Of a DNA stretch of 64,000 nucleotides, positions 1-64,000 are shown one piece after another. Every line of letters starts with the position of its first letter. Positions within the stretch are counted from its first letter, which is position 1. This stretch comes from Clostridiales bacterium Firm_14 (GTDB lineage Bacteria; Bacillota; Clostridia; Saccharofermentanales; Saccharofermentanaceae), in NCBI GenBank assembly GCA_001604135.1, contig LVAT01000015.1:1-64000 (forward strand). The letters are read 5' to 3'. A program made the position numbers and the translations under genes. Under the pieces are notes generated by a model. That model ran no database searches. It had not been told where the DNA came from and worked only from the letters and a program-made list of their open reading frames with translations.

Positions 1-7
1 GGTAACA

Positions 8-51
8 GAGGCTTATAGCCTCAGTGCAAACCACCCGTTTGACGGGTGGTT
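8..51. other. Two adjacent hairpins at the left edge
   Basis: A 6-bp stem (8-13 with 17-22, 3-base loop) is followed by a perfect 9-bp stem (29-37 with 43-51, loop TTTGA). There is no clear U-run after the second stem, so it is a poor intrinsic terminator. Paired short hairpins like this occur at the ends of IS200/IS605-type elements, but no transposase is visible and the element, if any, lies outside the window. It could equally be the 3' end of an upstream operon. Confidence 0.4.
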
Positions 52-86
52 ATGATTTGTGTCTGAAATAATGGCTTTTTCTAATA

Positions 87-95
87 TGTTATAAT
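87..95 (+). promoter_or_regulatory. Extended -10 promoter, predicted leaderless start
   Basis: TGT directly precedes a perfect TATAAT (90-95). The ATG of the next gene begins 6 bases after the hexamer, where transcription would be expected to start. No purine-rich ribosome site fits between, and no good -35 is seen. Confidence 0.55.
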
Positions 96-101
96 TCGCC
101 T

Positions 102-1085
102 ATGGTTCAAAAGGGCAAGGAAAAGAGCAAGATTGGTTTTCTTTTGGCGGCGCTGATCGTAGTAATACTTGGCGCCGGTCTGTATTTTGCTTTCTCTGAA
201 TTTGACCTGGGCCACAAATTAGAGCTCATGACCTATAAGAAGGTCAGGACTTCCGAAGAGCTCGTTTCCATGAAGAATGATCCCAAAGGGAAATATATCC
301 TCGCAGATGACATCGATCTTAACGGCGTTGACTGGGTCCCTTTTACCTTTAACGGCGTGTTGGAAGGCAACGGCCATGAGATAAGAAATCTTAAGGTAGT
401 CCGTACTGGAAGCGCTAAGAGGAGCACTTTCGACGGCAATATGAAAGAATACGATACGGAGTTTTCCGGACTGTTCGATGTCATGGAGGATGCCGAGGTC
501 AGGAATCTTACTCTGAATAATGTCGATGTCGACATTGATTCGGATGCGCCCTGTTTTATCGGAGCTGTTGCCGGATATATCGGCAATTCGAAGATAGTAA
601 ACTGCAATGTGACCGGCAGACTTAATCTCAGGGCACATGACAGGATGTTCGGTGTCGGAGGGATTGCCGGCTACGGCTATGGAAGGATCGATACGGTAAA
701 TGCCGATATTACGCTCGTATGCATCGATACGGACCGCGATACCAAGGATGAGCAGTTCATGGGCGGTGTCTGCGCGGCAGGTTACCCTGACATCGTATGC
801 TGTAAGATAAATATCGACGGATATGATTCGGATCACGGTTATGTCCATAACGGCGGCCTTATCGGAATGTTCCGGTTCTATCCTGAAGGAACTGAACGTG
901 ACGCGGAGATCGGCGGCAATCATGTAAGCGGAAAGATCACTTTCTTTGAGGATAACGAAGACAGAAGAGCTTACTGTGACGCTTATATCGGTGAGAGGAT
1001 GGAACGAATTGCGTACTGGTGGAGCAACAGCGATGAATTCACGTCAAATGAGGTATTTGAATATGATGTTGACCTTCTTCCGTGA
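102..1085 (+). CDS. Membrane-anchored beta-helix-like surface protein
   Basis: 327 residues, function unknown. A basic N-terminus (residues 1-10) leads into one transmembrane segment (about 11-31), so the rest should face outside. From about residue 70 it has repeated short blocks of the form G-x-(L/I)-x-G-x-G/N with buried Asn and Val (about 82-98, 121-141, 151-171, 183-199), as in right-handed beta-helix or GLUG-type adhesin modules. There is no catalytic motif I recognise. The start follows the -10 box by 6 bases with no ribosome site. Its 3' end overlaps the next gene by 53 bases, suggesting translational coupling. A role in surface adhesion or glycan contact is inference. Confidence 0.75.
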   Translation: MVQKGKEKSKIGFLLAALIVVILGAGLYFAFSEFDLGHKLELMTYKKVRTSEELVSMKNDPKGKYILADDIDLNGVDWVPFTFNGVLEGNGHEIRNLKVVRTGSAKRSTFDGNMKEYDTEFSGLFDVMEDAEVRNLTLNNVDVDIDSDAPCFIGAVAGYIGNSKIVNCNVTGRLNLRAHDRMFGVGGIAGYGYGRIDTVNADITLVCIDTDRDTKDEQFMGGVCAAGYPDIVCCKINIDGYDSDHGYVHNGGLIGMFRFYPEGTERDAEIGGNHVSGKITFFEDNEDRRAYCDAYIGERMERIAYWWSNSDEFTSNEVFEYDVDLLP

Positions 1086-2370
1086 TAACAGATGGAAGGC
1101 CCTTGCCTTATCCGCAGCGCTCATTCTGCCTGTTGCAGGATGTGCGGAAAAGCAGGCTCCCGCATTTGATCTCGGCAGCACCATTGAGGCTGAATCCTGC
1201 CTTATCAAGTCCTCGAAAAAAGTAAAGAACGGGAATTTCAGCGGCGGCAAAGGCGTAGGAAGCATCTCGAAGGAAGGCTCGATGGTCAGCTTTGCTTACG
1301 ACATTTCCTCTTCGGCACACTACGACATAAACATCTCATATGATAATCAGGGCGAAGCCGGAACTCTGGGCCTTTTTGTTGACGGCCATTTCTTTACGAA
1401 GGTCGGTTTCCCGAGCGGAAGCGGCACCGTAAAGGAGACCGTTACGCTTAAAGAGGGCGGCGGCAACTTATCTTTCCGCTATCTGCCGGGCGACGGCGAC
1501 ATTACGCTCGACAGCTTTAAGCTTGATAAAAGCGATAAGAAGATAGCAATGGTCGTAGCGCCCCATGAAGATGACGAGATACTGGGCTTTGCGGGCTCCA
1601 TTCAGAAGACTGTTGCAAACGGCGATATAGTTAAGGTCGTGCTCCTTACTAACGGCGATTATTTCGATAAGGACTTAGGACCCGTCCGCATCAGGGAGAC
1701 CATGAAGGCATTGGAAGTCCTCGGCGTCGATAAGAGCAACATCTATGTCATGGGCTACGGAGACATCATTATCCAGAGCCTTTATGAATGCTCTGATCCC
1801 AATATAGTTTTCGACGCGCCGAGCGGATACGATTCGACATATGGAGATCCGTCATCCAATCTCTACGACTATCACACGCTTGATACGGGAGCGCCCGCCA
1901 AGTACTGCTATACGAATTTTAAGAGTGACCTCTATAACATTTTCGATACGGTCAGACCGGACACTGTTTTCGCGACATCCGAAGCCGAATGGCATCCTGA
2001 CCACCGGTTCGCGTTTAAGATCGTAAAGGAGATAATCGAATCGCTCAATAAGGATAAGGGTTATCACACGACACTTTGCGAGGGCGTCATTCACGGCGAG
2101 AATCTGAAATGGCCTTATAAGCTTGAGACGGATGACAAGGGCGACATTAAGATCGTTGAATTTTCGGATCCGTTCCCGTCAGGCGGTGTCGGACGTGACT
2201 GGGATAAGGTTACGAAGATCACATTGACGGACGAAGAAGTATTGCTTAAGAAGAAGGCCATAGATGAGTTTGATACCCAGAATAACGGCGGAGCAAACTT
2301 CGACGGCAACAGCGAATTCAATTATGCTTTTTGCAAGCGGGATGAGTTTTACTGGGTTTACGAGTACTGA
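1033..2370 (+). CDS. Lipoprotein with CBM-like and PIG-L deacetylase domains
   Basis: 445 residues. A lipobox LPVAGC puts the lipidated Cys at residue 37; an alternative ATG at 1063 would give a more usual 26-residue signal. I chose 1033 because GGTGGAG lies 8 bases upstream. Residues about 45-165 look like a beta-sandwich carbohydrate-binding module (CBM6/35 style: EAES near its start, DSFKL at its end). Residues about 170-345 are a PIG-L/LmbE domain with the metal motif PHEDDE (177-182) and HPDHR (321-325), so it should be a zinc-dependent de-N-acetylase for a GlcNAc-type glycan. It starts inside the preceding gene. Its 3' end overlaps the convergent YfhO gene by 53 bases. Confidence 0.85.
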   Translation: MNSRQMRYLNMMLTFFRDNRWKALALSAALILPVAGCAEKQAPAFDLGSTIEAESCLIKSSKKVKNGNFSGGKGVGSISKEGSMVSFAYDISSSAHYDINISYDNQGEAGTLGLFVDGHFFTKVGFPSGSGTVKETVTLKEGGGNLSFRYLPGDGDITLDSFKLDKSDKKIAMVVAPHEDDEILGFAGSIQKTVANGDIVKVVLLTNGDYFDKDLGPVRIRETMKALEVLGVDKSNIYVMGYGDIIIQSLYECSDPNIVFDAPSGYDSTYGDPSSNLYDYHTLDTGAPAKYCYTNFKSDLYNIFDTVRPDTVFATSEAEWHPDHRFAFKIVKEIIESLNKDKGYHTTLCEGVIHGENLKWPYKLETDDKGDIKIVEFSDPFPSGGVGRDWDKVTKITLTDEEVLLKKKAIDEFDTQNNGGANFDGNSEFNYAFCKRDEFYWVYEY

Positions 2371-5026
2371 TCTTCTCGAAAACAATTACCGCAGCAAATA
2401 TCAATAATCCCAATGCACTGACCAGAAGGCCGGTTGCCATATGGGGCACCTTGTAACTTATCTCTATCTCGTTCTTGCCGTTTTCCAAAGGTATCGACAT
2501 GAGAGTGTTACCGATCACGTCGGCAGTTATTTCCTGACCGTTACGTGTTATCGTCCAGCCCTTCTCGACAGGGACGGAGATGAAAAGACTCTCGCCTGCT
2601 GAGGCATTATCGACTGTAAACCTGCCGTAGCCGTCCTTAATAACGGATGTATCAGCGGCTTTAAGGTTTGCTGCATCTGACGCTTCCTTCAGGACTGACA
2701 GGTCGAGAAGATAGAACTGCGCAGTATCTACGAGGCTCTCCGGATCAGAATCTGAATTGAATCTTATTCCGACCGTGACGTTCTTATCGTCTGAGACTAT
2801 CCTTACCATCGAAGGTGACAGGAACTGCGAATAATACATATAGTCTTTGCCGTTTACGGTAAGCCTTGCCCCGTCATCTGTCTTGGTGGGAATGTTGGCA
2901 TAGAGGATATAGTTATCAGGATCGTAAGAATCTCCCATATCAACTGAATAGATGACCGTTGAATCTTCGGATGAAGATGTGTATGCGGCAGGTACAAATA
3001 AGTCTTTGCCGGTATTCGTAAGCCTCTTGACCATGTCGTTTATATAGAACGCAGGGCAGGAGGATGAGCTGTCGTAATCGCCTGAACCGCTATATACAAA
3101 GGACGCAGGGAAAGCATAAGGATTAAGATAGATATCCTTAAATCCGTCAGTTCCCGTGAGCTTTTCAAGGCCTGAGTCATCGTCTGCGCCGGAAGGAAGG
3201 ATCACATACTTTACGCCCATAAGACTGTCTGCAGCAAGGTTCTCGGAAACTGTTGCCGTTATGGTAGCGCTGTGTGCGGCATAGCCTGCCTTGTCCATTA
3301 ATACGATGGTATTCTCGTCCGGATCGGAAACGAATGATGTGACCGAATTAAAGCCGAATGCCATGGGTTCGTTATATGAAGCAGGGAATCTGGACAAGTG
3401 AATGCTGTGGTATGAAGTCTGAAGAACGCGGTAGAAGGAATCATCGTTAATGGATTCAAGAAGCTTTTCTTCGTTCTTGATATAGTCTGAGAGTGACCCG
3501 ACGTTTGCAGTCGTGTAGCTGTCAGAAAGGATCAGCTGCCCGAACGATATTTCAAGAACGATAAGGAGTCCCAATGATCCTGCGCAGATCTTCTTAAGTG
3601 CTTTGTTTTTATTTCCGTTAGCGGTTATAAGGCACATGATAAGCGATATCAGGAGCGGAAAAACTATCTTGGAGATTATAGGAACGATCTCATAGTCAGC
3701 ATCTGTGAATGTGAGGGCTGCAAGAGACTGTGCGAACATCTGGTCTGAAAGTCTTGCCGGGAATAACAGGAGAAGCACCGTAACGAATACGGAGAAAACA
3801 GCTGCGATGACAGGCGGCATCCATGATCTGATCTTGCCCTTATCAGCTCCAAGGTAGTAACAGGATGCAAGGAAGATCAGCGCGAAGACACCGAGATACG
3901 TATATCTGTACCAGAATGATTCAACGACGCGGAGCATTGAGAACAATGCAACTAAAGGCTGCCAGAAATACATGAGCACGGTAAAGATAAGGATGATCCC
4001 GTAGAAGAACTTCTCCTTAAGAGGCTTTGCCGAAGCGATGAAGAGAAGGCAGACGCCAAGCAAGACAAAGCTTCCTGCAAAAAGGCTCACGCTTCCTTTG
4101 AGGCTTATCATTCCGAATGAATAGTTAAGAAGAACATCGTGAACGCCGCCGATAAAACTTAAGTCAGCGAGCATCGAAAGGCCGCCTTTGCCGTGCGTTC
4201 TCTCGGAGAGCTTCAAAAGCGTCGGAACGAGTATCGCCGAAGCTATAAGCAACGAACAGATACATGATAATGCGAAGCGTGCGCAGGCTGTCAGGAAATG
4301 CTTTAAGAAGGGCTTATCGTCATTCTTTCCGGCGATCCTGATCCTTGCAGATTCGAAGACGAACCAGAAGCAGCAGAACATCAGATCGATTATTCCGCTG
4401 TACCAGTTAAAGCAGATGGCAAGAGAAGCGGAGATTATCAGGAGATAGCTCTTTTTGCCGCGCGCGATCTTCTCTGCGCCCATGAGGATCAGGGGCAGCA
4501 TGTATGCGCCGTCAAGCCACATCGTATTGCTGCTCTGGGTAATGAAGAAAGGATTCAATGCATAGGATACGGAGAGGATCACTGAGACAAAGTATTTGGA
4601 CTTCGTATCAGGTTCAAATCTGTAAGTCAGATAAATTCCCATGAAGAGAGCTGCGAAAGCTGCCTTCAGGATGAAGAGGATGTTCATGAAGAGAGGAACA
4701 TCGGATTTGTTGAAGAAGACGACCAGAAGCGACAGGGGAGATGCCAGGTAATAGGTGAAGACAGAGAAGTTGCTGCCGCCGAGAGATTTGGTAAATGTAT
4801 ATGCGATCGATGACTTTCCTGTCAGGACATCCTTGTACCAGCAGAAGAGATCAACCATCTGGATCTCGCCGTCTCGGTAAAGAAGTCCGTAGTCTCCGAA
4901 CGGTGCCATTCCGAAGGTTGCGAAAACGATCAGAACTATGATGACGACCGACAAAAAAGAAATGCCTGATATCAATAGATAGGGCATTAATTCCTGTCTC
5001 TTTAACAATGGATCCTTCCTCGTCAT
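2318..5026 (-). CDS. YfhO family polytopic membrane protein
   Basis: 902 residues. The N-terminal half has about a dozen hydrophobic helices. It includes the YfhO-type start of a first helix followed by an acidic DGEIQ loop, and the motif FTKSLGGSN. A large soluble domain follows (about 500-860), then a last helix and a basic tail near 870-902. In Bacillus and Listeria, YfhO relatives glycosylate lipoteichoic or wall teichoic acids from lipid-linked sugars, acting as GT-C-fold glycosyltransferases. The same envelope role here is inference. The gene is transcribed alone toward the PIG-L gene and overlaps its 3' end, so the two transcripts would be antisense at their ends. No terminator separates them. 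Confidence 0.88.
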   Translation of the reverse strand: MTRKDPLLKRQELMPYLLISGISFLSVVIIVLIVFATFGMAPFGDYGLLYRDGEIQMVDLFCWYKDVLTGKSSIAYTFTKSLGGSNFSVFTYYLASPLSLLVVFFNKSDVPLFMNILFILKAAFAALFMGIYLTYRFEPDTKSKYFVSVILSVSYALNPFFITQSSNTMWLDGAYMLPLILMGAEKIARGKKSYLLIISASLAICFNWYSGIIDLMFCCFWFVFESARIRIAGKNDDKPFLKHFLTACARFALSCICSLLIASAILVPTLLKLSERTHGKGGLSMLADLSFIGGVHDVLLNYSFGMISLKGSVSLFAGSFVLLGVCLLFIASAKPLKEKFFYGIILIFTVLMYFWQPLVALFSMLRVVESFWYRYTYLGVFALIFLASCYYLGADKGKIRSWMPPVIAAVFSVFVTVLLLLFPARLSDQMFAQSLAALTFTDADYEIVPIISKIVFPLLISLIMCLITANGNKNKALKKICAGSLGLLIVLEISFGQLILSDSYTTANVGSLSDYIKNEEKLLESINDDSFYRVLQTSYHSIHLSRFPASYNEPMAFGFNSVTSFVSDPDENTIVLMDKAGYAAHSATITATVSENLAADSLMGVKYVILPSGADDDSGLEKLTGTDGFKDIYLNPYAFPASFVYSGSGDYDSSSSCPAFYINDMVKRLTNTGKDLFVPAAYTSSSEDSTVIYSVDMGDSYDPDNYILYANIPTKTDDGARLTVNGKDYMYYSQFLSPSMVRIVSDDKNVTVGIRFNSDSDPESLVDTAQFYLLDLSVLKEASDAANLKAADTSVIKDGYGRFTVDNASAGESLFISVPVEKGWTITRNGQEITADVIGNTLMSIPLENGKNEIEISYKVPHMATGLLVSALGLLIFAAVIVFEKISTRKPSKTHPACKKHN

Positions 5027-5167
5027 TAACCCGTTCCTTTTAGCCTTCGAAAAATAAATCGCAAGGATTCTTTACCTGAATATTACTCGTAAATTGTAAC
5101 ACATGCATTATTCGAGAGAATAACGACAGTTATATATATTTATTTGATAGGATTTGGCATTTAGTGA

Positions 5168-5176
5168 TGATATAAT
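5168..5176 (+). promoter_or_regulatory. Extended -10 promoter of the cellulase gene
   Basis: TGA precedes a perfect TATAAT (5171-5176). The nearest -35-like hexamer, TTGATA at 5144-5149, is 21 bases away, which is too long to be ideal. The expected leader is about 28 bases and contains AGGAGG. Confidence 0.55.
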
Positions 5177-5210
5177 TCTCAAATGTAAAGAATCCGACAG
5201 GAGGCTTGTT

Positions 5211-7454
5211 ATGAAAAAGAGAATTGTAAGTGTGATCCTTGCAGGTTCCATGCTCTTAAGCCTGGCAGCTTGCGACGGCAGCAATTCAGGCGTTTTAGAA
5301 TCTCAGACAGAGACTGAGACTTCAGAAGTAACTGAACCTACTGAGACCGAACCGTCGATCATGGGATTCAACATGATCAACAACGGCGATTTCTCAAGTA
5401 AGACTCACGAATGGCATACATATTTCGAAGGCGGCGACGGCCTGATGACGGTAAACGATAAGGGCGAACTCCAGTTCGATTGCAAGATGGTCGGCATCAA
5501 GGAGTGGTCCAACCAGTTCTACTATGACGGTTTCGCCCTTTATAAGAACTGCAAGTATGAGATGCAGTTCGACTGCTATTCCAACGTAGAGCGTGACTTA
5601 GGCTACAGGATCCAGGTAAACGGCGGAGACTATCACGCATACAGCGAAGAGACGATCCATGTCGGACCTGAAGTACAGCATTTCGACATCGTTTTCACAA
5701 TGGAAGAAGATACTGATCCGGCTCCGCGCCTTTGTTTCAATATGGGAAAATTTGCAAATAATTCAGGATTCAAGGAGCACACAGTCTGCTTCGATAATTT
5801 CGATTTAAGATGCATCGACGATACAGGTTATGTTGAAGGTGACAGTGCTTCCGGCACAGCCGCAAAACTCATCAATCTCAACCAGGTAGGATATCTTCCT
5901 AACGCTGCTAAGGTTGCTGTATTAAATGGTGACGCCATCACATCCAAAGCTTCCGTTGTTGACATCGCTACCGGCAACGCCGTTTATGAGGGTGATGTTT
6001 CAACGGCTGTCATGAACGCTTCAACAGGCAGAAATGAAGCAAGATTTGATTTCTCTAGCGTTACTGCACCGGGTACTTATAAGGTCGTGGCAGGCGAGCA
6101 GGAATCATTCGAATTTAAGATCGGCGCTGACGTTTACGATGAAGCATTTAAGGCTACGCTCCGCATGTTCTATCTCCAGAGATGCGGCATGGAGCTTACA
6201 GCTGACCTCGCTGGCGATTTTGCTCATCCTGAATGCCACAAGGACCAGGCTACGATCTTCGGTACAAGCGAGAAGATCGATGTGTCCGGCGGCTGGCATG
6301 ATGCAGGTGACTACGGAAGATATGTTGTCACAGGTGCTAAATCCGCTGCTGACCTGATGCTCGCTTACAAGCTCTATCCGAAGGCTTTTGACGACAATTG
6401 CAACATCCCTGAATCAGGCAACGGCATTCCCGATGTCCTTGACGAAGTAAGATATGAGCTCGACTGGCTCTTCAAGATGCAGAATTCAGAAGGCGGCGTA
6501 TACCACAAGGTTACATGCGCTAACTTCCCGACATTCGTAATGCCTGAAGAAGAGACAGAGGAGCTTATCGTTACACCCGTATCCACAACTGCCACAGCAG
6601 ACTTCGCTGCAGTTATGGCACTGGCATCCACGATCTATGCTGAATACGACATGCCTTACTCACAGAGATTGCTCGACGCTGCTACGAGAGCTACGAATTA
6701 TCTCGAGAAGCACAAGAGCATTGAAGGTGCCAAGAACCCTGACGGTATCGTAACAGGCGAATATCCCGACGAGAAGGATATCGATGAGAGACTCTGGGCA
6801 TATGCCGAGCTCTTCAAGGCTACAGGCGATTTTGTCTACGATGAGGAATTCATCAAGCTCATGCAGGAAGGCGGATCATGTGCTAATGATCTCGGCTGGC
6901 AGGGCGTAAGCGCTTATGCGGGATATGCATATCTCTCATCTCCCACAAAGGGCAAATTCTACGATGCAGTGCTCGCAAGCTTTATGAGCGGTATCGCAGA
7001 CGTTGAGGCTACGGCAGCAACAGACAGCTACAATTGTTCTCTCAAGGAATTCCCTTGGGGCAGCAACATGACAGTTGCAAACAATGCCATGTATGTGCTC
7101 CTCTATGACCAGATCGCAGGAGACAGCAGGAGCGGTGAGGTAGCAAGCCAGCAGCTCAACTATATCCTCGGAACAAACGGTACAGGCTACTGCTTCCTTA
7201 CGGGATTCGGTTCGCTCTCTCCAGAGCATCCTCACCACAGACCTTCACAGGCTAAGAAGAGTGCCGTTCCGGGAATGGTCGCAGGAGGCCCTAACCAGAA
7301 CATCGAAGATCCTTATGCACAGAACGTTCTTAAAGATACGGCACCTGCTCTCTGCTATGCAGACAGCGACCAGGCTTACTCACTTAACGAAGTAACGATC
7401 TACTGGAATTCACCTGTAGTATTCCTCTTCGCTTACGTTAAGAGCCAGGGCTGA
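5211..7454 (+). CDS. GH9 endoglucanase-type lipoprotein with CBM and Ig-like domains
   Basis: 747 residues. ATG 5211 follows ACAGGAGG by 6 bases, and the upstream TTG-type extension is not credible. A lipobox LSLAAC puts the anchored Cys at residue 21, followed by a Thr/Glu-rich linker. Residues about 52-205 resemble a CBM4/9 beta-sandwich, about 220-305 a CelD_N Ig-like domain (NLNQVGYLP), and the rest a GH9 catalytic domain. The aspartate pair of GGWHDAGDYGRY (360-371) and the late signature YADSDQAYSLNE-VTIYWNS, which contains the catalytic Glu, are intact. It should cut internal beta-1,4-glucan bonds. There is no dockerin, so it would be tethered to the cell membrane rather than held in a cellulosome. 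Confidence 0.93.
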   Translation: MKKRIVSVILAGSMLLSLAACDGSNSGVLESQTETETSEVTEPTETEPSIMGFNMINNGDFSSKTHEWHTYFEGGDGLMTVNDKGELQFDCKMVGIKEWSNQFYYDGFALYKNCKYEMQFDCYSNVERDLGYRIQVNGGDYHAYSEETIHVGPEVQHFDIVFTMEEDTDPAPRLCFNMGKFANNSGFKEHTVCFDNFDLRCIDDTGYVEGDSASGTAAKLINLNQVGYLPNAAKVAVLNGDAITSKASVVDIATGNAVYEGDVSTAVMNASTGRNEARFDFSSVTAPGTYKVVAGEQESFEFKIGADVYDEAFKATLRMFYLQRCGMELTADLAGDFAHPECHKDQATIFGTSEKIDVSGGWHDAGDYGRYVVTGAKSAADLMLAYKLYPKAFDDNCNIPESGNGIPDVLDEVRYELDWLFKMQNSEGGVYHKVTCANFPTFVMPEEETEELIVTPVSTTATADFAAVMALASTIYAEYDMPYSQRLLDAATRATNYLEKHKSIEGAKNPDGIVTGEYPDEKDIDERLWAYAELFKATGDFVYDEEFIKLMQEGGSCANDLGWQGVSAYAGYAYLSSPTKGKFYDAVLASFMSGIADVEATAATDSYNCSLKEFPWGSNMTVANNAMYVLLYDQIAGDSRSGEVASQQLNYILGTNGTGYCFLTGFGSLSPEHPHHRPSQAKKSAVPGMVAGGPNQNIEDPYAQNVLKDTAPALCYADSDQAYSLNEVTIYWNSPVVFLFAYVKSQG

Positions 7455-7476
7455 TAATTCACATAATTAAGATCAA

Positions 7477-7515
7477 CAGGGTCTGTCACGATTTGTCCGG
7501 ACAGGCCCTGTTTTT
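7477..7515 (+). terminator. Intrinsic terminator after the cellulase gene
   Basis: An 11-bp stem (7477-7487 with 7500-7510, one G-U pair) is followed by five T residues. Confidence 0.85.
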
Positions 7516-7519
7516 ATTA

Positions 7520-7528
7520 TGTTAAAAT
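7520..7528 (+). promoter_or_regulatory. Extended -10 promoter of the nitroreductase gene
   Basis: TGT precedes TAAAAT (7523-7528), immediately after the terminator. The leader then contains a run of six G residues (7551-7556) ahead of the ATG. No -35 is evident. Confidence 0.4.
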
Positions 7529-7564
7529 ATCCATTGGAAAAACTTATTTCGGGGGGCCATACTG

Positions 7565-8335
7565 ATGGACAGTTCATACTATGACTTGATCTTCAAGCGC
7601 AAATCTTTCCACAGATACGGCGAGCCGGACGGTAAGACCATTACACAGGAAGAGTTAAATGAGATCTCTGAGATGTGGTATAAGTTTACCCCGCTTTTCG
7701 ACGGCATCAGGACTAAGATCAAGATCGTCCCGGGCGCGCAGACGAGCTGCAACAGGGGAGAAGAATACTGCATCCTCATCTACAGCGAGAATAAGCCCGG
7801 GTATCTCCAGAACATCGGATATATAGGCGAGCAGCTGGACCTGTATCTTACCGGCAAGGGCATAGGACCTCTCTGGTTCGGTGTCGGAAGGACCAAGGAA
7901 CGGAAGTACGATGGCCTGGAATACGTCATCATGATGGCTATAAGAAAGATCGATGACGATTCCAAATTCAGAAAGCCCGGCGACCTCTCCACATTTATCC
8001 GCGTTCCGGTTGATGAATTCTGGGAAGGCCCTTCGATCGAAGGCGTTACTGAAGCCGTAAGGCTCACTCCCACGGCTTGCAATATCCAGCCTTGGAAAGT
8101 GGTAAACAAAGGCGACGGAACGCTCGAGGTGTACCGTTACAGAAGACCCGGAAAGCACGGCATAATCCCGCCGTTCAGACTCGCTTATTTCGGAAGCATC
8201 GACATCGGAATATTCATGCTCTTCTTGGACATCTGCCTGGAGCATAAGTGGATCCCATTTGAGCGCGAGCTTACGCCTGATGACGGTAACTTCCGTAGGC
8301 TTAACCTCAATGCCGTATACAAACTGAAAGGATAA
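7565..8335 (+). CDS. Nitroreductase family protein (TM1586-like)
   Basis: 256 residues. The N-terminus carries the nitroreductase KRKSFHRYG motif (about 11-19), an FMN phosphate-binding arginine pattern. The C-terminal half has LTPTACNIQPW (about 168-178), the second signature of the family (A-x-N-x-Q-P-W). Size and layout fit the internally duplicated TM1586-type nitroreductases rather than the short NfsA/NfsB type, so it should bind FMN in the cytoplasm; the substrate is unknown. The ribosome site is a G-rich run about 8 bases upstream of ATG. The flavodoxin gene follows after 11 bases, probably in the same transcript, so flavodoxin could be its electron donor (inference). Confidence 0.85.
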   Translation: MDSSYYDLIFKRKSFHRYGEPDGKTITQEELNEISEMWYKFTPLFDGIRTKIKIVPGAQTSCNRGEEYCILIYSENKPGYLQNIGYIGEQLDLYLTGKGIGPLWFGVGRTKERKYDGLEYVIMMAIRKIDDDSKFRKPGDLSTFIRVPVDEFWEGPSIEGVTEAVRLTPTACNIQPWKVVNKGDGTLEVYRYRRPGKHGIIPPFRLAYFGSIDIGIFMLFLDICLEHKWIPFERELTPDDGNFRRLNLNAVYKLKG

Positions 8336-8346
8336 TCGTAAATATC

Positions 8347-8832
8347 ATGAAGACTGCGATCGTTTATTATTCAATGCACGGCAATGTGCGTTATGTTGCT
8401 GAGATAGCCGCGAAAGAATTAGGCGCCGATCTCATCGGAATTAAACCTGTAAAGGCATATCCCGACAAGGGCGCGATGCAGTTTATCTGGGGCGGTTCTG
8501 CAGTAACTTTTAAGAAAAAGCCTGACCTGGAACCTTATAGCTTTAATGCGGCAGATTACGATCTCGTGATCATCGGAACACCGGTATGGGCAGGCACTTT
8601 CACGCCTCCGCTCCGTACTTTTTTCGAGAACAATGATCTGACAGGAAAGAAGATCGCGGCCATCGTAACAAGCGGCGGCGGTGATTCAGCAAAGTGCCTT
8701 CAGGCAATAAAGGAAGCTGCAAAAGCGGATTCTCTTGCTGCAACCTTGAGCCTTGTCGACCCCAAGGATAAGCCGGCAGACGATACGGAAGAGAAGGTCT
8801 CCCGGTTCGTCGAAGCTTGTAAAGCATTGTAA
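8347..8832 (+). CDS. Flavodoxin family protein
   Basis: 161 residues with the flavodoxin fold. The FMN-phosphate loop YYSMHGNVRYVA (about 8-19) is a variant of the usual (S/T)-x-T-G-x-T loop, with His-Gly in place of Thr-Gly. A second flavin loop, GTPVWAGTFTPPLRTF, is at about 78-93 and TSGGGD at about 108-113. It is a cytoplasmic one- or two-electron carrier. It follows the nitroreductase gene by 11 bases with only a weak ribosome site, which suggests coupled translation. The partner is not known, but the upstream flavoenzyme is the obvious candidate. Confidence 0.88.
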   Translation: MKTAIVYYSMHGNVRYVAEIAAKELGADLIGIKPVKAYPDKGAMQFIWGGSAVTFKKKPDLEPYSFNAADYDLVIIGTPVWAGTFTPPLRTFFENNDLTGKKIAAIVTSGGGDSAKCLQAIKEAAKADSLAATLSLVDPKDKPADDTEEKVSRFVEACKAL

Positions 8833-8891
8833 TTACGGCGTTTTGGGGTAATATAAACATAGCTTGATACTATGTTTTGGAAAGGTTTCCG

Positions 8892-9605
8892 ATGAGAAAG
8901 ATTCTGGTCACAAATGATGACGGCATAGATTCCGATGGAATAAGAAGACTTGCGGAAGTTGCCTCGAAATTCGGTGAGGTATGGATAGTAGCTCCCTGTA
9001 AGCAGTACAGCGCGATGTCCCACTCCGCAACATTCTGGACACCAATAGATGTATGGCCCGTTGATTTCCCCGTTGAGGGAGTACATGCATATGCGACCTC
9101 GGGAACGCCTTCTGACTGCGTCAGCGTTGCTTTGAATGCAGTTCTCCCGTTTAAGCCCGACGTTGTTTTCTGCGGTATCAACAAAGGCTATAACATAGGG
9201 CCTTCCATTCAGTATTCCGGTACATGCGGCGCTGCTTTTGAAGCTTCAAACCAGGGCTGTCATACCATAGCTTTCTCCGAAGAGCATGAAGGCCCTCATG
9301 AAGTTGCCGACAAGTATATAGAGGAGATCGTTTCCGTATTGATAGATAAGCCTCTCGGCGTAAACGAGATATGGAATATCAATTTCCCGGGCTGTACTTT
9401 GGAAGAGTGCAAAGGCATTAAATATGACTGCCCCGTCTCACAGGCACAGTTTTTCTCAGGCGGCTATAACGTCGTAAAAAGAGACGGCGATAAGGTCACA
9501 TACATGATCGATTATATGCCAAACTGGGATGCCGAAGAAGGATCGGACTTAAGAGCCGTTACTGACAATTATGTCGCTGTCGGCAAAGTAAAGAATTTCA
9601 GCTGA
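8892..9605 (+). CDS. surE: 5'/3'-nucleotidase SurE
   Basis: 237 residues. The start at ATG 8892 is preceded by GGAAAGG with 6-base spacing; a TTG five codons upstream overlaps that site and is rejected. The N-terminus ILVTNDDGIDSDGI gives the metal-binding Asp pair (residues 9-10). Further signatures are the Ser loop QYSAMSHSAT (about 39-48) and GINKGYNIG (about 97-105). SurE dephosphorylates nucleoside monophosphates using a divalent metal. Length is normal for the family. It is followed 5 bases later by the DUF1295 gene, so they are probably co-transcribed, with no obvious functional link. Confidence 0.95.
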   Translation: MRKILVTNDDGIDSDGIRRLAEVASKFGEVWIVAPCKQYSAMSHSATFWTPIDVWPVDFPVEGVHAYATSGTPSDCVSVALNAVLPFKPDVVFCGINKGYNIGPSIQYSGTCGAAFEASNQGCHTIAFSEEHEGPHEVADKYIEEIVSVLIDKPLGVNEIWNINFPGCTLEECKGIKYDCPVSQAQFFSGGYNVVKRDGDKVTYMIDYMPNWDAEEGSDLRAVTDNYVAVGKVKNFS

Positions 9606-9610
9606 TAATT

Positions 9611-10477
9611 ATGGATTCCATCAGAGAGAGCAAGTCATTTTCCATGCTCGTGATCACATGCATCTATTTGATGGCATCTGTCATTGCGCTGTGTGCATAT
9701 CTGCTGCTTCCTTTCCCGTTCTGGCTGGATCTTTTATTAGCAGACATCATAGCGACCGTATTTGTATTCATATTCAGCCTCGCTTTCAAAAATGCCTCTG
9801 TATATGATCCTTACTGGAGCGTTCAGCCGATGGTGATAGTCCTTTATTTTGCCTGCTATTACAAACTGACGATGGCATCCGTCCTGCTCCTGGTATCGGT
9901 ATTTTATTGGGGCATCAGACTTACCGGCAACTGGGCTTATACCTTCGGAGGCCTTAACTGTCAGGACTGGCGCTATACCAAGTTCGAGAATGAGAATGGC
10001 AGATTATATCCGTTTATAAACTTTACCGGCATTCACATGATGCCGACGCTCATTGTATATCTTTGTACTCTTCCTGCTGTTTACGTGATCAGGAACGGCG
10101 TGGAGGGGAACATCGGAAGCTTCATAGGGGCTTTTGTATGCATATGCGCCGCGACGCTCCAGCTTGCAGCTGACATTCAGATGCAGAGATACAGAAAAAG
10201 CGGCGAGCACGGACTTATCCGTACGGGCCTCTGGAAATATTCGAGACACCCGAATTATCTGGGAGAGATATTGATGTGGTGGGGCGTGGGCATCCAGGCC
10301 GTATCGGTCATGCCCGGATACTGGTGGCTTCTTGCCGGCGCTGTCTCAAATACCGTAATGTTCTTTACGGTAAGCATTCCTCTGGCAGACAAGAGGCAGT
10401 CGCAAAAGCCCGGATATGCCGAGTATAAAGCTTCTACAAGGGGACTTTTACCGATACCCAAAAAGCAGGTATCTTAA
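9611..10477 (+). CDS. DUF1295 (steroid 5-alpha-reductase-like) membrane protein
   Basis: 288 residues with about six to seven transmembrane helices. The C-terminal block from LIRTGLWKYSRHPNYLGE (about 200-217), followed by WWGVG, is the signature of the DUF1295/isoprenylcysteine methyltransferase-like superfamily. In that superfamily the Arg-His-Pro-Asn-Tyr segment binds a nucleotide cofactor. Bacterial substrates are unknown. It starts 5 bases after surE with no good ribosome site. Its last 4 bases overlap the convergent lipoprotein gene, with no terminator between them. Confidence 0.88.
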   Translation: MDSIRESKSFSMLVITCIYLMASVIALCAYLLLPFPFWLDLLLADIIATVFVFIFSLAFKNASVYDPYWSVQPMVIVLYFACYYKLTMASVLLLVSVFYWGIRLTGNWAYTFGGLNCQDWRYTKFENENGRLYPFINFTGIHMMPTLIVYLCTLPAVYVIRNGVEGNIGSFIGAFVCICAATLQLAADIQMQRYRKSGEHGLIRTGLWKYSRHPNYLGEILMWWGVGIQAVSVMPGYWWLLAGAVSNTVMFFTVSIPLADKRQSQKPGYAEYKASTRGLLPIPKKQVS

Positions 10478-11301
10478 GAGATCTGGATTCCTTTCTTCGT
10501 GTTGAATCTCGCGAAATCGTCTCTATAGACCGTGCAGTCATCAGGATTGACGGAGAAGAACCATAAGCCGTAAGCGATGATGATGGCATCTTCCCTGGAG
10601 CATACGCAGTGCTGGCCGCTGACATAGTAGCAGAGGTTATTGTAGTGCTTCTTAAAGCCGTATAAGACTTTGCCGTGGCCGTAATTGCTGCCTGCATCAT
10701 CGAAGTAAGGCATTCCCAGGTCGTTCTTTAAGTATTCGAAAGAGATCCATGAGACCTGACGGGAATCGAATTTCTTGATGTCTTCAATATATTCGCTTAT
10801 GGTAAATACCGCTCTGTGGTCGCCGTACTTATATTCGAACCAGTTGGAATGACCGATCTTCGTCTGTTCGGGATTGGCTTCCATGGCTGCCACGTAATCG
10901 TCGTACGTATAAGCGCCCTTCTCAAGCCACCCGAGGTCGGAAGCGAGGCGGTACATTTCGAAGATCTGCTTGTCGCCGTCGGTCGTAATGTATTCGTCGA
11001 TGTTGACATTCATGTCGATCGTCATGGCATCGATGGTGCCGGGGAAGAGCCTGTAGGCAATACTCTTCGAGAAATCAGGACCGGTGGGTTCGGGCTCAGT
11101 AGTCTCTGTCGTCTCGGTTGTTTCTGTTGTTGTTGTAACCGTAGTCGTCTCAGATGTTGTCGTGACGGTATCTGAGCTTACGGAAGTCTCGCTCTCTGTA
11201 GGCTCAGCCTGGCAGGATGCTGCCGACACGCACAAAGAAGCAATGAGCAGAGAGCTTATTGCCTTTCTTATAAATCTGTTCCTGTTTCCGATCTTTTTCA
11301 T
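10474..11301 (-). CDS. Lipoprotein of unknown function
   Basis: 275 residues. A basic start and hydrophobic core end in a lipobox VSAASC, with the lipidated Cys near residue 30. A low-complexity linker of Thr, Glu and Ser follows to about residue 70; the reverse strand of this linker creates a false Val-rich ORF. The globular part (about 75-275) has several Trp and Tyr residues and four Cys in the last 70 residues (CYY, HCVC, DDC), which could form disulfides outside the cell. I recognise no domain. It is monocistronic and convergent with the DUF1295 gene. Linkers like this recur in other lipoproteins of the window (cellulase, zinc-ribbon protein). Confidence 0.75.
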   Translation of the reverse strand: MKKIGNRNRFIRKAISSLLIASLCVSAASCQAEPTESETSVSSDTVTTTSETTTVTTTTETTETTETTEPEPTGPDFSKSIAYRLFPGTIDAMTIDMNVNIDEYITTDGDKQIFEMYRLASDLGWLEKGAYTYDDYVAAMEANPEQTKIGHSNWFEYKYGDHRAVFTISEYIEDIKKFDSRQVSWISFEYLKNDLGMPYFDDAGSNYGHGKVLYGFKKHYNNLCYYVSGQHCVCSREDAIIIAYGLWFFSVNPDDCTVYRDDFARFNTKKGIQIS

Positions 11302-11381
11302 AAGAGCAATAATATCACGAAATAATCAGAGCAGGCATGTCTTTATGAACGAATTGACGGGAAAGGGCGTCCCTTTGATTA

Positions 11382-11390
11382 TGGTAAAAT
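11382..11390 (+). promoter_or_regulatory. Extended -10 promoter of the CPBP-rluA-murI operon
   Basis: TGG precedes TAAAAT (11385-11390). No -35 sits at the right distance. The leader of about 50 bases ends in GGGAGG before ATG 11448. Confidence 0.4.
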
Positions 11391-11447
11391 ATCATAACAG
11401 ACGCGAAAAAGCCTCTAATAATATGATGTGATCGGGAGGAAGAAGAC

Positions 11448-12593
11448 ATGGATGCTCAAGATACAAAGTCAGTCAATAAGAAGCGTTTGATCTTATACGT
11501 TGCCATCGCATACTGCGTCTCATTCTTAATGATGATCCCGATGTATATCGGAAAGCAGAAGGGCTTAGATCTCACACAGATCGTAAATGCACAGATGTGT
11601 TCTCCTGCTGCGGCAGTCGCTCTGGGATTCCTTCTTTTCTATAAGGGAGAGAAGCGCGTACCGAAGATGTTCATGACGGTTATCGTTGTTAACTATGTGA
11701 TCCAGATCGTTTTGGGACTTTTGAGCGTTCTCGCAAATCCGTTCGGACCTGAAGATTCCATAGATCTTGCCCAAGTATTGGGCTCATCCGGCGATTCTGC
11801 ACAGATAACGGGCGTACAGACTGCAATACAGTTCTCACAGATCTATTTTATTATCGGCCAGTATGTCCTGATAATTGCTTCTGTTCTTCTCTGGATCGGT
11901 TACTTTGCAGCGCGTAAGGAAGGACGCGAGTTTGCAGGGCTTTCAAGGAATAATGAAGGCAAAGGTCTTTTCCTGATATTCCTGTTCGTGGTGCTTTACC
12001 TCGTCAGAAATATCGGACCGCTCATGCTTTCCGGCATCGTCAGCGGCGATCTGAATGTCTATTTGTCAGAGTACGCAGCGCTCATACAGAACAGGATGTT
12101 CATTCTCTCCGTTATCAGCCTGTTTATCAATTACCCCTTGACCATAATCGCCTTCCTGGGCGAAGAATACGGCTGGAGATATTTCCTTCAGCCCATCATG
12201 CAGAAGAAGTTCGGCATGAAGCTTGGAGTTATCCTCCTGGGACTGGTATGGGGCTTATGGCACATACCGGTTGACACTATGTTCTATACGGAAGATTCCG
12301 TTCCGCAGATGATCGTGGGACAGATGATCACATGTGTCTTCATCGGAATCTTCTTCGGATATGCTTATCTTAAGACAAATAACATCTGGGTCCCTGTGGC
12401 CATGCACTTCCTGAATAATAATCTGATCCCGATCATTACTGGTACGTTCACGGCAGACGTCATGCAGAACCAGCATGTCGAATGGCTGTACCTTGTTGAG
12501 GTATTAGTGTTAGACTTTATCTTCTTCGGTCTCTTTATCTTCGCGAAAGAATACAGAGGCAGGAAAAAAGCAAAAGAGGCAACAGATGCGTGA
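11448..12593 (+). CDS. CPBP family intramembrane glutamic protease
   Basis: 381 residues with about eight transmembrane helices. The CPBP/Rce1 motifs are present in order: EEYGWRYFLQP (motif 1, EExxxR, about residue 239), then WGLWHIPVD (motif 2, His) and HFLNNN (motif 3, His and Asn). These form the catalytic dyad and water-binding site of intramembrane glutamic endopeptidases. Substrates in Firmicutes range from bacteriocin-related peptides to membrane proteins; here unknown. The ribosome site GGGAGG is 9 bases before ATG. Its last 8 bases overlap the rluA-like gene, so it leads a four-gene coupled operon of RNA modification and cell-wall precursor genes. It is one of two CPBP genes in the window. 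Confidence 0.9.
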   Translation: MDAQDTKSVNKKRLILYVAIAYCVSFLMMIPMYIGKQKGLDLTQIVNAQMCSPAAAVALGFLLFYKGEKRVPKMFMTVIVVNYVIQIVLGLLSVLANPFGPEDSIDLAQVLGSSGDSAQITGVQTAIQFSQIYFIIGQYVLIIASVLLWIGYFAARKEGREFAGLSRNNEGKGLFLIFLFVVLYLVRNIGPLMLSGIVSGDLNVYLSEYAALIQNRMFILSVISLFINYPLTIIAFLGEEYGWRYFLQPIMQKKFGMKLGVILLGLVWGLWHIPVDTMFYTEDSVPQMIVGQMITCVFIGIFFGYAYLKTNNIWVPVAMHFLNNNLIPIITGTFTADVMQNQHVEWLYLVEVLVLDFIFFGLFIFAKEYRGRKKAKEATDA

Positions 12594-13587
12594 TTTTACA
12601 GTAAACAGGTCCCAGGACGGACTTCATGTCGTAAAGGCTTCCCTTGAGGCCTTCCCGGGTCTTAAGTCCGCAGATCTCTTCCACGCGCTTAAGAGGCGTG
12701 ACATAAGGATCGACGGCAAGAAGATCAACAAGGACATTGCGGTAAGGACCGGAAACGTGGTAGAGATATGGCTTCCGGATGAGCTTTTCGACAATGTGAA
12801 AAAGGCTCCTTCCAAGACTCAAGAGAAGATGTATGAGATCGTCGCTGAGACAAAGGGACTTCTCATCGTCAACAAATTCCAGGGCATCGCAGTGCATTCC
12901 GGCAAGAGCGACATCGAAGACACCCTGATAGACCAGATCAGGAATAATACCAAGTTTAAGGATGCAGAGCTCTGCCACAGGATCGACATGAATACAGGCG
13001 GTCTTGTCCTTATCGCCAAAAACAAGGCGGCTCTCGCAGACTGCGTCGAGCTATTTAAGAACGATCTCGTAACCAAGAGGTACAGGGCGCTCGTTTTGGG
13101 CGAACCCGATTGCGGCGAGCCTGCGGTGGGCGAGGACGGAACCCTCTATAAGGAAGTTAAGGGGTACCTTGAGAAGACCAAGGCCGGCAAAGTCTATATC
13201 CATGACGAGAAACAGCCTGGCGACTTGGATATCGCTACCAAGTACAGGATCCTTAAGATATTCGAAGACGTTGGACCTGACGGCGAGAGTGTATCAGACT
13301 TGGAGTTAGAGCTCGTTACGGGCAGGACTCACCAGATCAGGGCGCAGTTCGCGCACCTGGGCCACCCGGTAATAGGTGACGGCAATTACGGACGCAATAA
13401 GGTCAATCTGCATTTCGAGACAGCTGACGGCAAGAAGGTAAGATACCAGCAGCTCTTCTCATGTCAGATACTCTTCGGCAGGATCCCGAAGAATAACATG
13501 CACGTTGACGTGTCGGGTAAAACCTTTAAAATAGGACCAGATTATAATGTTCGCCTTAATAAGGGGAAGAAGGATATAAATGGCTGA
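12586..13587 (+). CDS. RluA family pseudouridine synthase
   Basis: 333 residues. An S4-like RNA-binding domain comes first (about 1-70, with LFHALKRRDIRIDGKKIN). The catalytic domain has the motif CHRIDMNTGGLVL (about 128-140), in which the Asp is the catalytic nucleophile. TGRTHQIRAQFAHLGHPVIGD (split here: TGRTHQIRAQF, then AHLGHPVIGD) is the conserved late motif. It should isomerise uridine to pseudouridine in rRNA or tRNA; which site cannot be told (RluC/RluD subgroup). It overlaps the genes on both sides by 8 bases, so translation is coupled. Length is normal. Confidence 0.93.
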   Translation: MRDFTVNRSQDGLHVVKASLEAFPGLKSADLFHALKRRDIRIDGKKINKDIAVRTGNVVEIWLPDELFDNVKKAPSKTQEKMYEIVAETKGLLIVNKFQGIAVHSGKSDIEDTLIDQIRNNTKFKDAELCHRIDMNTGGLVLIAKNKAALADCVELFKNDLVTKRYRALVLGEPDCGEPAVGEDGTLYKEVKGYLEKTKAGKVYIHDEKQPGDLDIATKYRILKIFEDVGPDGESVSDLELELVTGRTHQIRAQFAHLGHPVIGDGNYGRNKVNLHFETADGKKVRYQQLFSCQILFGRIPKNNMHVDVSGKTFKIGPDYNVRLNKGKKDING

Positions 13588-14419
13588 TACAAGACCGATC
13601 GGAGTTTTCGATTCAGGTATAGGAGGACTTACGGTCCTAAGAGAGATCTGGAAGGCAGTGCCCGGCGAGAGCACGGTCTATTTCGGTGACAACTCGAGAT
13701 CTCCTTACGGCACCAAGTCAAGAAGCACGATCATCCGCTATTCCCTGCAGAACCTGAAGTTCTTGGAGAGCAAGGACGTCAAGATGATCGTAATTGCCTG
13801 CAATACCGCGAGCGCTTACGCTTATGAAGAGCTTAAGGCTAGGGCAAACGTTCCTGTTGTCGAAGTGGTAACTCCGGGCGCAGACGTCGCATGCAAAGCC
13901 ACAAAGAACGGCAGGATAGGCATCATAGCCACGAAGGGAACCATTTCCACGGGTGTATATAAGGCCGCGGTCGAGAAGAGAGCTGAAGAATTAGGTATAA
14001 ATAATATAGAGATTTTCGAGCAGGCATGCCCCCTGTTCGTATCCCTTGCCGAAGAAGGCTGGTGGGATACCGAGGTCACGAGGCTGACTGCTGAAGAATA
14101 CTTAAGGCCCTTGAAGGAAGCGGGCATCGACACGCTGGTCATGGCATGTACGCACTATCCTCTGCTTTCCAAGGTTATTAAAGAAGTTATGGGCGACGGC
14201 GTGGTCCTGGTAAATACCGGAGAAGCTACGGCAAAGGTAGTAAAAGAGCTCTTAAGCAGCGAAGGAACCGCATCCAGCGACAATAAGAGCCCTGTAAGGG
14301 AGTTTTATACGAGCGATGAGCCTGAACTTTTCGAGCAGGTCGCAACGCCGTTCCTGGGAGAAGGGCTGCCTTCCGGCACCAGGCATTTTTCAACCGATAA
14401 ATATGAGGTAACCGTCTGA
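13580..14419 (+). CDS. murI: Glutamate racemase
   Basis: 279 residues. It converts L-glutamate to D-glutamate for peptidoglycan stem peptides. GVFDSGIGGLTVL (8-20), VYFGDNSRSPYGTKS (about 34-48), IVIACNTASA (catalytic Cys near residue 73) and MACTHYPLL (catalytic Cys near residue 189) are all intact. It starts within the last codons of the pseudouridine synthase gene (8-base overlap), with an AAGGGGAAGAAGG ribosome region. Its TGA overlaps the ATG of the DUF1934 gene. The C-terminus is extended by about 15 residues of ordinary sequence. Confidence 0.96.
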   Translation: MADTRPIGVFDSGIGGLTVLREIWKAVPGESTVYFGDNSRSPYGTKSRSTIIRYSLQNLKFLESKDVKMIVIACNTASAYAYEELKARANVPVVEVVTPGADVACKATKNGRIGIIATKGTISTGVYKAAVEKRAEELGINNIEIFEQACPLFVSLAEEGWWDTEVTRLTAEEYLRPLKEAGIDTLVMACTHYPLLSKVIKEVMGDGVVLVNTGEATAKVVKELLSSEGTASSDNKSPVREFYTSDEPELFEQVATPFLGEGLPSGTRHFSTDKYEVTV

Positions 14420-14847
14420 TGGAAAATAAGACCGAAGAACAGTGCCTGTTCGTGATCAGGTCCGGAATGTACGGCGAGCCCCTTACGACAAAGGGCACAA
14501 AGACCGTCGAAGGCTCGAGGACAGTTTATAACTGGACCGAAAAGCATAATGAGCAGGAAAAAGAAACTCATTTTGTAATGACTCTTATTAAAGAAGAATC
14601 AAAAGCCATTGTCGTAAGAAACGGAGATGTTACTTCGAGAATGGTCTTTGAGGCCGGAAATAAGACAACAAGCACAATGAATACTGCTTTCGGGCCCATA
14701 GAAGTCGTTATAGATACTGATTATATCAACTTCCCGGGAGGCCTGATTGACGGGGCTGAGATCAGTTATACACTCGATCCTGACAGCGGAGAACCGATCA
14801 GGAATATATTTTCCATAAAAAGGCTCTTGCAAAACGAAGAAATATAA
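14419..14847 (+). CDS. DUF1934 (YwiB-like) protein
   Basis: 142 residues, predicted soluble beta-barrel of the calycin type. It fits the YwiB/DUF1934 family of Firmicutes: an N-terminal strand after a short acidic start, KGTKTVEGSRTVYNW in the middle, MNTAFGPIEVVIDTDYIN at about 95-112 and YTLDPDSGEP at about 119-128. The role is unknown; a ligand-binding barrel is expected from the fold. ATG overlaps the murI stop (TGATG), so it is translationally coupled to cell-wall precursor synthesis. Confidence 0.8.
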   Translation: MENKTEEQCLFVIRSGMYGEPLTTKGTKTVEGSRTVYNWTEKHNEQEKETHFVMTLIKEESKAIVVRNGDVTSRMVFEAGNKTTSTMNTAFGPIEVVIDTDYINFPGGLIDGAEISYTLDPDSGEPIRNIFSIKRLLQNEEI

Positions 14848-14891
14848 GGTATTATCTTCAAGCATTTGTGAAAAGAAAGAGGTGAAGATGA

Positions 14892-15077
14892 ATGGCACAT
14901 CCGAAGCGTAAATGGTCGAAGGCAAGGACAGCTCGTCACAGAAGCGCATGGAAACTTAACATGCCGGGTCTCGTTGAATGTCCCCAGTGTCATGCTAAGA
15001 TGCTTCGCCGCACGGTCTGCAAGAACTGCGGTTACCTGGATGGAAAACAGGTTATCAAGGTCGACGAAGACATTTGA
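14892..15077 (+). CDS. rpmF: 50S ribosomal protein L32
   Basis: 61 residues, starting MAHPKRKWSKARTARHRS, typical of L32. A four-Cys zinc ribbon follows (CPQC at about 31-34, CKNC at about 44-47), so this is the zinc-binding paralogue type. An AGAGGTGA ribosome site precedes ATG. In many Firmicutes rpmF follows a DUF177 (YceD) gene; here that gene is absent and DUF1934 lies upstream instead. A terminator follows after 24 bases. Confidence 0.97.
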   Translation: MAHPKRKWSKARTARHRSAWKLNMPGLVECPQCHAKMLRRTVCKNCGYLDGKQVIKVDEDI

Positions 15078-15101
15078 TCAATTTAACGAAGTATTTTTAA
15101 C

Positions 15102-15141
15102 GAGGCAGTGTTATGGAATTAAGGCACTGCCTCTTATTTTT
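15102..15141 (+). terminator. Intrinsic terminator after rpmF
   Basis: A perfect 9-bp stem (15102-15110 with 15125-15133) is followed by TTATTTTT. It sits between rpmF and der. Confidence 0.85.
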
Positions 15142-15161
15142 GCAAAGGAAGGAGTTCGGGC

Positions 15162-16493
15162 ATGAGTAAACCGGTCGTGGCAATAGTGGGAAGACCTAAT
15201 GTAGGTAAGTCTTCGCTGTTCAACACAATCTATGGTGAACGCATTTCCATCGTTCATGACACTCCCGGTGTCACAAGAGACCGTATCTATGCCGAGACTT
15301 CCTGGTGCGGCAGAGACTTCATTATGATCGATACGGGCGGTATTGAGCCCGATACGGGAGATGACATTATTTTGCAGCAGATGCGCGTCCAGGCTGAGAT
15401 CGCGATCGAGACTGCAGATGTCATCCTTTTTATGTGCGACCTCAAGAGCGGCCTTACCGCAGCTGATGAGGAGATTGCCGTAATGCTCAGAAAAGCAGGA
15501 CGTCCCGTTGTTGTCTGCGTCAACAAATCAGACTATGTCGGTGATCCCCCGCCGGAGTTTTATGAATTCTATAATCTGGGATTAGAGGATGTATGCGCTA
15601 TCTCGGCAGCTCACAAGCTCGGTCTTGGCGAGATGCTCGACATGGTCGTATCCAAGTTCCCTCCGGCAGAAGAGGGTGAGGGCAAGGACGACACTATAAG
15701 GGTCGCCATCATAGGCAGACCTAATGCCGGAAAGTCCTCATTATCCAACAAACTCACGGGTACCGAGAGAAGTATCGTATCTGATATTGCCGGTACCACA
15801 AGAGATACGATCGACTCGCTGATCGAGAACGAATACGGTTCGTTTACCATCGTAGATACTGCCGGAATGCGTAAGAAGGGCAAGATCGAAGACGTCATCG
15901 AGCGTTATTCGATGGTAAGGGCCCTCGCAGCCGTAGACAGGGCAGATGTCTGCGTCATCCTGATAGACGCCGAAGCAGGCGTAACGGAGCAGGATGCAAG
16001 GATCGCCGGACTTGCTCACGATAACGGCAAGGCATCTGTGATCGTCATCAACAAGTGGGATCTTATCGATAAGCAGACGGGCACTCTGGAAGGCATGACC
16101 AAGATCGTAAAGGACCGCCTTCCGTTCATGGATTATGCGCCCGTCCTCTTCATTTCCGCCAAGACGGGACAGCGCGTGGATAAGCTTTTCGCGCTGATCA
16201 ATACTGTATATGAGAATTCCAGGAAGCGCCTTACCACAAGTGTTCTCAACAAGATGATATCGGAGGCTGTAACACAGGTTCCGACACCACAGGACAAGGG
16301 CAGGCAACTCCGTATCTATTACGGCACGCAGGTTTCCGTGCAGCCGCCTACGTTTGTTCTCTTCGTAAACGACAAGGAATTGTCGCATTTTTCCTATGAG
16401 AGATATCTCGAAAACCAGCTCAGGAGAAACTTCGGATTCGAAGGCGTTCCAATACGTCTCCTTTTGCGTAATAAGAATGGCGAAGAAGACTGA
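15162..16493 (+). CDS. der: Ribosome biogenesis GTPase Der (EngA)
   Basis: 443 residues with the tandem GTPase layout unique to Der. Domain 1 has GRPNVGKSSLFN (10-21), DTPGVTRD and NKSD. Domain 2 has GRPNAGKSSLSN (about 184-195), DIAGTTRD, DTAGM and NKWD. A KH-like C-terminal domain follows (about 350-443). It binds the 50S subunit during late assembly. AAGGAAGGAG precedes ATG. It is separated from rpmF by a terminator, so it probably has its own promoter. Its stop codon is part of an 8-bp hairpin. Confidence 0.97.
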   Translation: MSKPVVAIVGRPNVGKSSLFNTIYGERISIVHDTPGVTRDRIYAETSWCGRDFIMIDTGGIEPDTGDDIILQQMRVQAEIAIETADVILFMCDLKSGLTAADEEIAVMLRKAGRPVVVCVNKSDYVGDPPPEFYEFYNLGLEDVCAISAAHKLGLGEMLDMVVSKFPPAEEGEGKDDTIRVAIIGRPNAGKSSLSNKLTGTERSIVSDIAGTTRDTIDSLIENEYGSFTIVDTAGMRKKGKIEDVIERYSMVRALAAVDRADVCVILIDAEAGVTEQDARIAGLAHDNGKASVIVINKWDLIDKQTGTLEGMTKIVKDRLPFMDYAPVLFISAKTGQRVDKLFALINTVYENSRKRLTTSVLNKMISEAVTQVPTPQDKGRQLRIYYGTQVSVQPPTFVLFVNDKELSHFSYERYLENQLRRNFGFEGVPIRLLLRNKNGEED

Positions 16494-16510
16494 TATTTTG
16501 TGAAATATCA
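16491..16510. other. Hairpin at the der stop codon
   Basis: A perfect 8-bp stem (16491-16498 with 16503-16510, loop TGTG) includes the TGA of der. There is no U-run after it, so it may serve as an mRNA 3'-end stabiliser rather than a terminator. Confidence 0.5.
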
Positions 16511-16625
16511 CAGTCACAAAACCTTCCATTTCAGTAGCAAAATATTACTCGGTTTAAATTAATATTTATTAGAAGTATCGGCTCCGGGCTTGATGCCTGA
16601 TCTATTAACTTTGGAGAAATCATTT

Positions 16626-18476
16626 ATGGCAGAAACAACAATCGAGAACTTAAGAAATATCGCAATCATCGCTCACGTCGACCACGGCAAGACAACTATC
16701 GTCGACTCCATGCTCAAGCAGGCAGGCGTTTACCGTGAGAACGAGACAGTAGTAGAGCAGGTTATGGACTCTAACGACCTGGAGCGTGAGAGAGGCATCA
16801 CGATCCTTGCTAAGAATACGGCAATCGACTATAAGGGCATCCGCATTAACGTAGTAGACACTCCCGGCCACGCTGACTTCGGCGGTGAGGTAGAGCGTGT
16901 TCTCAAGATGGTTGATTCCGTTCTCCTCGTTGTAGACGCATTCGACGGACCTATGCCCCAGACAAGATTCGTTCTTCATAAGGCACTCGAGTTAGGCCTT
17001 AAGCCTATCGTCTGCATCAACAAGATCGACCGTCCTGACGCAAGACCTCTCGAAGTCGTAGACATGGTACTTGATCTCTTCATCGAACTCGGCGCTGATG
17101 ACGACCAGCTGGAATTCCCCGTTGTTTATACATCCGGCAAGACATGCATTGCCACACTTGACCTCAAGGAATATGAGGCAGGCAAGGAGCTGGACTTCAC
17201 ACCTCTCCTTGATACCGTAGTTAAGTACACACCCTGCCCTGTAGGCGATCCTGAGGGCCCTATGCAGCTCCTCGTATCAAACATCGATTCAGACCCTTAT
17301 ATCGGCAGGATCGGCGTAGGAAGAGTCGAGAGAGGCACTATCAAGCAGGGTGAGAACGTTGCACTCGTTACATACGGCGAAGACGGCAAGCGTAATGCAA
17401 GAGTCGTTAAGCTCATGAGATTCCACAATCTCGGCCGTGAGGAGGTCTCTTCCGCATCGATCGGCGAGATCGTCTGCGTTGCTGGTATCGCTGACATCAA
17501 CATCGGTGACACACTCTGCGATGCTCTTAATCCCGAGCCGCTCCCGTTCGTTAAGATCGACGAGCCTACTATCGCAATGACATTCTCCGTAAACGACAGT
17601 CCTTTCGCAGGCCAGGAAGGCAAGTACGTTACATCCAGACACTTAAGAGACAGACTCTTCAAGGAGATCGAGACAAACGTTTCCATGAGAGTCGAAGAGA
17701 CAGATACAACAGAGGCATTTATCGTAAAGGGAAGAGGAGAGCTCCATCTCTCAGTCTTAATCGAGACAATGCGCCGTGAAGGATATGAGTTCCAGGTAAG
17801 TAAGCCGAAGGTCATCATGAAGGAGATCGACGGCGTGCTCTCAGAACCTGTCGAAGAACTCGTTATCGACGTTCCTGAAGACTTCGTAGGTCCTGTCATG
17901 GAGAAGATCGGTAAGCGTAAGGGCGAGCTCCTCAACATGCTTCCTCCTACAAAGGGATATACCCGTCTCGAGTTCAAGATCCCTTCCAGAGGCCTCCTCG
18001 GTTACCGTACCGAGTTTTTGACCGACACTAAGGGCAATGGTATAATGAACAGCATTATCTCGGGCTTTGAACCCTTCGCAGGTGAGATCGAGACCAGAAG
18101 TCAGGGCGTTCTCGTAGCATTCGAGACCGGCACGGCAGTAACCTACGGATTGTACAATGCTCAGGATAGAGGTGCACTCTTCATTGGAGCAGGCACACCG
18201 GTATACGAAGGCATGATCGTTGGTATCAACCCTAAGCCTGATGACATTACCGTTAATGTCTGCAAGAAGAAGCATGTAACCAACATGCGTTCTGCAGGTG
18301 CGGATGATGCAATGCGTCTTACTCCGCCTCTTGTTTACTCCCTTGAACAGTGCCTGGAATTCGTCGAAGATGATGAGCTTTGCGAGGTAACTCCCCAGAG
18401 CATCAGACTTCGCAAGAAGATTTTGAATAACGACTTGCGTGCCAAAACACTTGCAAAGGCAAAGAGGGACGTTTGA
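16626..18476 (+). CDS. typA: Translational GTPase TypA/BipA
   Basis: 616 residues. ATG 16626 follows GGAG by 9 bases, and an ATG 12 codons upstream lacks a ribosome site. The G domain starts [14 protein letters not shown] (about 8-21), with [14 protein letters not shown] and NKIDRPDA. A beta-barrel domain, EF-G-like domains and the BipA-specific C-terminal domain follow ([17 protein letters not shown] at about 458-474, then [12 protein letters not shown]). It acts on the ribosome in assembly and stress or cold adaptation. Codon choice is strongly biased to a small set, as expected of a highly expressed gene. Confidence 0.97.
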
Positions 18477-18510
18477 GAATAGAAATTATCTAGGGGGTAG
18501 TCTTTAACTT

Positions 18511-19716
18511 ATGTTGTCTAACAAAGTCAGAGTCGCTCTCAGAATATTGATAGTAATTGTACTCTTATTCGGATTCGCAGTTTCCGGCGTTTACGTTGGC
18601 TATAACTATGTCATCTCACAGGACAAGAGATTCAATAGCTTAAAAGAGGATATCAAGGAAGGCAAATATAACATCAAGGCTGATACCGAAGGTGCCGTTA
18701 CCATCGTCATCAAGAGCGGTGATTCCACCTCTGATATCGCCGACAAGTTATATGATGCCGGTCTTATCACGAATAAGACGCTTTTCTCGATCATAAGTAA
18801 GCTCAACGGTTTTGACGGCGCTTATGTAGCCGGCACGCATTATCTCCTGAAGGGCTTTACTTATGACGAGCTCATGTATTTCCTTACACTGGCACCTGAT
18901 GCCGTCAAGGTAACAATTCCCGAAGGCTCCACATATTACGAGATCAAGAAGATCCTGCACGATGCGGGCCTCAATTTCGATGATGCCGAATTCGATAAGT
19001 GCATGAATTCACCGAACCTTTTTGTCGACTATGAATTCGTATCACAGATCGAGATCAAGGAAGGAAGAGACTTCATCCTCGCAGGATATCTCTATCCCGA
19101 TACATATTATTTCGACATCAACGCAAGCCCTGAATCCATCATCAGAAGATTCCTCAATAACATGCAGAATGTTCTCTATGATGAATATTACACGAGAGCA
19201 AAGAAACTCGGAATGACGATGGATGAGGTCATCACACTGGCTTCCGTCATCCAGATGGAGACAGGTAAGCCTGCCGACATGATGCTCGTATCTGCCGTAT
19301 TCCATAACAGACTGAAGCATAAGGATGAATCCATGCATTTCCTCGGTTCATCTGCCACGATCAACTATCTCATCGAGATGAGAGGCGGAAAGGCTTCTAT
19401 CCTTCATTCTGATGAGGAACTCAACATAAACAGCCCTTACAATACTTATACGAATCCCGGACTTCCGCCCGGACCCGTCTGCATGCCCGGAAGCGAAGCG
19501 ATCGCTGCGGCGCTCTATCCTGAGCCGAACTGCAATTATCTCTATTTCTGCGCTACCGGTATCGAAGGCGGCACGGCATTTGCCACGAATCTTAAGGATC
19601 ACCAGAAGAATGTCGACAAGTATAAGGATAACTGGACTAAGGTAAACGAGCCTGAAGAAACGGAAGCAACTACTGAGCCTACTCAGAGCTCCGGCCTTGT
19701 AGTACTTGATAACTAA
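18511..19716 (+). CDS. mltG: Endolytic murein transglycosylase MltG
   Basis: 401 residues. A short basic start leads to one transmembrane helix (about 10-32). A LysM-like region follows (about 65-125), then the YceG catalytic domain. The active-site block reads TLASVIQMETG (about 248-258), retaining the second Glu of the usual E-x-E pair while the first is Gln. The end block NTYTNPGLPPGPVCMPG is diagnostic. It cuts nascent glycan strands outside the membrane. The tail is Thr/Glu-rich. The ribosome site GGGGGT lies about 13 bases before ATG. The U32 gene follows 21 bases later, an order also seen in Bacillus (yrrL to yrrN/O). Confidence 0.94.
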   Translation: MLSNKVRVALRILIVIVLLFGFAVSGVYVGYNYVISQDKRFNSLKEDIKEGKYNIKADTEGAVTIVIKSGDSTSDIADKLYDAGLITNKTLFSIISKLNGFDGAYVAGTHYLLKGFTYDELMYFLTLAPDAVKVTIPEGSTYYEIKKILHDAGLNFDDAEFDKCMNSPNLFVDYEFVSQIEIKEGRDFILAGYLYPDTYYFDINASPESIIRRFLNNMQNVLYDEYYTRAKKLGMTMDEVITLASVIQMETGKPADMMLVSAVFHNRLKHKDESMHFLGSSATINYLIEMRGGKASILHSDEELNINSPYNTYTNPGLPPGPVCMPGSEAIAAALYPEPNCNYLYFCATGIEGGTAFATNLKDHQKNVDKYKDNWTKVNEPEETEATTEPTQSSGLVVLDN

Positions 19717-19737
19717 CTGTCTTTCAAAGGATCGAAG

Positions 19738-21027
19738 ATGGGTTACGACCGTTCACGTTTTGAGATTTTGAGCCCTGCAGGCAATCCGGACAAGCTCCGT
19801 GCCGCAGTTGCTTATGGTGCCGATGCGGTATACCTCTCGGGCCAGAGCTATGGCCTCAGAGCCTTTTCCGACAATTTCAGCGAAGACGAGATGAAGGCAG
19901 GAATTGCCTATGCTCACGATCATGGCGTCAAGTGCTATGTAACCTTGAATGTCATGCCCACTGAAGAAGATCTGAACGGTCTGGAGCACGCTATAAGGTT
20001 CGTCGGACTTGAGAGCGGCGCTGACGCAGTACTGATCTCCGATCCCGGTGTCTTCACCATGGCGCGTACATTATGCCCTGACCTGGAGATCCACATCTCG
20101 ACCCAGGCAAGCGTCACAAACAGCGCTGCATGCAATTTCTGGGCCTCCCATGGCGCGAAAAGAATAGTCCTCGCAAGAGAGGTCTCTTTGGAGCAGATCA
20201 AAAAGATCCGTAAAGCTATCCCGTCCGATGTCGAACTCGAGTGCTTTGTTCACGGCGCAATGTGCGTCTCATATTCCGGCAGATGCCTTCTGTCCAATTA
20301 CTTTACAGGCCGCCGGTCAAATGGCGGCGCGTGCGCACAGCCCTGCAGATGGGGTTATTACGTCGTTGAGGAAAAGCGCCCGGACATCCCGCTCCCGGTC
20401 GAGGAAGACCGTAGAGGAACATATATCTTCGGCAGCCGAGATATCTGCATGATCGACCATATTCCGGAACTCCTTGATGCAGGCATCAACTCATTTAAGA
20501 TCGAAGGAAGGATCAAGGGCGCATACTATGCCGCAGCAGTAACCAAGGTCTACAGGGAAGCTGTTGATCTCTGCTGCAAGGATCCTGAGAACTATAAGGT
20601 CGATCCAAGGTGGAAGGTCATCCTCGATAAGGTCGTCCACAGAGATTATGACACGGGGTTCTTTTTCAACAGCCCTGCTGACGACGCCAAGATCGATCCG
20701 GATAAGTCTTATAACAAGCCTGCCTTTGTAGTGGGCGTTACTGAGAGTTTTGATAAAGATTCAGGACTTATCAAGGTCACCCAGAAGAATAAGCTGTACA
20801 AAGGTGACACGCTTAATGTCCTTATGCCTGAAGGTTATGTAGCTCCTATCGTTGTAGCCGAGCTATATGATGCGAAGATGAATCCCGTCGATTCCTGCCC
20901 GCACCCTGAGATGACTTTCTACATGAAGGCAGTATCGTCTGAAGATGGTGCTGTAATTGAGCTCCCGCCGATGACATTCCTTTCCCGTGACGGCGATAAG
21001 GACTTCGGTATTCCTGCTCCGAATTGA
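19738..21027 (+). CDS. Peptidase U32 family protein, TrhP-like
   Basis: 429 residues. Starts FEILSPAGNPDKLRAAVAYGADAVYL, read as FEILSPAGNPDKL then GADAVYL, the TIM-barrel opening of the family. The U32 signature ECFVHGAMCVSYSGRCLLS (about 167-185) and GACAQPCRWGYY supply the Cys residues that bind an iron-sulfur cluster in characterised homologues. NSFKIEGRIKGAYY is at about 252-265. Relatives (YegQ/TrhP, YrrN/YrrO) are needed for prephenate-dependent hydroxylation of U34 in tRNAs rather than proteolysis. The mltG neighbourhood supports this. I see only one U32 gene, where Bacillus has a pair. Confidence 0.88.
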   Translation: MGYDRSRFEILSPAGNPDKLRAAVAYGADAVYLSGQSYGLRAFSDNFSEDEMKAGIAYAHDHGVKCYVTLNVMPTEEDLNGLEHAIRFVGLESGADAVLISDPGVFTMARTLCPDLEIHISTQASVTNSAACNFWASHGAKRIVLAREVSLEQIKKIRKAIPSDVELECFVHGAMCVSYSGRCLLSNYFTGRRSNGGACAQPCRWGYYVVEEKRPDIPLPVEEDRRGTYIFGSRDICMIDHIPELLDAGINSFKIEGRIKGAYYAAAVTKVYREAVDLCCKDPENYKVDPRWKVILDKVVHRDYDTGFFFNSPADDAKIDPDKSYNKPAFVVGVTESFDKDSGLIKVTQKNKLYKGDTLNVLMPEGYVAPIVVAELYDAKMNPVDSCPHPEMTFYMKAVSSEDGAVIELPPMTFLSRDGDKDFGIPAPN

Positions 21028-21039
21028 ATTAAATAAGAA

Positions 21040-21155
21040 CTCACGGCTTCATAGAGTGAAGCGGCGAAAACTCCAAGCGCACCCGTAAACGAGTCTGTGA
21101 GATCAGATTTGTTTTCCTTTTTTCCGGCGCGAAAAGACGGTCTCAGACAGTCTTT
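21040..21155 (+). other. Structured intergenic region: three-way junction and second hairpin
   Basis: A closing stem (21040-21044 with 21097-21101) encloses a 6-bp hairpin (21046-21051 with 21057-21062) and a 4-bp stem (21070-21073 with 21091-21094). A T-rich stretch follows at 21106-21123. A separate 6-bp hairpin pairs 21133-21138 with 21150-21155, with an inner 3-bp stem. No ORF with a ribosome site lies here. It may be an elaborate 3' end of the mltG-U32 transcript or an unrecognised RNA element. Confidence 0.4.
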
Positions 21156-21192
21156 CCGGGATGTGCCCAAATGTCAGAAAACGTTAACTTTT

Positions 21193-21226
21193 TTGTAACA
21201 ATTCCTGACATTGGTTGTGCTATACT
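21193..21226 (+). promoter_or_regulatory. Promoter of the small structured transcript
   Basis: TGC precedes TATACT (21221-21226), an extended -10. TTGTAA at 21193-21198 is a possible -35 but the 22-base spacer is long. The predicted start is near 21232. Confidence 0.5.
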
Positions 21227-21274
21227 CAAGCCATCAAGGAAATGGAACGAATTAGTTCTAGGGAGGTGAGACCA

Positions 21275-21340
21275 ATGGGAAGTGAAACACAAACAAGCAG
21301 ACGGTTGGTCTTGCTTGATTCAGTAGTTTCCTCCAAGTAA
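21275..21340 (+). CDS. Possible 21-residue peptide
   Basis: The ORF encodes MGSETQTSRRLVLLDSVVSS plus a final Lys. The ribosome site GGGAGGTGAG (21261-21270) is one of the strongest in the window and is 4 bases from ATG at its 3' edge. The ATG overlaps a 7-bp helix (21269-21275 with 21305-21311), and CCTCC near the ORF end could pair with GGAGG, so access to the start may be controlled. The peptide has two Arg and a short Val/Leu stretch, with no signal peptide or known family. It could be incidental to a structured RNA. Confidence 0.4.
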   Translation: MGSETQTSRRLVLLDSVVSSK

Positions 21341-21435
21341 GTTTTTACTTAATATTGAGTTATCCTCAAAAGTTGAATCAAGAGATCGATCGGAACTTGG
21401 AATTACAGCTGAATATTTTTAGTAACAGTTAACCC

Positions 21436-21467
21436 ACTCCCGCACCAATCTGCGGGAGTTTTCTTTG
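21436..21467 (+). terminator. Intrinsic terminator of the small transcript
   Basis: A perfect 9-bp GC-rich stem (21436-21444 with 21451-21459, 6-base loop) is followed by TTTTCTTT. Confidence 0.85.
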
Positions 21468-21514
21468 CCTGTTGATCGAAAAAACGATTTTCCGGATCAC
21501 GGGAAGAAGCCCGC

Positions 21515-21543
21515 TTGACAACTCCAGACTATCGCAGTAGTAT
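21515..21543 (+). promoter_or_regulatory. Promoter of the BlaI-M56 operon
   Basis: A perfect -35 TTGACA (21515-21520) is followed after 17 bases by TAGTAT (21538-21543). Confidence 0.7.
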
Positions 21544-21565
21544 GGACTACAGGAATAGTCTGGAG
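21522..21565. promoter_or_regulatory. BlaI-type operator: perfect 11-bp inverted repeat
   Basis: CTCCAGACTAT (21522-21532) is repeated inverted at 21555-21565, with GTAGT/ACTAC between as a smaller dyad. One arm lies in the promoter spacer and the other just after the expected transcript start, overlapping the ribosome site region. This position suits repression by the adjacent BlaI-family protein. Confidence 0.65.
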
Positions 21566-21573
21566 GAATTAAC

Positions 21574-21930
21574 ATGGGTGAGAAACTGTTTGACAGCGAA
21601 GCAAAGGTCATGGAGATCATTTGGGAGAAGGGTCCGCTTTCTGCCAAAGAGATAAGCCTGATCGCAGCTGACACCATCGGATGGAATAAGAATACGACCT
21701 ATACGGTCATCAAAAAGCTCGAAGCCAAGGGCTTCATCAGACGTGATGAGCCGGGTTTCATCTGCACACCGCTTGTAACCCGTGAACAGATGCAGAAGCA
21801 GGAGACGGAATCGCTGATAAACAGGTTTTTCGGCGGCTCCAAAAAGGCTTTGTTCTCTGCATTGATCGATAAAGAAGATCTCACGGAAGAGCAGGCGGAG
21901 GAACTTCAGAGGATCATTGATAAGTGGTGA
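21574..21930 (+). CDS. BlaI/MecI family transcriptional repressor
   Basis: 118 residues. Winged helix-turn-helix of the BlaI type: the start LFDSEAKVMEIIWEKGPLSAKEI is read as LFDSEAKVMEIIWEKGPLSA (about 4-23), then TTYTVIKKLEAKGFIRRDE (about 42-60) as recognition helix and wing. The C-terminal helices form the dimer. Family members bind dyads and are removed by proteolysis through a partner M56 metalloprotease, which is the next gene (6-base gap). A long inverted repeat overlaps its promoter, so it probably represses its own operon. No beta-lactamase gene is nearby, so the target is likely something else. Confidence 0.92.
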   Translation: MGEKLFDSEAKVMEIIWEKGPLSAKEISLIAADTIGWNKNTTYTVIKKLEAKGFIRRDEPGFICTPLVTREQMQKQETESLINRFFGGSKKALFSALIDKEDLTEEQAEELQRIIDKW

Positions 21931-21936
21931 GATAAG

Positions 21937-22851
21937 ATGCTGGGTGAGATTTGTTACTGGATCGTTAATATGAGCATCACTGCCTCGTTAATGGGGCTGA
22001 TAATACTGCTCATAAGAAAGATAAAGTTCATTCCTCACAGAGTGACAGTCTTCTTGTGGCTGATCCCGTTCATCAGAATGACTGTTCCTTTTGGGATCAA
22101 CAGTCCGTACAGCCTTATGTCACTGATATCAAAGTTCACGACGAGAACCGTTACGGTATTTAAGCCTGCTGATGATATCGCATTCTCCTACACCAACTCC
22201 ATTATGGCTGCGAAAAGTTATGACCCGATTACGTATAAGGTCAATATCCTGGAGAATGTCTTTAATATCGCAGGGATCGTATGGGCCGTTATAGCCCTTG
22301 CGATACTTATCACACTTACGGTCCTTTATGTCACCACGATAAGGGAGATAAAGGATGCAAGGATCCTTAAAGAGAATATCTGTCTGTCGGATAAGGTCAC
22401 AAGTCCGGCAACATACGGTATCGTAAGGCCTAAGATCGTGCTGCCTGTATCTTATGCTGATAAGGATCTGAGATTTATCATCAGGCACGAGAAAACACAT
22501 ATCAGAAGGCTCGATAACCTTTGGAGGATATTGGGATTTGCAGCTGCCGCTGTCCACTGGTTCAATCCGCTTTCATGGCTGTTCCTTAAGATATTCCTGT
22601 CAGATCTTGAGCTTGCATGCGACGAGATGGCAGTTGCGGGATACGATACCGAAGAACGCAAAGACTATGCAAGAACGCTCCTTTCGTGCACGGGGAGCAA
22701 GAGCCTGCTGGTCTCGGCATTCGGAGGCGCAAAGATAAGAACAAGGATCGAGAACGTATTGTCTTATAAGCGTATGACGGCGTTCTCGACCATAGGATTT
22801 TCGATACTCATTATCGCTGTTATTATCACATTACTGACTAACGCAGGTTAG
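21937..22851 (+). CDS. M56 family (BlaR1-like) membrane metalloprotease
   Basis: 304 residues with helices near 5-30, 35-50, 105-130 and 280-302. The zinc motif HEKTH (about 187-191, the HExxH form) is in a cytoplasmic-facing segment, followed by ELACDEMAV (about 226-234) with the third ligand region. Length matches the protease core only: the extracellular penicillin-binding sensor domain of BlaR1/MecR1 (about 250 residues) is missing. It should cleave the BlaI partner on some signal. That signal may come through the lipoprotein and membrane protein encoded directly downstream (inference). Confidence 0.9.
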   Translation: MLGEICYWIVNMSITASLMGLIILLIRKIKFIPHRVTVFLWLIPFIRMTVPFGINSPYSLMSLISKFTTRTVTVFKPADDIAFSYTNSIMAAKSYDPITYKVNILENVFNIAGIVWAVIALAILITLTVLYVTTIREIKDARILKENICLSDKVTSPATYGIVRPKIVLPVSYADKDLRFIIRHEKTHIRRLDNLWRILGFAAAAVHWFNPLSWLFLKIFLSDLELACDEMAVAGYDTEERKDYARTLLSCTGSKSLLVSAFGGAKIRTRIENVLSYKRMTAFSTIGFSILIIAVIITLLTNAG

Positions 22852-22864
22852 AAAGGGGATCAAT

Positions 22865-23476
22865 ATGAGAAGGTTTTTAGGTGTCATTCTGGTGATGACA
22901 TTGGTCTTGTTATGCGCTTCATGCAGCAGCGCAGGAAAAAAGGAAGTTAACGATACGGCACTCTTCGATAACGTCTGTACGGCTGATGAGGCTTTGGAAA
23001 AGGCAAAGGCATCAGATACGGTGGTGATCGAATTTGAAGGGTGCACATCGGGAGCCAAAGTCTGGGACAGTTTTTATGAGAGAGTAGAGACAGGAAAGCC
23101 TGCTTCAGTGCTTTGTGCGCATTACTACACTCTTGATAAAGAGCATGTAAGTGAAGAGCTTTACGAAGCAGATAAGGACAAATACCCGCAGCTCTATTTC
23201 TTCCTGCTCGAATATGACGGCAGCACATATAGCCTGAAGATCAGAAAGAGTGACGAAGCCTCAGTTGAATCGCAGGAGACTTACAGGTGCCTGCTTCGTA
23301 TGACGGGCAAAGCTCCGGAGACAGCCCTGTACGAATCTTACGAGAGGTACGTCCTTTGCGATGATCCTGATCTGACATGGGAAGACATTGAGAAGAGCAT
23401 GTTAAGTTCCGTATCACCGGAATTCATTAAGCATTGTTCCGTTTATGAGGAATTCAAGGGCTGGAAGGGAGCCTGA
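22865..23476 (+). CDS. Lipoprotein of unknown function in the BlaI-M56 operon
   Basis: 203 residues. A short basic start and hydrophobic core end in LLCASC, placing the lipidated Cys near residue 20. The soluble part is acidic and mixed alpha/beta, with scattered Cys and a central PQLYFFLLEYDGSTYSLKIR (about 99-118). No family recognised. It lies 13 bases after the M56 gene and 2 bases before the next gene, so it is firmly in the operon. A role as an extracellular signal receptor or as the regulated output of the M56/BlaI pair is inference. Confidence 0.75.
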   Translation: MRRFLGVILVMTLVLLCASCSSAGKKEVNDTALFDNVCTADEALEKAKASDTVVIEFEGCTSGAKVWDSFYERVETGKPASVLCAHYYTLDKEHVSEELYEADKDKYPQLYFFLLEYDGSTYSLKIRKSDEASVESQETYRCLLRMTGKAPETALYESYERYVLCDDPDLTWEDIEKSMLSSVSPEFIKHCSVYEEFKGWKGA

Positions 23477-23478
23477 CT

Positions 23479-24438
23479 ATGAACAACAAAAAATATCTTA
23501 AGTACTATCTGCTTTCATTGGCAGGTCTTGCGGCAGCCTGCGCATATTCAATCTATATGGGCATAAAGGTTATCCTGCTGATGGCAGCAACAGGCGCGGT
23601 GCCTTATAAGGAATATCCGAAATACATCATTCCATACACACCTATCGCGGTATCTCTGATCGCCGGTCTGCTGATAATGCCGCTCATTCAGAAGATCTTC
23701 AGAAGATTCGACATTATTGCGGGATCCGTGGCATCACTTGCGGTATTCTTTGTGACTGAGAACCTCATGGAAACGAAGATCCTTGTAATGGCCGAGCGTA
23801 CCGTTGTGCTCGGCAGCTGGCAGATGTCTTTATGCTATGTACCGCCGGAGCAGTTCGAGAGCAGGCCCTGGAAAGCCGTTGATGTGCTTCTGGGAGGCTA
23901 CAGTCCGTCTTTTAAGATACATTTCTATCTGATCTCGGTCGTTATCATTATCGCGCTTTTAAACAGCTTATACGGGTTTGCCAGAATGATCAAAAACGGC
24001 GATTACAGAAAGAAAAAGGCCCTGGCCGTTCAGACCGTAACCGGAGTGATGTTCCTCGGAATGTGCATCTGGGCTTGCTTTACGTCGTTTTACCGCACGG
24101 GAGATCTCATAGTAAGGCCGATATCCGCGGTTCTGATGGCGGTCTTTTTCGCGCTCCTGGGAGTAACTGCGGGGATATTCTCAGCTTCTCTTACGATCGG
24201 GAAAAAGAGGATCCTTTCCACAGGCGTTCCTGTCATAACTGCCGTTCTCGTCACGACACTGATGTATATAGGCGAGATGGCTTTGCTGAACGGGCATCTT
24301 TACAGATTCGGCACGTGGATCCTATACAGGGCAATACCTAAGATCGTGCTCGCACCTGTTGATATCCTCATCATCGCTGCAGCGGGAGCGGTAACCGCGG
24401 TGACTTGTTTGTTAATTAACAAGAAAGCAAAAGATTAA
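23479..24438 (+). CDS. Polytopic membrane protein of unknown function
   Basis: 319 residues with about eight hydrophobic helices (near 10-35, 50-68, 78-95, 145-168, 185-205, 215-240, 248-268, 290-312). An extracellular loop at about 105-140 has two Pro-Pro/Pro-Glu turns and a Trp. No catalytic motif and no ABC-permease signature recognised. It starts 2 bases after the lipoprotein gene and is the last gene of the BlaI-M56 operon, since a new promoter lies just downstream. It may be a partner of the lipoprotein. Confidence 0.72.
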   Translation: MNNKKYLKYYLLSLAGLAAACAYSIYMGIKVILLMAATGAVPYKEYPKYIIPYTPIAVSLIAGLLIMPLIQKIFRRFDIIAGSVASLAVFFVTENLMETKILVMAERTVVLGSWQMSLCYVPPEQFESRPWKAVDVLLGGYSPSFKIHFYLISVVIIIALLNSLYGFARMIKNGDYRKKKALAVQTVTGVMFLGMCIWACFTSFYRTGDLIVRPISAVLMAVFFALLGVTAGIFSASLTIGKKRILSTGVPVITAVLVTTLMYIGEMALLNGHLYRFGTWILYRAIPKIVLAPVDILIIAAAGAVTAVTCLLINKKAKD

Positions 24439-24479
24439 GATTTCTTAATTACTTTTAAAGTGATTTCTCATAACTATGT

Positions 24480-24488
24480 TGCTATAAT
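24480..24488 (+). promoter_or_regulatory. Extended -10 promoter, predicted leaderless start
   Basis: TGC precedes a perfect TATAAT (24483-24488). The start codon at 24495 is 6 bases later and has no ribosome site. No good -35 is seen. Confidence 0.55.
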
Positions 24489-24494
24489 TAGTGC

Positions 24495-25724
24495 ATGGTC
24501 AATTATAAAGAGCGTTTCAATAAAACAGAGAAGAACAGATGGTCTGGACTTACGATATCTCTTTGTATCGTAGTTATTTTCTACATGGTGCTTTCCCACA
24601 TCGGGAGCCTTAAGGGATTTTTCAATTCATTCCTTGCCATTACTTCCACGGTAATAATCGGCGCGGTGATCGCATATACGGTCAATCCGCTTGCAGTTTT
24701 CTTATACAAGAGATTGAAAAAGGCCTTCAAGAAGAATGAGGATGCTGCCTGGATAATCTCGGCAGTGGTTTCCCTTGTCTTTGTTCTGGCACTTCTTGTT
24801 GCCCTTCTCGTGGTTATTACTCCTATGCTCGTCGAGAACATCACGAACTTCGCGATGGGGCTCTCAGGATATATGTCCAGCCTTAAGTCACTTGTTCTCG
24901 GGTCAGAATTAGATGAAGACTTTAAGATCGCATTGCTTGATTTCATCAGGGAACAGTCCAGCCTTACGGCGGTTGTAAGGAAGTTCGTTCTTGGAAACGA
25001 TATTTCTGCTACCGGCGTGATCAAGTTCTCTGCAAGCCTCGGATCAGGTGCATTCAACTTCCTTATCGGAATTATCCTCGCATTCTATTTCCTCATCGGA
25101 AAGAAGAAACTTGTTGAACTCCTCTCGGAATTCTTCCATCTCGTTATCCCTACAAAGCATTACGAGAATTGCAAGAATGTCTGGAACAGATTCAATGCGA
25201 TATTCTCGAGATTCATCGTTTGCGAATTTGTGGATTCGCTTATTGTCGGTATCGTCAACGGCGTATTCATGTTTGCCATGGGAATGCCTTATGCGGTATT
25301 CTGCTCGGTAGTCGTAGCGCTTACAAATCTCGCTCCCACATTCGGACCGTTTGTCGGCGCATTCATCTGTGCAGTCATCCTCCTTTTAGCCCAGCCGGAA
25401 TTCGTAATTCCATTCCTTATCTTTACACTTGCTTTGCAGCTTATCGACGGTTATGTCATCAAGCCGAGACTCTTCGGCTCAGCTCTCAAAGTACCGGCAT
25501 TCCTTATCCTTGTCTTCCTCGTTGTCGGAGGAAAGATCTGGGGCGTTCCGGGTGTGCTCTTGGCAATTCCGCTTGCAGCCATTCTCTCCTATATATATAG
25601 GGAGATCGCAGTCCCCTGGCTTGCCTCCAGAAAAAAGACCAAGGATGAAGAAGAGGCCAGAGAACAGGCGAAAGCCAAGGCGAAGGCTAAGGCCAGAGAA
25701 CATAATAAAACTGATGGTGAATAA
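24495..25724 (+). CDS. AI-2E family transporter
   Basis: 409 residues with about eight helices. It matches the AI-2E/TerC-like exporter family (PerM, YtvI, YdiK): a long amphipathic region after the first helices (about 115-175), then helices with the family block ALTNLAPTFGPFVGA (about 276-290), and GGKIWGVPGVLLAIPLAAI (about 345-363). The C-terminal tail is rich in Lys, Ala and Glu (coiled or low-complexity). Members are proposed to export small molecules or exchange ions; the substrate here is unknown. There is no ribosome site before ATG, consistent with a leaderless message. Confidence 0.9.
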   Translation: MVNYKERFNKTEKNRWSGLTISLCIVVIFYMVLSHIGSLKGFFNSFLAITSTVIIGAVIAYTVNPLAVFLYKRLKKAFKKNEDAAWIISAVVSLVFVLALLVALLVVITPMLVENITNFAMGLSGYMSSLKSLVLGSELDEDFKIALLDFIREQSSLTAVVRKFVLGNDISATGVIKFSASLGSGAFNFLIGIILAFYFLIGKKKLVELLSEFFHLVIPTKHYENCKNVWNRFNAIFSRFIVCEFVDSLIVGIVNGVFMFAMGMPYAVFCSVVVALTNLAPTFGPFVGAFICAVILLLAQPEFVIPFLIFTLALQLIDGYVIKPRLFGSALKVPAFLILVFLVVGGKIWGVPGVLLAIPLAAILSYIYREIAVPWLASRKKTKDEEEAREQAKAKAKAKAREHNKTDGE

Positions 25725-25779
25725 AGCGATCCGCCTTATGGCGGGTCGTTTGGAATATTAGAATAAGGAGATTAAGAAA

Positions 25780-27339
25780 ATGGCAATTTGTCCTAATTGC
25801 GGAGCTCTCAATAATGACAGCTCGAAATTTTGTATCAGCTGCGGAGCTCCACTTCCGGTAGCTCAGCCCGCAGCACAGCCTGCAGCGCCGGCACAGCCCG
25901 CACCGCAGCAGAACGTTGAGATCCCCAATCCTCAGAACCAGTATTGGCAGCAGCCAGTTCAGGCACAGCCTGAGACTGCTCCGCAGCCTGAGGCAATACC
26001 GATCGTTCCGGCTCAGCCTGTTTATGCACAGCCGATCACACAGCCTGTTCAGAATAAGTCTAACAGACCTAAGTCCAACGGTTGGTGCACTGCAGGTCTC
26101 GTATTATCGATTGTCGCCTGGTGTACAGTAGGCCTTACGAGCATTCCCGGTTTCCTGTGCTCTCTCATAGGACTCATCGTTGTTTCCAAGAAGGGAGAAC
26201 CCGGCAAGGGCAAGGCTGTTGCAGGTCTGATCATTTCCGGACTCCTTATTCTCGGCTTTGCAATATCACTGCCTTCCATCTGGCCTGATGTTCAGAGATC
26301 TCTGGAAAACGGTGATGTCAGTAATCCCATGGAGCTCCTCGATACTTTAGATGAGGCTTCTGACAAGCAGACGGATCTTTCCGACAAGTATGTAAAGAAG
26401 ATCATTAAGAACAACTGGGTCGCAATGGAAGACGGATCCTATCTTGAATTCGGAAAGAAGCAGACCTTTAAGTATTACAAGAGCTATCAGGATACTTCAG
26501 ACAATTATTTCACAGGAAAATACAGAATGTTTTCCGGTGAAAAAGCCGTTACCACACTGACTAAGTATTACGAGGAATACGGCATAACCAAAAGTGAAAT
26601 AAAGAGCCTGATAAGCAATAACACGGCATTTAAAGAGGAGAACTTTGTCCTCATTGTTCTCGAGAATGACGGACAGTGGATGGATGGAGAGAACGTAAAG
26701 GATGAAGCGTGGGATTCCGTTTATTACGGTTTCCTTGTAAACAGTCCTGATACGAGCCTGCTCCTGATCAACGCTGTTACGGATACCCGTTTCTCATTCG
26801 TAACCGCTGATGATTACGACAAGATCAGCGCTGTTGCCACAACGACAACTACTGAGACTTTTGAAACAACAGAAGCAACTACTGAAGCAACGACCACGGC
26901 TGATCCCTCTTATGAGACAATGGGTGACAGCGTTACGGGTACTATTACTCTGACACAGGGCAAGTGGGACATCTGGACTGATCGTGATCTTTCCGGTACT
27001 AACTTCGAAGTTGTCTATGGCAGGATAAACCGTAATACGCAGACGATCATCAATCTTTGTGTTTACAAGAATACGTTTGATAATGCCTCTATTAAGAACT
27101 TTGCCGATGCTATTAAGGCTAATATGGAGTCCGGCGATTACTCCGACGTTAAGGTAACGACAACTACGCTCAGCGGGTACGGAGCATATGAAGTTTCAGG
27201 AAAGCATTCATCCGGAATGTATGTCAATCTCTGGCTTTTCCTGGACAATAACAATAAGTTCCATTACATTACGGTCGAGTATTATGATTCTGATAAAGCT
27301 TCCTATGATATGGTAAAGAGCACATACAAATTCAACTAA
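25780..27339 (+). CDS. Zinc-ribbon, DUF4190 membrane protein with extracellular domain
   Basis: 519 residues. An N-terminal zinc ribbon has CPNC (4-7) and CISC (18-21). A Pro/Gln/Ala-rich linker follows (about 27-105). A DUF4190 block with two helices (about 107-175; WCTAGLVLSIVAWCTVG and KGKAVAGLIISGLL) comes next. A first outside domain (about 200-350), a Thr/Glu linker (about 355-385) and a final domain that may bind a ligand complete it. The layout suggests a cytoplasmic metal ribbon linked to an outside sensor, but the function is unknown. AAGGAG precedes ATG, and a strong terminator ends it. Confidence 0.8.
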   Translation: MAICPNCGALNNDSSKFCISCGAPLPVAQPAAQPAAPAQPAPQQNVEIPNPQNQYWQQPVQAQPETAPQPEAIPIVPAQPVYAQPITQPVQNKSNRPKSNGWCTAGLVLSIVAWCTVGLTSIPGFLCSLIGLIVVSKKGEPGKGKAVAGLIISGLLILGFAISLPSIWPDVQRSLENGDVSNPMELLDTLDEASDKQTDLSDKYVKKIIKNNWVAMEDGSYLEFGKKQTFKYYKSYQDTSDNYFTGKYRMFSGEKAVTTLTKYYEEYGITKSEIKSLISNNTAFKEENFVLIVLENDGQWMDGENVKDEAWDSVYYGFLVNSPDTSLLLINAVTDTRFSFVTADDYDKISAVATTTTTETFETTEATTEATTTADPSYETMGDSVTGTITLTQGKWDIWTDRDLSGTNFEVVYGRINRNTQTIINLCVYKNTFDNASIKNFADAIKANMESGDYSDVKVTTTTLSGYGAYEVSGKHSSGMYVNLWLFLDNNNKFHYITVEYYDSDKASYDMVKSTYKFN

Positions 27340-27365
27340 CCAAAGACTGAATTTTTAGTTAATCA

Positions 27366-27401
27366 CACCCCCGGCGGCGAATAGCACCGGGGGTGTTTTT
27401 T
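27366..27401 (+). terminator. Strong intrinsic terminator
   Basis: A 9-bp GC-rich stem (27366-27374 with 27387-27395) is followed by six T residues. Confidence 0.93.
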
Positions 27402-27480
27402 GCTTATAATCACTGTAAGTACGTCATTTGAGGATCGTACTTATTTGGGGAAGAATACAATTGAATAGGAGTAGAAGACT

Positions 27481-30030
27481 ATGATTACGGCAAAGAAGAT
27501 TCTTGCCGCTATTATGGCGGCTATCCTTTTGGTTTCAACCCTGATGATTACCGGTTGCAAGAAAAAGGGTAACGAAGAAAAGATCTCAGAAGATGAAGCT
27601 TGGTATTCAGTTAAGAAGGTGCAAGTCGGGGAGCAGTTCTTACTGGAGAAAGACATTGACAGTTATGTGGTCCAGTTTATCGGTGCGACAGATGACCGGG
27701 CTGTATATTTGATTGAACTGCACAAGACTATCCCTATGTGGGAAGCGTCTAACACGTACGATTATTCTGACCTGAATCAGTCTTATCTGGAAATTTACGG
27801 GAAAGAAGGAAGTCTCGAAAGAACGATCAATATTACCCAGAAGATCGAGACTTCTGACATGTTCAAATTAGATCCTGATGATTATCCCAAGATAGTTGAA
27901 AGACTCAGAAAAGAAGAAGAAGAAAAGAATGGTTCCGCAACAGAAAAAACGGACAAGGAACTTTTTAAGGAGAGCGGAATAAGCGTTTCCTGGTGCATTA
28001 TGGGAGATTATACCGTCAGTGACGGTTTTATCTCACTTTCAGTTTCAGCGTTATATCCTTCTAACGCAGGCGGCATTGACAGCCGCATCGTTGATGTTGT
28101 TTTTGATGCCGGCAGCGGTGAGATCACCCGGCACAAAGAGCGGAAAGAAAAAGATGCGACGCTTACTGAGAAAAGATTCGTATTCGACGATTATGAAATA
28201 ACATATGTAGAGAAAGACAGGACCGGCGGCGCAAAGCACTATTTTGATGTTAAGACAACTGACGGATGGTCCGCGACTTTTGTAAGTGACGGCTTTTTTG
28301 CCGGTGCTGATGATGCGAAGATCGTAGACTCAATGATCTATTTGGGCGGAGGAAAAGTCTTGTTTGTCAGAGGCAATCCCGCATTCGGCAAAATGATGTT
28401 CTATGAAATGAATCTTAAAACAGGCAATCTGATCGAGTCTGCAAAAGATTATTCCTGGATACAGTATGAACTTGATAAAACTAAATATGTTGACGGTATC
28501 GGTTATGTGATATGTGATGAGGAAGGACTCAAAAAGATAGACTTTGTGAATAAGTCAAAAGTCGGGGTGTTCTCATTCGATTCATGCAATATTAACCGCA
28601 GTGAAGCTTTGAACATGAAGCTGCTGGCAATGACAGATGAATGCGTGTTTTTGTCGGCTTTGACCACAGATGCCCTTGATACTATCTCTTCGCCGAATGA
28701 AGGCGGAGAAAACCTTTATATCCTGACAAAAGAAAAGGAAAATCCCCATGCGGGAAAAACAGTTCTTCATGCAACGGCAATGAGTTTCTATTCTTATTCC
28801 ATGTGTGAAGCCGTGACGGCATTTAATGAAAGCAATGCCGATTACTACATTAAACTTGATAATGACTATTCCGTTCTCAAAAAAGTAAACAGCGGTGAGA
28901 TCAGTTTCTTTGATGATGATTATGAAGAGAAATACTACAAGTTATCATCAGAGCTTTCTTATCAGCTGGCAATAGATCTGATGAACGGCGACGGCCCGGA
29001 TATTGTATTGGACGGAGCGGGTATCGTTCATCTTAACAACAGTAATTACCTGATGGATCTGAAGAAGGAGATAAAGACTGACGGTCTTTTCGAGAACATG
29101 ATCAAAGCCAGTGAATATGACGGAAAACTGTATCAGGTTCCGCTCGGAGTTACATTGACCGGTATTCTGGTTTCGAAAAAGGATGTTGCAGAAGATCAGT
29201 ACGGTTTTACCTTTGACCAATATAAGGAGTTAGTCGCAGGACCTTGTAATGGTGCCGATCCGATAAGCATATATGCTGACCAGACAGAATACTTTGTCAG
29301 ATGCCTGAATAATATGAAGGATTCGTATATGGAAAACGGAAAGGTCAATTTCGATACGCAGGCTTTCCGTACTTTCGCGGAATATACCAAGGATAATGTA
29401 TCGCCAAAGAAAATTCCCGGATCTGATGAATTGTTTTTGCAGGCAGTAGAGAACAGCAAGAGAACTGTCAGATATGAAGTCGGATTGACCATGCCTACGC
29501 TTGTAACTTATCTGCCTGACAGCATAACTGAGATCAAAGTGCTGGGCCTTCCGTCTTATGACGGCAGGGGTCCTTCCATGACCGTCAGCTCATCGGTCGC
29601 CATATCCGCCACCACAAAAGAGAAAAAAGCTTGTCTGGAATTTGTAAAAGTCCTTCTCTCAGAAGAGATGCAAAAATCTTTTGGCTTGTATGAGGAGATA
29701 ACGCCGGTAAGGGAGACCGCTTACGAAGCTACTGCGCTGGAAGCGATCGGGAAATACAACTCTGTTTATAAAAGATACAAGAGCCAGTATACAAGAGACA
29801 TGCTTTTGGAAATGAGATATCCGTTCTGCGAGGTTGATAAAAAAGCTGTCAGTGATTACGAACAGATGCTTCGTTCCTGTTCTGTCATTGGCGAAGAAGA
29901 TGCTGCGATCACAATAATAGTTAAAGAAGAGATGCCGGCATATTTCACCGGTCAGAAGTCATTAGAAGATGTCATAAAGATAATCAATGACCGGGCCCGG
30001 ACGTATGTGAACGAACGTGAAGGAAAATAA
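27481..30030 (+). CDS. Giant lipoprotein with solute-binding-like C-terminus (copy 1)
   Basis: 849 residues. Signal peptide and lipobox LMITGC place the Cys near residue 24. Residues about 35-420 look beta-rich, with repeated strand-turn blocks that could be a propeller. From about 430 the protein resembles family 1 sugar-binding proteins of ABC systems: a first strand ending YYIKLDNDYS, GDGPDIVLDGAG (about 501-512), LYQVPLGV (about 544-551) and SVAISATTKEKKACLEFVK (about 701-719). No permease or ATPase gene is near. It is paralogous to the next gene throughout. It may be a surface sensor or a binding protein serving a distant permease. Confidence 0.8.
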   Translation: MITAKKILAAIMAAILLVSTLMITGCKKKGNEEKISEDEAWYSVKKVQVGEQFLLEKDIDSYVVQFIGATDDRAVYLIELHKTIPMWEASNTYDYSDLNQSYLEIYGKEGSLERTINITQKIETSDMFKLDPDDYPKIVERLRKEEEEKNGSATEKTDKELFKESGISVSWCIMGDYTVSDGFISLSVSALYPSNAGGIDSRIVDVVFDAGSGEITRHKERKEKDATLTEKRFVFDDYEITYVEKDRTGGAKHYFDVKTTDGWSATFVSDGFFAGADDAKIVDSMIYLGGGKVLFVRGNPAFGKMMFYEMNLKTGNLIESAKDYSWIQYELDKTKYVDGIGYVICDEEGLKKIDFVNKSKVGVFSFDSCNINRSEALNMKLLAMTDECVFLSALTTDALDTISSPNEGGENLYILTKEKENPHAGKTVLHATAMSFYSYSMCEAVTAFNESNADYYIKLDNDYSVLKKVNSGEISFFDDDYEEKYYKLSSELSYQLAIDLMNGDGPDIVLDGAGIVHLNNSNYLMDLKKEIKTDGLFENMIKASEYDGKLYQVPLGVTLTGILVSKKDVAEDQYGFTFDQYKELVAGPCNGADPISIYADQTEYFVRCLNNMKDSYMENGKVNFDTQAFRTFAEYTKDNVSPKKIPGSDELFLQAVENSKRTVRYEVGLTMPTLVTYLPDSITEIKVLGLPSYDGRGPSMTVSSSVAISATTKEKKACLEFVKVLLSEEMQKSFGLYEEITPVRETAYEATALEAIGKYNSVYKRYKSQYTRDMLLEMRYPFCEVDKKAVSDYEQMLRSCSVIGEEDAAITIIVKEEMPAYFTGQKSLEDVIKIINDRARTYVNEREGK

Positions 30031-30040
30031 GTAGAGAATG

Positions 30041-30070
30041 CCCCCTGTTTTTTTAGAATTCAGGGGGTTT
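30041..30070 (+). terminator. Probable terminator between the paralogous lipoproteins
   Basis: A perfect 7-bp stem (30041-30047 with 30061-30067) is followed by a short TTT only. The loop is T-rich, so it might work better on the other strand. Confidence 0.5.
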
Positions 30071-30088
30071 CCTATTGTCAAATCGTTT

Positions 30089-30097
30089 TGATATAAT
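30089..30097 (+). promoter_or_regulatory. Extended -10 promoter of the second lipoprotein
   Basis: TGA precedes TATAAT (30092-30097). A TTGTCA at 30075 is too close to be its -35. The leader is about 60 bases with AGGAG near the start codon. Confidence 0.5.
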
Positions 30098-30161
30098 TCG
30101 GCTATCGGTACGGTGAAATGGGCGCCGTGCTTATGGGGAATAACAACGATAGGAGTTAATC

Positions 30162-32681
30162 ATGAGAAAGAGAAGAATGATCTCCGCTGCATTGGCAGCG
30201 GTTGTATGCGTTTCCACGGTAATGGCGGCGGGCTGCGGCAAACAAAAAAAGAACAACAAAACGATTTCCGCCAAAGACCCCTGGTATTCGCTGAAGCAGG
30301 TAAATATCGGCGAGAAGTATTCAGAAGCTCCTGATATTGATATGTCGCATTCAGAGTTTGTAGGGTATTCAAATGACAATCTGATCTTCTTTGTCAACGC
30401 GACACGTATGATGCCGAAAAATATACCTGAAGGAAAAGCCGTCGTTGATTACATTGAGTATTCACTTGAGATCCTGGATAGCAACGGCGATATCACTAAT
30501 CTGATAGACCTTAAAGATACAGTCATAAAATCAGGCATTGTAACTATACCTGATGAAGAGATGGAAAAGTTCCGTGAAGGGTGGGAAAGGGCGTATCCGA
30601 AATATAAGGATAAGTTTGTTGAGCCGACTATAGAATGGGCTATTACGAACAGGTTTGATATTACGGACAAGAATATAACTGTTACTGTGGAATCTTATTA
30701 CCCGGACTATGATTACAAGGGCATGGAGGCCAGAATATACAAATTTGTTTTCGACCTGACAAGCGGTGAACTGGTCTCCGTTAAGAAAAAGGAAGCCGCA
30801 GAATATTTTGAATCAGATGATTATACTTCTTATGTCGCGAAAGAATTTAACTTTGAAGGATATAACGTTAAAACTTTCTGGTCGTATGCAGAAGATGGAG
30901 AAACCCTTGCATTAAAAGTTACTACACCCGACGGTAATGTAACCTCATATCCCATGTCTGAGCTGATTCCTGATGCCAAAGTAACTTATGTGCCCGGAAT
31001 GCTCTATTTGGGAGAAGGCAAGGTCTTTTTTGAAGCGGGTACAGACGTTTACAGCGTCAAGAGATACTATGAGTTCGATCTTAACAACGGCTCGATCAAG
31101 CCGTACCTGCAGGATGTCTCTAACATAGAGTACGATCTTTATAATGCGGGTTATGTTGACGGCGTGGGAAACGTAGTACCGAATGCAGACGGCATTCAGA
31201 AGATCGACGTCAGGGAGAACAAGGAAACTGAAGTGTTATCTTTTGACTGCTGTAATATCAATCGCGCCATAGTCCAGAACCTTAATTTTTTGTCCATGAA
31301 TGATAAAAAGATATATATGTTCTCTGAGTCTGAACAGAGGGCAAGTTTTTATCCGTCAAGCGGCAAAGAACCGAGAAAACTGTATATCCTGTCAAAAGAA
31401 GACACCAATCCGAATGCCGGAAAAAAGGTGTTGAATCTGGCTTATGTGGATTATCTCTCGTATTCCGCAAATGAAGCCATTTGTGAGTTTAATGAGACAA
31501 ACAAAGATTACTTCATCCGGATCGACGACAGCTATTCGGTCGACACCAGGATCACTGAGAGCGGCATCAATTACAATGATCCGGATTTTGAGGCGAAAAA
31601 AGTAAAGCTTATGTCAGAAGCCACGTATCAGCTGTATGCTGATATTACTGTCGGCTCCGGTCCTGACATAATCATGAATGCCGCTAAATACTCGAATCTG
31701 AACAGCGGTGAATGCTTCATCGATCTGAAGAACGAGATCAGCAGTGATGATCTTTTCGCTAATGTTCTTGCTGCATCAGAAACAGACGGTAAGATCTACC
31801 AGTTCCCTCTGGCGGTAAAAGCGATTGGAATAATAGCCAGAAAGAGTGATGTCGGAGCTGATCAGTATGGCTTTACATTCAAGCAATATAAGGAATTTGT
31901 GAAGGGACCTTGTAACGGTAAGGATCCGCTTGATACGACGCAACTGATATTCCTGGAGACCTGCATGCGCAGTGTTCAATCAGGAATGACGGATGGCAAG
32001 AACGCGAATTTTGATAATGAGGATTTTCGCGATCTCGCAGAATATACCGCGCAGAATATCATCGATCCTGCACCTAATAATGAAGTGATATGGGTTGAAC
32101 CTGTCGACAGTAAAAGCTTTGCTCCAACCTATAATGAGTTCTTCGGATTTCCTTATCTCATATATTGTTATGCGGATTACATTTCTGACTTAAGGGTATT
32201 AGGCGTTCCTACAAGGGAAGGAAAGGGACCGACACTCTCAGTCGACAGTTCTGTTGCAATCTCGGCTCATACCAAAGAGAAAGATGCCTGCATCACATTT
32301 GTAAACGTACTGCTCTCTGAAAATATCCAGTATGATTATGCCTACGGTGAAGGATATACACCTGTCCGTAAAACTGCATTTGAGAAATACGGGTATGATA
32401 CTGTTGATGAAGTAAATAAGACGTATGAGAGATATAAGGAGTTTTATGAGCCGGAAGAGCTGAAGGAATATGGTTATCCTATGCATACACTTGACCGGTC
32501 AGTCGTATCAGATTATGAGACCATGATCGGATACTGTGATTCGATATTGACTTCAGATTCGGCTCTCGACATGATCGTAAAGGAAGAGATACCGGTATAT
32601 TTTGCAGGTCAGAAATCATTGGACGAAGTTATTAAGATAATAAATGACCGTGCTAAAACTTATTTGAACGAGAGAGGTTAA
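30162..32681 (+). CDS. Giant lipoprotein with solute-binding-like C-terminus (copy 2)
   Basis: 839 residues, a paralogue of the preceding gene over its whole length. Lipobox MAAGC puts the Cys near residue 25. Shared landmarks include DPWYSLKQVNIGEKY near residue 40, FDCCNINRA near 366, YILSKEDTNPNAGKKVL, GSGPDIIMNAA and SVDSSVAISAHTKEKDAC near 690. The last block DEVIKIINDRAKTYLNER is almost the same in both copies. N-terminal halves differ more than C-terminal halves by eye. It has its own promoter, so the two copies may be expressed under different conditions. Ligand unknown. Confidence 0.8.
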   Translation: MRKRRMISAALAAVVCVSTVMAAGCGKQKKNNKTISAKDPWYSLKQVNIGEKYSEAPDIDMSHSEFVGYSNDNLIFFVNATRMMPKNIPEGKAVVDYIEYSLEILDSNGDITNLIDLKDTVIKSGIVTIPDEEMEKFREGWERAYPKYKDKFVEPTIEWAITNRFDITDKNITVTVESYYPDYDYKGMEARIYKFVFDLTSGELVSVKKKEAAEYFESDDYTSYVAKEFNFEGYNVKTFWSYAEDGETLALKVTTPDGNVTSYPMSELIPDAKVTYVPGMLYLGEGKVFFEAGTDVYSVKRYYEFDLNNGSIKPYLQDVSNIEYDLYNAGYVDGVGNVVPNADGIQKIDVRENKETEVLSFDCCNINRAIVQNLNFLSMNDKKIYMFSESEQRASFYPSSGKEPRKLYILSKEDTNPNAGKKVLNLAYVDYLSYSANEAICEFNETNKDYFIRIDDSYSVDTRITESGINYNDPDFEAKKVKLMSEATYQLYADITVGSGPDIIMNAAKYSNLNSGECFIDLKNEISSDDLFANVLAASETDGKIYQFPLAVKAIGIIARKSDVGADQYGFTFKQYKEFVKGPCNGKDPLDTTQLIFLETCMRSVQSGMTDGKNANFDNEDFRDLAEYTAQNIIDPAPNNEVIWVEPVDSKSFAPTYNEFFGFPYLIYCYADYISDLRVLGVPTREGKGPTLSVDSSVAISAHTKEKDACITFVNVLLSENIQYDYAYGEGYTPVRKTAFEKYGYDTVDEVNKTYERYKEFYEPEELKEYGYPMHTLDRSVVSDYETMIGYCDSILTSDSALDMIVKEEIPVYFAGQKSLDEVIKIINDRAKTYLNERG

Positions 32682-32704
32682 ATGCGTTCCTTGGCAAAAA
32701 ACTG

Positions 32705-33003
32705 TTGACTTTTTAGGCAACAAGTATTATTTTTGTCATAACAATCAAACCGTTGAAGCGGAGATAAAGATAGTAGCAGGCCATACAGAGAGCTTCCGTT
32801 GCTGAGAGTGAAGCTGGAACCGGATTATCAAATGGACCGCGGAGGGTGCATTAAATGTGCAACGTCCGACTCGCGTAAGTAGTCCGGGATATGTTGGTAT
32901 CCTTAGAGTGTGCGTCTCACAAACGCAAAGCCAGGGTGGCACCGCGGATTATGTTTAATTCGTCCCCGGCAGGAACACTTATATTCCTGCCGGGGATTTT
33001 TTA
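32705..33003 (+). promoter_or_regulatory. Tryptophan T-box riboswitch leader of the trp operon
   Basis: TTGACT at 32705-32710 starts a promoter (TATTAT at 32725, short spacer). The leader folds as a T-box. Stem I carries the AGAGAG and GAGAGTGAAGC elements, and a TGG specifier (32833-32835) followed by A. The 14-base T-box AGGGTGGCACCGCGG is at 32933-32947. The competing terminator is at 32963-33003. Uncharged tRNA-Trp pairing would stabilise the antiterminator and turn on the trp genes. Confidence 0.92.
32963..33003 (+). terminator. Regulated terminator of the T-box
   Basis: A perfect 13-bp stem (32963-32975 with 32984-32996) is followed by a T-run. The 5' arm contains the TCCCC that alternatively pairs with the T-box sequence. 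Confidence 0.93.
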
Positions 33004-33036
33004 TTTCCGGCAGAACCAACCGGAAGGAGAAAAAAC

Positions 33037-34062
33037 ATGATTAAGGCGGCAATCGAGAAGATCGTAAACAAGGAAGACCTCACATACGATGAGGCTTACG
33101 AGACAATGAATGAGATCATGGGCGGTATGTCCACATCCACCCAGAACGCGGCATTCCTCGCAGCATTGTCCACAAAGAGCGCAGGATTTGAGACTATCGA
33201 TGAGATCACAGGATGCGCTGCAGCAATGCGTGAACATGCTCTTAAGGTCGATAAGGGCGGCATGGAAGTCCTTGAGATCGTAGGAACAGGCGGAGACAGG
33301 GCAGGAAGCTTTAACATCTCCACAACATCAGCATTTGTTGCAGCATCTGCAGGCATCAAGATCGCTAAGCACGGCAACCGTGCAGCATCTTCCAAGTCAG
33401 GCACCGCTGACTGCCTTGAGGCTCTGGGCGCGAACATCAACTTAGACCCCGAGAAGTGTGTTGAGCTTCTCAAGGAAGTCGGCTTCTGCTTCTTTTTCGC
33501 GCAGAAGTATCACACATCAATGAAGTATGTAGGACCTATCCGTAAGGAGCTTGGATTCAGAACGGTATTCAATATCTTAGGACCTTTGACAAACCCTGCA
33601 ACACCGGATTTCTATCTCTTAGGAGTTTACGACCAGTATCTTGCAGAACCCATCGCTCATGTATTAAAGTCTCTGGGTGCAAAGCGCGCTCTGGTCGTAT
33701 ACGGTGAAGATAAGTTAGATGAGATCTCCGTATCTTCAGAAACATTCGTAGCTGAACTCAAGGGTGACGGAACGATCACGACATATGAGATCAAGCCTGA
33801 GGACTTCGGCTTCGCAAGAGGCACAAAGGAAGACATCGTCGGCGGTACACCGGCAGAGAACGCTGAAGTTACAAGAGGTATTCTCGAAGGCAAGATCACT
33901 GACGTAAGAAAGAGCGTTGTATGCATGAACGCAGGCGCTGCGATCTACGCGGCAGGCAAGGCTAAGACGATCGAAGAAGGTGTCGGCCAGGCTAAGCACC
34001 TCATCGAGAGCGGCGCCGCATTGGAAAAGCTCAACCAGTTCGTTGAAGCATCAAATAAGTAA
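33037..34062 (+). CDS. trpD: Anthranilate phosphoribosyltransferase
   Basis: 341 residues. It transfers phosphoribose from PRPP to anthranilate. The PRPP site is [20 protein letters not shown], read as [16 protein letters not shown] (about 85-100), with [21 protein letters not shown] (start near 114) binding anthranilate and magnesium. [15 protein letters not shown] and [17 protein letters not shown] (about 170-186) are family signatures. GGAAGGAG precedes ATG. It is the first gene after the T-box; trpE and trpG are not in front of it as they often are. Length is normal, with no fused glutaminase domain. Confidence 0.97.
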
Positions 34063-34080
34063 TCTTCGGAAGGATAACCC

Positions 34081-34866
34081 ATGTCAGACATTCTCGAACA
34101 GATCGCTGAACATAACAGAACGATATATCTTGAAAGGAAACTTGATGTATCGCTCTCGAAAATGATGGATATGGCATATGCCGCATCCGGCACCGGGTTT
34201 GCATTCGAGAAGAAGCTGGCTGAAGACGGCATGAGCTTTATCTGCGAGTGCAAGAAGGCGTCGCCTTCCAAGGGCATCATCGCTCCTGATTTTCCATATC
34301 TTGATATCGCGAAAAGCTATGAGCAGGCAGGCGCTTCCTGTATCTCGGTCCTCACAGAACCCAAGTGGTTCATGGGCTCTCTTGATTATCTGGAAGAGAT
34401 AGCTTCGGAGGTTAAGATCCCGGTCCTCAGAAAGGACTTCACGATCGATGAATACATGATTTTCGAAGCCCGCGCGAGAAAAGCATCCGCAGTCCTCCTT
34501 ATCTGCTCGATACTTGATTCACAGACACTTGGCAAATACATAAGGCTTTGCGACGAACTTGAGCTTACGGCTCTTGTCGAAGCACACGATAAGAACGAAT
34601 GTGACATGGCATTGGGTGAAGGCGCAAGAGTTATCGGAGTTAATAACCGCAACCTGAGAGACTTCACGGTGGATCCCACAAACTGTTTAAGGCTCAGGGA
34701 TTATGTCGGAGACAAGGCTCTTTTCGTTGCCGAGAGCGGCGTAAAGTGCAGGGAAGATGTAGCGGAATTAGAGCGTTCCGGTGTCGATGCGGTCCTTATC
34801 GGTGAATCTATGATGAGAGCTGAAGACAAGACAGCGTTCTTAAATACTTTGAAAGGAATATCGTGA
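34081..34866 (+). CDS. trpC: Indole-3-glycerol phosphate synthase
   Basis: 261 residues, a TIM barrel. It converts CdRP to indole-3-glycerol phosphate. Signatures: FICECKKASPSKGIIAPDF (about 57-75) with the catalytic Lys, SVLTEPKWFMGSLDYL (about 93-108), PVLRKDFTIDEYMIFEAR (start about 117), VIGVNNRNLRDFTVD (about 184-198) and AESGVKCREDV (about 220-230). It is unfused to TrpF. Its TGA overlaps the ATG of trpF. Confidence 0.97.
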   Translation: MSDILEQIAEHNRTIYLERKLDVSLSKMMDMAYAASGTGFAFEKKLAEDGMSFICECKKASPSKGIIAPDFPYLDIAKSYEQAGASCISVLTEPKWFMGSLDYLEEIASEVKIPVLRKDFTIDEYMIFEARARKASAVLLICSILDSQTLGKYIRLCDELELTALVEAHDKNECDMALGEGARVIGVNNRNLRDFTVDPTNCLRLRDYVGDKALFVAESGVKCREDVAELERSGVDAVLIGESMMRAEDKTAFLNTLKGIS

Positions 34867-35483
34867 TGTTTGGTACCGGTATCAAGATCTGCGGCCTTAA
34901 AAGACTCGAAGACGTAATCGCCGTCAACAGGTTCGGTGCAGATTACGCAGGCTTTGTCTTCTATAAAAAATCGAAGCGTTACGTAGATTCCTACAAAGCC
35001 GGTGAGTTGATAGAACTCTTAAGGTCTGATATAAAGTCTGTTGGTGTTTTCTTAGATGAGCCGATCGACAGCGTTATCTCTACTGCAAGGATAAGCGGAG
35101 TCGAGATGATCCAGCTTCACGGTCACGAGTCTGATGAATACGTCGAGTACGTCAAAAGGACTTTGGGACGTCCCGTTATCAAGGCTTACAAGGCATCTGA
35201 AGAAGGTGCGCTCGGGAAGGCCGCTCTAAGCAATGCCGATTATGTCATGATCGACTCGGGTGCCGGAACGGGAAAGAAGTTCGACTGGAGCATCCTGAAG
35301 GACTTTAAAAGGGATTATTTCCTCGCAGGAGGCCTTGATCCCGAATCCGTGGAGGAAGCTATAAGATTACTGAATCCTTTCGCGGTCGATGTCAGTTCGG
35401 GCGTTGAGACAGACGGCATCAAAGATGTAGAAAAAATAGAAAAGTTTATAAAAGCAGTTAAGCGTGGAGGTAGATATGCCTGA
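34866..35483 (+). CDS. trpF: Phosphoribosylanthranilate isomerase
   Basis: 205 residues, a TIM barrel acting between TrpD and TrpC. I chose ATG 34866, overlapping the trpC stop as TGATG; a GTG one codon upstream is possible. [11 protein letters not shown] (about 7-17) has the catalytic Cys, [17 protein letters not shown] (about 24-40) follows the usual GFVF-x-x-S-x-R pattern with one substitution, and IQLHGHE (about 77-83), MIDSGAG and [11 protein letters not shown] (about 155-165) are present. The 3' end overlaps trpB by 8 bases. Confidence 0.96.
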
Positions 35484-36666
35484 TTCAAAAGGAAGATTCG
35501 GAATACACGGTGGACAGTATATCCCCGAGACTCTGATGAATGCTGTAATCGAGCTTGAAGAGGCTTATAACCATTATAAGAACGATCCTGAGTTCAATAA
35601 GGAACTCACGGAGTTATTGAACGAATATGCAGGACGTCCGTCAAATCTCTACTATGCAGAGAAGATGACTAAAGACCTGGGCGGCGCGAAGATCTACCTC
35701 AAGAGAGAAGATCTAAACCACACCGGTTCCCACAAGATCAACAACGTTTTGGGCCAGGCCCTGCTCGCAAAGAAGATGGGCAAGACAAGACTCATCGCAG
35801 AGACCGGCGCAGGCCAGCACGGTGTTGCAACAGCAACTGCCGCAGCACTTTTCGGTATGGAATGCGTTGTCTTCATGGGCAAGGTCGACTGCGAGAGACA
35901 GGCACTTAACGTATACAGAATGAAGCTCCTTGGAGCTGACGTTGTTCCGGTAACATCCGGTACTGCTACTCTTAAAGATGCTGTATCCGAGTGCATGCGT
36001 GAATGGACTACAAGAATCGACGATACTCATTACTGCTTAGGTTCCGTAATGGGTCCTCATCCTTTCCCGACTATCGTAAGAGATTTCCAGGCAGTAATCT
36101 CAAGAGAATCCAAGGCGCAGATGCTCGAAAAGGAAGGCCGCCTTCCTGATTACGTTCTCGCATGCTGCGGCGGCGGTTCAAATGCCATCGGATCTTTCTA
36201 CCATTACATCGAGAATAAGGAAGTTAACCTCATCGGCTGTGAAGCAGCAGGAAGAGGCATCGATACTTTTGAGACGGCTGCTACGATCAATACGGGCAAG
36301 CTCGGTATCTTCCACGGCATGAAGTCTTACTTCTGCCAGGACGAATACGGCCAGATCGCACCTGTTTATTCGATCTCTGCAGGCCTTGATTATCCGGGCA
36401 TCGGCCCTGAGCATGCGATGCTCCACGATACCGGCAGGGCACAGTATGTTGCGGTTACGGACGATGAAGCAGTTAATGCTTTTGAGTACCTGTCCAGAAT
36501 GGAAGGAATCATCCCGGCTATCGAGTCTGCACACGCGGTAGCTCATGCGATAAAGCTCGCTCCTACGCTCCCGAAGGATAAGATCATGGTTATCACAATC
36601 TCCGGCAGAGGCGACAAGGACTGCGCTGCGATCGCACGTTACAGAGGGGAGAACATCAATGAGTAA
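35476..36666 (+). CDS. trpB: Tryptophan synthase beta chain
   Basis: 396 residues, PLP-dependent. It joins indole and serine. [16 protein letters not shown] (about 7-22) is the standard opening. The PLP lysine lies in [20 protein letters not shown], read as [15 protein letters not shown] (about 80-94), with [16 protein letters not shown] and [10 protein letters not shown] (about 226-235) binding the cofactor phosphate. GRGDKD near residue 380 completes it. GGAGG lies 5 bases before ATG. It is the trpB1 type that pairs with TrpA, whose gene overlaps its end by 8 bases. Confidence 0.98.
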
Positions 36667-37435
36667 TATAGCTAAAGCATTTGAGAACGGCAAAGCGTTC
36701 ATTCCTTTTATCACATGTGGTGATCCTGACCTTGAGACGACTGCAAAGTGCGTTGTCGAGATGCAGAAGGCCGGCGCTTCCCTGGTCGAACTAGGTATCC
36801 CTTTCTCCGATCCTACGGCTGAGGGTCCGGTCATTATGGAGGCAAGCCTTCGCGCATTGGAAGCAGGCTGCACCACGGATAAGGTTTTCGAGATGGTAAG
36901 AAAGCTCAGGACAGAACTGGGCGTAACGATCCCCATGGTATTCATGACATACGCAAACGTCGTATTCTCATACGGAATCGAGCGTTTCTGCCAGAAGTCA
37001 TCTGAGGTCGGAATCGACGGTTTCATCCTGCCTGACGTGCCTTATGAAGAGAAAGCTGAGTTTGATTCTGTCTGCAAGCAGTACGGCATCGACCTGATCT
37101 CCCTCATCGCGCCCACATCCCACGAGCGCATCTCCATGATCGCGAAAGAGGCTTCAGGCTTCATCTACATCGTATCGAGCCTTGGCGTCACGGGCGTCAG
37201 GAGCAACATCACGACAGACATCCCGTCACTCTGCGCTGCGGTTAAGTCTTCAACCGATGTGCCGTGCGCGATCGGCTTTGGAATCTCGACTCCCGAGCAG
37301 GCTGCTAATATGTCCAAGAGCGCAGACGGCGTTATCGTAGGCTCTGCGATCGTAAAGATCGTCGCTCAGTACGGAAAAGATGCTCCGGAGCAGGTAGGGG
37401 CATATGTAAAGTCGATGGTCGACGCTATTAAGTAA
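36659..37435 (+). CDS. trpA: Tryptophan synthase alpha chain
   Basis: 258 residues, a TIM barrel that cleaves indole-3-glycerol phosphate and channels indole to Trp[16 protein letters not shown] (about 16-30), [18 protein letters not shown] (about 45-62; catalytic Glu and Asp in LELG-type and FSDP motifs), PDVPYEE (about 125-131) and [12 protein letters not shown] (about 170-181) are present. The [12 protein letters not shown] form replaces the common GIPFSDPxADGP. It is the last gene of the trp operon and is followed by a terminator. Confidence 0.97.
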
Positions 37436-37471
37436 TTTCAAGCGCTAAATACACGAATTAACTGATAAAAG

Positions 37472-37505
37472 CAGGAGGACAGGGCTGTCCTCCTGTTGTT
37501 TTTTG
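37472..37505 (+). terminator. Intrinsic terminator of the trp operon
   Basis: An 11-bp stem (37472-37482 with 37485-37495) with a tight loop is followed by TTGTTTTTTG. Confidence 0.88.
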
Positions 37506-37577
37506 CGTTTACCCAGTCTGTGACCTGTTCGGTGATGGTGTAAGATAGTACCATCCCATCGTAAGGAGGTGCAGGAA

Positions 37578-38141
37578 ATGGACCAGATAAAGATCGGAGC
37601 TTTGCTTAAGGACTTAAGGAAAGAACGCAATCTTACTCAGGAACAGATCGCCGACAAGTTCGGTGTATCTCAAAGATCTGTATCGCGATGGGAAAACGGT
37701 AACACGATGCCCGACATCAGTATTCTGATCGAGCTTGCCGACTTCTATGACGTTGACCTTCGCGAGATATTAAAAGGCGAAAGGAAGGCTGTCAACATGA
37801 ATGAGGACATGAAAGAAACACTGGAAATGGTGGCCGATTACAACAAAGAAGAGAAGAAAAGAATTGCAAAATCCCTTCTGGGTAAGATCTGCGTGTGCGC
37901 AGCGGCATTCCTGATGCTGGCTGCAATTATTCTCTTCAATCTCGGCAGCAACCTGTGGTGGCGTAGAGCTGCTGAACTTTGTTTTACATTGGGCATCACC
38001 TATGAGGTGTGCAATTTCTTCGAATTCCTTCAGCTGACCGGAAAGATCAGCAAGAAATCGGAAGGCAAAGTGATCGCTGTTATCATTGTTGTATTTATCT
38101 CTCTGGAACTGGCAGTTGCTCTGGTGGATCACTTCATCTGA
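37578..38141 (+). CDS. XRE family regulator with membrane helices
   Basis: 187 residues. A Cro/cI-type HTH occupies about 5-65 (LTQEQIADKFGVSQRSVSRW with ENGNTMPDI after it). A charged linker follows (70-97), then about three transmembrane helices (about 102-125, 130-148, 163-183). HTH proteins with a short membrane tail are common in Clostridia and may sense a membrane signal. ATG 37578 lies 9 bases after AAGGAGG; a GTG directly touching that site is rejected. It is monocistronic between two terminators. Target genes are not evident. Confidence 0.85.
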   Translation: MDQIKIGALLKDLRKERNLTQEQIADKFGVSQRSVSRWENGNTMPDISILIELADFYDVDLREILKGERKAVNMNEDMKETLEMVADYNKEEKKRIAKSLLGKICVCAAAFLMLAAIILFNLGSNLWWRRAAELCFTLGITYEVCNFFEFLQLTGKISKKSEGKVIAVIIVVFISLELAVALVDHFI

Positions 38142-38170
38142 TTTTCATATAGAACAGTTTCTGTGACTTT

Positions 38171-38206
38171 TAAGGGCGCCTCAGGATTGGGGCGCTCTTT
38201 TATATG
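38171..38206 (+). terminator. Intrinsic terminator after the XRE gene
   Basis: A 10-bp stem with two G-U pairs (AAGGGCGCCTC arm near 38171, GGGGCGCTCT arm ending near 38199) is followed by a T-run. Confidence 0.75.
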
Positions 38207-38227
38207 GTGTCGAAAAACTCCCGGCGG

Positions 38228-38391
38228 AATGGACGGCGCTGCCGTCTGTTTTGCCGTTGGTTTGGGCCTAAAAGGCCGTTTTGAACGGTTAAATGAACGG
38301 CGTTGCCGCTGGGTTTGCCGTTGGTTTGGGGTAAAAAGAGCGTTTTGAACGGCTGAATGAACGGCGCCGCCGTTGGTTTTGCCTGATTTTT
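38228..38391. repeat. 64-bp tandem repeat, about 2.5 copies
   Basis: Units begin at AATG 38228, 38292 and 38356, exactly 64 bases apart; the last is partial. Each unit carries AACGGC (GACGGC in unit 1) and later GCCGTT, so it can fold back on itself, and each full unit ends in CGTTTTGAACGG. The period is not a multiple of three, so it does not encode one repeated peptide. It fills most of the 400-base gap between the XRE terminator and the next promoter. I find no gene in it. Confidence 0.8.
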
Positions 38392-38453
38392 GAGGAGTTT
38401 TTTTATCGTTTCCTGCAATTATGAAATTTGCCTTTGAGAGTTTCGCCTTTTGA

Positions 38454-38482
38454 TTGAAATGCCCCCCTTATTTTTATATAAT
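38454..38482 (+). promoter_or_regulatory. Near-consensus promoter of the NifU-like/GGGtGRT pair
   Basis: TTGAAA (38454-38459), a 17-base spacer, then a perfect TATAAT (38477-38482). It is the best vegetative promoter by eye in the window. Confidence 0.8.
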
Positions 38483-38545
38483 AACAACTCGGAAACTTTA
38501 TTTCATTCCACCAACAAATTCCTTGAAAGGAAAGGAGAAATAGAC

Positions 38546-39238
38546 ATGATTTATTCGACAGAAGTCAAGAACATGTGCTCTGTTCATCAGGGTGTTCATC
38601 ACGGTGCTGCACCGATCCCTGAGGAAGCAAAGTGGGTTAGCGCAAAGGATGTTAAGGACATCTCCGGTTACACACACGGTATCGGCTGGTGCGCTCCTCA
38701 GCAGGGTGCTTGCAAGCTGTCCCTCAACGTTAAGGACGGTATCATCCAGGAGGCATTGGTTGAGACAATCGGCTGCTCCGGTATGACACACTCCGCTGCC
38801 ATGGCATCTGAGATCCTTCCCGGACTTACAGTTCTCGAAGCTCTCAACACAGACCTTGTTTGCGACGCAATCAACACAGCAATGAGAGAGCTCTTCCTCC
38901 AGATCGTTTATGGTAGAACACAGAGTGCTTTCTCTGAGGACGGACTCCAGATCGGTGCCGGCCTCGAAGACCTCGGTAAGGGCGCTCGTTCAATGGTTGG
39001 TACAACATACGGTACACTCGCTAAGGGTCCCCGTTACCTCGAACTCACAGACGGTTACATCACAGACCTCGCAATCGACGAGAACGACGAGATCATCGGC
39101 TACAAGTTCGTTAACTTCGGTAAGATGATGGACTTCATCAAGAAGGGCGACGAGCCTGCTGAAGCACTCAAGAAGGCTTCCGGTAAGTATGGACGTGTTG
39201 ACGATGCTGTTAAGTTCATCGACCCGCGTAAGGAATAA
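38546..39238 (+). CDS. NifU-like iron-sulfur scaffold family protein
   Basis: 230 residues. It resembles the IscU/NifU N-terminal scaffold fold. Cys residues occur in GWCAPQQGACKLSL (about 48-61) and TIGCSGMTHSAA (about 74-85), which could hold a cluster or metal. Otherwise it differs from standard IscU, which is shorter and ends earlier. It is annotated in relatives as a cluster assembly scaffold; direct evidence is lacking. AAAGGAG precedes ATG 38546. The codon set is narrow (GTT, GCT, CTC, AAG), as for a very highly expressed gene. It is followed 13 bases later by the GGGtGRT gene, a conserved pairing in anaerobic Firmicutes. Confidence 0.82.
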   Translation: MIYSTEVKNMCSVHQGVHHGAAPIPEEAKWVSAKDVKDISGYTHGIGWCAPQQGACKLSLNVKDGIIQEALVETIGCSGMTHSAAMASEILPGLTVLEALNTDLVCDAINTAMRELFLQIVYGRTQSAFSEDGLQIGAGLEDLGKGARSMVGTTYGTLAKGPRYLELTDGYITDLAIDENDEIIGYKFVNFGKMMDFIKKGDEPAEALKKASGKYGRVDDAVKFIDPRKE

Positions 39239-39251
39239 GGAGGAATGACAA

Positions 39252-40274
39252 ATGGCAGAGTTATTTGAATCATACGAGAGAAGATTACCCCAGATCAACG
39301 CTAAGCTCGCTGAGTACGGTATTGCTTCCATTGAAGAAGCTGAGAAGATCACAAAGGACGCAGGCCTTGATGTTTATCACCTCATCGAAGGCATTCAGCC
39401 TATCTGCTTCGAGAACGCTAAGTGGGCTTACACAGTAGGCGCTGCTATCGCAATAAAGAAGAACTGCAGAAGAGCTGCTGACGCTGCTGCTGCAATCGGT
39501 GAAGGCCTCCAGGCTTTCTGCATCCCCGGTTCTGTTGCTGACAGACGTAAGGTAGGTCTTGGCCACGGTAACCTCGGTAAGATGCTCCTCGAAGAGGACA
39601 CAGAGTGCTTCGCGTTCCTCGCAGGTCACGAGTCATTCGCAGCTGCAGAGGGCGCTATCGGTATCGCTGAGAAGGCTAACAGAGTTCGTCAGAAGCCTCT
39701 TAGAGTTATCCTTGACGGTCTTGGAAAGGACGCTGCAAAGATCATCTCCAGAATCAACGGCTTCACATATGTTGAGACAGAGTATGACTACAAGACAGGC
39801 GAGCTCAAGGAGCTCTCCAGAACATGCTACTCCAAGAATCCTGATTCTCCGAGAGCTAAGGTTAACTGCTATGGTGCAGATGACGTTCAGGAAGGCGTAG
39901 CTATCCTCTGGAAAGAGAACGTTGACGTTTCCATCACAGGTAACTCAACAAATCCTACAAGATTCCAGCACCCTGTTGCAGGTACTTACAAGAAGGAGCG
40001 CCTCGAGGCAGGCAAGAAGTACTTCTCTGTTGCTTCCGGCGGTGGTACAGGCCGTACACTTCACCCTGATAACATGGCTGCAGGTCCTGCTTCCTATGGT
40101 ATGACAGATACTATGGGCCGTATGCACTCTGACGCTCAGTTCGCAGGTTCTTCTTCCGTTCCTGCTCACGTTGAGATGATGGGCTTGATCGGCGCTGGTA
40201 ACAACCCGATGGTTGGTATGACTGTTTCCACAGCAGTATCCGTTGAGGAAGCTGCTAAGGCAGGCAAGTTCTGA
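39252..40274 (+). CDS. GGGtGRT family protein
   Basis: 340 residues. It contains the name-giving motif SGGGTGRTLHPDNM (about 262-275), followed by GPASYGMTDTMGRMHSDAQF. The N-terminal part is helical with AIAIKKNCRRAADAAAAIGE (about 66-85), and a Gly-rich stretch GLGHGNLGKML is at about 102-112. The family is conserved but uncharacterised and is found next to the NifU-like gene in anaerobes. GGAGG precedes ATG, codon use is as biased as the upstream partner, and one terminator ends both. They probably work as one unit, perhaps in iron-sulfur or redox metabolism (inference). Confidence 0.9.
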   Translation: MAELFESYERRLPQINAKLAEYGIASIEEAEKITKDAGLDVYHLIEGIQPICFENAKWAYTVGAAIAIKKNCRRAADAAAAIGEGLQAFCIPGSVADRRKVGLGHGNLGKMLLEEDTECFAFLAGHESFAAAEGAIGIAEKANRVRQKPLRVILDGLGKDAAKIISRINGFTYVETEYDYKTGELKELSRTCYSKNPDSPRAKVNCYGADDVQEGVAILWKENVDVSITGNSTNPTRFQHPVAGTYKKERLEAGKKYFSVASGGGTGRTLHPDNMAAGPASYGMTDTMGRMHSDAQFAGSSSVPAHVEMMGLIGAGNNPMVGMTVSTAVSVEEAAKAGKF

Positions 40275-40302
40275 TAGAACGAGTAAATAATTATTAGATA
40301 TT

Positions 40303-40331
40303 GCCCCCGGATCAACCTCCGGGGGCTTTTT
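40303..40331 (+). terminator. Strong intrinsic terminator
   Basis: A perfect 9-bp GC-rich stem (40303-40311 with 40318-40326, loop TCAACC) is followed by TTTTT. Confidence 0.93.
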
Positions 40332-40451
40332 ATTCCGGTGCCGTCAAATGTCAGAATGACTTTTTAAGAGGGCTTATTTTATTGCTTTTGCGGTTTGAGG
40401 CGGCAAATTACCAGTGCTATTATGAACTTATCCTATTCCTGGAGGTTTGTT

Positions 40452-42065
40452 ATGGACACACTGGTAACTTCTGAACTATTGAAGCTGGCCTTAATGGCGC
40501 TGTTACCTGCGCTTGTGGCTATCGTGCTGGCACTCATTACCAAAGAAGTGTACAGCTCATTGTTTATCGGTATCGTCGTCGGAGGATTGCTCTTTGCTAA
40601 AGGCAGTCCGGTCGGTGCGTTGGAGCACATTTTCAATGACGGCATCATTGCATCGCTATCTGACTCTTATAATGTCGGAATTCTCGTCTTCCTTGTCTTC
40701 CTTGGAATAATCGTTGCCCTGATGAACAAGGCGGGAGGTTCTGCGGCTTTCGGTAACTGGGCTTCGGAGCATGTCCATTCGAGAGTCGGCTCACAGCTTG
40801 CCACCATCGGATTGGGCGTATTGATCTTCATCGATGACTATTTCAACTGCCTTACTGTAGGCTCTGTCATGAGACCTGTTACAGACAGACAGAAGATCTC
40901 AAGAGCAAAGCTCGCATACCTTATCGATGCTACAGCAGCTCCGGTCTGCATCATTGCTCCTATCTCTTCATGGGCTGCAGCTGTTTCCGGATTCGCTCCC
41001 GAAGGCACGAACGGACTCATGCTCTTTATCCGCGCAATTCCTTATAACTACTATGCAATCCTTACTATCGTCATGATGGTCACGATGGCTCTGCTTAAGA
41101 TCGAGTATGGCCCCATGGCGCGCCATGAGGCAAATGCCAAGAAGGGTGACCTTTTTACTGTTGAACCTCCTGTTAAGACAGCGGAAGAAAAGGTAAGCAC
41201 AAAGGGTAAGGTCATTGACCTCGTTCTTCCTGTTGTTATTCTCATTTTCTGCTGTGTTATCGGAATGCTCTACACGGGCGGATTCTTCGGTGATGAGCTC
41301 GAGGGCGGTTTCTTCGCAAAGTTCGTCGAAGCTTTTGCAAACAGTGATGCTTCCGTTGGTCTTGCTTACGGTTCCTTCGGCGGTATCGTGTTTACGGTTA
41401 TCTTCTATATGTGCAGAAGGATCCTCAAGTTCAAGGAATGCATGTCCAGCATCGAGGAAGGCTTCAAGGCCATGGTTCCTCCGATCCTTATCCTTACGCT
41501 CGCTTGGTCTCTGAAGGCTATGACAGACTCTTTGGGCGCTGCTGAATATGTCGCTGAGATCGTTGACAGATCGAAGGGTTCATTCATCGGAATCATGCCT
41601 GCGATCATCTTCCTTATCGCATGCGGATTGTCTTTCGCTACAGGCACTTCCTGGGGTACATTCGGTATCCTTATCCCGATCACATTGAGAGCTTTCTCTC
41701 TTACTGATTCCGATCCCAGAACAGCTACGCTTGCCGTTATCTGCGTATCTGCATGCATGGCGGGTGCCGTATGCGGCGACCATTGCTCACCGATCTCTGA
41801 TACAACGATCATGAGTTCTGCAGGTGCTCAGTGCAACCACATTGCACATGTATCCACGCAGCTGCCTTATGCGCTTACAGCAGCAGGCTTATCATTCCTG
41901 ACATTCCTTATTGCCGGATTTGCGCTCAATGCAGCAGTATCTCTGATTTTCGGAATTGTTATGATGATCGGTATGATCTTCTTCCTCAGATGGGTTCTGA
42001 AGGTTCCTGCGTCAACTGATTCTGATTCTTCGCAGCAAGAGACTCCGAAATCTGCGAAAGAATGA
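40452..42065 (+). CDS. Na+/H+ antiporter NhaC family protein
   Basis: 537 residues, about eleven to twelve helices. ATG 40452 follows GGAGG (40441-40445); upstream extension has no ribosome site. Family landmarks: FIDDYFNCLTVGSVMRPVTD (about 132-151), IDATAAPVCIIAPISSWAA (about 166-184), ATGTSWGTFGILIPI (about 396-410) and GAVCGDHCSPISDTTIMSS (about 437-455), the last being the conserved substrate-pathway block of NhaC-type carriers. It exchanges cations or small organic ions for protons or sodium across the membrane. The C-terminal tail is Ser/Gln-rich. Its last 80 bases overlap the convergent EamA gene. Confidence 0.92.
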   Translation: MDTLVTSELLKLALMALLPALVAIVLALITKEVYSSLFIGIVVGGLLFAKGSPVGALEHIFNDGIIASLSDSYNVGILVFLVFLGIIVALMNKAGGSAAFGNWASEHVHSRVGSQLATIGLGVLIFIDDYFNCLTVGSVMRPVTDRQKISRAKLAYLIDATAAPVCIIAPISSWAAAVSGFAPEGTNGLMLFIRAIPYNYYAILTIVMMVTMALLKIEYGPMARHEANAKKGDLFTVEPPVKTAEEKVSTKGKVIDLVLPVVILIFCCVIGMLYTGGFFGDELEGGFFAKFVEAFANSDASVGLAYGSFGGIVFTVIFYMCRRILKFKECMSSIEEGFKAMVPPILILTLAWSLKAMTDSLGAAEYVAEIVDRSKGSFIGIMPAIIFLIACGLSFATGTSWGTFGILIPITLRAFSLTDSDPRTATLAVICVSACMAGAVCGDHCSPISDTTIMSSAGAQCNHIAHVSTQLPYALTAAGLSFLTFLIAGFALNAAVSLIFGIVMMIGMIFFLRWVLKVPASTDSDSSQQETPKSAKE

Positions 42066-42906
42066 TCGCGCCAAACATTATAAGGCACCCTGCCAGCTCT
42101 CTGGGCAGCATGTTTTCGTGAAGTACGATCGCAGCAGTGATGACTGCGAAAACCGACTCGAGACACATTAACAGAGAGGCAACAACGGGACTTGCTTTTT
42201 TCTGTCCCAATATCTGAAAAGTATATGCAATGCCGCAGCTCATTATTCCCGAATAAAGAAGGGAAGGGGCTGCGGTTTTTATATCTGCGATTACAGGGTG
42301 CTCGAAAATGAACATCGCGATGAGAGATACTATTGCGGCAACGAAGAACTGCATGAAGGAAAGCTGTACGCCGCTTATATCTTTTTCCGTAAACTTGTCG
42401 ATGAGTATGATCTGTACGGCGTAGAAGACAGCACAGATGAGCGCTAAGATGTCACCCGTGTTGATGTCCGTGAGATCTTCAGGATTAATGCAGAGCAGGA
42501 AAAGACCGATAAGCCCGATGAAGATCGAGATCCATGTGAGTGCCGCTATCTTCTTCTTAAGGAAGATGACAGAAATAAGCGGTACGAAGAACATATAAAA
42601 AGCTGTGATGAATGCGATCTTTCCTGATGTCGAATAGTAGAAAGCGAACTGCTGGAAGTTCTGAGCGAACGAGAAGACGATGCCCAGGATCAGGCCTTTC
42701 TTAAGCGTCGAGCCGCGCAAATCGAATCCTTTGTTGATTATGAGCGTGAATGGCAAAAGAAAGAGTACACCGAGTGTTGTTCTTATGCCCGTGAAAGTAA
42801 ATGCGTCGATGCTCTGCATGCCGATCGACTGGGCAACGAAAGATGATCCCCAGATGATGGCTGTAATGAGAAGTAATATGACTCCCTGTGGCTTGGTGCG
42901 GCGCAT
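41986..42906 (-). CDS. EamA/DMT family transporter
   Basis: 306 residues with ten predicted helices in two five-helix repeats. The N-terminal repeat carries AIIWGSSFVAQSIGM (about 17-31) and the EamA-type GIRTTLGVLFLLPF (about 41-54). The C-terminal repeat carries YSGIMSCGIAYTFQILGQKK (about 218-237), the typical helix-7/8 block, and LLMCLESVFAVI (about 244-255). DMT carriers export amino acids or other metabolites; substrate unknown. Its 3' end lies 80 bases inside the convergent nhaC gene. AGGAA-type ribosome site before ATG. Confidence 0.9.
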   Translation of the reverse strand: MRRTKPQGVILLLITAIIWGSSFVAQSIGMQSIDAFTFTGIRTTLGVLFLLPFTLIINKGFDLRGSTLKKGLILGIVFSFAQNFQQFAFYYSTSGKIAFITAFYMFFVPLISVIFLKKKIAALTWISIFIGLIGLFLLCINPEDLTDINTGDILALICAVFYAVQIILIDKFTEKDISGVQLSFMQFFVAAIVSLIAMFIFEHPVIADIKTAAPSLLYSGIMSCGIAYTFQILGQKKASPVVASLLMCLESVFAVITAAIVLHENMLPRELAGCLIMFGAIILSQISESLAAKNQNQLTQEPSEPI

Positions 42907-42978
42907 TGATATTCCTTTCCTTAAGCAAAAGAAATATATATTAAAGGAATAGGTTTTGCAAGGAGGAACAATGCGGAA

Positions 42979-44484
42979 TTATCTTAAGATGAAATCGCTT
43001 ATGGAGTTTTCGCCCCAGCTGATATACTGGTATCTGGTCCAGTCGTTCATGGTGTAGAACTCGGCCGAATCATTAAAGCCCCACCAGTTGTGTTCAGAAG
43101 TAAGCACTCCTTTGCTGTTGTCAGGAAGATGGACTTCTTCGGGAATAAAGAACGCACCTGACAGTAGCAGCGCGAGGACCAGTAATGTTAACGGGATTAT
43201 GCGTTTCTCACTGCGTTCAAGAACGCTGATAAGCTGCTTGATGAGAAGCACACAGAAGCAAAGCAGTGCGGGCATGCTTCCTCTGGTGCAGAGGTCATTA
43301 AAGCGTCCTACTTCAATAAACGGGAAAATAAACAGGCATATTGAGGCCGCCCAGAGAAGAGGATCCTTTTTGTTCGATTTGAAAAGGAAAACTATCCATA
43401 AACCCCATGAGAGTTCCTGCAATAACAGCACTAACGGGAATTTGCCGTAATCAATTAAGCTTAATCCTATTCTGGCGCTTTCAGGCTTGGGCTGCATTAT
43501 GTTTCCGGCAAGATAAAGAAGGAACAGTACGGCTGATATGACACCTGCCAGATTCTCGATGCTGAGGATCCTCTTAAGAGAACTCTTGAAGCTCTTATCC
43601 TTGATCAGATCCATAACGAAGAGGATAAGCATGAGTTCCACCGCTCCGATGAAAGAGAACGCAGAAAATGCCATAAGAGGTGATACTATGAATGCCCATT
43701 TGTCGTATCTTTTGCGCATCCTGAACAGGAGTGCGATCACGATCAGTGAAGGCACAAACTGCGGATAGACGTAACGTAAAGAAGTAAGATTCGATGAGAA
43801 TGATACGTTTATGCTGTCGCTGATCCAGTGAATGGCAGGAATCGGCTGGTCAGGGTAAAGGTATATGCATAAGAACTGCATGACCGCATTGAAAGGCGCA
43901 AACAGCATGATCACGAGGAAAATGTAAAGCAGATATACAGGCTTATCCTTTCCCTTGATGCCTGTAATGCTCTTATACAGGATCAGGATCGCGAGATATA
44001 TTCCGATTGCGTGCCAGATAACAGAGAAGACGGATGCAGCTTCAAAGCTTGAACCCAGCTTTCCGACTAAGGCAGGAATTATATAACCTGCGATGTAGTA
44101 GCACAGAACGCCTTTGTTTCCTGATGCATCGACACGGACCGGCCAGGGTTTGTCGATAAGATCCTTTAAGATGAAATTATGCTTGGTGGCATCATAAGGC
44201 TGCTCTGTAAATCCGCCGAGGCCGAGAAAATATGACAGCAGCAGAATAAGGACAATACAGATCACCGAACAGATTACAAATGAAGACGAGATTTTTATTC
44301 TCGAACTGCCTTCGGCAGAGCCTTTATCAAAAAGGACTTTGCATAAAGCTGCCAAAGTTAAGATCACAACGGGGATGGCGATCCATAATTTGATCCATGA
44401 GAGCATGAATACGATGATCGGGATAAAAAGATATCCTAAAGCGATCGTCTCTAATACAAATGTCGGCTTATCTGTCTTCAGCAT
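42979..44484 (-). CDS. Large membrane protein of unknown function, GT-C-like
   Basis: 501 residues with about twelve to thirteen helices and a soluble tail (about 455-501). A hydrophilic first large loop at about 95-125 has TEQPYDATKHNFILKDLIDK (about 93-112), and a second loop at about 200-225 has Trp and Asp residues. The layout resembles GT-C-fold glycosyltransferases or O-antigen-type membrane proteins, but no DxD-type catalytic motif is clear, so this is a guess. The reverse-strand TATAAT lies 6 bases before ATG and no ribosome site is present, predicting a leaderless message. Confidence 0.72.
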   Translation of the reverse strand: MLKTDKPTFVLETIALGYLFIPIIVFMLSWIKLWIAIPVVILTLAALCKVLFDKGSAEGSSRIKISSSFVICSVICIVLILLLSYFLGLGGFTEQPYDATKHNFILKDLIDKPWPVRVDASGNKGVLCYYIAGYIIPALVGKLGSSFEAASVFSVIWHAIGIYLAILILYKSITGIKGKDKPVYLLYIFLVIMLFAPFNAVMQFLCIYLYPDQPIPAIHWISDSINVSFSSNLTSLRYVYPQFVPSLIVIALLFRMRKRYDKWAFIVSPLMAFSAFSFIGAVELMLILFVMDLIKDKSFKSSLKRILSIENLAGVISAVLFLLYLAGNIMQPKPESARIGLSLIDYGKFPLVLLLQELSWGLWIVFLFKSNKKDPLLWAASICLFIFPFIEVGRFNDLCTRGSMPALLCFCVLLIKQLISVLERSEKRIIPLTLLVLALLLSGAFFIPEEVHLPDNSKGVLTSEHNWWGFNDSAEFYTMNDWTRYQYISWGENSISDFILR

Positions 44485-44490
44485 AAGTTA

Positions 44491-44499
44491 ATTATAGCA
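44491..44499 (-). promoter_or_regulatory. Extended -10 promoter, predicted leaderless start (minus strand)
   Basis: On the minus strand TGC precedes TATAAT (44496 down to 44491), 6 bases before the ATG at 44484-44482. The arrangement matches the promoters at 87 and 24480. Confidence 0.55.
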
Positions 44500-44533
44500 T
44501 GAGAGCAGGCCCCGACAGAGCAGGAATTACGAC

Positions 44534-44562
44534 TTGACGCATACCCCGTGGGGGTATATAGT
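44534..44562 (+). promoter_or_regulatory. Promoter of the csoR-copA operon
   Basis: TTGACG (44534-44539), a 17-base spacer that is filled by the first CsoR box, then TATAGT (44557-44562). Confidence 0.7.
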
Positions 44563-44595
44563 AATAGCAGATATAGATACCCCGTGGGGGTATAT
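44541..44595. promoter_or_regulatory. Two CsoR operators
   Basis: The same 19-base palindromic sequence ATACCCCGTGGGGGTATAT occurs at 44541-44559 and 44577-44595, 36 bases apart. The G/C-rich core flanked by TA matches known CsoR boxes. The first lies between -35 and -10, the second after the start of transcription, so apo-CsoR should block initiation strongly. Confidence 0.85.
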
Positions 44596-44611
44596 GACCG
44601 GAGGTAATGTC

Positions 44612-44914
44612 ATGGCTGAGAAGAAGTGTCCGCATTGCAGAACAAAGGACAGGTCCGATGAAGAGATAAAGGACCTTATTACCAGATTAAACCGTGTTGA
44701 GGGGCAGATCAGGGGCATCAGGAAGATGATAGAAGAAGATGCTTACTGTGTTGACGTGCTTACCCAGGTAAGCGCTGCAAAATGCTCCCTGAACAGCTTC
44801 TCGAAGGTTCTTCTGGGAAGCCATATCAGGACCTGTGTTGCTGAAGATATCAGAAACGGTTCAGATGAGAAGACTGAAGAGCTGGTTGAACTCTTACAGA
44901 AGCTTATGAAATAA
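44612..44914 (+). CDS. csoR: Copper-sensing repressor CsoR
   Basis: 100 residues, the all-helical CsoR/RcnR family. The Cu(I) ligands are in canonical positions: Cys in AYCVDVL (about residue 50), then His and Cys in SHIRTC (about 75-79). NRVEGQIRGIRKMIEEDAYC is the conserved DNA-binding helix (about 31-50). An additional CPHC pair sits at residues 6-9. ATG 44612 follows GGAGG by 7 bases; the longer frame upstream would run through the operators and is rejected. It represses itself and copA until copper binds. Confidence 0.94.
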   Translation: MAEKKCPHCRTKDRSDEEIKDLITRLNRVEGQIRGIRKMIEEDAYCVDVLTQVSAAKCSLNSFSKVLLGSHIRTCVAEDIRNGSDEKTEELVELLQKLMK

Positions 44915-44941
44915 ATATCAACCTTAGAATGCGTATTCCAG

Positions 44942-47485
44942 ATGGAAAACAAAGAAGTTAAGACAGAGAAGTACCTCGTTACCGGTATGAGCTGCGCTGC
45001 CTGCCAGGCACACGTTGAGAAGGCCGTAAAAGGCGTCGAAGGCGTTACATCCTGCAGCGTGTCGCTGCTTACTAATTCCATGAACGTTACCGGAACGGCT
45101 GACAGTGCTGCAATCGTTAAGGCTGTTGAAGATGCCGGTTATGGCGCTTCACCTGAGAAGGCAGGGGCGAGAACCAAAGGGCAGCTTTTCGCAAGCATGG
45201 AAGAACAGCTGGAGAACAAGGAGATACCTGTTCTTCGGAACAGACTTATCAGTTCTCTTATATTCCTGCTCGTATTGATGTATTTCTCAATGGGTGTCTC
45301 TATGTGGGGCTGGCCTGCTCCGAAGTTCCTAGAGCACAACATGGTGGGCATAGGTATCATTGAAATGCTGTTGTCAGGCATCGTCATGATGATCAATAAG
45401 AAGTTCTTCGTGAACGGATGTAAGGCGCTCCTTCACAAGAGTACGAATATGGATACTCTGGTTGCGATGGGATCGGGAATTTCGTTCATTTACAGCTTTG
45501 TAACATTGTTACACATGACAACGGCGGGCTCTCACGAGGCTCAGATGGATCTGATGAACGATCTGTATTTCGAATCCGCAGCCATGATCGTGACCCTGAT
45601 AACAATCGGAAAACTCCTCGAGGCGATATCGAAGGGAAGAACAACGAATGCCCTTAAGGGACTTCTGAATCTGCAGCCGAAGACGGCAGTCCTAATAAGA
45701 GATTCAAAAGAAGTCACGGTGCCTGTCGAGGAAGTATCGGTAGGTGACATCTATGTTGTTAGACCGGGCGGAGCGATCCCTGTTGACGGCATGATAAAAG
45801 AAGGCGAATGCGCAGTCGACGAATCCGCACTTACCGGAGAATCGGTTCCGGTCGATAAGGCGGCAGGGGATAAGGTGTCTGCAGGTACCATAAACCGTTC
45901 GGGCTTTATCACATGCAGGGCAGAGAAGGTCGGCGAGGACACTGCTCTTGCACAGATCATAAAGATGGTAAGCGAATCAGCAGGATCAAAGGCGCCGATA
46001 GCAAGGATCGCAGATAAGGTGTCAGGCATTTTCGTTCCGGCAGTTCTTATCATTGCGGCTATAGTACTGGTGATCTGGCTTGTTACGGGTGCAGAAACAG
46101 GTTATGCACTTACGAGAGCCATATCGGTCCTGGTCGTTAGCTGTCCGTGCGCATTGGGTCTTGCTACTCCTGTTGCGATAATGGTCGGAAACGGAGTTGC
46201 CGCAAAGAACGGTATCCTTTTCAAGACTTCCACGGCTCTGGAACAGACAGGCAAGGCTGAGATAGTTGTTCTGGATAAGACAGGCACCATTACAAATGGC
46301 ATTCCTGTTGTAACTGACGTCATTCCCGTAAATGATGAGGCTGAACTGCTCAAAGCCGCTTATGCGCTGGAAAATGCCAGCGAACATCCTCTTGGCAAGG
46401 CGGTGACGGAATACTGCAAAGCTAAAGGAGTCGAACTGCATAAGATCGAAGGCTTTAAGGTGCATGCAGGAAACGGTCTGGAAGGAGATCTGGACGGCAG
46501 ACATTTAAGGGGCGGCAATCTAAAGTTCATAACAGGCGTTGATCAAGTTTTCGAAGACAAGGCAAAAGCGCTTGCGACAGAGGGCAAGACACCTTTATTC
46601 TTCGAAGCTGACGGCAAACTTGCCGGGATTATCGCAGTTGCAGACACGATAAGAGAAGATTCCGCTGAGGCCATAGAAGAATTCAAAAAGCTTGGCCTTT
46701 TTACGGTAATGCTGACAGGCGATAACAAAAGGACTGCCGAGAGCATCGGTAAGGCATCCGGTGTTGATATGACGGTATCTGACGTTCTCCCCGGCGATAA
46801 GGAGAGCATCATTAAGAAGCTTCAGGAACACGGCAAGGTAATAATGGTCGGCGACGGCATAAATGATGCTCCGGCTCTGACTTCAGCTGATATTGGAATT
46901 GCGATAGGTGCGGGTACCGACATAGCGATCGATGCTGCTGATGTGGTCCTCATGAAATCAAGTCTCAAAGATGCTGCAGCTGCCATAAGGATCTCAAGAA
47001 GAACAATTACCAACATACATGAGAACCTCTTCTGGGCATTCATCTATAACGTTGCGCTGATACCTGTCGCAGCAGGTGCTTATGCATCGCTTGGAATTAC
47101 CATGACACCGATGTTCGGTGCTGCTGCAATGAGCCTGTCGAGCTTTACGGTATGCATGAATGCGTTAAGGCTAAATCTCATAAGACCTTACGATACAAAG
47201 CATGACAAAGCCAAGAGCGATATCAGGAACAGACTTAAAGAATTAGAAATCAAAAATGAAAAGGAGATAAACACTATGGAAAAGACTATCAAGATCGAAG
47301 GCATGATGTGCGGCCACTGCGAAGCAACAGTAAAGAAGGCTCTGGAGGCTATTGACGGCGTTATCTCAGCTGACGTATCCCACGATAAGGGCACTGCTGT
47401 TGTAGCGCTCGAAAAGGATGTTGCAGACGACGTACTTACAAAGGCCGTAGAGGACAAGGATTTCAAGGTTACGGGAATCTCTTAA
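44942..47485 (+). CDS. copA: Cu(I)-exporting P-type ATPase with C-terminal CopZ-like domain
   Basis: 847 residues. Order: N-terminal HMA domain (MSCAACQAHVEKAV, about 15-28); helices; actuator TGES (about 297-300); CPC metal motif in SCPCALGLATP (about 400-410); phosphorylated Asp in DKTGT (about 444-448); SEHPLGK; GDGINDAPAL (about 635-644). Late helices with YN and MSLSSFTVCMNA mark the Cu(I) class. Unusually a second HMA domain follows the last helix (GMMCGHCEATVKKA, about 786-799) after a charged linker. An internal ribosome site and in-frame ATG precede it. It exports cytosolic copper and is controlled by CsoR. Confidence 0.95.
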   Translation: MENKEVKTEKYLVTGMSCAACQAHVEKAVKGVEGVTSCSVSLLTNSMNVTGTADSAAIVKAVEDAGYGASPEKAGARTKGQLFASMEEQLENKEIPVLRNRLISSLIFLLVLMYFSMGVSMWGWPAPKFLEHNMVGIGIIEMLLSGIVMMINKKFFVNGCKALLHKSTNMDTLVAMGSGISFIYSFVTLLHMTTAGSHEAQMDLMNDLYFESAAMIVTLITIGKLLEAISKGRTTNALKGLLNLQPKTAVLIRDSKEVTVPVEEVSVGDIYVVRPGGAIPVDGMIKEGECAVDESALTGESVPVDKAAGDKVSAGTINRSGFITCRAEKVGEDTALAQIIKMVSESAGSKAPIARIADKVSGIFVPAVLIIAAIVLVIWLVTGAETGYALTRAISVLVVSCPCALGLATPVAIMVGNGVAAKNGILFKTSTALEQTGKAEIVVLDKTGTITNGIPVVTDVIPVNDEAELLKAAYALENASEHPLGKAVTEYCKAKGVELHKIEGFKVHAGNGLEGDLDGRHLRGGNLKFITGVDQVFEDKAKALATEGKTPLFFEADGKLAGIIAVADTIREDSAEAIEEFKKLGLFTVMLTGDNKRTAESIGKASGVDMTVSDVLPGDKESIIKKLQEHGKVIMVGDGINDAPALTSADIGIAIGAGTDIAIDAADVVLMKSSLKDAAAAIRISRRTITNIHENLFWAFIYNVALIPVAAGAYASLGITMTPMFGAAAMSLSSFTVCMNALRLNLIRPYDTKHDKAKSDIRNRLKELEIKNEKEINTMEKTIKIEGMMCGHCEATVKKALEAIDGVISADVSHDKGTAVVALEKDVADDVLTKAVEDKDFKVTGIS
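47261..47278 (+). promoter_or_regulatory. Internal ribosome site and start codon inside copA
   Basis: AAGGAG (47261-47266) is followed 9 bases later by an in-frame ATG (47276-47278), exactly at the boundary between the linker and the C-terminal HMA domain. Confidence 0.55.
47276..47485 (+). CDS. Possible free CopZ-like chaperone by internal initiation
   Basis: 69 residues in the same frame as copA. It begins MEKTIKIEGMMCGHCEATVK, which reads like a complete stand-alone copper chaperone with its own start, CxxC motif (residues 12-15) and normal length. The preceding copA linker (about 750-778) is Lys/Glu-rich and looks like a former intergenic tail read through. Both a fused and a free form may be made. 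An Escherichia coli parallel exists in which copA also yields a short chaperone by frameshifting. The internal start is inferred from sequence only. Confidence 0.45.
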   Translation: MEKTIKIEGMMCGHCEATVKKALEAIDGVISADVSHDKGTAVVALEKDVADDVLTKAVEDKDFKVTGIS

Positions 47486-47556
47486 TCCTCAAAAAAGAAT
47501 TATGAGTTATTAACACCGCGCGTATTGTATAATAATTTAAATGCGAGGTGGGGACT

Positions 47557-48213
47557 ATGATACACATTTTAATTGTTGAAGACGAGAAACCGATATCTAA
47601 CCTTATCAGAATGAGCCTTACAAAAGCCGGCTATTCCTGTATGTGCGCATATGACGGAGAACAGGCTCTCGACATGATCAGGAATAATGTTTATGACCTT
47701 ATACTTCTGGACGTAATGATCCCGAAGATAGACGGATTCTCTCTGATGCAATATATCAGGCCGATGAAGATCCCTGTTATTTTCCTTACGGCGAAGAACA
47801 TGGTAGAGGACAGAGTAAGAGGCCTTGAACTTGGCGCCGAGGATTATCTTGCAAAGCCTTTCGAGATCATCGAGCTTCTTGCCAGGGTAAATGTTGTTTT
47901 GCGCCGTTATAACAAGACAGATACTGAGATTAATATTGCAGGTCTTACGATAGATACGAAGGCAATGATCGTTTATAAGGACGGTTACCAGATCCCGTTA
48001 ACTCCGAAGGAGTATGAATTGCTTCTCCTGTTTGCGAGGAACCCCGGGATCGCCATGTACAGGGAAACGATCTACGAGCGCGTTTGGAACGAGCCTTTCC
48101 CGTATGGAAGTAAGACGGTCGATCTTCATATTCAGAGACTTCGAAAAAAGCTCGGATGGGAAGACGTCATTCATGCTGTGCCGAAGGTAGGATACAGGCT
48201 GGAGGCTGATTAA
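47557..48213 (+). CDS. OmpR/PhoB family response regulator
   Basis: 218 residues. A receiver domain (about 1-115) has the acidic pair VEDEK (about 7-11), phosphoacceptor Asp in LILLDVMIP (about 51) and the Lys of LAKPFE (about 100). A winged helix C-terminal domain (about 125-218) has LTPKEYELLLLFARNPG, then SKTVDLHIQRLRKKLG (about 188-203). ATG 47557 follows GAGGTGGGG. TATAAT at 47528-47533 is the probable -10. The kinase gene follows with a stop/start overlap (TAATG). Confidence 0.94.
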   Translation: MIHILIVEDEKPISNLIRMSLTKAGYSCMCAYDGEQALDMIRNNVYDLILLDVMIPKIDGFSLMQYIRPMKIPVIFLTAKNMVEDRVRGLELGAEDYLAKPFEIIELLARVNVVLRRYNKTDTEINIAGLTIDTKAMIVYKDGYQIPLTPKEYELLLLFARNPGIAMYRETIYERVWNEPFPYGSKTVDLHIQRLRKKLGWEDVIHAVPKVGYRLEAD

Positions 48214-49589
48214 TGCGATTCAGGCAGAAGATGCTTCTCGTAATGGTATGGCTTCTCACACTGAGTTACGGTGTGGGAGGCGTATTTTTGATCAGGCAGA
48301 ATTTTAAGAGTACTCTGGCTCAGATCAAGAAGACCAATGACGAATCTTACGAGATGATCCTGCAGTCAGTTCAGCTGGTTAACTTCGTTGATATCCAGCA
48401 GGACTTCTCGAGCATCAGTAATACTCTCGAGAAAATGAATACATCAGAGAGTATTGTCGGCATCAAGCTCCTTAAGGGTGATACTGTCTTATATCAGATT
48501 GGTGAGACGATCTACGATTATGAGAGCCGTTCTGATTTCGAATCGATGATGTTTACCAGAGAAGGTAAGAATTTCTACCAGATCAGCGGAAGCGTTAATA
48601 CGGATAACAAACCTCTGCAGCTTGTCATCCTCTATGATATCTCACCGGTATATGCGGCAAGAGATTCTCAGGTCCGTACTTATCACCAGATATTCCTGAT
48701 GCTTATCGTGATCGGAGGGTTTACTGCGTGGATCGCGACATACCTCATGACAAAGCCTTTGGCGAAGGTATCGAGAACGGCAAGAGCACTTGCTTCCGGT
48801 GATCTCGATGCGAGAGTTAATCCTAAAGTGATGGATGAGATAGGACAGATCGGATCTGATTTTGACAACATGGCCGACAGGCTTTCTGATAACATCAATG
48901 AGCTTAAGCTCACGATGGAACATCAGGACCAGTTCATGGGAAGCTTTGCGCATGAACTTAAGACTCCTATGACTTCCATCATCGGTTATGCCGATCTCTT
49001 AAGAAGCCAGTCGCTTACAGGCGAGGAAGCGCAGGAAGCCGCAAACTATATTTTCTCCGAAGGCAAGAGATTAGAGTCACTCTCATTAAAGCTCCTTGAC
49101 CTTCTCATGATGAAGAACGAGAGCATCAAGCTTATTCCGACAGACATGAAGCAGATGATCGATAATCTTTCATTGCATCTGCAGCCGGTATATACGAAGA
49201 AAGGCATCATGCTCCAGAGCCGCTGTGAGCACGGCATATGCCTTGTAGAGCCTGACCTGTTCAGTTCGGTCCTTACAAACCTTCTGGATAATGCAAGAAA
49301 GGCTATAGATAACGGCGGTAACATCATGATCGTCGGAGAGAGGATACAGGGATACTACCGCATCCGTGTTTTCGATAACGGCAGAGGAATGCCGGAAGAA
49401 GCGATCAAGCATATTACCGAGGCATTCTACCGCGTTGATAAATCGCGTTCGAGAGCGCAGGGCGGTGCAGGCCTTGGTCTTACTTTGTGTAAAGAAGTCA
49501 TTGAGCTTCATGGCGGTACGATCGCATTTGCGTCGAGAGAAGGAAACGGAACTTGTGTTACGGTTACGCTCAAGGAGATGTTGTTATGA
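48213..49589 (+). CDS. Sensor histidine kinase
   Basis: 458 residues. A first helix (about 7-27), an extracellular sensor (about 28-150) and a second helix (about 152-175) precede a HAMP domain (about 176-232). The phospho-His is in FAHELKTPMTSIIGYADLLR, read as FAHELKTPMTSIIG (about 246-259). The ATP domain shows N-box LLDNARKAID, G1 FDNGRGMP and G2 GGAGLGLTL. The signal is unknown. It overlaps the response regulator gene and the next gene, so three proteins are made from one coupled message. Confidence 0.94.
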   Translation: MRFRQKMLLVMVWLLTLSYGVGGVFLIRQNFKSTLAQIKKTNDESYEMILQSVQLVNFVDIQQDFSSISNTLEKMNTSESIVGIKLLKGDTVLYQIGETIYDYESRSDFESMMFTREGKNFYQISGSVNTDNKPLQLVILYDISPVYAARDSQVRTYHQIFLMLIVIGGFTAWIATYLMTKPLAKVSRTARALASGDLDARVNPKVMDEIGQIGSDFDNMADRLSDNINELKLTMEHQDQFMGSFAHELKTPMTSIIGYADLLRSQSLTGEEAQEAANYIFSEGKRLESLSLKLLDLLMMKNESIKLIPTDMKQMIDNLSLHLQPVYTKKGIMLQSRCEHGICLVEPDLFSSVLTNLLDNARKAIDNGGNIMIVGERIQGYYRIRVFDNGRGMPEEAIKHITEAFYRVDKSRSRAQGGAGLGLTLCKEVIELHGGTIAFASREGNGTCVTVTLKEMLL

Positions 49590-50323
49590 AAAAGGGAAGC
49601 ACCATCATTACAGCAGTTTTCTTCCTGATGGCGGCAGCACTGGGCTGGTTCCTGCCTCTTGCCGTTTATAATTTCGAAGACAGATTGACTGAAGGAAAGC
49701 AAGAGAGCCTCAGCATTCAGGGAGTAAACCTGTCTTACAGGGATGACCTTGCAATGAATCAGAAGATCAATATTGTTAATTACGAGAATTCAATAATTAC
49801 ATATATCGAACTTGATAAAGGTATCTTCAATCAGAAATCTGACATCCAACGAATAATGAATGAGTTCATGACAGATTTCACGGGTTACAGATTCCAGACT
49901 GATTATGAGACATATGCAAAACCGATGCTTGCAAATCTTGCCAACAACAGAGGCACGATGGTTATCTGGATCGTCGATTGCAAGATAACCGATAACTGGA
50001 TGTTTACATGCTTTATCGATGACAGGACCGGAGCGATCCTCAAGAGCTTTTTCGAATCGACACAGGAAAACTGGGGTGAACTCGTAGAGGGCGTCGCGCA
50101 GTATTCCGATCCGGCTAAATCGATCGCTGAAAGATACAGTAACGCTTTATATAATCACTACCAGAGACAGCTCTCTGCAAAGCTCGTTACATACCATATG
50201 GTATCCGAATCTCCTATGGAAATGGAAGTCGCATACCGCCTTGTATTCAGGGACGGAAAGAACTACACGTTCCAGGTAACGGTAGATGTAAATTACCTGT
50301 ATGCTATGATCGAGACATCTTGA
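49586..50323 (+). CDS. Membrane-anchored protein of unknown function, third gene of the two-component operon
   Basis: 245 residues. ATG overlaps the kinase stop (ATGA) and follows AAGGAG. One N-terminal helix (about 7-28) anchors an outside domain. That domain has no motif I recognise; it contains a stretch of alternating strands (NWMFTCFIDDRTGAILKSFF, about 138-157) with a PepSY-like feel, and a late YRLVFRDGKNYTFQVTVDV (about 218-236). The tight coupling suggests an accessory that modulates the kinase or a domain that senses its signal. This is inference. Confidence 0.72.
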   Translation: MKKGSTIITAVFFLMAAALGWFLPLAVYNFEDRLTEGKQESLSIQGVNLSYRDDLAMNQKINIVNYENSIITYIELDKGIFNQKSDIQRIMNEFMTDFTGYRFQTDYETYAKPMLANLANNRGTMVIWIVDCKITDNWMFTCFIDDRTGAILKSFFESTQENWGELVEGVAQYSDPAKSIAERYSNALYNHYQRQLSAKLVTYHMVSESPMEMEVAYRLVFRDGKNYTFQVTVDVNYLYAMIETS

Positions 50324-50421
50324 TTTTATCCAATTGATGCCGTTTTGATGCCGATTTAGTACTTTTTTGATTTTTTCCTTTGCCATAATAAGCTCAGAAG
50401 TTAAGCAAAGGAGGAAATAGC

Positions 50422-50655
50422 ATGTTTCCGGATTTAGCTATAAGAGTAAAAAGTTACGCCGCAAATATGGGGAGCGGTTTCGTAGTGATTGCGGGCTTCT
50501 TGCTCGCAATCACTATGGTGTTTGTTATGGTGTTTGCACGCTGGAACGGAGTTAAGAATAATGCTTCCTACGGTGTGAATGAGGACAAACCCAAGATAGA
50601 GTCAACAATAGACGATTCAGGATGTTTACAAGTAATAATTCCTGATACCAACTAA
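50422..50655 (+). CDS. Small single-pass membrane protein
   Basis: 77 residues. AAAGGAGG precedes ATG. One hydrophobic helix (about 18-39) follows a short positively charged start; the remaining 38 residues are polar with acidic patches. An extended -10 (TGC then CATAAT at 50384-50389) lies just upstream, so it has its own promoter. It follows the two-component operon and its 3' end is 5 bases from the convergent DUF4037 gene. No family recognised. Confidence 0.65.
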   Translation: MFPDLAIRVKSYAANMGSGFVVIAGFLLAITMVFVMVFARWNGVKNNASYGVNEDKPKIESTIDDSGCLQVIIPDTN

Positions 50656-50660
50656 GTAAA

Positions 50661-51629
50661 TCAATCTTCACCGACGAAAACATTCCAAGATGCAATCTCT
50701 GTATCACCTATGGTCTTCATAACGAGTTTTGCATTGTCGAGAAGATAGTCGCTGTAGCCCGAAGACCAACCGCGTTTAACCAGTTCCTTGACAATCTCGC
50801 CGCTTATACTCTCTATTAGATCGACCTTACCCAAACTTTCTTCTTCGCTCATTTGAGAAAGCTTTATAAGCGGTTCTATCACGCAGCTCAAGGTGGTAAA
50901 CTCTTTCATCGCTCTGAAACGCCATTTGTAATATGGCATATACCGGCCGTTAAGAAGGAACAATGCCGCAGTAATCTTGTAAATGAATTCGGTTACGCAG
51001 AAATAAGCGGCCCCTACGTCACCACGTTTTATCGAGCGAACATAATTGAATTGCCCGGTTTTACCCGCCATGGCAAGGTCTGCAGCGACTTTCTTCTTCA
51101 ATATGTTTTCAGGATAAAAACCTGCCCAAACATTTCGAATAGCACTAAACTTGGCCGGAGGGTCACGGAATACTTTTCCGTTGACTGCTTCGGCTAAGTG
51201 CATTTGAGGCGTGGCAAGCCAGTCCTGCGTGGTAACGGGAGCATGTGTCATTCCTGTATGTTCATAATAGAATTCTTCGATGCTGTGGACGCCCACTCTG
51301 TGGCGCCTGGCACCGGTCATGATATTGCTGGGTTCAGCCATTCCGACATCGCTTCTGTGGTTAAGGATGAATTCTTCCACAGGGAGATTCTCATAAGCTT
51401 CCTCAAGGTCATCCCCGATCTTTTTCTTAAGTTCTTCAGGAAGCCACAGGCAGAAGCCCGGAGCATAGTCGTGATCTCTTGAGATATAGTCGTCGTATCC
51501 AAAGCATTCTGACGTCTGACCGACAAGGCCTGCTGCGATCTGATCGACATATTCAGGGAAATCCTTTTCGAGCATCGGAAGACCGTATTCTTCGAAAAAC
51601 ACTTCTGATATCTTAAGTCCGTTCCACAT
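50661..51629 (-). CDS. DUF4037 domain protein, nucleotidyltransferase-like
   Basis: 322 residues. It matches DUF4037 proteins: a GQTSECFGYDDYISRDHDYA start block (about 36-55), read by the family as a nucleotidyltransferase fold with GS-type loop and D-x-D acids, then PGFCLWLP. In this copy the usual Gly-Ser is Gly-Gln-Thr-Ser. A long helical C-terminus follows (about 170-322). The start is ATG 51629, with AGAGG about 11 bases upstream; a GTG 16 codons earlier falls in the pta terminator and is rejected. Substrate unknown. The gene follows pta on the same strand but is separated by a terminator. Confidence 0.83.
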   Translation of the reverse strand: MWNGLKISEVFFEEYGLPMLEKDFPEYVDQIAAGLVGQTSECFGYDDYISRDHDYAPGFCLWLPEELKKKIGDDLEEAYENLPVEEFILNHRSDVGMAEPSNIMTGARRHRVGVHSIEEFYYEHTGMTHAPVTTQDWLATPQMHLAEAVNGKVFRDPPAKFSAIRNVWAGFYPENILKKKVAADLAMAGKTGQFNYVRSIKRGDVGAAYFCVTEFIYKITAALFLLNGRYMPYYKWRFRAMKEFTTLSCVIEPLIKLSQMSEEESLGKVDLIESISGEIVKELVKRGWSSGYSDYLLDNAKLVMKTIGDTEIASWNVFVGED

Positions 51630-51655
51630 AACGAGATCAACCTCTGCGACATAGA

Positions 51656-51690
51656 ATAAAAAAGAAGCGCTGATCACTTCAACGCTTCTT
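51656..51690 (-). terminator. Intrinsic terminator after pta (minus strand)
   Basis: An 8-bp stem (51690-51683 with 51669-51662) is followed on the minus strand by a T-run (TTTTTTATT). Confidence 0.85.
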
Positions 51691-51719
51691 CTATTTTACA
51701 TTAGTTTTCAGTTTTTAAA

Positions 51720-52727
51720 TCACTTTGAAGCTGTCATCTGCTGTGCCTGAACTGCAGTGATTACGATAACGCCTGCGAGCTCGTCTACGCTGCAGCCTCT
51801 CGAGAGGTCATTGACAGGTGCTGCTAAGCCTTGGAGGAAGCTGTAAGCCTCAGCCTTGCCGATCCTCTGGATGAGCTTATATCCGATGTTTCCGGCTTCA
51901 AGGTTAGGGAAGATGAGGACATTGGCATGGCCTGCAACAGGTGAGCCCGGAGCCTTTGAAGCGCCGATCTCAGGGATGATAGCAGCGTCAAGCTGGAGTT
52001 CGCCGTCAAGGAGAACATCAGGGTACTTTTCTTTAGCGATCTTAACTGCCTCTACGACCTTATCTACAAAGGGATGGTTTGCAGAGCCCTTTGTGGAGTG
52101 GCAGAGGAATGCGACCTTAGCCTTTTTGCCGATGAGAGCTTCGAAAGATGCTGCGGATTCAGCACCGATCTCAGCAAGTTCTTCGGGAGTGGGGTCCTGC
52201 ATAAGGGCGCAGTCAGCGCAGAGGATGATGCCGTCTTCACCGATGGTCTTGTCGGGAAGCTCGAACATGAAAGCGATAGATGCGATCTTTCTCTCAGGAG
52301 CCGTCTTGATGATCTGGAGAGCCGGCCTTAACATATCTGCTGATGTGTGGCATGCACCGGAAACAAGGCCGTCAGCATCGCCTGACTTGACCATCATGAT
52401 GCCGAAAGTGAGCTTGTCACTTAAGAGAGACTTAGCCATGTCGAAGGTCATGCCTTTCTTGGCTCTGATCTCTGCAAGGAGTGCCGCATAATTGTCGATC
52501 TCTGCAGATTTTGTGTGATCAAGGATCTGTACGCCTGTAAGGTCAGCGCCAAGTCTTGCAGCTGAACCCATAACTTCCTCTTCGGTTCCGATGATGATAG
52601 GCTGCGCGGTCTTTTCTGCAAGAACCTTTGCAGCTGCGAGTATTGTTCTGTCGTCTTCTGATTCGGGAAGAACGATAGTCTTAACGTCACTTCTTGCTCT
52701 CTGCTTGATCGTCTCTATAAAACTCAT
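51720..52727 (-). CDS. pta: Phosphate acetyltransferase
   Basis: 335 residues, the short single-domain type. It interconverts acetyl-CoA and acetyl phosphate. SGACHTSADMLRPALQIIKT (about 123-142) and SPVAGHANVLIFPNLEAGNI (about 260-279) with PVNDLSRGCSVDEL near residue 310 are Pta signatures; the sequence is not of the shorter Ptb (butyryl) type. AAGGAGT precedes ATG. It lies 12 bases after a butyrate-kinase-family gene rather than acetate kinase. Together they should form an acyl-CoA to acyl phosphate to ATP pathway. Confidence 0.92.
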   Translation of the reverse strand: MSFIETIKQRARSDVKTIVLPESEDDRTILAAAKVLAEKTAQPIIIGTEEEVMGSAARLGADLTGVQILDHTKSAEIDNYAALLAEIRAKKGMTFDMAKSLLSDKLTFGIMMVKSGDADGLVSGACHTSADMLRPALQIIKTAPERKIASIAFMFELPDKTIGEDGIILCADCALMQDPTPEELAEIGAESAASFEALIGKKAKVAFLCHSTKGSANHPFVDKVVEAVKIAKEKYPDVLLDGELQLDAAIIPEIGASKAPGSPVAGHANVLIFPNLEAGNIGYKLIQRIGKAEAYSFLQGLAAPVNDLSRGCSVDELAGVIVITAVQAQQMTASK

Positions 52728-52739
52728 AATCAGTACTCC

Positions 52740-53852
52740 TTATAAATAATCGAATCCTTCAAATCTCGGCTTGCCGGGATATGTCTTAGCCTGTTCTTCG
52801 CCTCTTAATACTCTGAGCGCTGCAGCTCTCATTGCTTCGTGTTCGAGCTCGCCCGGATAGGATGCGACAGGTGCGATCCAGCCGCATGCTTCGTTGATGC
52901 CGTCATATACGTCCTGGAAGCGCATGAGGCCGCCAGTCAGTACGATGCCGTCAACTTCGCCGTGAAGAACGCATGCCATAGAGCCGATCCACTTTGTGAT
53001 CTGATAGATCATTGCATTCCAGATGAGAGTAGCCTTAGCGTCGCCGGCCTCAACAAGGTCGTGGATCGTATCGGAATTGGACGTGCCGAACCAGGAGGAG
53101 AGACCGCCGGTTGCCATGCAGAGGCTCCTTATCTCTTCCTTAGGACGGTCCATGAGCTTTGTGAGTACGTCAGTAATAGCCATTGTACCCATTCTTGTAG
53201 GAGTCATCGGGCCGTCACCGCCGCTTCCGTCGTTGGCGTCTATCATTCTGCCGTGCTGGTGAGCAGTGATCGTGATGCCGCCGTCGATGTGGCAGACGAT
53301 AAGATTCATTTCATTATATTTTCTGCCGACGCTCTTAGCGTACTTGTGAGCTGTGGCGCGGAGGTTAAGGGCGTGTGTTGCAGATGTTCTGTATATGCCT
53401 TTAACGCCTGTGATCCTTGCAACGTCCTGATACTCGTCTACTACGATGGGGTCTACCATGAGAAGTCTTCCACCGAATTCGTCGTGAAGCTGCTTAGCCA
53501 TCTGGACGCCCAGCATGCTGGAGTGATATACGCCGCCCTTGGCTTCTCTTATATCGTTTACGAGCCTGTCGTCTACTTCGTATGTACCACCCTCGATCGG
53601 GTAGCATGCTCCGCCTCTGCCGACTATCGCATCAACGCCCGTGAGGTCGATATTATTATCTTTCAGCCACTTTCTTACGTATTCCATACGGTAATCAAGC
53701 TGATCGTTAATGGTGGGAAAATTCTTTAGGATCGCTGAATCGTGGAATACATTGCCTTCGACAATGCTTTTCTCGTTCTCGAAAAACTCGACCTTGGTTG
53801 ACGTGCTGCCAGGATTTACTACGAAAATCCTGTAAACTTTTGAATCTGACAT
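52740..53852 (-). CDS. Butyrate-kinase-family acyl kinase
   Basis: 370 residues of the ASKHA fold. FVVNPGSTSTKVEFFENEKS (about 9-28) is the opening of butyrate kinases. IDGGITITAHQHGRMIDAND (about 190-209), then GDGPMTPTRMGTMA, match the Buk glycine-rich block rather than acetate kinase (which has a HLGNGAS type). VLTGGLMR is at about 321-328. It makes ATP from an acyl phosphate. Because the partner is Pta and no ptb is present, the true substrate may be acetyl, propionyl or butyryl phosphate. The first gene of the minus-strand buk-pta operon; GAGGG precedes ATG. Confidence 0.85.
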   Translation of the reverse strand: MSDSKVYRIFVVNPGSTSTKVEFFENEKSIVEGNVFHDSAILKNFPTINDQLDYRMEYVRKWLKDNNIDLTGVDAIVGRGGACYPIEGGTYEVDDRLVNDIREAKGGVYHSSMLGVQMAKQLHDEFGGRLLMVDPIVVDEYQDVARITGVKGIYRTSATHALNLRATAHKYAKSVGRKYNEMNLIVCHIDGGITITAHQHGRMIDANDGSGGDGPMTPTRMGTMAITDVLTKLMDRPKEEIRSLCMATGGLSSWFGTSNSDTIHDLVEAGDAKATLIWNAMIYQITKWIGSMACVLHGEVDGIVLTGGLMRFQDVYDGINEACGWIAPVASYPGELEHEAMRAAALRVLRGEEQAKTYPGKPRFEGFDYL

Positions 53853-53886
53853 GAATTTTCCCTCTTTTCATAAAGATAACTACGAC

Positions 53887-53892
53887 AGTATA
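53887..53892 (-). promoter_or_regulatory. Probable -10 of the buk-pta operon
   Basis: TATACT on the minus strand (53892 down to 53887), preceded by TGTG. A -35 is not obvious. The leader of about 30 bases carries GAGGG. Confidence 0.45.
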
Positions 53893-54034
53893 CACACATT
53901 TTGCCTAAAAGAAATATATACCAAACCATAAAATATTAAGGTAGCGTTAAGGTGCGGTTTGGGTGCTATTAATGAAATGTAATTATTATTTGAGTATAAT
54001 TACTGGTGTTTACAAGGGATAAGCGGAGGATATT

Positions 54035-55276
54035 ATGGAAGACAAAGCTTTACGCAAAGGTTTATCGGTAGCTGCGATCTTACTTACCGCAGTCTTAGCT
54101 CTGCTCCTAAGTTTTAACACTGCAAACGGCCTTTTATACGGAGAAGATGTTAAGCTTTACGGAATGCCGTTTATTGCGGCTTTTGCGATACCTCTTCTGG
54201 CGGTTCTTATCGTGCTCGCACGATGCTGCAACAGCACTGATACCGTGGATGAGATGATACCTGCCGTAGCATCCAGATTTGCCATCTGGGGCTGGTGCTT
54301 TATTTTCCCGATCAAATTTGCTTCAGCGGCTATGACCTTATTATGGCCCGGATTCTATGAAGCGCATTATACGACGATCTACCTGCTTATGAATTCATTC
54401 AATGTAAGCGTGTTGGGCTGTCTGGTACTCGGCCTTTCTCTTAAAAAGCTTCCTTCGGTAAAGATCGAGAAGAGGAGCCTTAAGTTTGGCCAGATATTGC
54501 TTCTTATAATGATGGTCTACGGTCTTTCGCTGGCCGGCTCTCTCATGGGAATGCCAATTCATACTGCATTGTCATCAGTTACATATTTCAGTGACGTTTC
54601 CACGGAAGAGGCTTTCAGCAGTCTTAAGGAAAGCCTGATCCTTGGTTCTGATACTTTCATCAGGATATTAACAGTAGGAATCATGCCTGCGATCTTCGAG
54701 GAGCTTCTGTTCAGAAAATTCCTTATTGACCGTACGCTCCGTCATGGCGAGTTTATCAGCTGCGCCATGTCAGGAATCATGTTCGGCTTGTGGCATGGCA
54801 ACTTCCAGCAGTTCTTCTTTGCATTCTTCATCGGAGTCCTGTTCTCATTCGTTTATATCCGTACTGGAAAGATCATCTATACAATGATCCTTCACGCGAG
54901 CCTCAATCTCGTAACTTCATCTGTTACGGTCGAATTGCTCTCGGAACTCCTTAAGCGCATGGGCCCGGATTTCATGACCGGAGAAATAGATCCGAGTGTG
55001 GATTACGAAGCTGTGATGATGTCAATCGTTCCGATCGCTCTCCTTATCTTATTGTGGCTTGTTATTCTGGCAGGAATCCAGATCGCCGGTTTCATTCTCG
55101 TAATCGTAAGGCGCAAGAGGTTTAAGCTCATGCCGATAGTAGGAGAGCTCCCAAGAAAGGTCATCCTGAATAAGATGACGCACAGCGTAACCATGTGGGT
55201 ATTCTTCGCTCTGGCTCTGCTATTGTTCGTTACTACTTATCTTCCGGACATACTTGCGTTCGTGTTCCGAAGATAA
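54035..55276 (+). CDS. CPBP family intramembrane glutamic protease, second copy
   Basis: 413 residues with about eight helices. The CPBP motifs are EELLFRKFLIDR (about 227-238), FGLWHGNFQQF (about 252-262) and HASLNL (about 288-293); the third has Asn in place of the usual second Asn spacing but keeps His. It is longer at the C-terminus than the first copy, with two extra helices and a basic linker. AGCGGAGG precedes ATG, and TATAAT at 53995-54000 is the likely -10. It stands alone between divergent buk-pta and convergent HU. Confidence 0.9.
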   Translation: MEDKALRKGLSVAAILLTAVLALLLSFNTANGLLYGEDVKLYGMPFIAAFAIPLLAVLIVLARCCNSTDTVDEMIPAVASRFAIWGWCFIFPIKFASAAMTLLWPGFYEAHYTTIYLLMNSFNVSVLGCLVLGLSLKKLPSVKIEKRSLKFGQILLLIMMVYGLSLAGSLMGMPIHTALSSVTYFSDVSTEEAFSSLKESLILGSDTFIRILTVGIMPAIFEELLFRKFLIDRTLRHGEFISCAMSGIMFGLWHGNFQQFFFAFFIGVLFSFVYIRTGKIIYTMILHASLNLVTSSVTVELLSELLKRMGPDFMTGEIDPSVDYEAVMMSIVPIALLILLWLVILAGIQIAGFILVIVRRKRFKLMPIVGELPRKVILNKMTHSVTMWVFFALALLLFVTTYLPDILAFVFRR

Positions 55277-55302
55277 TGACAGAAAAAACATTTGGAAATT
55301 AA

Positions 55303-55336
55303 AAGAGGTTGCCCTTTGGACAACCTCTTCTATTTT
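55303..55336. terminator. Bidirectional intrinsic terminator
   Basis: A perfect 9-bp stem (55303-55311 with 55321-55329). Plus-strand reading ends in CTATTTT and minus-strand reading in TTTAATTT, so it can serve both the CPBP gene and the HU gene. Confidence 0.8.
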
Positions 55337-55355
55337 CATAATCAGTTGATAAGAA

Positions 55356-55655
55356 TTACTTCTTGCTCTTCTTAGAAGGCTTTGTGTTAACCTTATCCTT
55401 GAGTGCCTTACCAGCCTTGAACTTAGGAGCTGTGCAAGCCTTGATCTTTGTAGCAGCGCCTGTCTGAGGATTGCGGCCAGTTCTAGCAGCTCTCTCGGAT
55501 GTCTCGAAAGTACCGAAACCAACGAGCTGAACCTTACCCTTGTTCTGGAGCTCATCAGAAACTACTTCGATGAAAGCCTTAACTGCAGCATCAGCATCCT
55601 TCTTGGAGATGTCAGCCTTAACAGCGATTGCATCAACTAATTCTGTTCTGTTCAT
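55356..55655 (-). CDS. DNA-binding protein HU
   Basis: 99 residues. It begins [20 protein letters not shown], the HU helix pair, and has the beta-arm signature [20 protein letters not shown] (about 48-67). A Lys/Ser-rich tail extends beyond the usual 90 residues. The start ATG 55655 follows GGGAGG; the longer frame upstream has no ribosome site. It is a dimeric nucleoid protein. It is monocistronic and ends at a shared terminator. Confidence 0.95.
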
Positions 55656-55842
55656 TATTAATTCCTCCCTTGGAATATGGGTTAAATACTTTGCCGGAGG
55701 GCCTCTCGGCGCCGACAATGTCGATATTATAAAGTTCTTTGACATTAAAAACAAGAGAATTTGAGGCTTTTTGGGAAGAAATTTCGCTAAAAAGCCTTAT
55801 TTTTAGGGATTTGTAACATTATTACACCCTGTTTATAAGGGG

Positions 55843-55909
55843 TTGACGGCCCTAAATCCGTGTGATAGTATAATGAACAAATGAACATATGAGCAATCGT
55901 TCATATGTT
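55843..55909. promoter_or_regulatory. Promoter and operator of the Zn/Cd resistance operon
   Basis: TTGACG (55843-55848) and TATAAT (55869-55874) are 20 bases apart; an alternative -10 TAGTAT at 55866 would give 17. A perfect 9-bp inverted repeat, AACATATGA (55884-55892) and TCATATGTT (55901-55909), lies just after the expected start and fits an ArsR/SmtB operator. Confidence 0.7.
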
Positions 55910-55930
55910 AAACGGAAGGAGATACATAAG

Positions 55931-56260
55931 ATGCCGCACAATCACGATGAACTCTTAAAGCACGTTTCCGCAGATATGCCTTCTGATGAGCTTTTGCAGG
56001 ATCTGGGCGACCTTTTCAAGGTTTTCGGTGACACGACAAGGATCAAGATCATGTATGCGCTCTATGAGGATGAGATGTGCGTATGTGCGATAGCCGACCT
56101 CCTGAAAATGACCCAGTCAGCTATATCCCATCAGCTTAAGGTACTTAAGGCGGCAAATCTCGTTGCTTCCAGAAGAGAAGGCAAGACGATCTACTACCGC
56201 CTGGCAGATGAACACGTGAAATCCATAATCGGTCAGGGATATGATCACATTACAGAGTAA
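55931..56260 (+). CDS. ArsR/SmtB family metal-sensing repressor
   Basis: 109 residues. A winged helix follows a His/Asp-rich start. The alpha-3 metal site EMCVCAIADLL (about 51-61) matches the ELCVCDLL-type site of CadC/ArsR. The recognition helix is TQSAISHQLKVLKAANLV (about 64-81). The end reads DEHVKSIIGQGYDHITE, which fits the alpha-5 zinc site D-x-H-x10-H-x2-E exactly. So both sites are present. ATG 55931 follows AAGGAG by 9 bases; a longer frame would run through the operator. It should release DNA when zinc or cadmium binds. Confidence 0.92.
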   Translation: MPHNHDELLKHVSADMPSDELLQDLGDLFKVFGDTTRIKIMYALYEDEMCVCAIADLLKMTQSAISHQLKVLKAANLVASRREGKTIYYRLADEHVKSIIGQGYDHITE

Positions 56261-56284
56261 GTAAAATTAGAAGGAGATATACAT

Positions 56285-56503
56285 ATGAAGAAGACATTTG
56301 AACTTGAAGATCTTGATTGCGCTAACTGCGCCATGAAGATGCAGGAAGCAGTCAAGAAGATCCCGGGTGTTAAGGACTGCGAAGTTAGCTTCATGAAGCA
56401 GAAGATGACATTGGAAGCTGATGATGCTGATTTCGACAAGATCGTAAAGCTCGCAGTAAAGGCAATCGCCAAGGTCGAGCCCGACTGCACAGTAGTGCTT
56501 TAA
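56285..56503 (+). CDS. Heavy-metal-associated (HMA) domain protein
   Basis: 72 residues, one ferredoxin-like HMA domain. The motif LDCANCAMKMQEAVKKI (about 9-25) has the metal-binding CxxC. This domain is normally the N-terminus of CadA/ZntA-type pumps, and the pump gene 51 bases downstream lacks it. AAGGAGATATACAT precedes ATG. It probably delivers or buffers metal for the pump. Confidence 0.88.
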   Translation: MKKTFELEDLDCANCAMKMQEAVKKIPGVKDCEVSFMKQKMTLEADDADFDKIVKLAVKAIAKVEPDCTVVL

Positions 56504-56554
56504 TCAAATGCGCCGCAGCCTAAAAACTGCGGCCTTTTAAAGAGGAAAATTTTT

Positions 56555-58447
56555 ATGAAGTACAAGCTTACAAAAAAACAAAAGAAGATGCGCAACAGGA
56601 TAATAATAGCTATTGCTCTGTTGGCCGTGACCGCTGTGACGCTCCATTTTGTTGAGGTCCCGTGGTGGGCTGAGCTTGTGCTTTATATGATCCCTTATGT
56701 CATTGCAGGTTACGATGTCCTTAAGACAGCGTTTATCAATCTTATTCACGGCCAGATCTTCGATGAGAAGTTCCTCATGATGGTTGCCACAGTAGGCGCG
56801 ATTGTGACCGGTGAATATCCTGAAGCTTCTTTGGTAATGCTCTTCTATCAGATAGGTGAACTTTTCCAGAGCATTGCGGTTGGAAGATCCAGAAAATCCA
56901 TCGCAAAGCTCATGGATATCAGGCCTGACAGCGCGACAGTTATCCGTGATGGCGAAGAACTCGAAGTATCTCCTGAAGATGTTCAGGTGGGCGAGGTAAT
57001 AATCGTTAAGCCCGGCGAGAAGATCCCGCTCGATGGTGTCATCCTTGAAGGCGAGAGTTCTGTTAATCAGGCTGCTCTTACAGGTGAATCAGCACCTGTT
57101 GATAAGGCATTAAGCGATAATGTCATTTCCGGAACTCTGAATCTTACGGGTGTTATCAAGATCAGGACAACATCGACATTCGGACAGAGCACCGTATCTA
57201 AGATATTGGAGCTTGTTGAGAATGCTTCTGACAAGAAGGCCAAGGTTGAGAATTTCATTACCAAATTTGCAAGATACTATACGCCTGCCGTTGTTATAGC
57301 AGCGCTGGTACTTGGTGTGGTTCCTCCGTTGTTTCTCGGCATCGGAAGCTGGGAGATCTGGAAAGAATGGCTTACAAGAGCGTGCGTATTTCTCGTAGTA
57401 TCCTGCCCCTGCGCACTTGTCGTATCGGTTCCGCTGTCTTTCTTCGGCGGCATCGGCGGCGCTTCCAAGGACGGTATCCTTATCAAAGGCGCCGGATATA
57501 TGGAAGTATTGTCCAAGATCGATACTGTTGTCTTCGATAAGACGGGAACGCTTACAAAAGGTGTATTTGCGGTAGATGACATACATCCTAACCTGGTCAG
57601 CAAAGCTGAACTCCTGGATATTGCTGCATGCTGCGAAAGCTTCTCGAGCCATCCTGTTGCACAGTCGATCGTAAGGGCTCATGAGGGACATATCGATAAG
57701 AATCTGATAGGTGAAGTTACCGAAATTGCCGGAAAAGGCGTAAAGGCTGTAGTTGAAGGCAAGACATACTATTGCGGAAACGGACAGCTCATGGAGATCT
57801 GTGGCGCAGACTGGCATGACTGCCACCTGACAGGAACGATAATCCATATCGCACGCGAAGATGACGGCAAGTGTGAGTATTTGGGCCATATAGTTATCAA
57901 CGATCAGATCAAGGAAGATTCCGAAGAGGCGATAAAGAGCCTTAAGAATGCCGGTGTTAAGCGCCTCGTAATGCTTACAGGCGACAAGAAGAGTGTCGCT
58001 GAGAATGTTGCCGGCAAGCTCGGTCTGACAGGATTCTTTGCTGAACTCCTGCCTGCCGATAAGGTATCTAAAGTTGAGGAACTCTTAAAGAACGGTAAAG
58101 GAAGACTGGCATTCGTCGGTGACGGAATAAACGATGCTCCGGTTCTCATGCGCGCAGACTGCGGAATCGCTATGGGCGCAATGGGTTCTGATGCTGCAAT
58201 CGAATCGGCTGATGTAGTCTTAATGGATGACAAGCCGTCGAAGATCGCAGATGCCATAAAGATCGCGAGAAAGACGATGAGGATCGTCTGGGAGAACATC
58301 ATTTTCGCGCTCGGCGTAAAGGCAATAATACTCGTGCTCGGCGCTCTCGGCATCGCAAACATGTGGCTTGCGGTATTCGGCGACGTCGGAGTGCTCATAA
58401 TCGCCATACTCAATGCAATGAGATGCATGAGACGGCTCAACAGGTAA
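56555..58447 (+). CDS. Zn/Cd/Pb-exporting P-type ATPase
   Basis: 630 residues. There is no N-terminal HMA domain; the first segment is basic. The actuator TGES is near 175, the membrane motif SCPCALVVSVP at about 282-292, the phosphorylated Asp in DKTGT at about 328-332 and GDGINDAPVL at about 524-533. Late helices have GVKAIILVLGALG and FGDVGVLI (about 609-616), with the Lys and Asp that mark the zinc/cadmium class of ZntA/CadA. It follows the ArsR and HMA genes. The methyltransferase gene starts 5 bases after its stop. Confidence 0.94.
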   Translation: MKYKLTKKQKKMRNRIIIAIALLAVTAVTLHFVEVPWWAELVLYMIPYVIAGYDVLKTAFINLIHGQIFDEKFLMMVATVGAIVTGEYPEASLVMLFYQIGELFQSIAVGRSRKSIAKLMDIRPDSATVIRDGEELEVSPEDVQVGEVIIVKPGEKIPLDGVILEGESSVNQAALTGESAPVDKALSDNVISGTLNLTGVIKIRTTSTFGQSTVSKILELVENASDKKAKVENFITKFARYYTPAVVIAALVLGVVPPLFLGIGSWEIWKEWLTRACVFLVVSCPCALVVSVPLSFFGGIGGASKDGILIKGAGYMEVLSKIDTVVFDKTGTLTKGVFAVDDIHPNLVSKAELLDIAACCESFSSHPVAQSIVRAHEGHIDKNLIGEVTEIAGKGVKAVVEGKTYYCGNGQLMEICGADWHDCHLTGTIIHIAREDDGKCEYLGHIVINDQIKEDSEEAIKSLKNAGVKRLVMLTGDKKSVAENVAGKLGLTGFFAELLPADKVSKVEELLKNGKGRLAFVGDGINDAPVLMRADCGIAMGAMGSDAAIESADVVLMDDKPSKIADAIKIARKTMRIVWENIIFALGVKAIILVLGALGIANMWLAVFGDVGVLIIAILNAMRCMRRLNR

Positions 58448-58452
58448 AGCTT

Positions 58453-59055
58453 ATGTTCTGGAACAAGATATCGCCCGTTTATGATCTTTTCGAAAACGTT
58501 TACAACCGGAAAGTCTATAAGGGCACGGGCATAAAGGTCGCCGAATTCCTGGATAAGAGTGACAGCGTCCTGGAATGCGCTTGCGGAACAGGCGAGATCA
58601 CCGTGAGCATTGCCGGAAAGTGCAAAAGGCTCATTGCGACTGATTATGCCGAAGGCATGCTTAAGCGTGCGGCTAAGAAGTGCCGAAAGTACGATAATGT
58701 CACTTTCCTCCAGGAAGACATAACTGACTTAAGGTTCGAAGATGAGAGCTTCGATAAGGTTGTGGCGGGGAACGTAATCCATCTGCTGCCGGATCCCCGT
58801 AAAGCCCTTGACGAACTTACGAGAGTCGTAAGACCCGGCGGAAAGATAATCATCCCCACATATATAAACATGTCGAAGAAGTCATCAGGCTTTGCGGTTA
58901 AGTTCATTGAGAAGCTCGGTGCGGATTTTAAGAGACAGTTTGAGATCGGGTCCTATAAGCGGTTTTTTACGGATATGGGTTACGACGATGTGGAATACAG
59001 CGTCGTTGAGGGCCGTATGCCCTGTGCCGTCGCGGTAATTACCAGAAAAGTCTAA
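58453..59055 (+). CDS. Class I SAM-dependent methyltransferase
   Basis: 200 residues. FWNKISPVYDLFENVYNRKV is the UbiE-like start. The SAM site VLECACGTGEITVSIAG (about 40-56; E/D-x-A/G-x-G-x-G form) is followed by ATDYAEGMLKRA and DLRFEDESFDKVVAGNVIHL (about 97-116). The substrate is unknown; menaquinone-type or phospholipid methylation is possible from family resemblance. It starts 5 bases after the Zn/Cd pump, at ATG 58453, with a weak site (GGTAAAG). Whether it belongs to metal resistance is unclear. Confidence 0.82.
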   Translation: MFWNKISPVYDLFENVYNRKVYKGTGIKVAEFLDKSDSVLECACGTGEITVSIAGKCKRLIATDYAEGMLKRAAKKCRKYDNVTFLQEDITDLRFEDESFDKVVAGNVIHLLPDPRKALDELTRVVRPGGKIIIPTYINMSKKSSGFAVKFIEKLGADFKRQFEIGSYKRFFTDMGYDDVEYSVVEGRMPCAVAVITRKV

Positions 59056-59133
59056 CGGATTCTTGACAGACACCGGCATATGAGATTGTTCGATATATAT
59101 TAAGCATAATACCTTAAATTTGCCCTAAAATAA

Positions 59134-59142
59134 TGGTAGAAT
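59134..59142 (+). promoter_or_regulatory. Extended -10 promoter, predicted near-leaderless start
   Basis: TGG precedes TAGAAT (59137-59142), 7 bases before ATG 59150, with no ribosome site between. No -35 is convincing. Confidence 0.5.
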
Positions 59143-59149
59143 TTCTTTG

Positions 59150-60148
59150 ATGGAATTGGTAAGGGAAGAGGGCGTTAAGTTTTTTACTAAGGGACTGGTA
59201 TCTGTGATCGTTCCTGTGTTCAACAGGTCAGGATCAGTTGGCAGGGTCATTGAGCAGATATTAGACCAGTCATATTCCAACTTAGAGCTTTTGTTGATAG
59301 ATGACGGATCTGCTGATGATTCCTGTGATGTCTGCAGGAAGTATCAGGCATCCGATCCCAGGGTCAGGTTTTATGAGATCCCCCATGGAGGTGTCGCTGC
59401 TGCGCGCAATTACGGATTGAAGAAGGCAGCAGGAGAATTCATCACGTTCGTTGATTCCGATGACGATGTAGATAAAGATTTTGTTGAGAAGATGCTTAAT
59501 GCGCTGACCGGCAACGGAAGCATGATCTCCATTTGTGATTACGCATACAATCTGAAAGGCGTTAAGACGATCTGCCACAGACTGCCTTATTCCCAAGAAA
59601 ATGTACCGACCAGGAGACTTCTGTCCGATTTCTTATATGAGAGATTAGGCGGCGGTTTTTGTTGGGGAATCCTTTGGCGCAGGGAAGCCGTGGTCTATAA
59701 ATTCCTGCCGTATATTTACGGTGAAGACCTGATGTTCATCTTTACCAATCTTTCTGCAATTACGGGTATGGCAGCAGTCGTAAATGAGCCGCTCTATTAT
59801 TACATCAAGTGTGAAAACAGCATAACTGCCACGACTGAAGTCGAAGAGATATTCGATACGCTTAAGATCGCAAACAAGATCATCCGCCTGTCACAGGATC
59901 TGGCACCGGAGGTCAGGAAAGCAGCATACGCTCTTGCGATTGACTATGCTTTCTTTGCTTATCTTACGGAAAATGTCGGAAACAAGCGCTTCTCTGATAA
60001 AGTTGATGTCTTAAGCGTAAAGATGATCAAAAAATACCGCCGCAAGGCTATCTTCAATCTTCGCGCGACCAGAAAAACAAGATATGCATGTTTTCTGTCC
60101 CTGTTCTCGATGAAGCTCGTCAAATCCGTTTATTCATGGATCAAGTAA
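59150..60148 (+). CDS. Glycosyltransferase family 2 protein
   Basis: 332 residues. The GT-A core starts VSVIVPVFNRSGSVGRVIEQ (about 19-38), with LLIDDGSADDS (about 51-61), AARNYGLKKAAGEF (about 86-99) and the metal-binding FVDSDDD (about 101-107). The C-terminal part (about 230-332) is helical. It adds a sugar to a growing surface glycan in the cytoplasm; donor unknown. Its 3' end overlaps the convergent wbqC gene by 15 bases. A TTG just before the ATG is an alternative start. Confidence 0.9.
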   Translation: MELVREEGVKFFTKGLVSVIVPVFNRSGSVGRVIEQILDQSYSNLELLLIDDGSADDSCDVCRKYQASDPRVRFYEIPHGGVAAARNYGLKKAAGEFITFVDSDDDVDKDFVEKMLNALTGNGSMISICDYAYNLKGVKTICHRLPYSQENVPTRRLLSDFLYERLGGGFCWGILWRREAVVYKFLPYIYGEDLMFIFTNLSAITGMAAVVNEPLYYYIKCENSITATTEVEEIFDTLKIANKIIRLSQDLAPEVRKAAYALAIDYAFFAYLTENVGNKRFSDKVDVLSVKMIKKYRRKAIFNLRATRKTRYACFLSLFSMKLVKSVYSWIK

Positions 60149-60835
60149 CCTATAGTCATTTAGTTGGGCCTTTGTTCCTTCGATACCGCAGAACATAAGC
60201 ACATCAAGAACCGAGAGAGCAGGTACAAACTCTTCTCCGAACTGTTTATAAGGCGTCAGATCAGACTTAAGGAATTTCAGGCTGATCCCTTTTTCATTGA
60301 AAGCCTCTTTGTGGTAAAGTCCGACCCCGCCAATCGGATTAACATATTCGTCGGCGCCTAAGATATTGCATATTTCAATGACCTTTTCTTCGCCTTTGAG
60401 AGCGTTGTTCTTATCGATCTCTGAAGAGACTAAGATTTCAGTGCTGATATCCAGAAGCCTGCAGATCCTTCTGATCTGCTCTGTCAGGTAACCTGCAAGA
60501 TCAGGGTTATCAATATAGAGAAGATCTCTTGCTAACGGTTCGATATCGGAACAAAAAGGAGCCTTTTTATATGTCTCGTGGAGTATGCGGCTGAGTCTTT
60601 CTGAATTTAACGATTCCGAATCTATGCTGATCTCATTAATCTTTTTGTTCTGGCTTATGCCAAGAAGCGGGAGGTTGAAGTACTTAAGTTTGGGCGACAA
60701 TATGCGGTTCCTGTTAATCCACCCGCCTTTAATGTAGTTCACATCGTCAAAGACAACAAACCGGTCAACGTCCTTGATCAGTTGCCAGTACCCGATATAA
60801 GGGAAAAAATAAGGCTGCATTATTGCTATACGCAT
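60134..60835 (-). CDS. WbqC family protein
   Basis: 233 residues. The start MRIAIMQPYFFPYIGYWQLI (1-20) is the family signature; FVVFDDVNYIKGGWINRNRI (about 27-46) follows. The C-terminal block PIGGVGLYHKEAF (about 170-182) and LSVLDVLMFCG (about 211-221) are also typical. WbqC proteins are found in O-antigen and capsule clusters and may form dTDP-sugar or other amide-linked sugar modifications, but the reaction is unproven. It lies 6 bases downstream of the methyltransferase gene on the same strand and is probably co-transcribed. Confidence 0.9.
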   Translation of the reverse strand: MRIAIMQPYFFPYIGYWQLIKDVDRFVVFDDVNYIKGGWINRNRILSPKLKYFNLPLLGISQNKKINEISIDSESLNSERLSRILHETYKKAPFCSDIEPLARDLLYIDNPDLAGYLTEQIRRICRLLDISTEILVSSEIDKNNALKGEEKVIEICNILGADEYVNPIGGVGLYHKEAFNEKGISLKFLKSDLTPYKQFGEEFVPALSVLDVLMFCGIEGTKAQLNDYRLLDP

Positions 60836-60841
60836 GATTCT

Positions 60842-61483
60842 TTATTTGTAGACGTAAGTCGTGTATTCGTAAAGACCGTAATCGTTTCTGATTATGTATC
60901 TGCGAGTAAGGTCACGGGTCAGGAAACTGCTGAGCTCGCTTAAGGGGAGATGAAAAAGATCGTCCCTTTCCCAGTCAACATCCTTGGACATAACGTTGAA
61001 GGCGATTCCCTTTTCGCATAATTCATAAGCCTTTTTGATGAAGGCTTCGAAATATTCCTTCATGTCTTCGTATGAGAGATTGCATTTCTCGGTGAAAAGG
61101 CCGTTCATGATTATGTAGTCGGGCTTTCTGCCAAGCAAAGAAATATCATCCTTAAGAATGTCCAATCTGACAAATGACACCTCTGGGAATTTGCTCCTGC
61201 ATTCATTTACGAATACTTCGGAAATGTCTGCACCGGAATAATCGTGAGGGAACCCGGTACTCTTCATGTATTCATACATGTGCCCAAGTCCGCAGCCCAG
61301 ATCCAGAATTCCGTAACGGGCATTAGCATCTGCATTGTCGTCAAAGCGTATGACATCAAGCATGATCTTATAGCGCTTCAGTGCATCAGGCCTGTTGGGC
61401 CAGTCAACGCCCTTACAGTTATTGCCATGAGTACTGAAACAGTCTTCATAATGCTTTACGATGTCGAGATATCCGCCGCCCAT
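60842..61483 (-). CDS. SAM-dependent methyltransferase of the surface glycan cluster
   Basis: 213 residues. The SAM-binding motif ILDLGCGLGHMYEYM (about 65-79) is clear, then DYSGADISEVFV (about 87-98) and PDYIIMNGLF (about 127-136). The N-terminus, HYEDCFSTHGNNCKGVDWPN (about 11-30), resembles methyltransferases paired with WbqC in capsule loci. ATG 61483 follows GGAGG by about 6 bases. It is the first gene of a two-gene minus-strand operon with wbqC, divergent from the glycosyltransferase at 61572. Confidence 0.85.
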   Translation of the reverse strand: MGGGYLDIVKHYEDCFSTHGNNCKGVDWPNRPDALKRYKIMLDVIRFDDNADANARYGILDLGCGLGHMYEYMKSTGFPHDYSGADISEVFVNECRSKFPEVSFVRLDILKDDISLLGRKPDYIIMNGLFTEKCNLSYEDMKEYFEAFIKKAYELCEKGIAFNVMSKDVDWERDDLFHLPLSELSSFLTRDLTRRYIIRNDYGLYEYTTYVYK

Positions 61484-61508
61484 CTGCTGCCTCCGTGTCG
61501 ATTCCTTA

Positions 61509-61517
61509 TGATATAAT
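61509..61517 (+). promoter_or_regulatory. Extended -10 promoter of the right-hand glycan genes
   Basis: TGA precedes a perfect TATAAT (61512-61517). The leader is about 48 bases to ATG 61572. Confidence 0.5.
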
Positions 61518-61571
61518 ACAACAACGGAATGAAGTAAAGGGATCGGATCGTTTTAAGGCCGGAACACAACA

Positions 61572-62519
61572 ATGGATGAAATAGCTGTCAGCATTATCTG
61601 TGTCACTTATTGCCACGAGAAATATCTGCGCAAGGCACTGGATAGTTTTCTTTCTCAAAAGACGGATTTCAAGTTTGAAATACTTGTCCATGATGACGCT
61701 TCCGGCGATGAGACTCCCAACATCATGAGGGAATACGAACATAAATATCCTGACATCGTAAGGGCGGTCTATCAGAAAGAAAATCTCTATTCCAAGGGCG
61801 TAAGGATAACTGACGAGATACTGCTGCCGATGGTGCGCGGAAAATACATGGCATTCTGCGAAGGCGACGACTATTGGTGTGATGATAACAAACTACAGAA
61901 GCAGGTCGATTTCCTTGAGTCTCACCCTGAATACACAGTTTGTGTGCATAACACGCGGGATATTTATCTGAAGTCCGGTAAAAGCAAGATCCCTTTCGGT
62001 GACAAAGAAAAAGACCTGACGCTTGAAGATGTCATTATGCGTGGTTCCCAGTCTTTTCATTACTCGTCCCAGCTCGTAAGAACTGACTTTTATAAAAGAC
62101 TTCCTGAGTTTGCCACTCTGGCCGGCATGGTCGAAGATTATCCGGATTCGGTCTATTATGTGCTTGACGGCAAGGTTTTCTATATGCCGGAGATAATGTC
62201 TGTTCATATTATCGGCACAGAGACATCGTGGACCAGGACCATACTCCCTTTCCATGAGACCAGAGCACAGTTCTATAGAGATATCATAAACATGCTGAAG
62301 GCAGCCAATGAGTATTCACATCATAAATACGACAATCTCTTTGCTGAGGCCATAGGATTCAATGAATATAATCTCCTGCAGGCCAGGCAGGACTATAAGA
62401 GCCTCGTCAAAGTTAAGAAATACTATAATCGAGAGATCTTCATTGTAAGAGTGATCTACAAGTTGTTCTCATGGTTCCCGTTCCTGATAAAGATCAGCAA
62501 TTTCATAAGAGAGAGATAA
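61572..62519 (+). CDS. Glycosyltransferase family 2 protein
   Basis: 315 residues. VSIICVTYCHEKYLRKALDS (about 6-25) begins the GT-A domain. LVHDDASGDETPNI (about 38-51) and CEGDDYWCDDNKLQKQVDFL (about 96-115) give the nucleotide-sugar and metal sites typical of capsule glycosyltransferases. The C-terminal part has a hydrophobic stretch (about 293-308). The ribosome site is weak (GGCCGGAA). The flippase gene follows 5 bases after the stop. Confidence 0.9.
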   Translation: MDEIAVSIICVTYCHEKYLRKALDSFLSQKTDFKFEILVHDDASGDETPNIMREYEHKYPDIVRAVYQKENLYSKGVRITDEILLPMVRGKYMAFCEGDDYWCDDNKLQKQVDFLESHPEYTVCVHNTRDIYLKSGKSKIPFGDKEKDLTLEDVIMRGSQSFHYSSQLVRTDFYKRLPEFATLAGMVEDYPDSVYYVLDGKVFYMPEIMSVHIIGTETSWTRTILPFHETRAQFYRDIINMLKAANEYSHHKYDNLFAEAIGFNEYNLLQARQDYKSLVKVKKYYNREIFIVRVIYKLFSWFPFLIKISNFIRER

Positions 62520-62524
62520 AGGCA

Positions 62525-63976
62525 ATGGACAAGAGCCACAGAGGAAGCACATTATCGAACCTTATCTGGCGGTTTCTCGAACGATTCGGCGCCCAGCTGG
62601 TCACGTTTGTGCTGTCCATTGTTCTGGCAAGGATCTTAGACCCGGAGCTCTTCGGCAAGGTCGCTCTGATAACGGTTTTCATTACGATCCTTCAGGTCAT
62701 TGCCGACAGCGGCCTTGGCAGTGCCCTGATCCAGAAAAAAGATGCCGATGATCTGGATTTTTCCAGTGTGTTCATATTCAATCTCGTGTTCAGCGTCGTG
62801 GCATTCACGGTTATGTTTTTCGCTGCGCCCGTATTGGATCTGATATTTGACATGGGCGACATCGTATGGCCCGTAAGAGTGCTTAGCGTCGTCCTGATAT
62901 TGTCAGGAATCAAGAACGTCCAGATCGCCCATATATCCAGGCAAATGAAGTTTAAGCTGTTTTTCTTCTCAACACTGGGAGGAACGATAGTTTCAGCTGC
63001 AGTCGGCATCATGCTGGCGCTGAACGGATACGGCATCTGGGCACTGGTCCTTCAGATGGTCGTAAACAACGGCATCGACATGATCATCTTATGGATATTG
63101 TCCGGCTTCAGGCCGAAGATCAGGTTCGACTTCGGAAGGCTTAAGGTACTCTATTCATACGGCTGGAAACTTTTGTTGTCGTCGCTTCTGGATAATATCT
63201 ACAACGAGTTCGTAAAGCTTTTCGTAGGGCTTAAGTTTGCTGAGAACAGCCTGGCGTTCTATAACCAGGGCGCAAAGGTCCCTGAGTTCATCTTCTCGAA
63301 TTTCAACAGTGCGATGGACGGTGTTCTTTTCCCGTCGCTCGCCAAATCCCAGAGCGACAAAGATACTGTTAAGAGAATGGCCAGGAGATCCTTAAAGACC
63401 GGAATGTACATAATGCTGCCCATCATGACGGGTCTTGCTGTCTGTGCCGGGCCTCTTGTGTCAGTCTTCCTTACCAAAAAGTGGCTTCCTGCAGTTATAT
63501 ATATGAGGCTGTTCTGCATAGCGTTTGCTTTCTATCCCATTCATACGGCCAACCTCAATGTCATGAAAGCATTGGGCAGAAGTGAACTGGTACTTGTTCT
63601 CGAACTGATAAAGAAGGGGATTGGCATAGCGCTCCTTATCATCACCCTCATGATCTCTCCCGTGGCTGTCGCTGCGAGCGCTGTCATCGACTCGGTATTA
63701 TGCATATTCGTTAATGCATGCCCCAACAAGAAGAACATTGATTATGGCTTCTTAAGCCAGTTAAGAGACATCATCCCTTATGTTCTGCTTTCTGCTGCTA
63801 TGTGCGGAATCGTATATCTTGCAGGACTTATTCCTGTAAGTGACGGCATAAGGCTCCTTATCCAGATACCTGTTGGAATCATCGTCTATATCGGTTTATC
63901 AGAAGTTTTGCATATCGAATGCTACAATTATCTTAAGTCTGCAATCAAGGAGTTGTTTGCGCATGGAAAGAATTAA
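62525..63976 (+). CDS. Wzx-type polysaccharide flippase
   Basis: 483 residues with twelve to fourteen helices, MOP superfamily (oligosaccharide flippase). The start is NLIWRFLERFGAQLVTFVLS, read in full at about 11-30, followed by ILARILDPELFGKVAL-like block VLARILDPELFGKVAL (about 32-47) and DSGLGSALIQKKD (about 62-74), both typical of WzxC/TuaB-like flippases. It should move lipid-linked repeat units across the membrane. ATG 62525 has AAAGG close upstream; the earlier frame overlaps the previous gene and is rejected. The next gene starts inside its last codons. Confidence 0.9.
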   Translation: MDKSHRGSTLSNLIWRFLERFGAQLVTFVLSIVLARILDPELFGKVALITVFITILQVIADSGLGSALIQKKDADDLDFSSVFIFNLVFSVVAFTVMFFAAPVLDLIFDMGDIVWPVRVLSVVLILSGIKNVQIAHISRQMKFKLFFFSTLGGTIVSAAVGIMLALNGYGIWALVLQMVVNNGIDMIILWILSGFRPKIRFDFGRLKVLYSYGWKLLLSSLLDNIYNEFVKLFVGLKFAENSLAFYNQGAKVPEFIFSNFNSAMDGVLFPSLAKSQSDKDTVKRMARRSLKTGMYIMLPIMTGLAVCAGPLVSVFLTKKWLPAVIYMRLFCIAFAFYPIHTANLNVMKALGRSELVLVLELIKKGIGIALLIITLMISPVAVAASAVIDSVLCIFVNACPNKKNIDYGFLSQLRDIIPYVLLSAAMCGIVYLAGLIPVSDGIRLLIQIPVGIIVYIGLSEVLHIECYNYLKSAIKELFAHGKN

Positions 63977-64000
63977 GGTCACAAGAGCGGTGCTGCCTGA
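63963..64000 (+). CDS. Truncated gene start, possibly a DegT-type sugar aminotransferase
   Basis: Only 12 codons are visible: MERIKVTRAVLP, cut by the window edge. It overlaps the flippase gene by 14 bases. Aminotransferases of the DegT/DnrJ/EryC1 family in capsule loci often begin with this M-x-x-I-x-V-T-R-x-x-x-P pattern, so this is a reasonable guess, but twelve residues cannot settle it. Confidence 0.4.
   Translation, partial: MERIKVTRAVLP

Follow-up and report, generated by a model that had tools for sequence, protein, structure and literature searches.

What is encoded by a short intergenic stretch that carries a promoter, a ribosome binding site, a reading frame of 21 codons and a terminator of its own? 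This question is raised by 275 nt (21193-21467) of the 64,000 nt of contig analysed here, referred to as the window, which are situated between a U32 peptidase gene (19738-21027) and a BlaI/M56 gene pair starting at 21574. In the original prediction, the locus was described as an unrecognised small structured RNA or leader. The host is described as a rumen bacterium, and the gene with its approximately 230 letters is self-contained. Small RNAs of Saccharofermentans-type gut bacteria seem to be little studied. Among the papers listed on small or noncoding RNA and riboswitches of Saccharofermentans, all dealt with other subjects, and those listed on elements of this kind in Clostridia contained nothing on the element; an earlier description may nevertheless exist.

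Anatomy, promoter and distribution of the element

According to its sequence, the region 21171-21465 reads as an autonomous transcription unit with an activator-type promoter, an extended -10 region, a 5' hairpin, a strong Shine-Dalgarno (SD) sequence, a 21-codon ORF and a 9-bp terminator (Table 1). Three of these parts had been claimed before and were recovered: the extended -10 region, the strong ribosome site, read as AGGGAGGTGA in front of the ATG at 21275, together with its ORF, and the terminator with nine pairs and a T-rich tail. The single-sequence signals are individually modest, the fold of 21220-21470 being better than that of 197 out of 200 shuffles (z -2.73). The element is considered to be beyond chance because homologues keep the spacing between box and -10 region, the co-varying helices and an open short ORF. 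Judged from these comparisons, the element is real, and it is very probable that its anatomy is that of an independent RNA gene with a translated ORF, a self-masked SD and a competing helix.

Table 1. Positions of the parts of the element in the window.
Feature	Position	Strand	Basis
Upstream box ATGTCAG...CGTTAAC...TGTAACA...CTGACAT, 11-bp-phased half sites	21171-21211	+	conserved spacing
Extended -10 region TGCTATACT, without good -35 region	21218-21226	+	sequence; kept in relatives
Transcription start	~21233	+	inferred
5' hairpin UGGAAC:GUUCUA, directly upstream of SD	21243-21260	+	predicted, 6 bp
Segment A, SD and start-codon region AGGUGAGACCAAU, partner of B	21264-21276	+	co-variation
21-codon ORF MGSETQTSRRLVLLDSVVSSK, stop codon UAA	21275-21340	+	sequence; ORF kept in relatives
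Segment B GUUGGUCUUGCUU, inside ORF; mask of A or, within 21301-21324, partner of C	21304-21316	+	comparison
Second anti-SD UUUCCUCC, at ORF end	21327-21334	+	kept in much of the window's sub-family
Small hairpin holding the stop codon, AAGUAAG-UUUUU-ACUU	21335-21350	+	
Hairpin UUGAG-CUCAA between B and C	21355-21369	+	kept in alignment; in predicted folds
Segment C GUUGAAUCAAGAGAUCGAUCGG, alternative partner of B	21372-21393	+	co-variation, duplex prediction
Intrinsic terminator, 9-bp stem (21436-21459) and T-rich tail	21436-21465	+	sequence scan

Among relatives, a 5' hairpin of at least four pairs but differing sequence occurs in 40 of 46 distinct leaders and is absent from the other six; in 30 of those 40 it ends at most 6 nt from the leader end. 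The leader folds have a mean z of -1.5 against mononucleotide shuffles. A terminator-like hairpin was found in 47 of 51 members by a scripted count. In other members, the motif UAAGGUUUUAUUUUC begins at the stop codon or within 7 nt of it. Its GGTTTT lies at most 7 nt from the stop in 26 of 58 members and is absent from 32, the window carrying the variant GTTTTT, and this position holds despite ORF lengths between 16 and 28 codons. The chance of GGUUUU in shuffled sequence is about 0.5% for an 18-nt span, a value to be read with the relatedness of the members in mind, which are not independent cases.

Within the genus (Saccharofermentans-type gut bacteria), the element was identified in at least 59 of the 83 genomes. 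These comprise 54 genomes matched by a covariance model built from relatives, as the original prediction had proposed, three sub-family-3 genomes missed by the model (G001, G017 and G077) and two recognised by promoter pattern (G014 and G059). The model covers 101 positions and 20 members and was applied at E <= 0.01 with stricter filters, by which weak matches are lost. The seven weakest matches all have a start codon and a short ORF, and all of them have an SD except L186, a member which lost it. When the element served as blastn query, 53 of 85 genus genomes had a match at E <= 0.01, a few of these matches not being the element; others in relatives (e.g. L018 and L021, both inspected) were discarded as chance. 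Across the order, the model with the same filters matched 54 of 188 genomes, all from this genus and none from 29 other genera. An exact pattern, which misses variants that do not fit it, returned 51 stretches from 84,980 species; 42 of them represent the element and come from records with titles such as Saccharofermentans, Ruminococcaceae, Clostridiales and Oscillospiraceae, and nine are chance matches elsewhere. The window genome has one copy, and two in tandem were found in G011 and G022.

That the element matches no known RNA family was borne out by the search: Rfam 15 gave no match at gathering thresholds across the whole 64-kb window, and in eight loci with relatives the sole match was to a tRNA, which lies in L017 at a distance from the element. 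No tRNA lies in the 64-kb window. The best sub-threshold score near the element was 20.9 bits for RF00512 (Leu_leader), followed by 17.2 bits for RF00513 (Trp_leader). Both overlap weakly with the 3' half and the terminator, but they remain far below their gathering scores (50 and 41), and the overlap omits A, B and the ORF start. The element constitutes a new RNA family, which is well supported by comparison.

The promoter region is characterised by its fixed geometry. In a count for which the box was chosen without reference to spacing, 46 of 51 members have exactly 44 nt between the GTTMAY box and the end of the -10 region, and 47 have 44 or 45 nt. The exceptions are L085 (45 nt), L059 (33 nt) and L017, L020 and L068, in which no extended -10 region was found. 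The distance between -10 region and ATG ranges from 40 to 84 nt. From its conservation, the box is taken as the putative site of a dedicated activator. The box and -10 patterns alone found two members missed by sequence searches, L085 and L204; both have an SD, an ATG and a short ORF, A:B can be drawn weakly in both, and their recovery is a partly independent check on the element.

Half sites phased by 11 bp resemble the boxes of PhoB/WalR-type regulators, and for this likeness a pstS promoter was looked for. Membership in a Pho regulon was rejected, as the only PF12849 protein of the genome lies outside a recognisable pst operon and its locus shows no such box. A wide regulon was likewise rejected, as the promoter patterns mostly return the element itself (24 of 27 and 28 of 37 matches); the patterns are exact, so that looser sites would escape, and the window genome lacks a match to one of them because its box reads GTTAAC. 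Non-element matches of the first pattern were L082, L083 and L090. Those of the second lie upstream of a STAS-domain-like gene (six), a MATE-like gene (two) and a glyoxalase-like gene (L208, which is the L090 site again), the gene names being assigned by eye. In L197, L214 and L220 (G042, G087 and G098) and three more genomes, the STAS-domain-like gene is preceded by a conserved promoter-like sequence GTTAATACTTTGTTTTGA...TGTGATATACT, picked up because its box spacing fits that of the element; three of these six sites were read and the other three deduced from near-identical matched letters.

One segment with two pairing partners

The most important helix of the element is A:B, in which 13 bp are formed between A and the segment B within ORF codons 10-14. 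A start codon beside a helix had been noted before; the helix exists, but it was described too modestly, as it covers both the SD and the start codon. A CCTCC near the ORF end had also been suspected of masking GGAGG. This anti-SD is present (21330-21334) and UUUCCUCC replaces B in some minimum free energy folds, but it is the second one, and the main mask is B. By comparison and prediction, the SD is masked by an anti-SD within its own mRNA.

In the sequences compared, A:B co-varies, both sides having changed together across sub-families. In an ungapped section of a MAFFT alignment with 20 chosen sequences, 93.8% of the A:B cells are paired, compared with 29-52% when the partner is slid by 1-3 columns, and seven cells are changed on both sides; none of 500 shuffles reached seven cells or 93.8%. 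The number of pairs with double changes is two, which is not above shuffles (195/500). The informative changes adjoin the SD because the SD itself cannot vary freely; they include GAGACC:GGUCUY, GAGUCC:GGAUUC, GAUUCC:GGAAUU, GAUACC:GGUAUC and GAGGCC:GGUCUC. When partners were swapped among 18 chosen members, the cognate mean was -16.3 kcal/mol compared with -13.6 (sd 0.56) for permuted partners, and none of 20,000 permutations reached it. The own partner ranks first in its row for just three of the 18, and in L085, L059, L017, L020 and L117 the cognate energy is no better than the swap mean. Weak members in comparison with shuffles are L017 (61/200), L085 (36/200), L020 (31), L065 (29), L059 (26/200) and L204 (100/1000). 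With few first ranks and weak single members, the A:B signal therefore resides in the set and not in each member.

The second partner of B, an addition to the original prediction, is segment C downstream of the stop codon; for the window RNA, none of 200 shuffles gave a duplex as good. Compensatory changes, which had been named as a check, were found for both A:B and B:C. In the window's sub-family, one B:C pair is G:C in 23, A:U in 13 and U:A in two of 38 distinct rows (read by eye), and such changes track the sub-families, so that few independent events are counted. Since ordinary MAFFT alignment misplaces C between sub-families, duplex swaps and an anchored table were used to examine B:C. 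The swap set of 18 chosen representatives, not identical to that for A:B, gave -22.3 against -17.6 (sd 0.96), with one of 20,000 permutations as good. Duplex and swap tests show no clear B:C in sub-family 3 or in L022, L085, L117 and L191, and in the swap test L185, L187 and L189 rank just 4-10 of 18 when combined with their own C. For these tables, identical copies were collapsed to 50 distinct rows (38 of 41 in the anchored B:C table), and L050, which has a run of N in its 3' part, was dropped from alignments and fold tables. A:B and B:C exclude each other because they use the same bases. Comparison and prediction hence point to mutually exclusive helices overlapping the short ORF, not in every sub-family.

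Folding energies were computed for 46 of 51 members, leaving out four without a called terminator and one with N. Forcing A open costs the window RNA 6.4 kcal/mol, after which a long B:C helix is formed. The mean cost of opening A falls from 7.7 kcal/mol for the RNA up to the stop codon to 6.2 kcal/mol for the whole RNA (n=46). The 3' part lowers this cost in 33 members, in 14 of them by more than 3 kcal/mol, and does not lower it in 13. In the window RNA it raises the cost from 3.9 to 6.0 kcal/mol, and a rise is also seen in the near relatives L035 and L036; even when C is included, prediction favours the closed form of the window RNA. Since the computed folds favour the closed state, this is the likely default, and switching away from it, which the original prediction had considered possible, is a proposal.

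The open reading frame and its product

After the SD, an ORF of 16-28 codons is open in all 58 members tabulated (L186 and L204 lie outside this table). In 42 sub-family-1 members, codons 1-17 have a mean dN of 0.31 and a mean dS of 0.36, calculated for pairs with 3-20 differences and hard to read as a ratio under the pairing constraints. At codons 5 and 6, outside A:B, the amino acid changes freely. An acidic residue at position 4 occurs in 53 and G at position 2 in 51 of the 58 peptides, and the pattern S-R-x-L-V-x-L-x-S recurs in most of the window's sub-family; between sub-families, little is common beyond M-G-x-E/D. Frameshifts at the ORF end are tolerated in L007, L045 and L048. As the ORF is kept open while its residues are weakly constrained and little shared between sub-families, translation seems to be kept while the peptide is not.

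The window peptide has no Pfam or NCBIfam match. The GRAVY values of the 58 peptides average -0.15 and range from -0.92 to 1.13 (best 15-residue window 1.31), the highest belonging to MGSISRSSKLLVFLGSVI, which is found in two members. A longer ORF from the in-frame ATG at 21242 was rejected, since no SD precedes this codon at the right distance and relatives such as L005 do not conserve it.

Possible modes of action and neighbouring genes

In our main reading, to which we give a probability of about 0.5, the element is a genus-specific, stand-alone structured small RNA of ~230 nt, in which translation of the short ORF is controlled by the RNA's own fold and the output lies in the state of the RNA. 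Transcription would start from a promoter that carries a site for a dedicated activator and end at the RNA's own terminator. The new RNA would form A:B and, with B covering SD and start codon, rest in a closed state. An initiating ribosome would keep A single-stranded and translation would melt B; the freed B could be caught by C, which in many members would lower the cost of staying open. Two states may result, untranslated/closed and translated/open, and selection would see the state and not the peptide sequence. The output may be the exposure of the UC-rich, anti-SD-like segment B, or RNA stability. Promoter architecture, ORF, A:B, B:C and terminator are supported by the sequence comparisons; that the helices alternate in the cell, with translation as trigger and an RNA-based output, we infer.

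A tentative and rather doubtful extension is that the element is an RNA switch in which translating an ORF of near-free sequence is itself the act of sensing. The RNA would signal how available ribosomes are, or how strongly they initiate, to an output at the RNA level and would need no downstream gene. The ORF of ~20 codons would hold the mask of its own SD, end in many members at GGUUUU(AUUUUC), and yield the peptide as a by-product. As the fold was kept through evolution and the peptide mostly was not, the comparison suggests a new family of RNA switches. Conservation of the peptide and conservation of the act of translating a short ORF, which normally go hand in hand, are separated in this element. 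A genuine switch would be a compact natural device that senses translation itself, and the predicted mutations allow a direct test of this.

That the transcript is a small mRNA for a functional micropeptide of ~20 residues, with folds that merely throttle translation, appears unlikely: SD, start context and length of the ORF are kept in 58 members and the acidic residue 4 and the sub-family pattern fit such a role, but dN is close to dS, the sub-families share little past the first residues, the ORF ends tolerate frameshifts and the window peptide has no database match. A further possible role is that of a cis-acting leader or attenuator for the gene behind the element. In most of the window's sub-family, the element is preceded by a U32 peptidase gene and followed by a gene for an AI-2E transporter or a BlaI-like protein. 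Its neighbours in other sub-families are a small gene of 56 aa, a trpE-like gene behind a T-box-like leader, or unrelated genes; the names were given by eye, in part by comparison with window proteins. Short leader ORFs overlapping mutually exclusive helices, as in the trp and ermC leader-peptide attenuators, are the classical attenuator layout; the element shares it, and the following gene mostly has the same orientation. It differs in that it masks the SD of the ORF itself, that its terminator is outside the co-varying, alternating helices and that no constant regulated gene was found downstream; L022 and L064 have no co-directional ORF of at least 70 aa listed there, and blaI of the window has a promoter-like site of its own. 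With flanking genes that vary from lineage to lineage, the element is very unlikely to be a leader for one gene, and of the two descriptions in the original prediction, small structured RNA and leader, the former is supported and the latter disfavoured.

Other readings draw on characterised small transcripts. VcdRP, SgrS/SgrT, AzuCR, SR1 and RNAIII are dual-function RNAs in which a small transcript carries a short ORF (PMC8672173), and the sequence signals of the element likewise indicate an independent transcription unit with a short ORF. A trans-acting sRNA, in which UC-rich anti-SD segments would hit the SDs of target mRNAs and the ORF would be secondary, could build on the complementarity of B and the CCUCC stretch to SD sequences. 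We nevertheless consider it quite improbable, since self-pairing accounts for B, whose sequence varies by sub-family, unlike a conserved seed; in comparison with the dual-function RNAs, the peptide is little conserved, there is no invariant seed across sub-families, the conserved pairing is internal, and the lack of an Hfq family match in the genome weakens a trans-acting role. The nearest published mechanism found is that of the aapA3 mRNA of Helicobacter pylori, where an anti-SD inside the ORF can mask the SD during transcription (PMC6733600). In the same source, aapA3/IsoA3 and hok combine a short ORF, an in-ORF anti-SD over the SD and competing helices, to which A:B and B:C are analogous. 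That the element is a type I toxin mRNA masking its own SD is still highly improbable: the peptides of the element are neither hydrophobic as a set nor conserved, and a scan for sigma-70-like antisense promoters gave sites in 5 of 51 members, with a mean of 0.10, below the 0.35 of mononucleotide shuffles. That promoter-, ORF- and terminator-like sequences came together by chance, for which the modest single-sequence signals speak, is refuted by conservation and co-variation in homologues and has a negligible probability.

Several observations were made on the neighbouring genes. In L062, L063, L065, L185 and L188, a small gene (~56 aa in L065, MDIDVNKIKD...) is located 3' of the element; it has no Pfam match and an NCBIfam match only below threshold. 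In L069, L059, L063 and L065, a T-box-like leader GGTGGCACC lies downstream of the element and before the trpE-like gene, and the Rfam gathering search of L014 and L063 reported no T-box. In L007 and L010, the AI-2E transporter gene has a TATAAT just six bases before its ATG, which suggests a leaderless mRNA. In the window, the promoter-like TTGACA-17-TAGTAT of blaI (21515-21563) is overlapped by a long dyad, CCAGACTATCGCAGTAGT...ACTACAGGAATAGTCTGG, which is presumably a BlaI-type operator for autoregulation.
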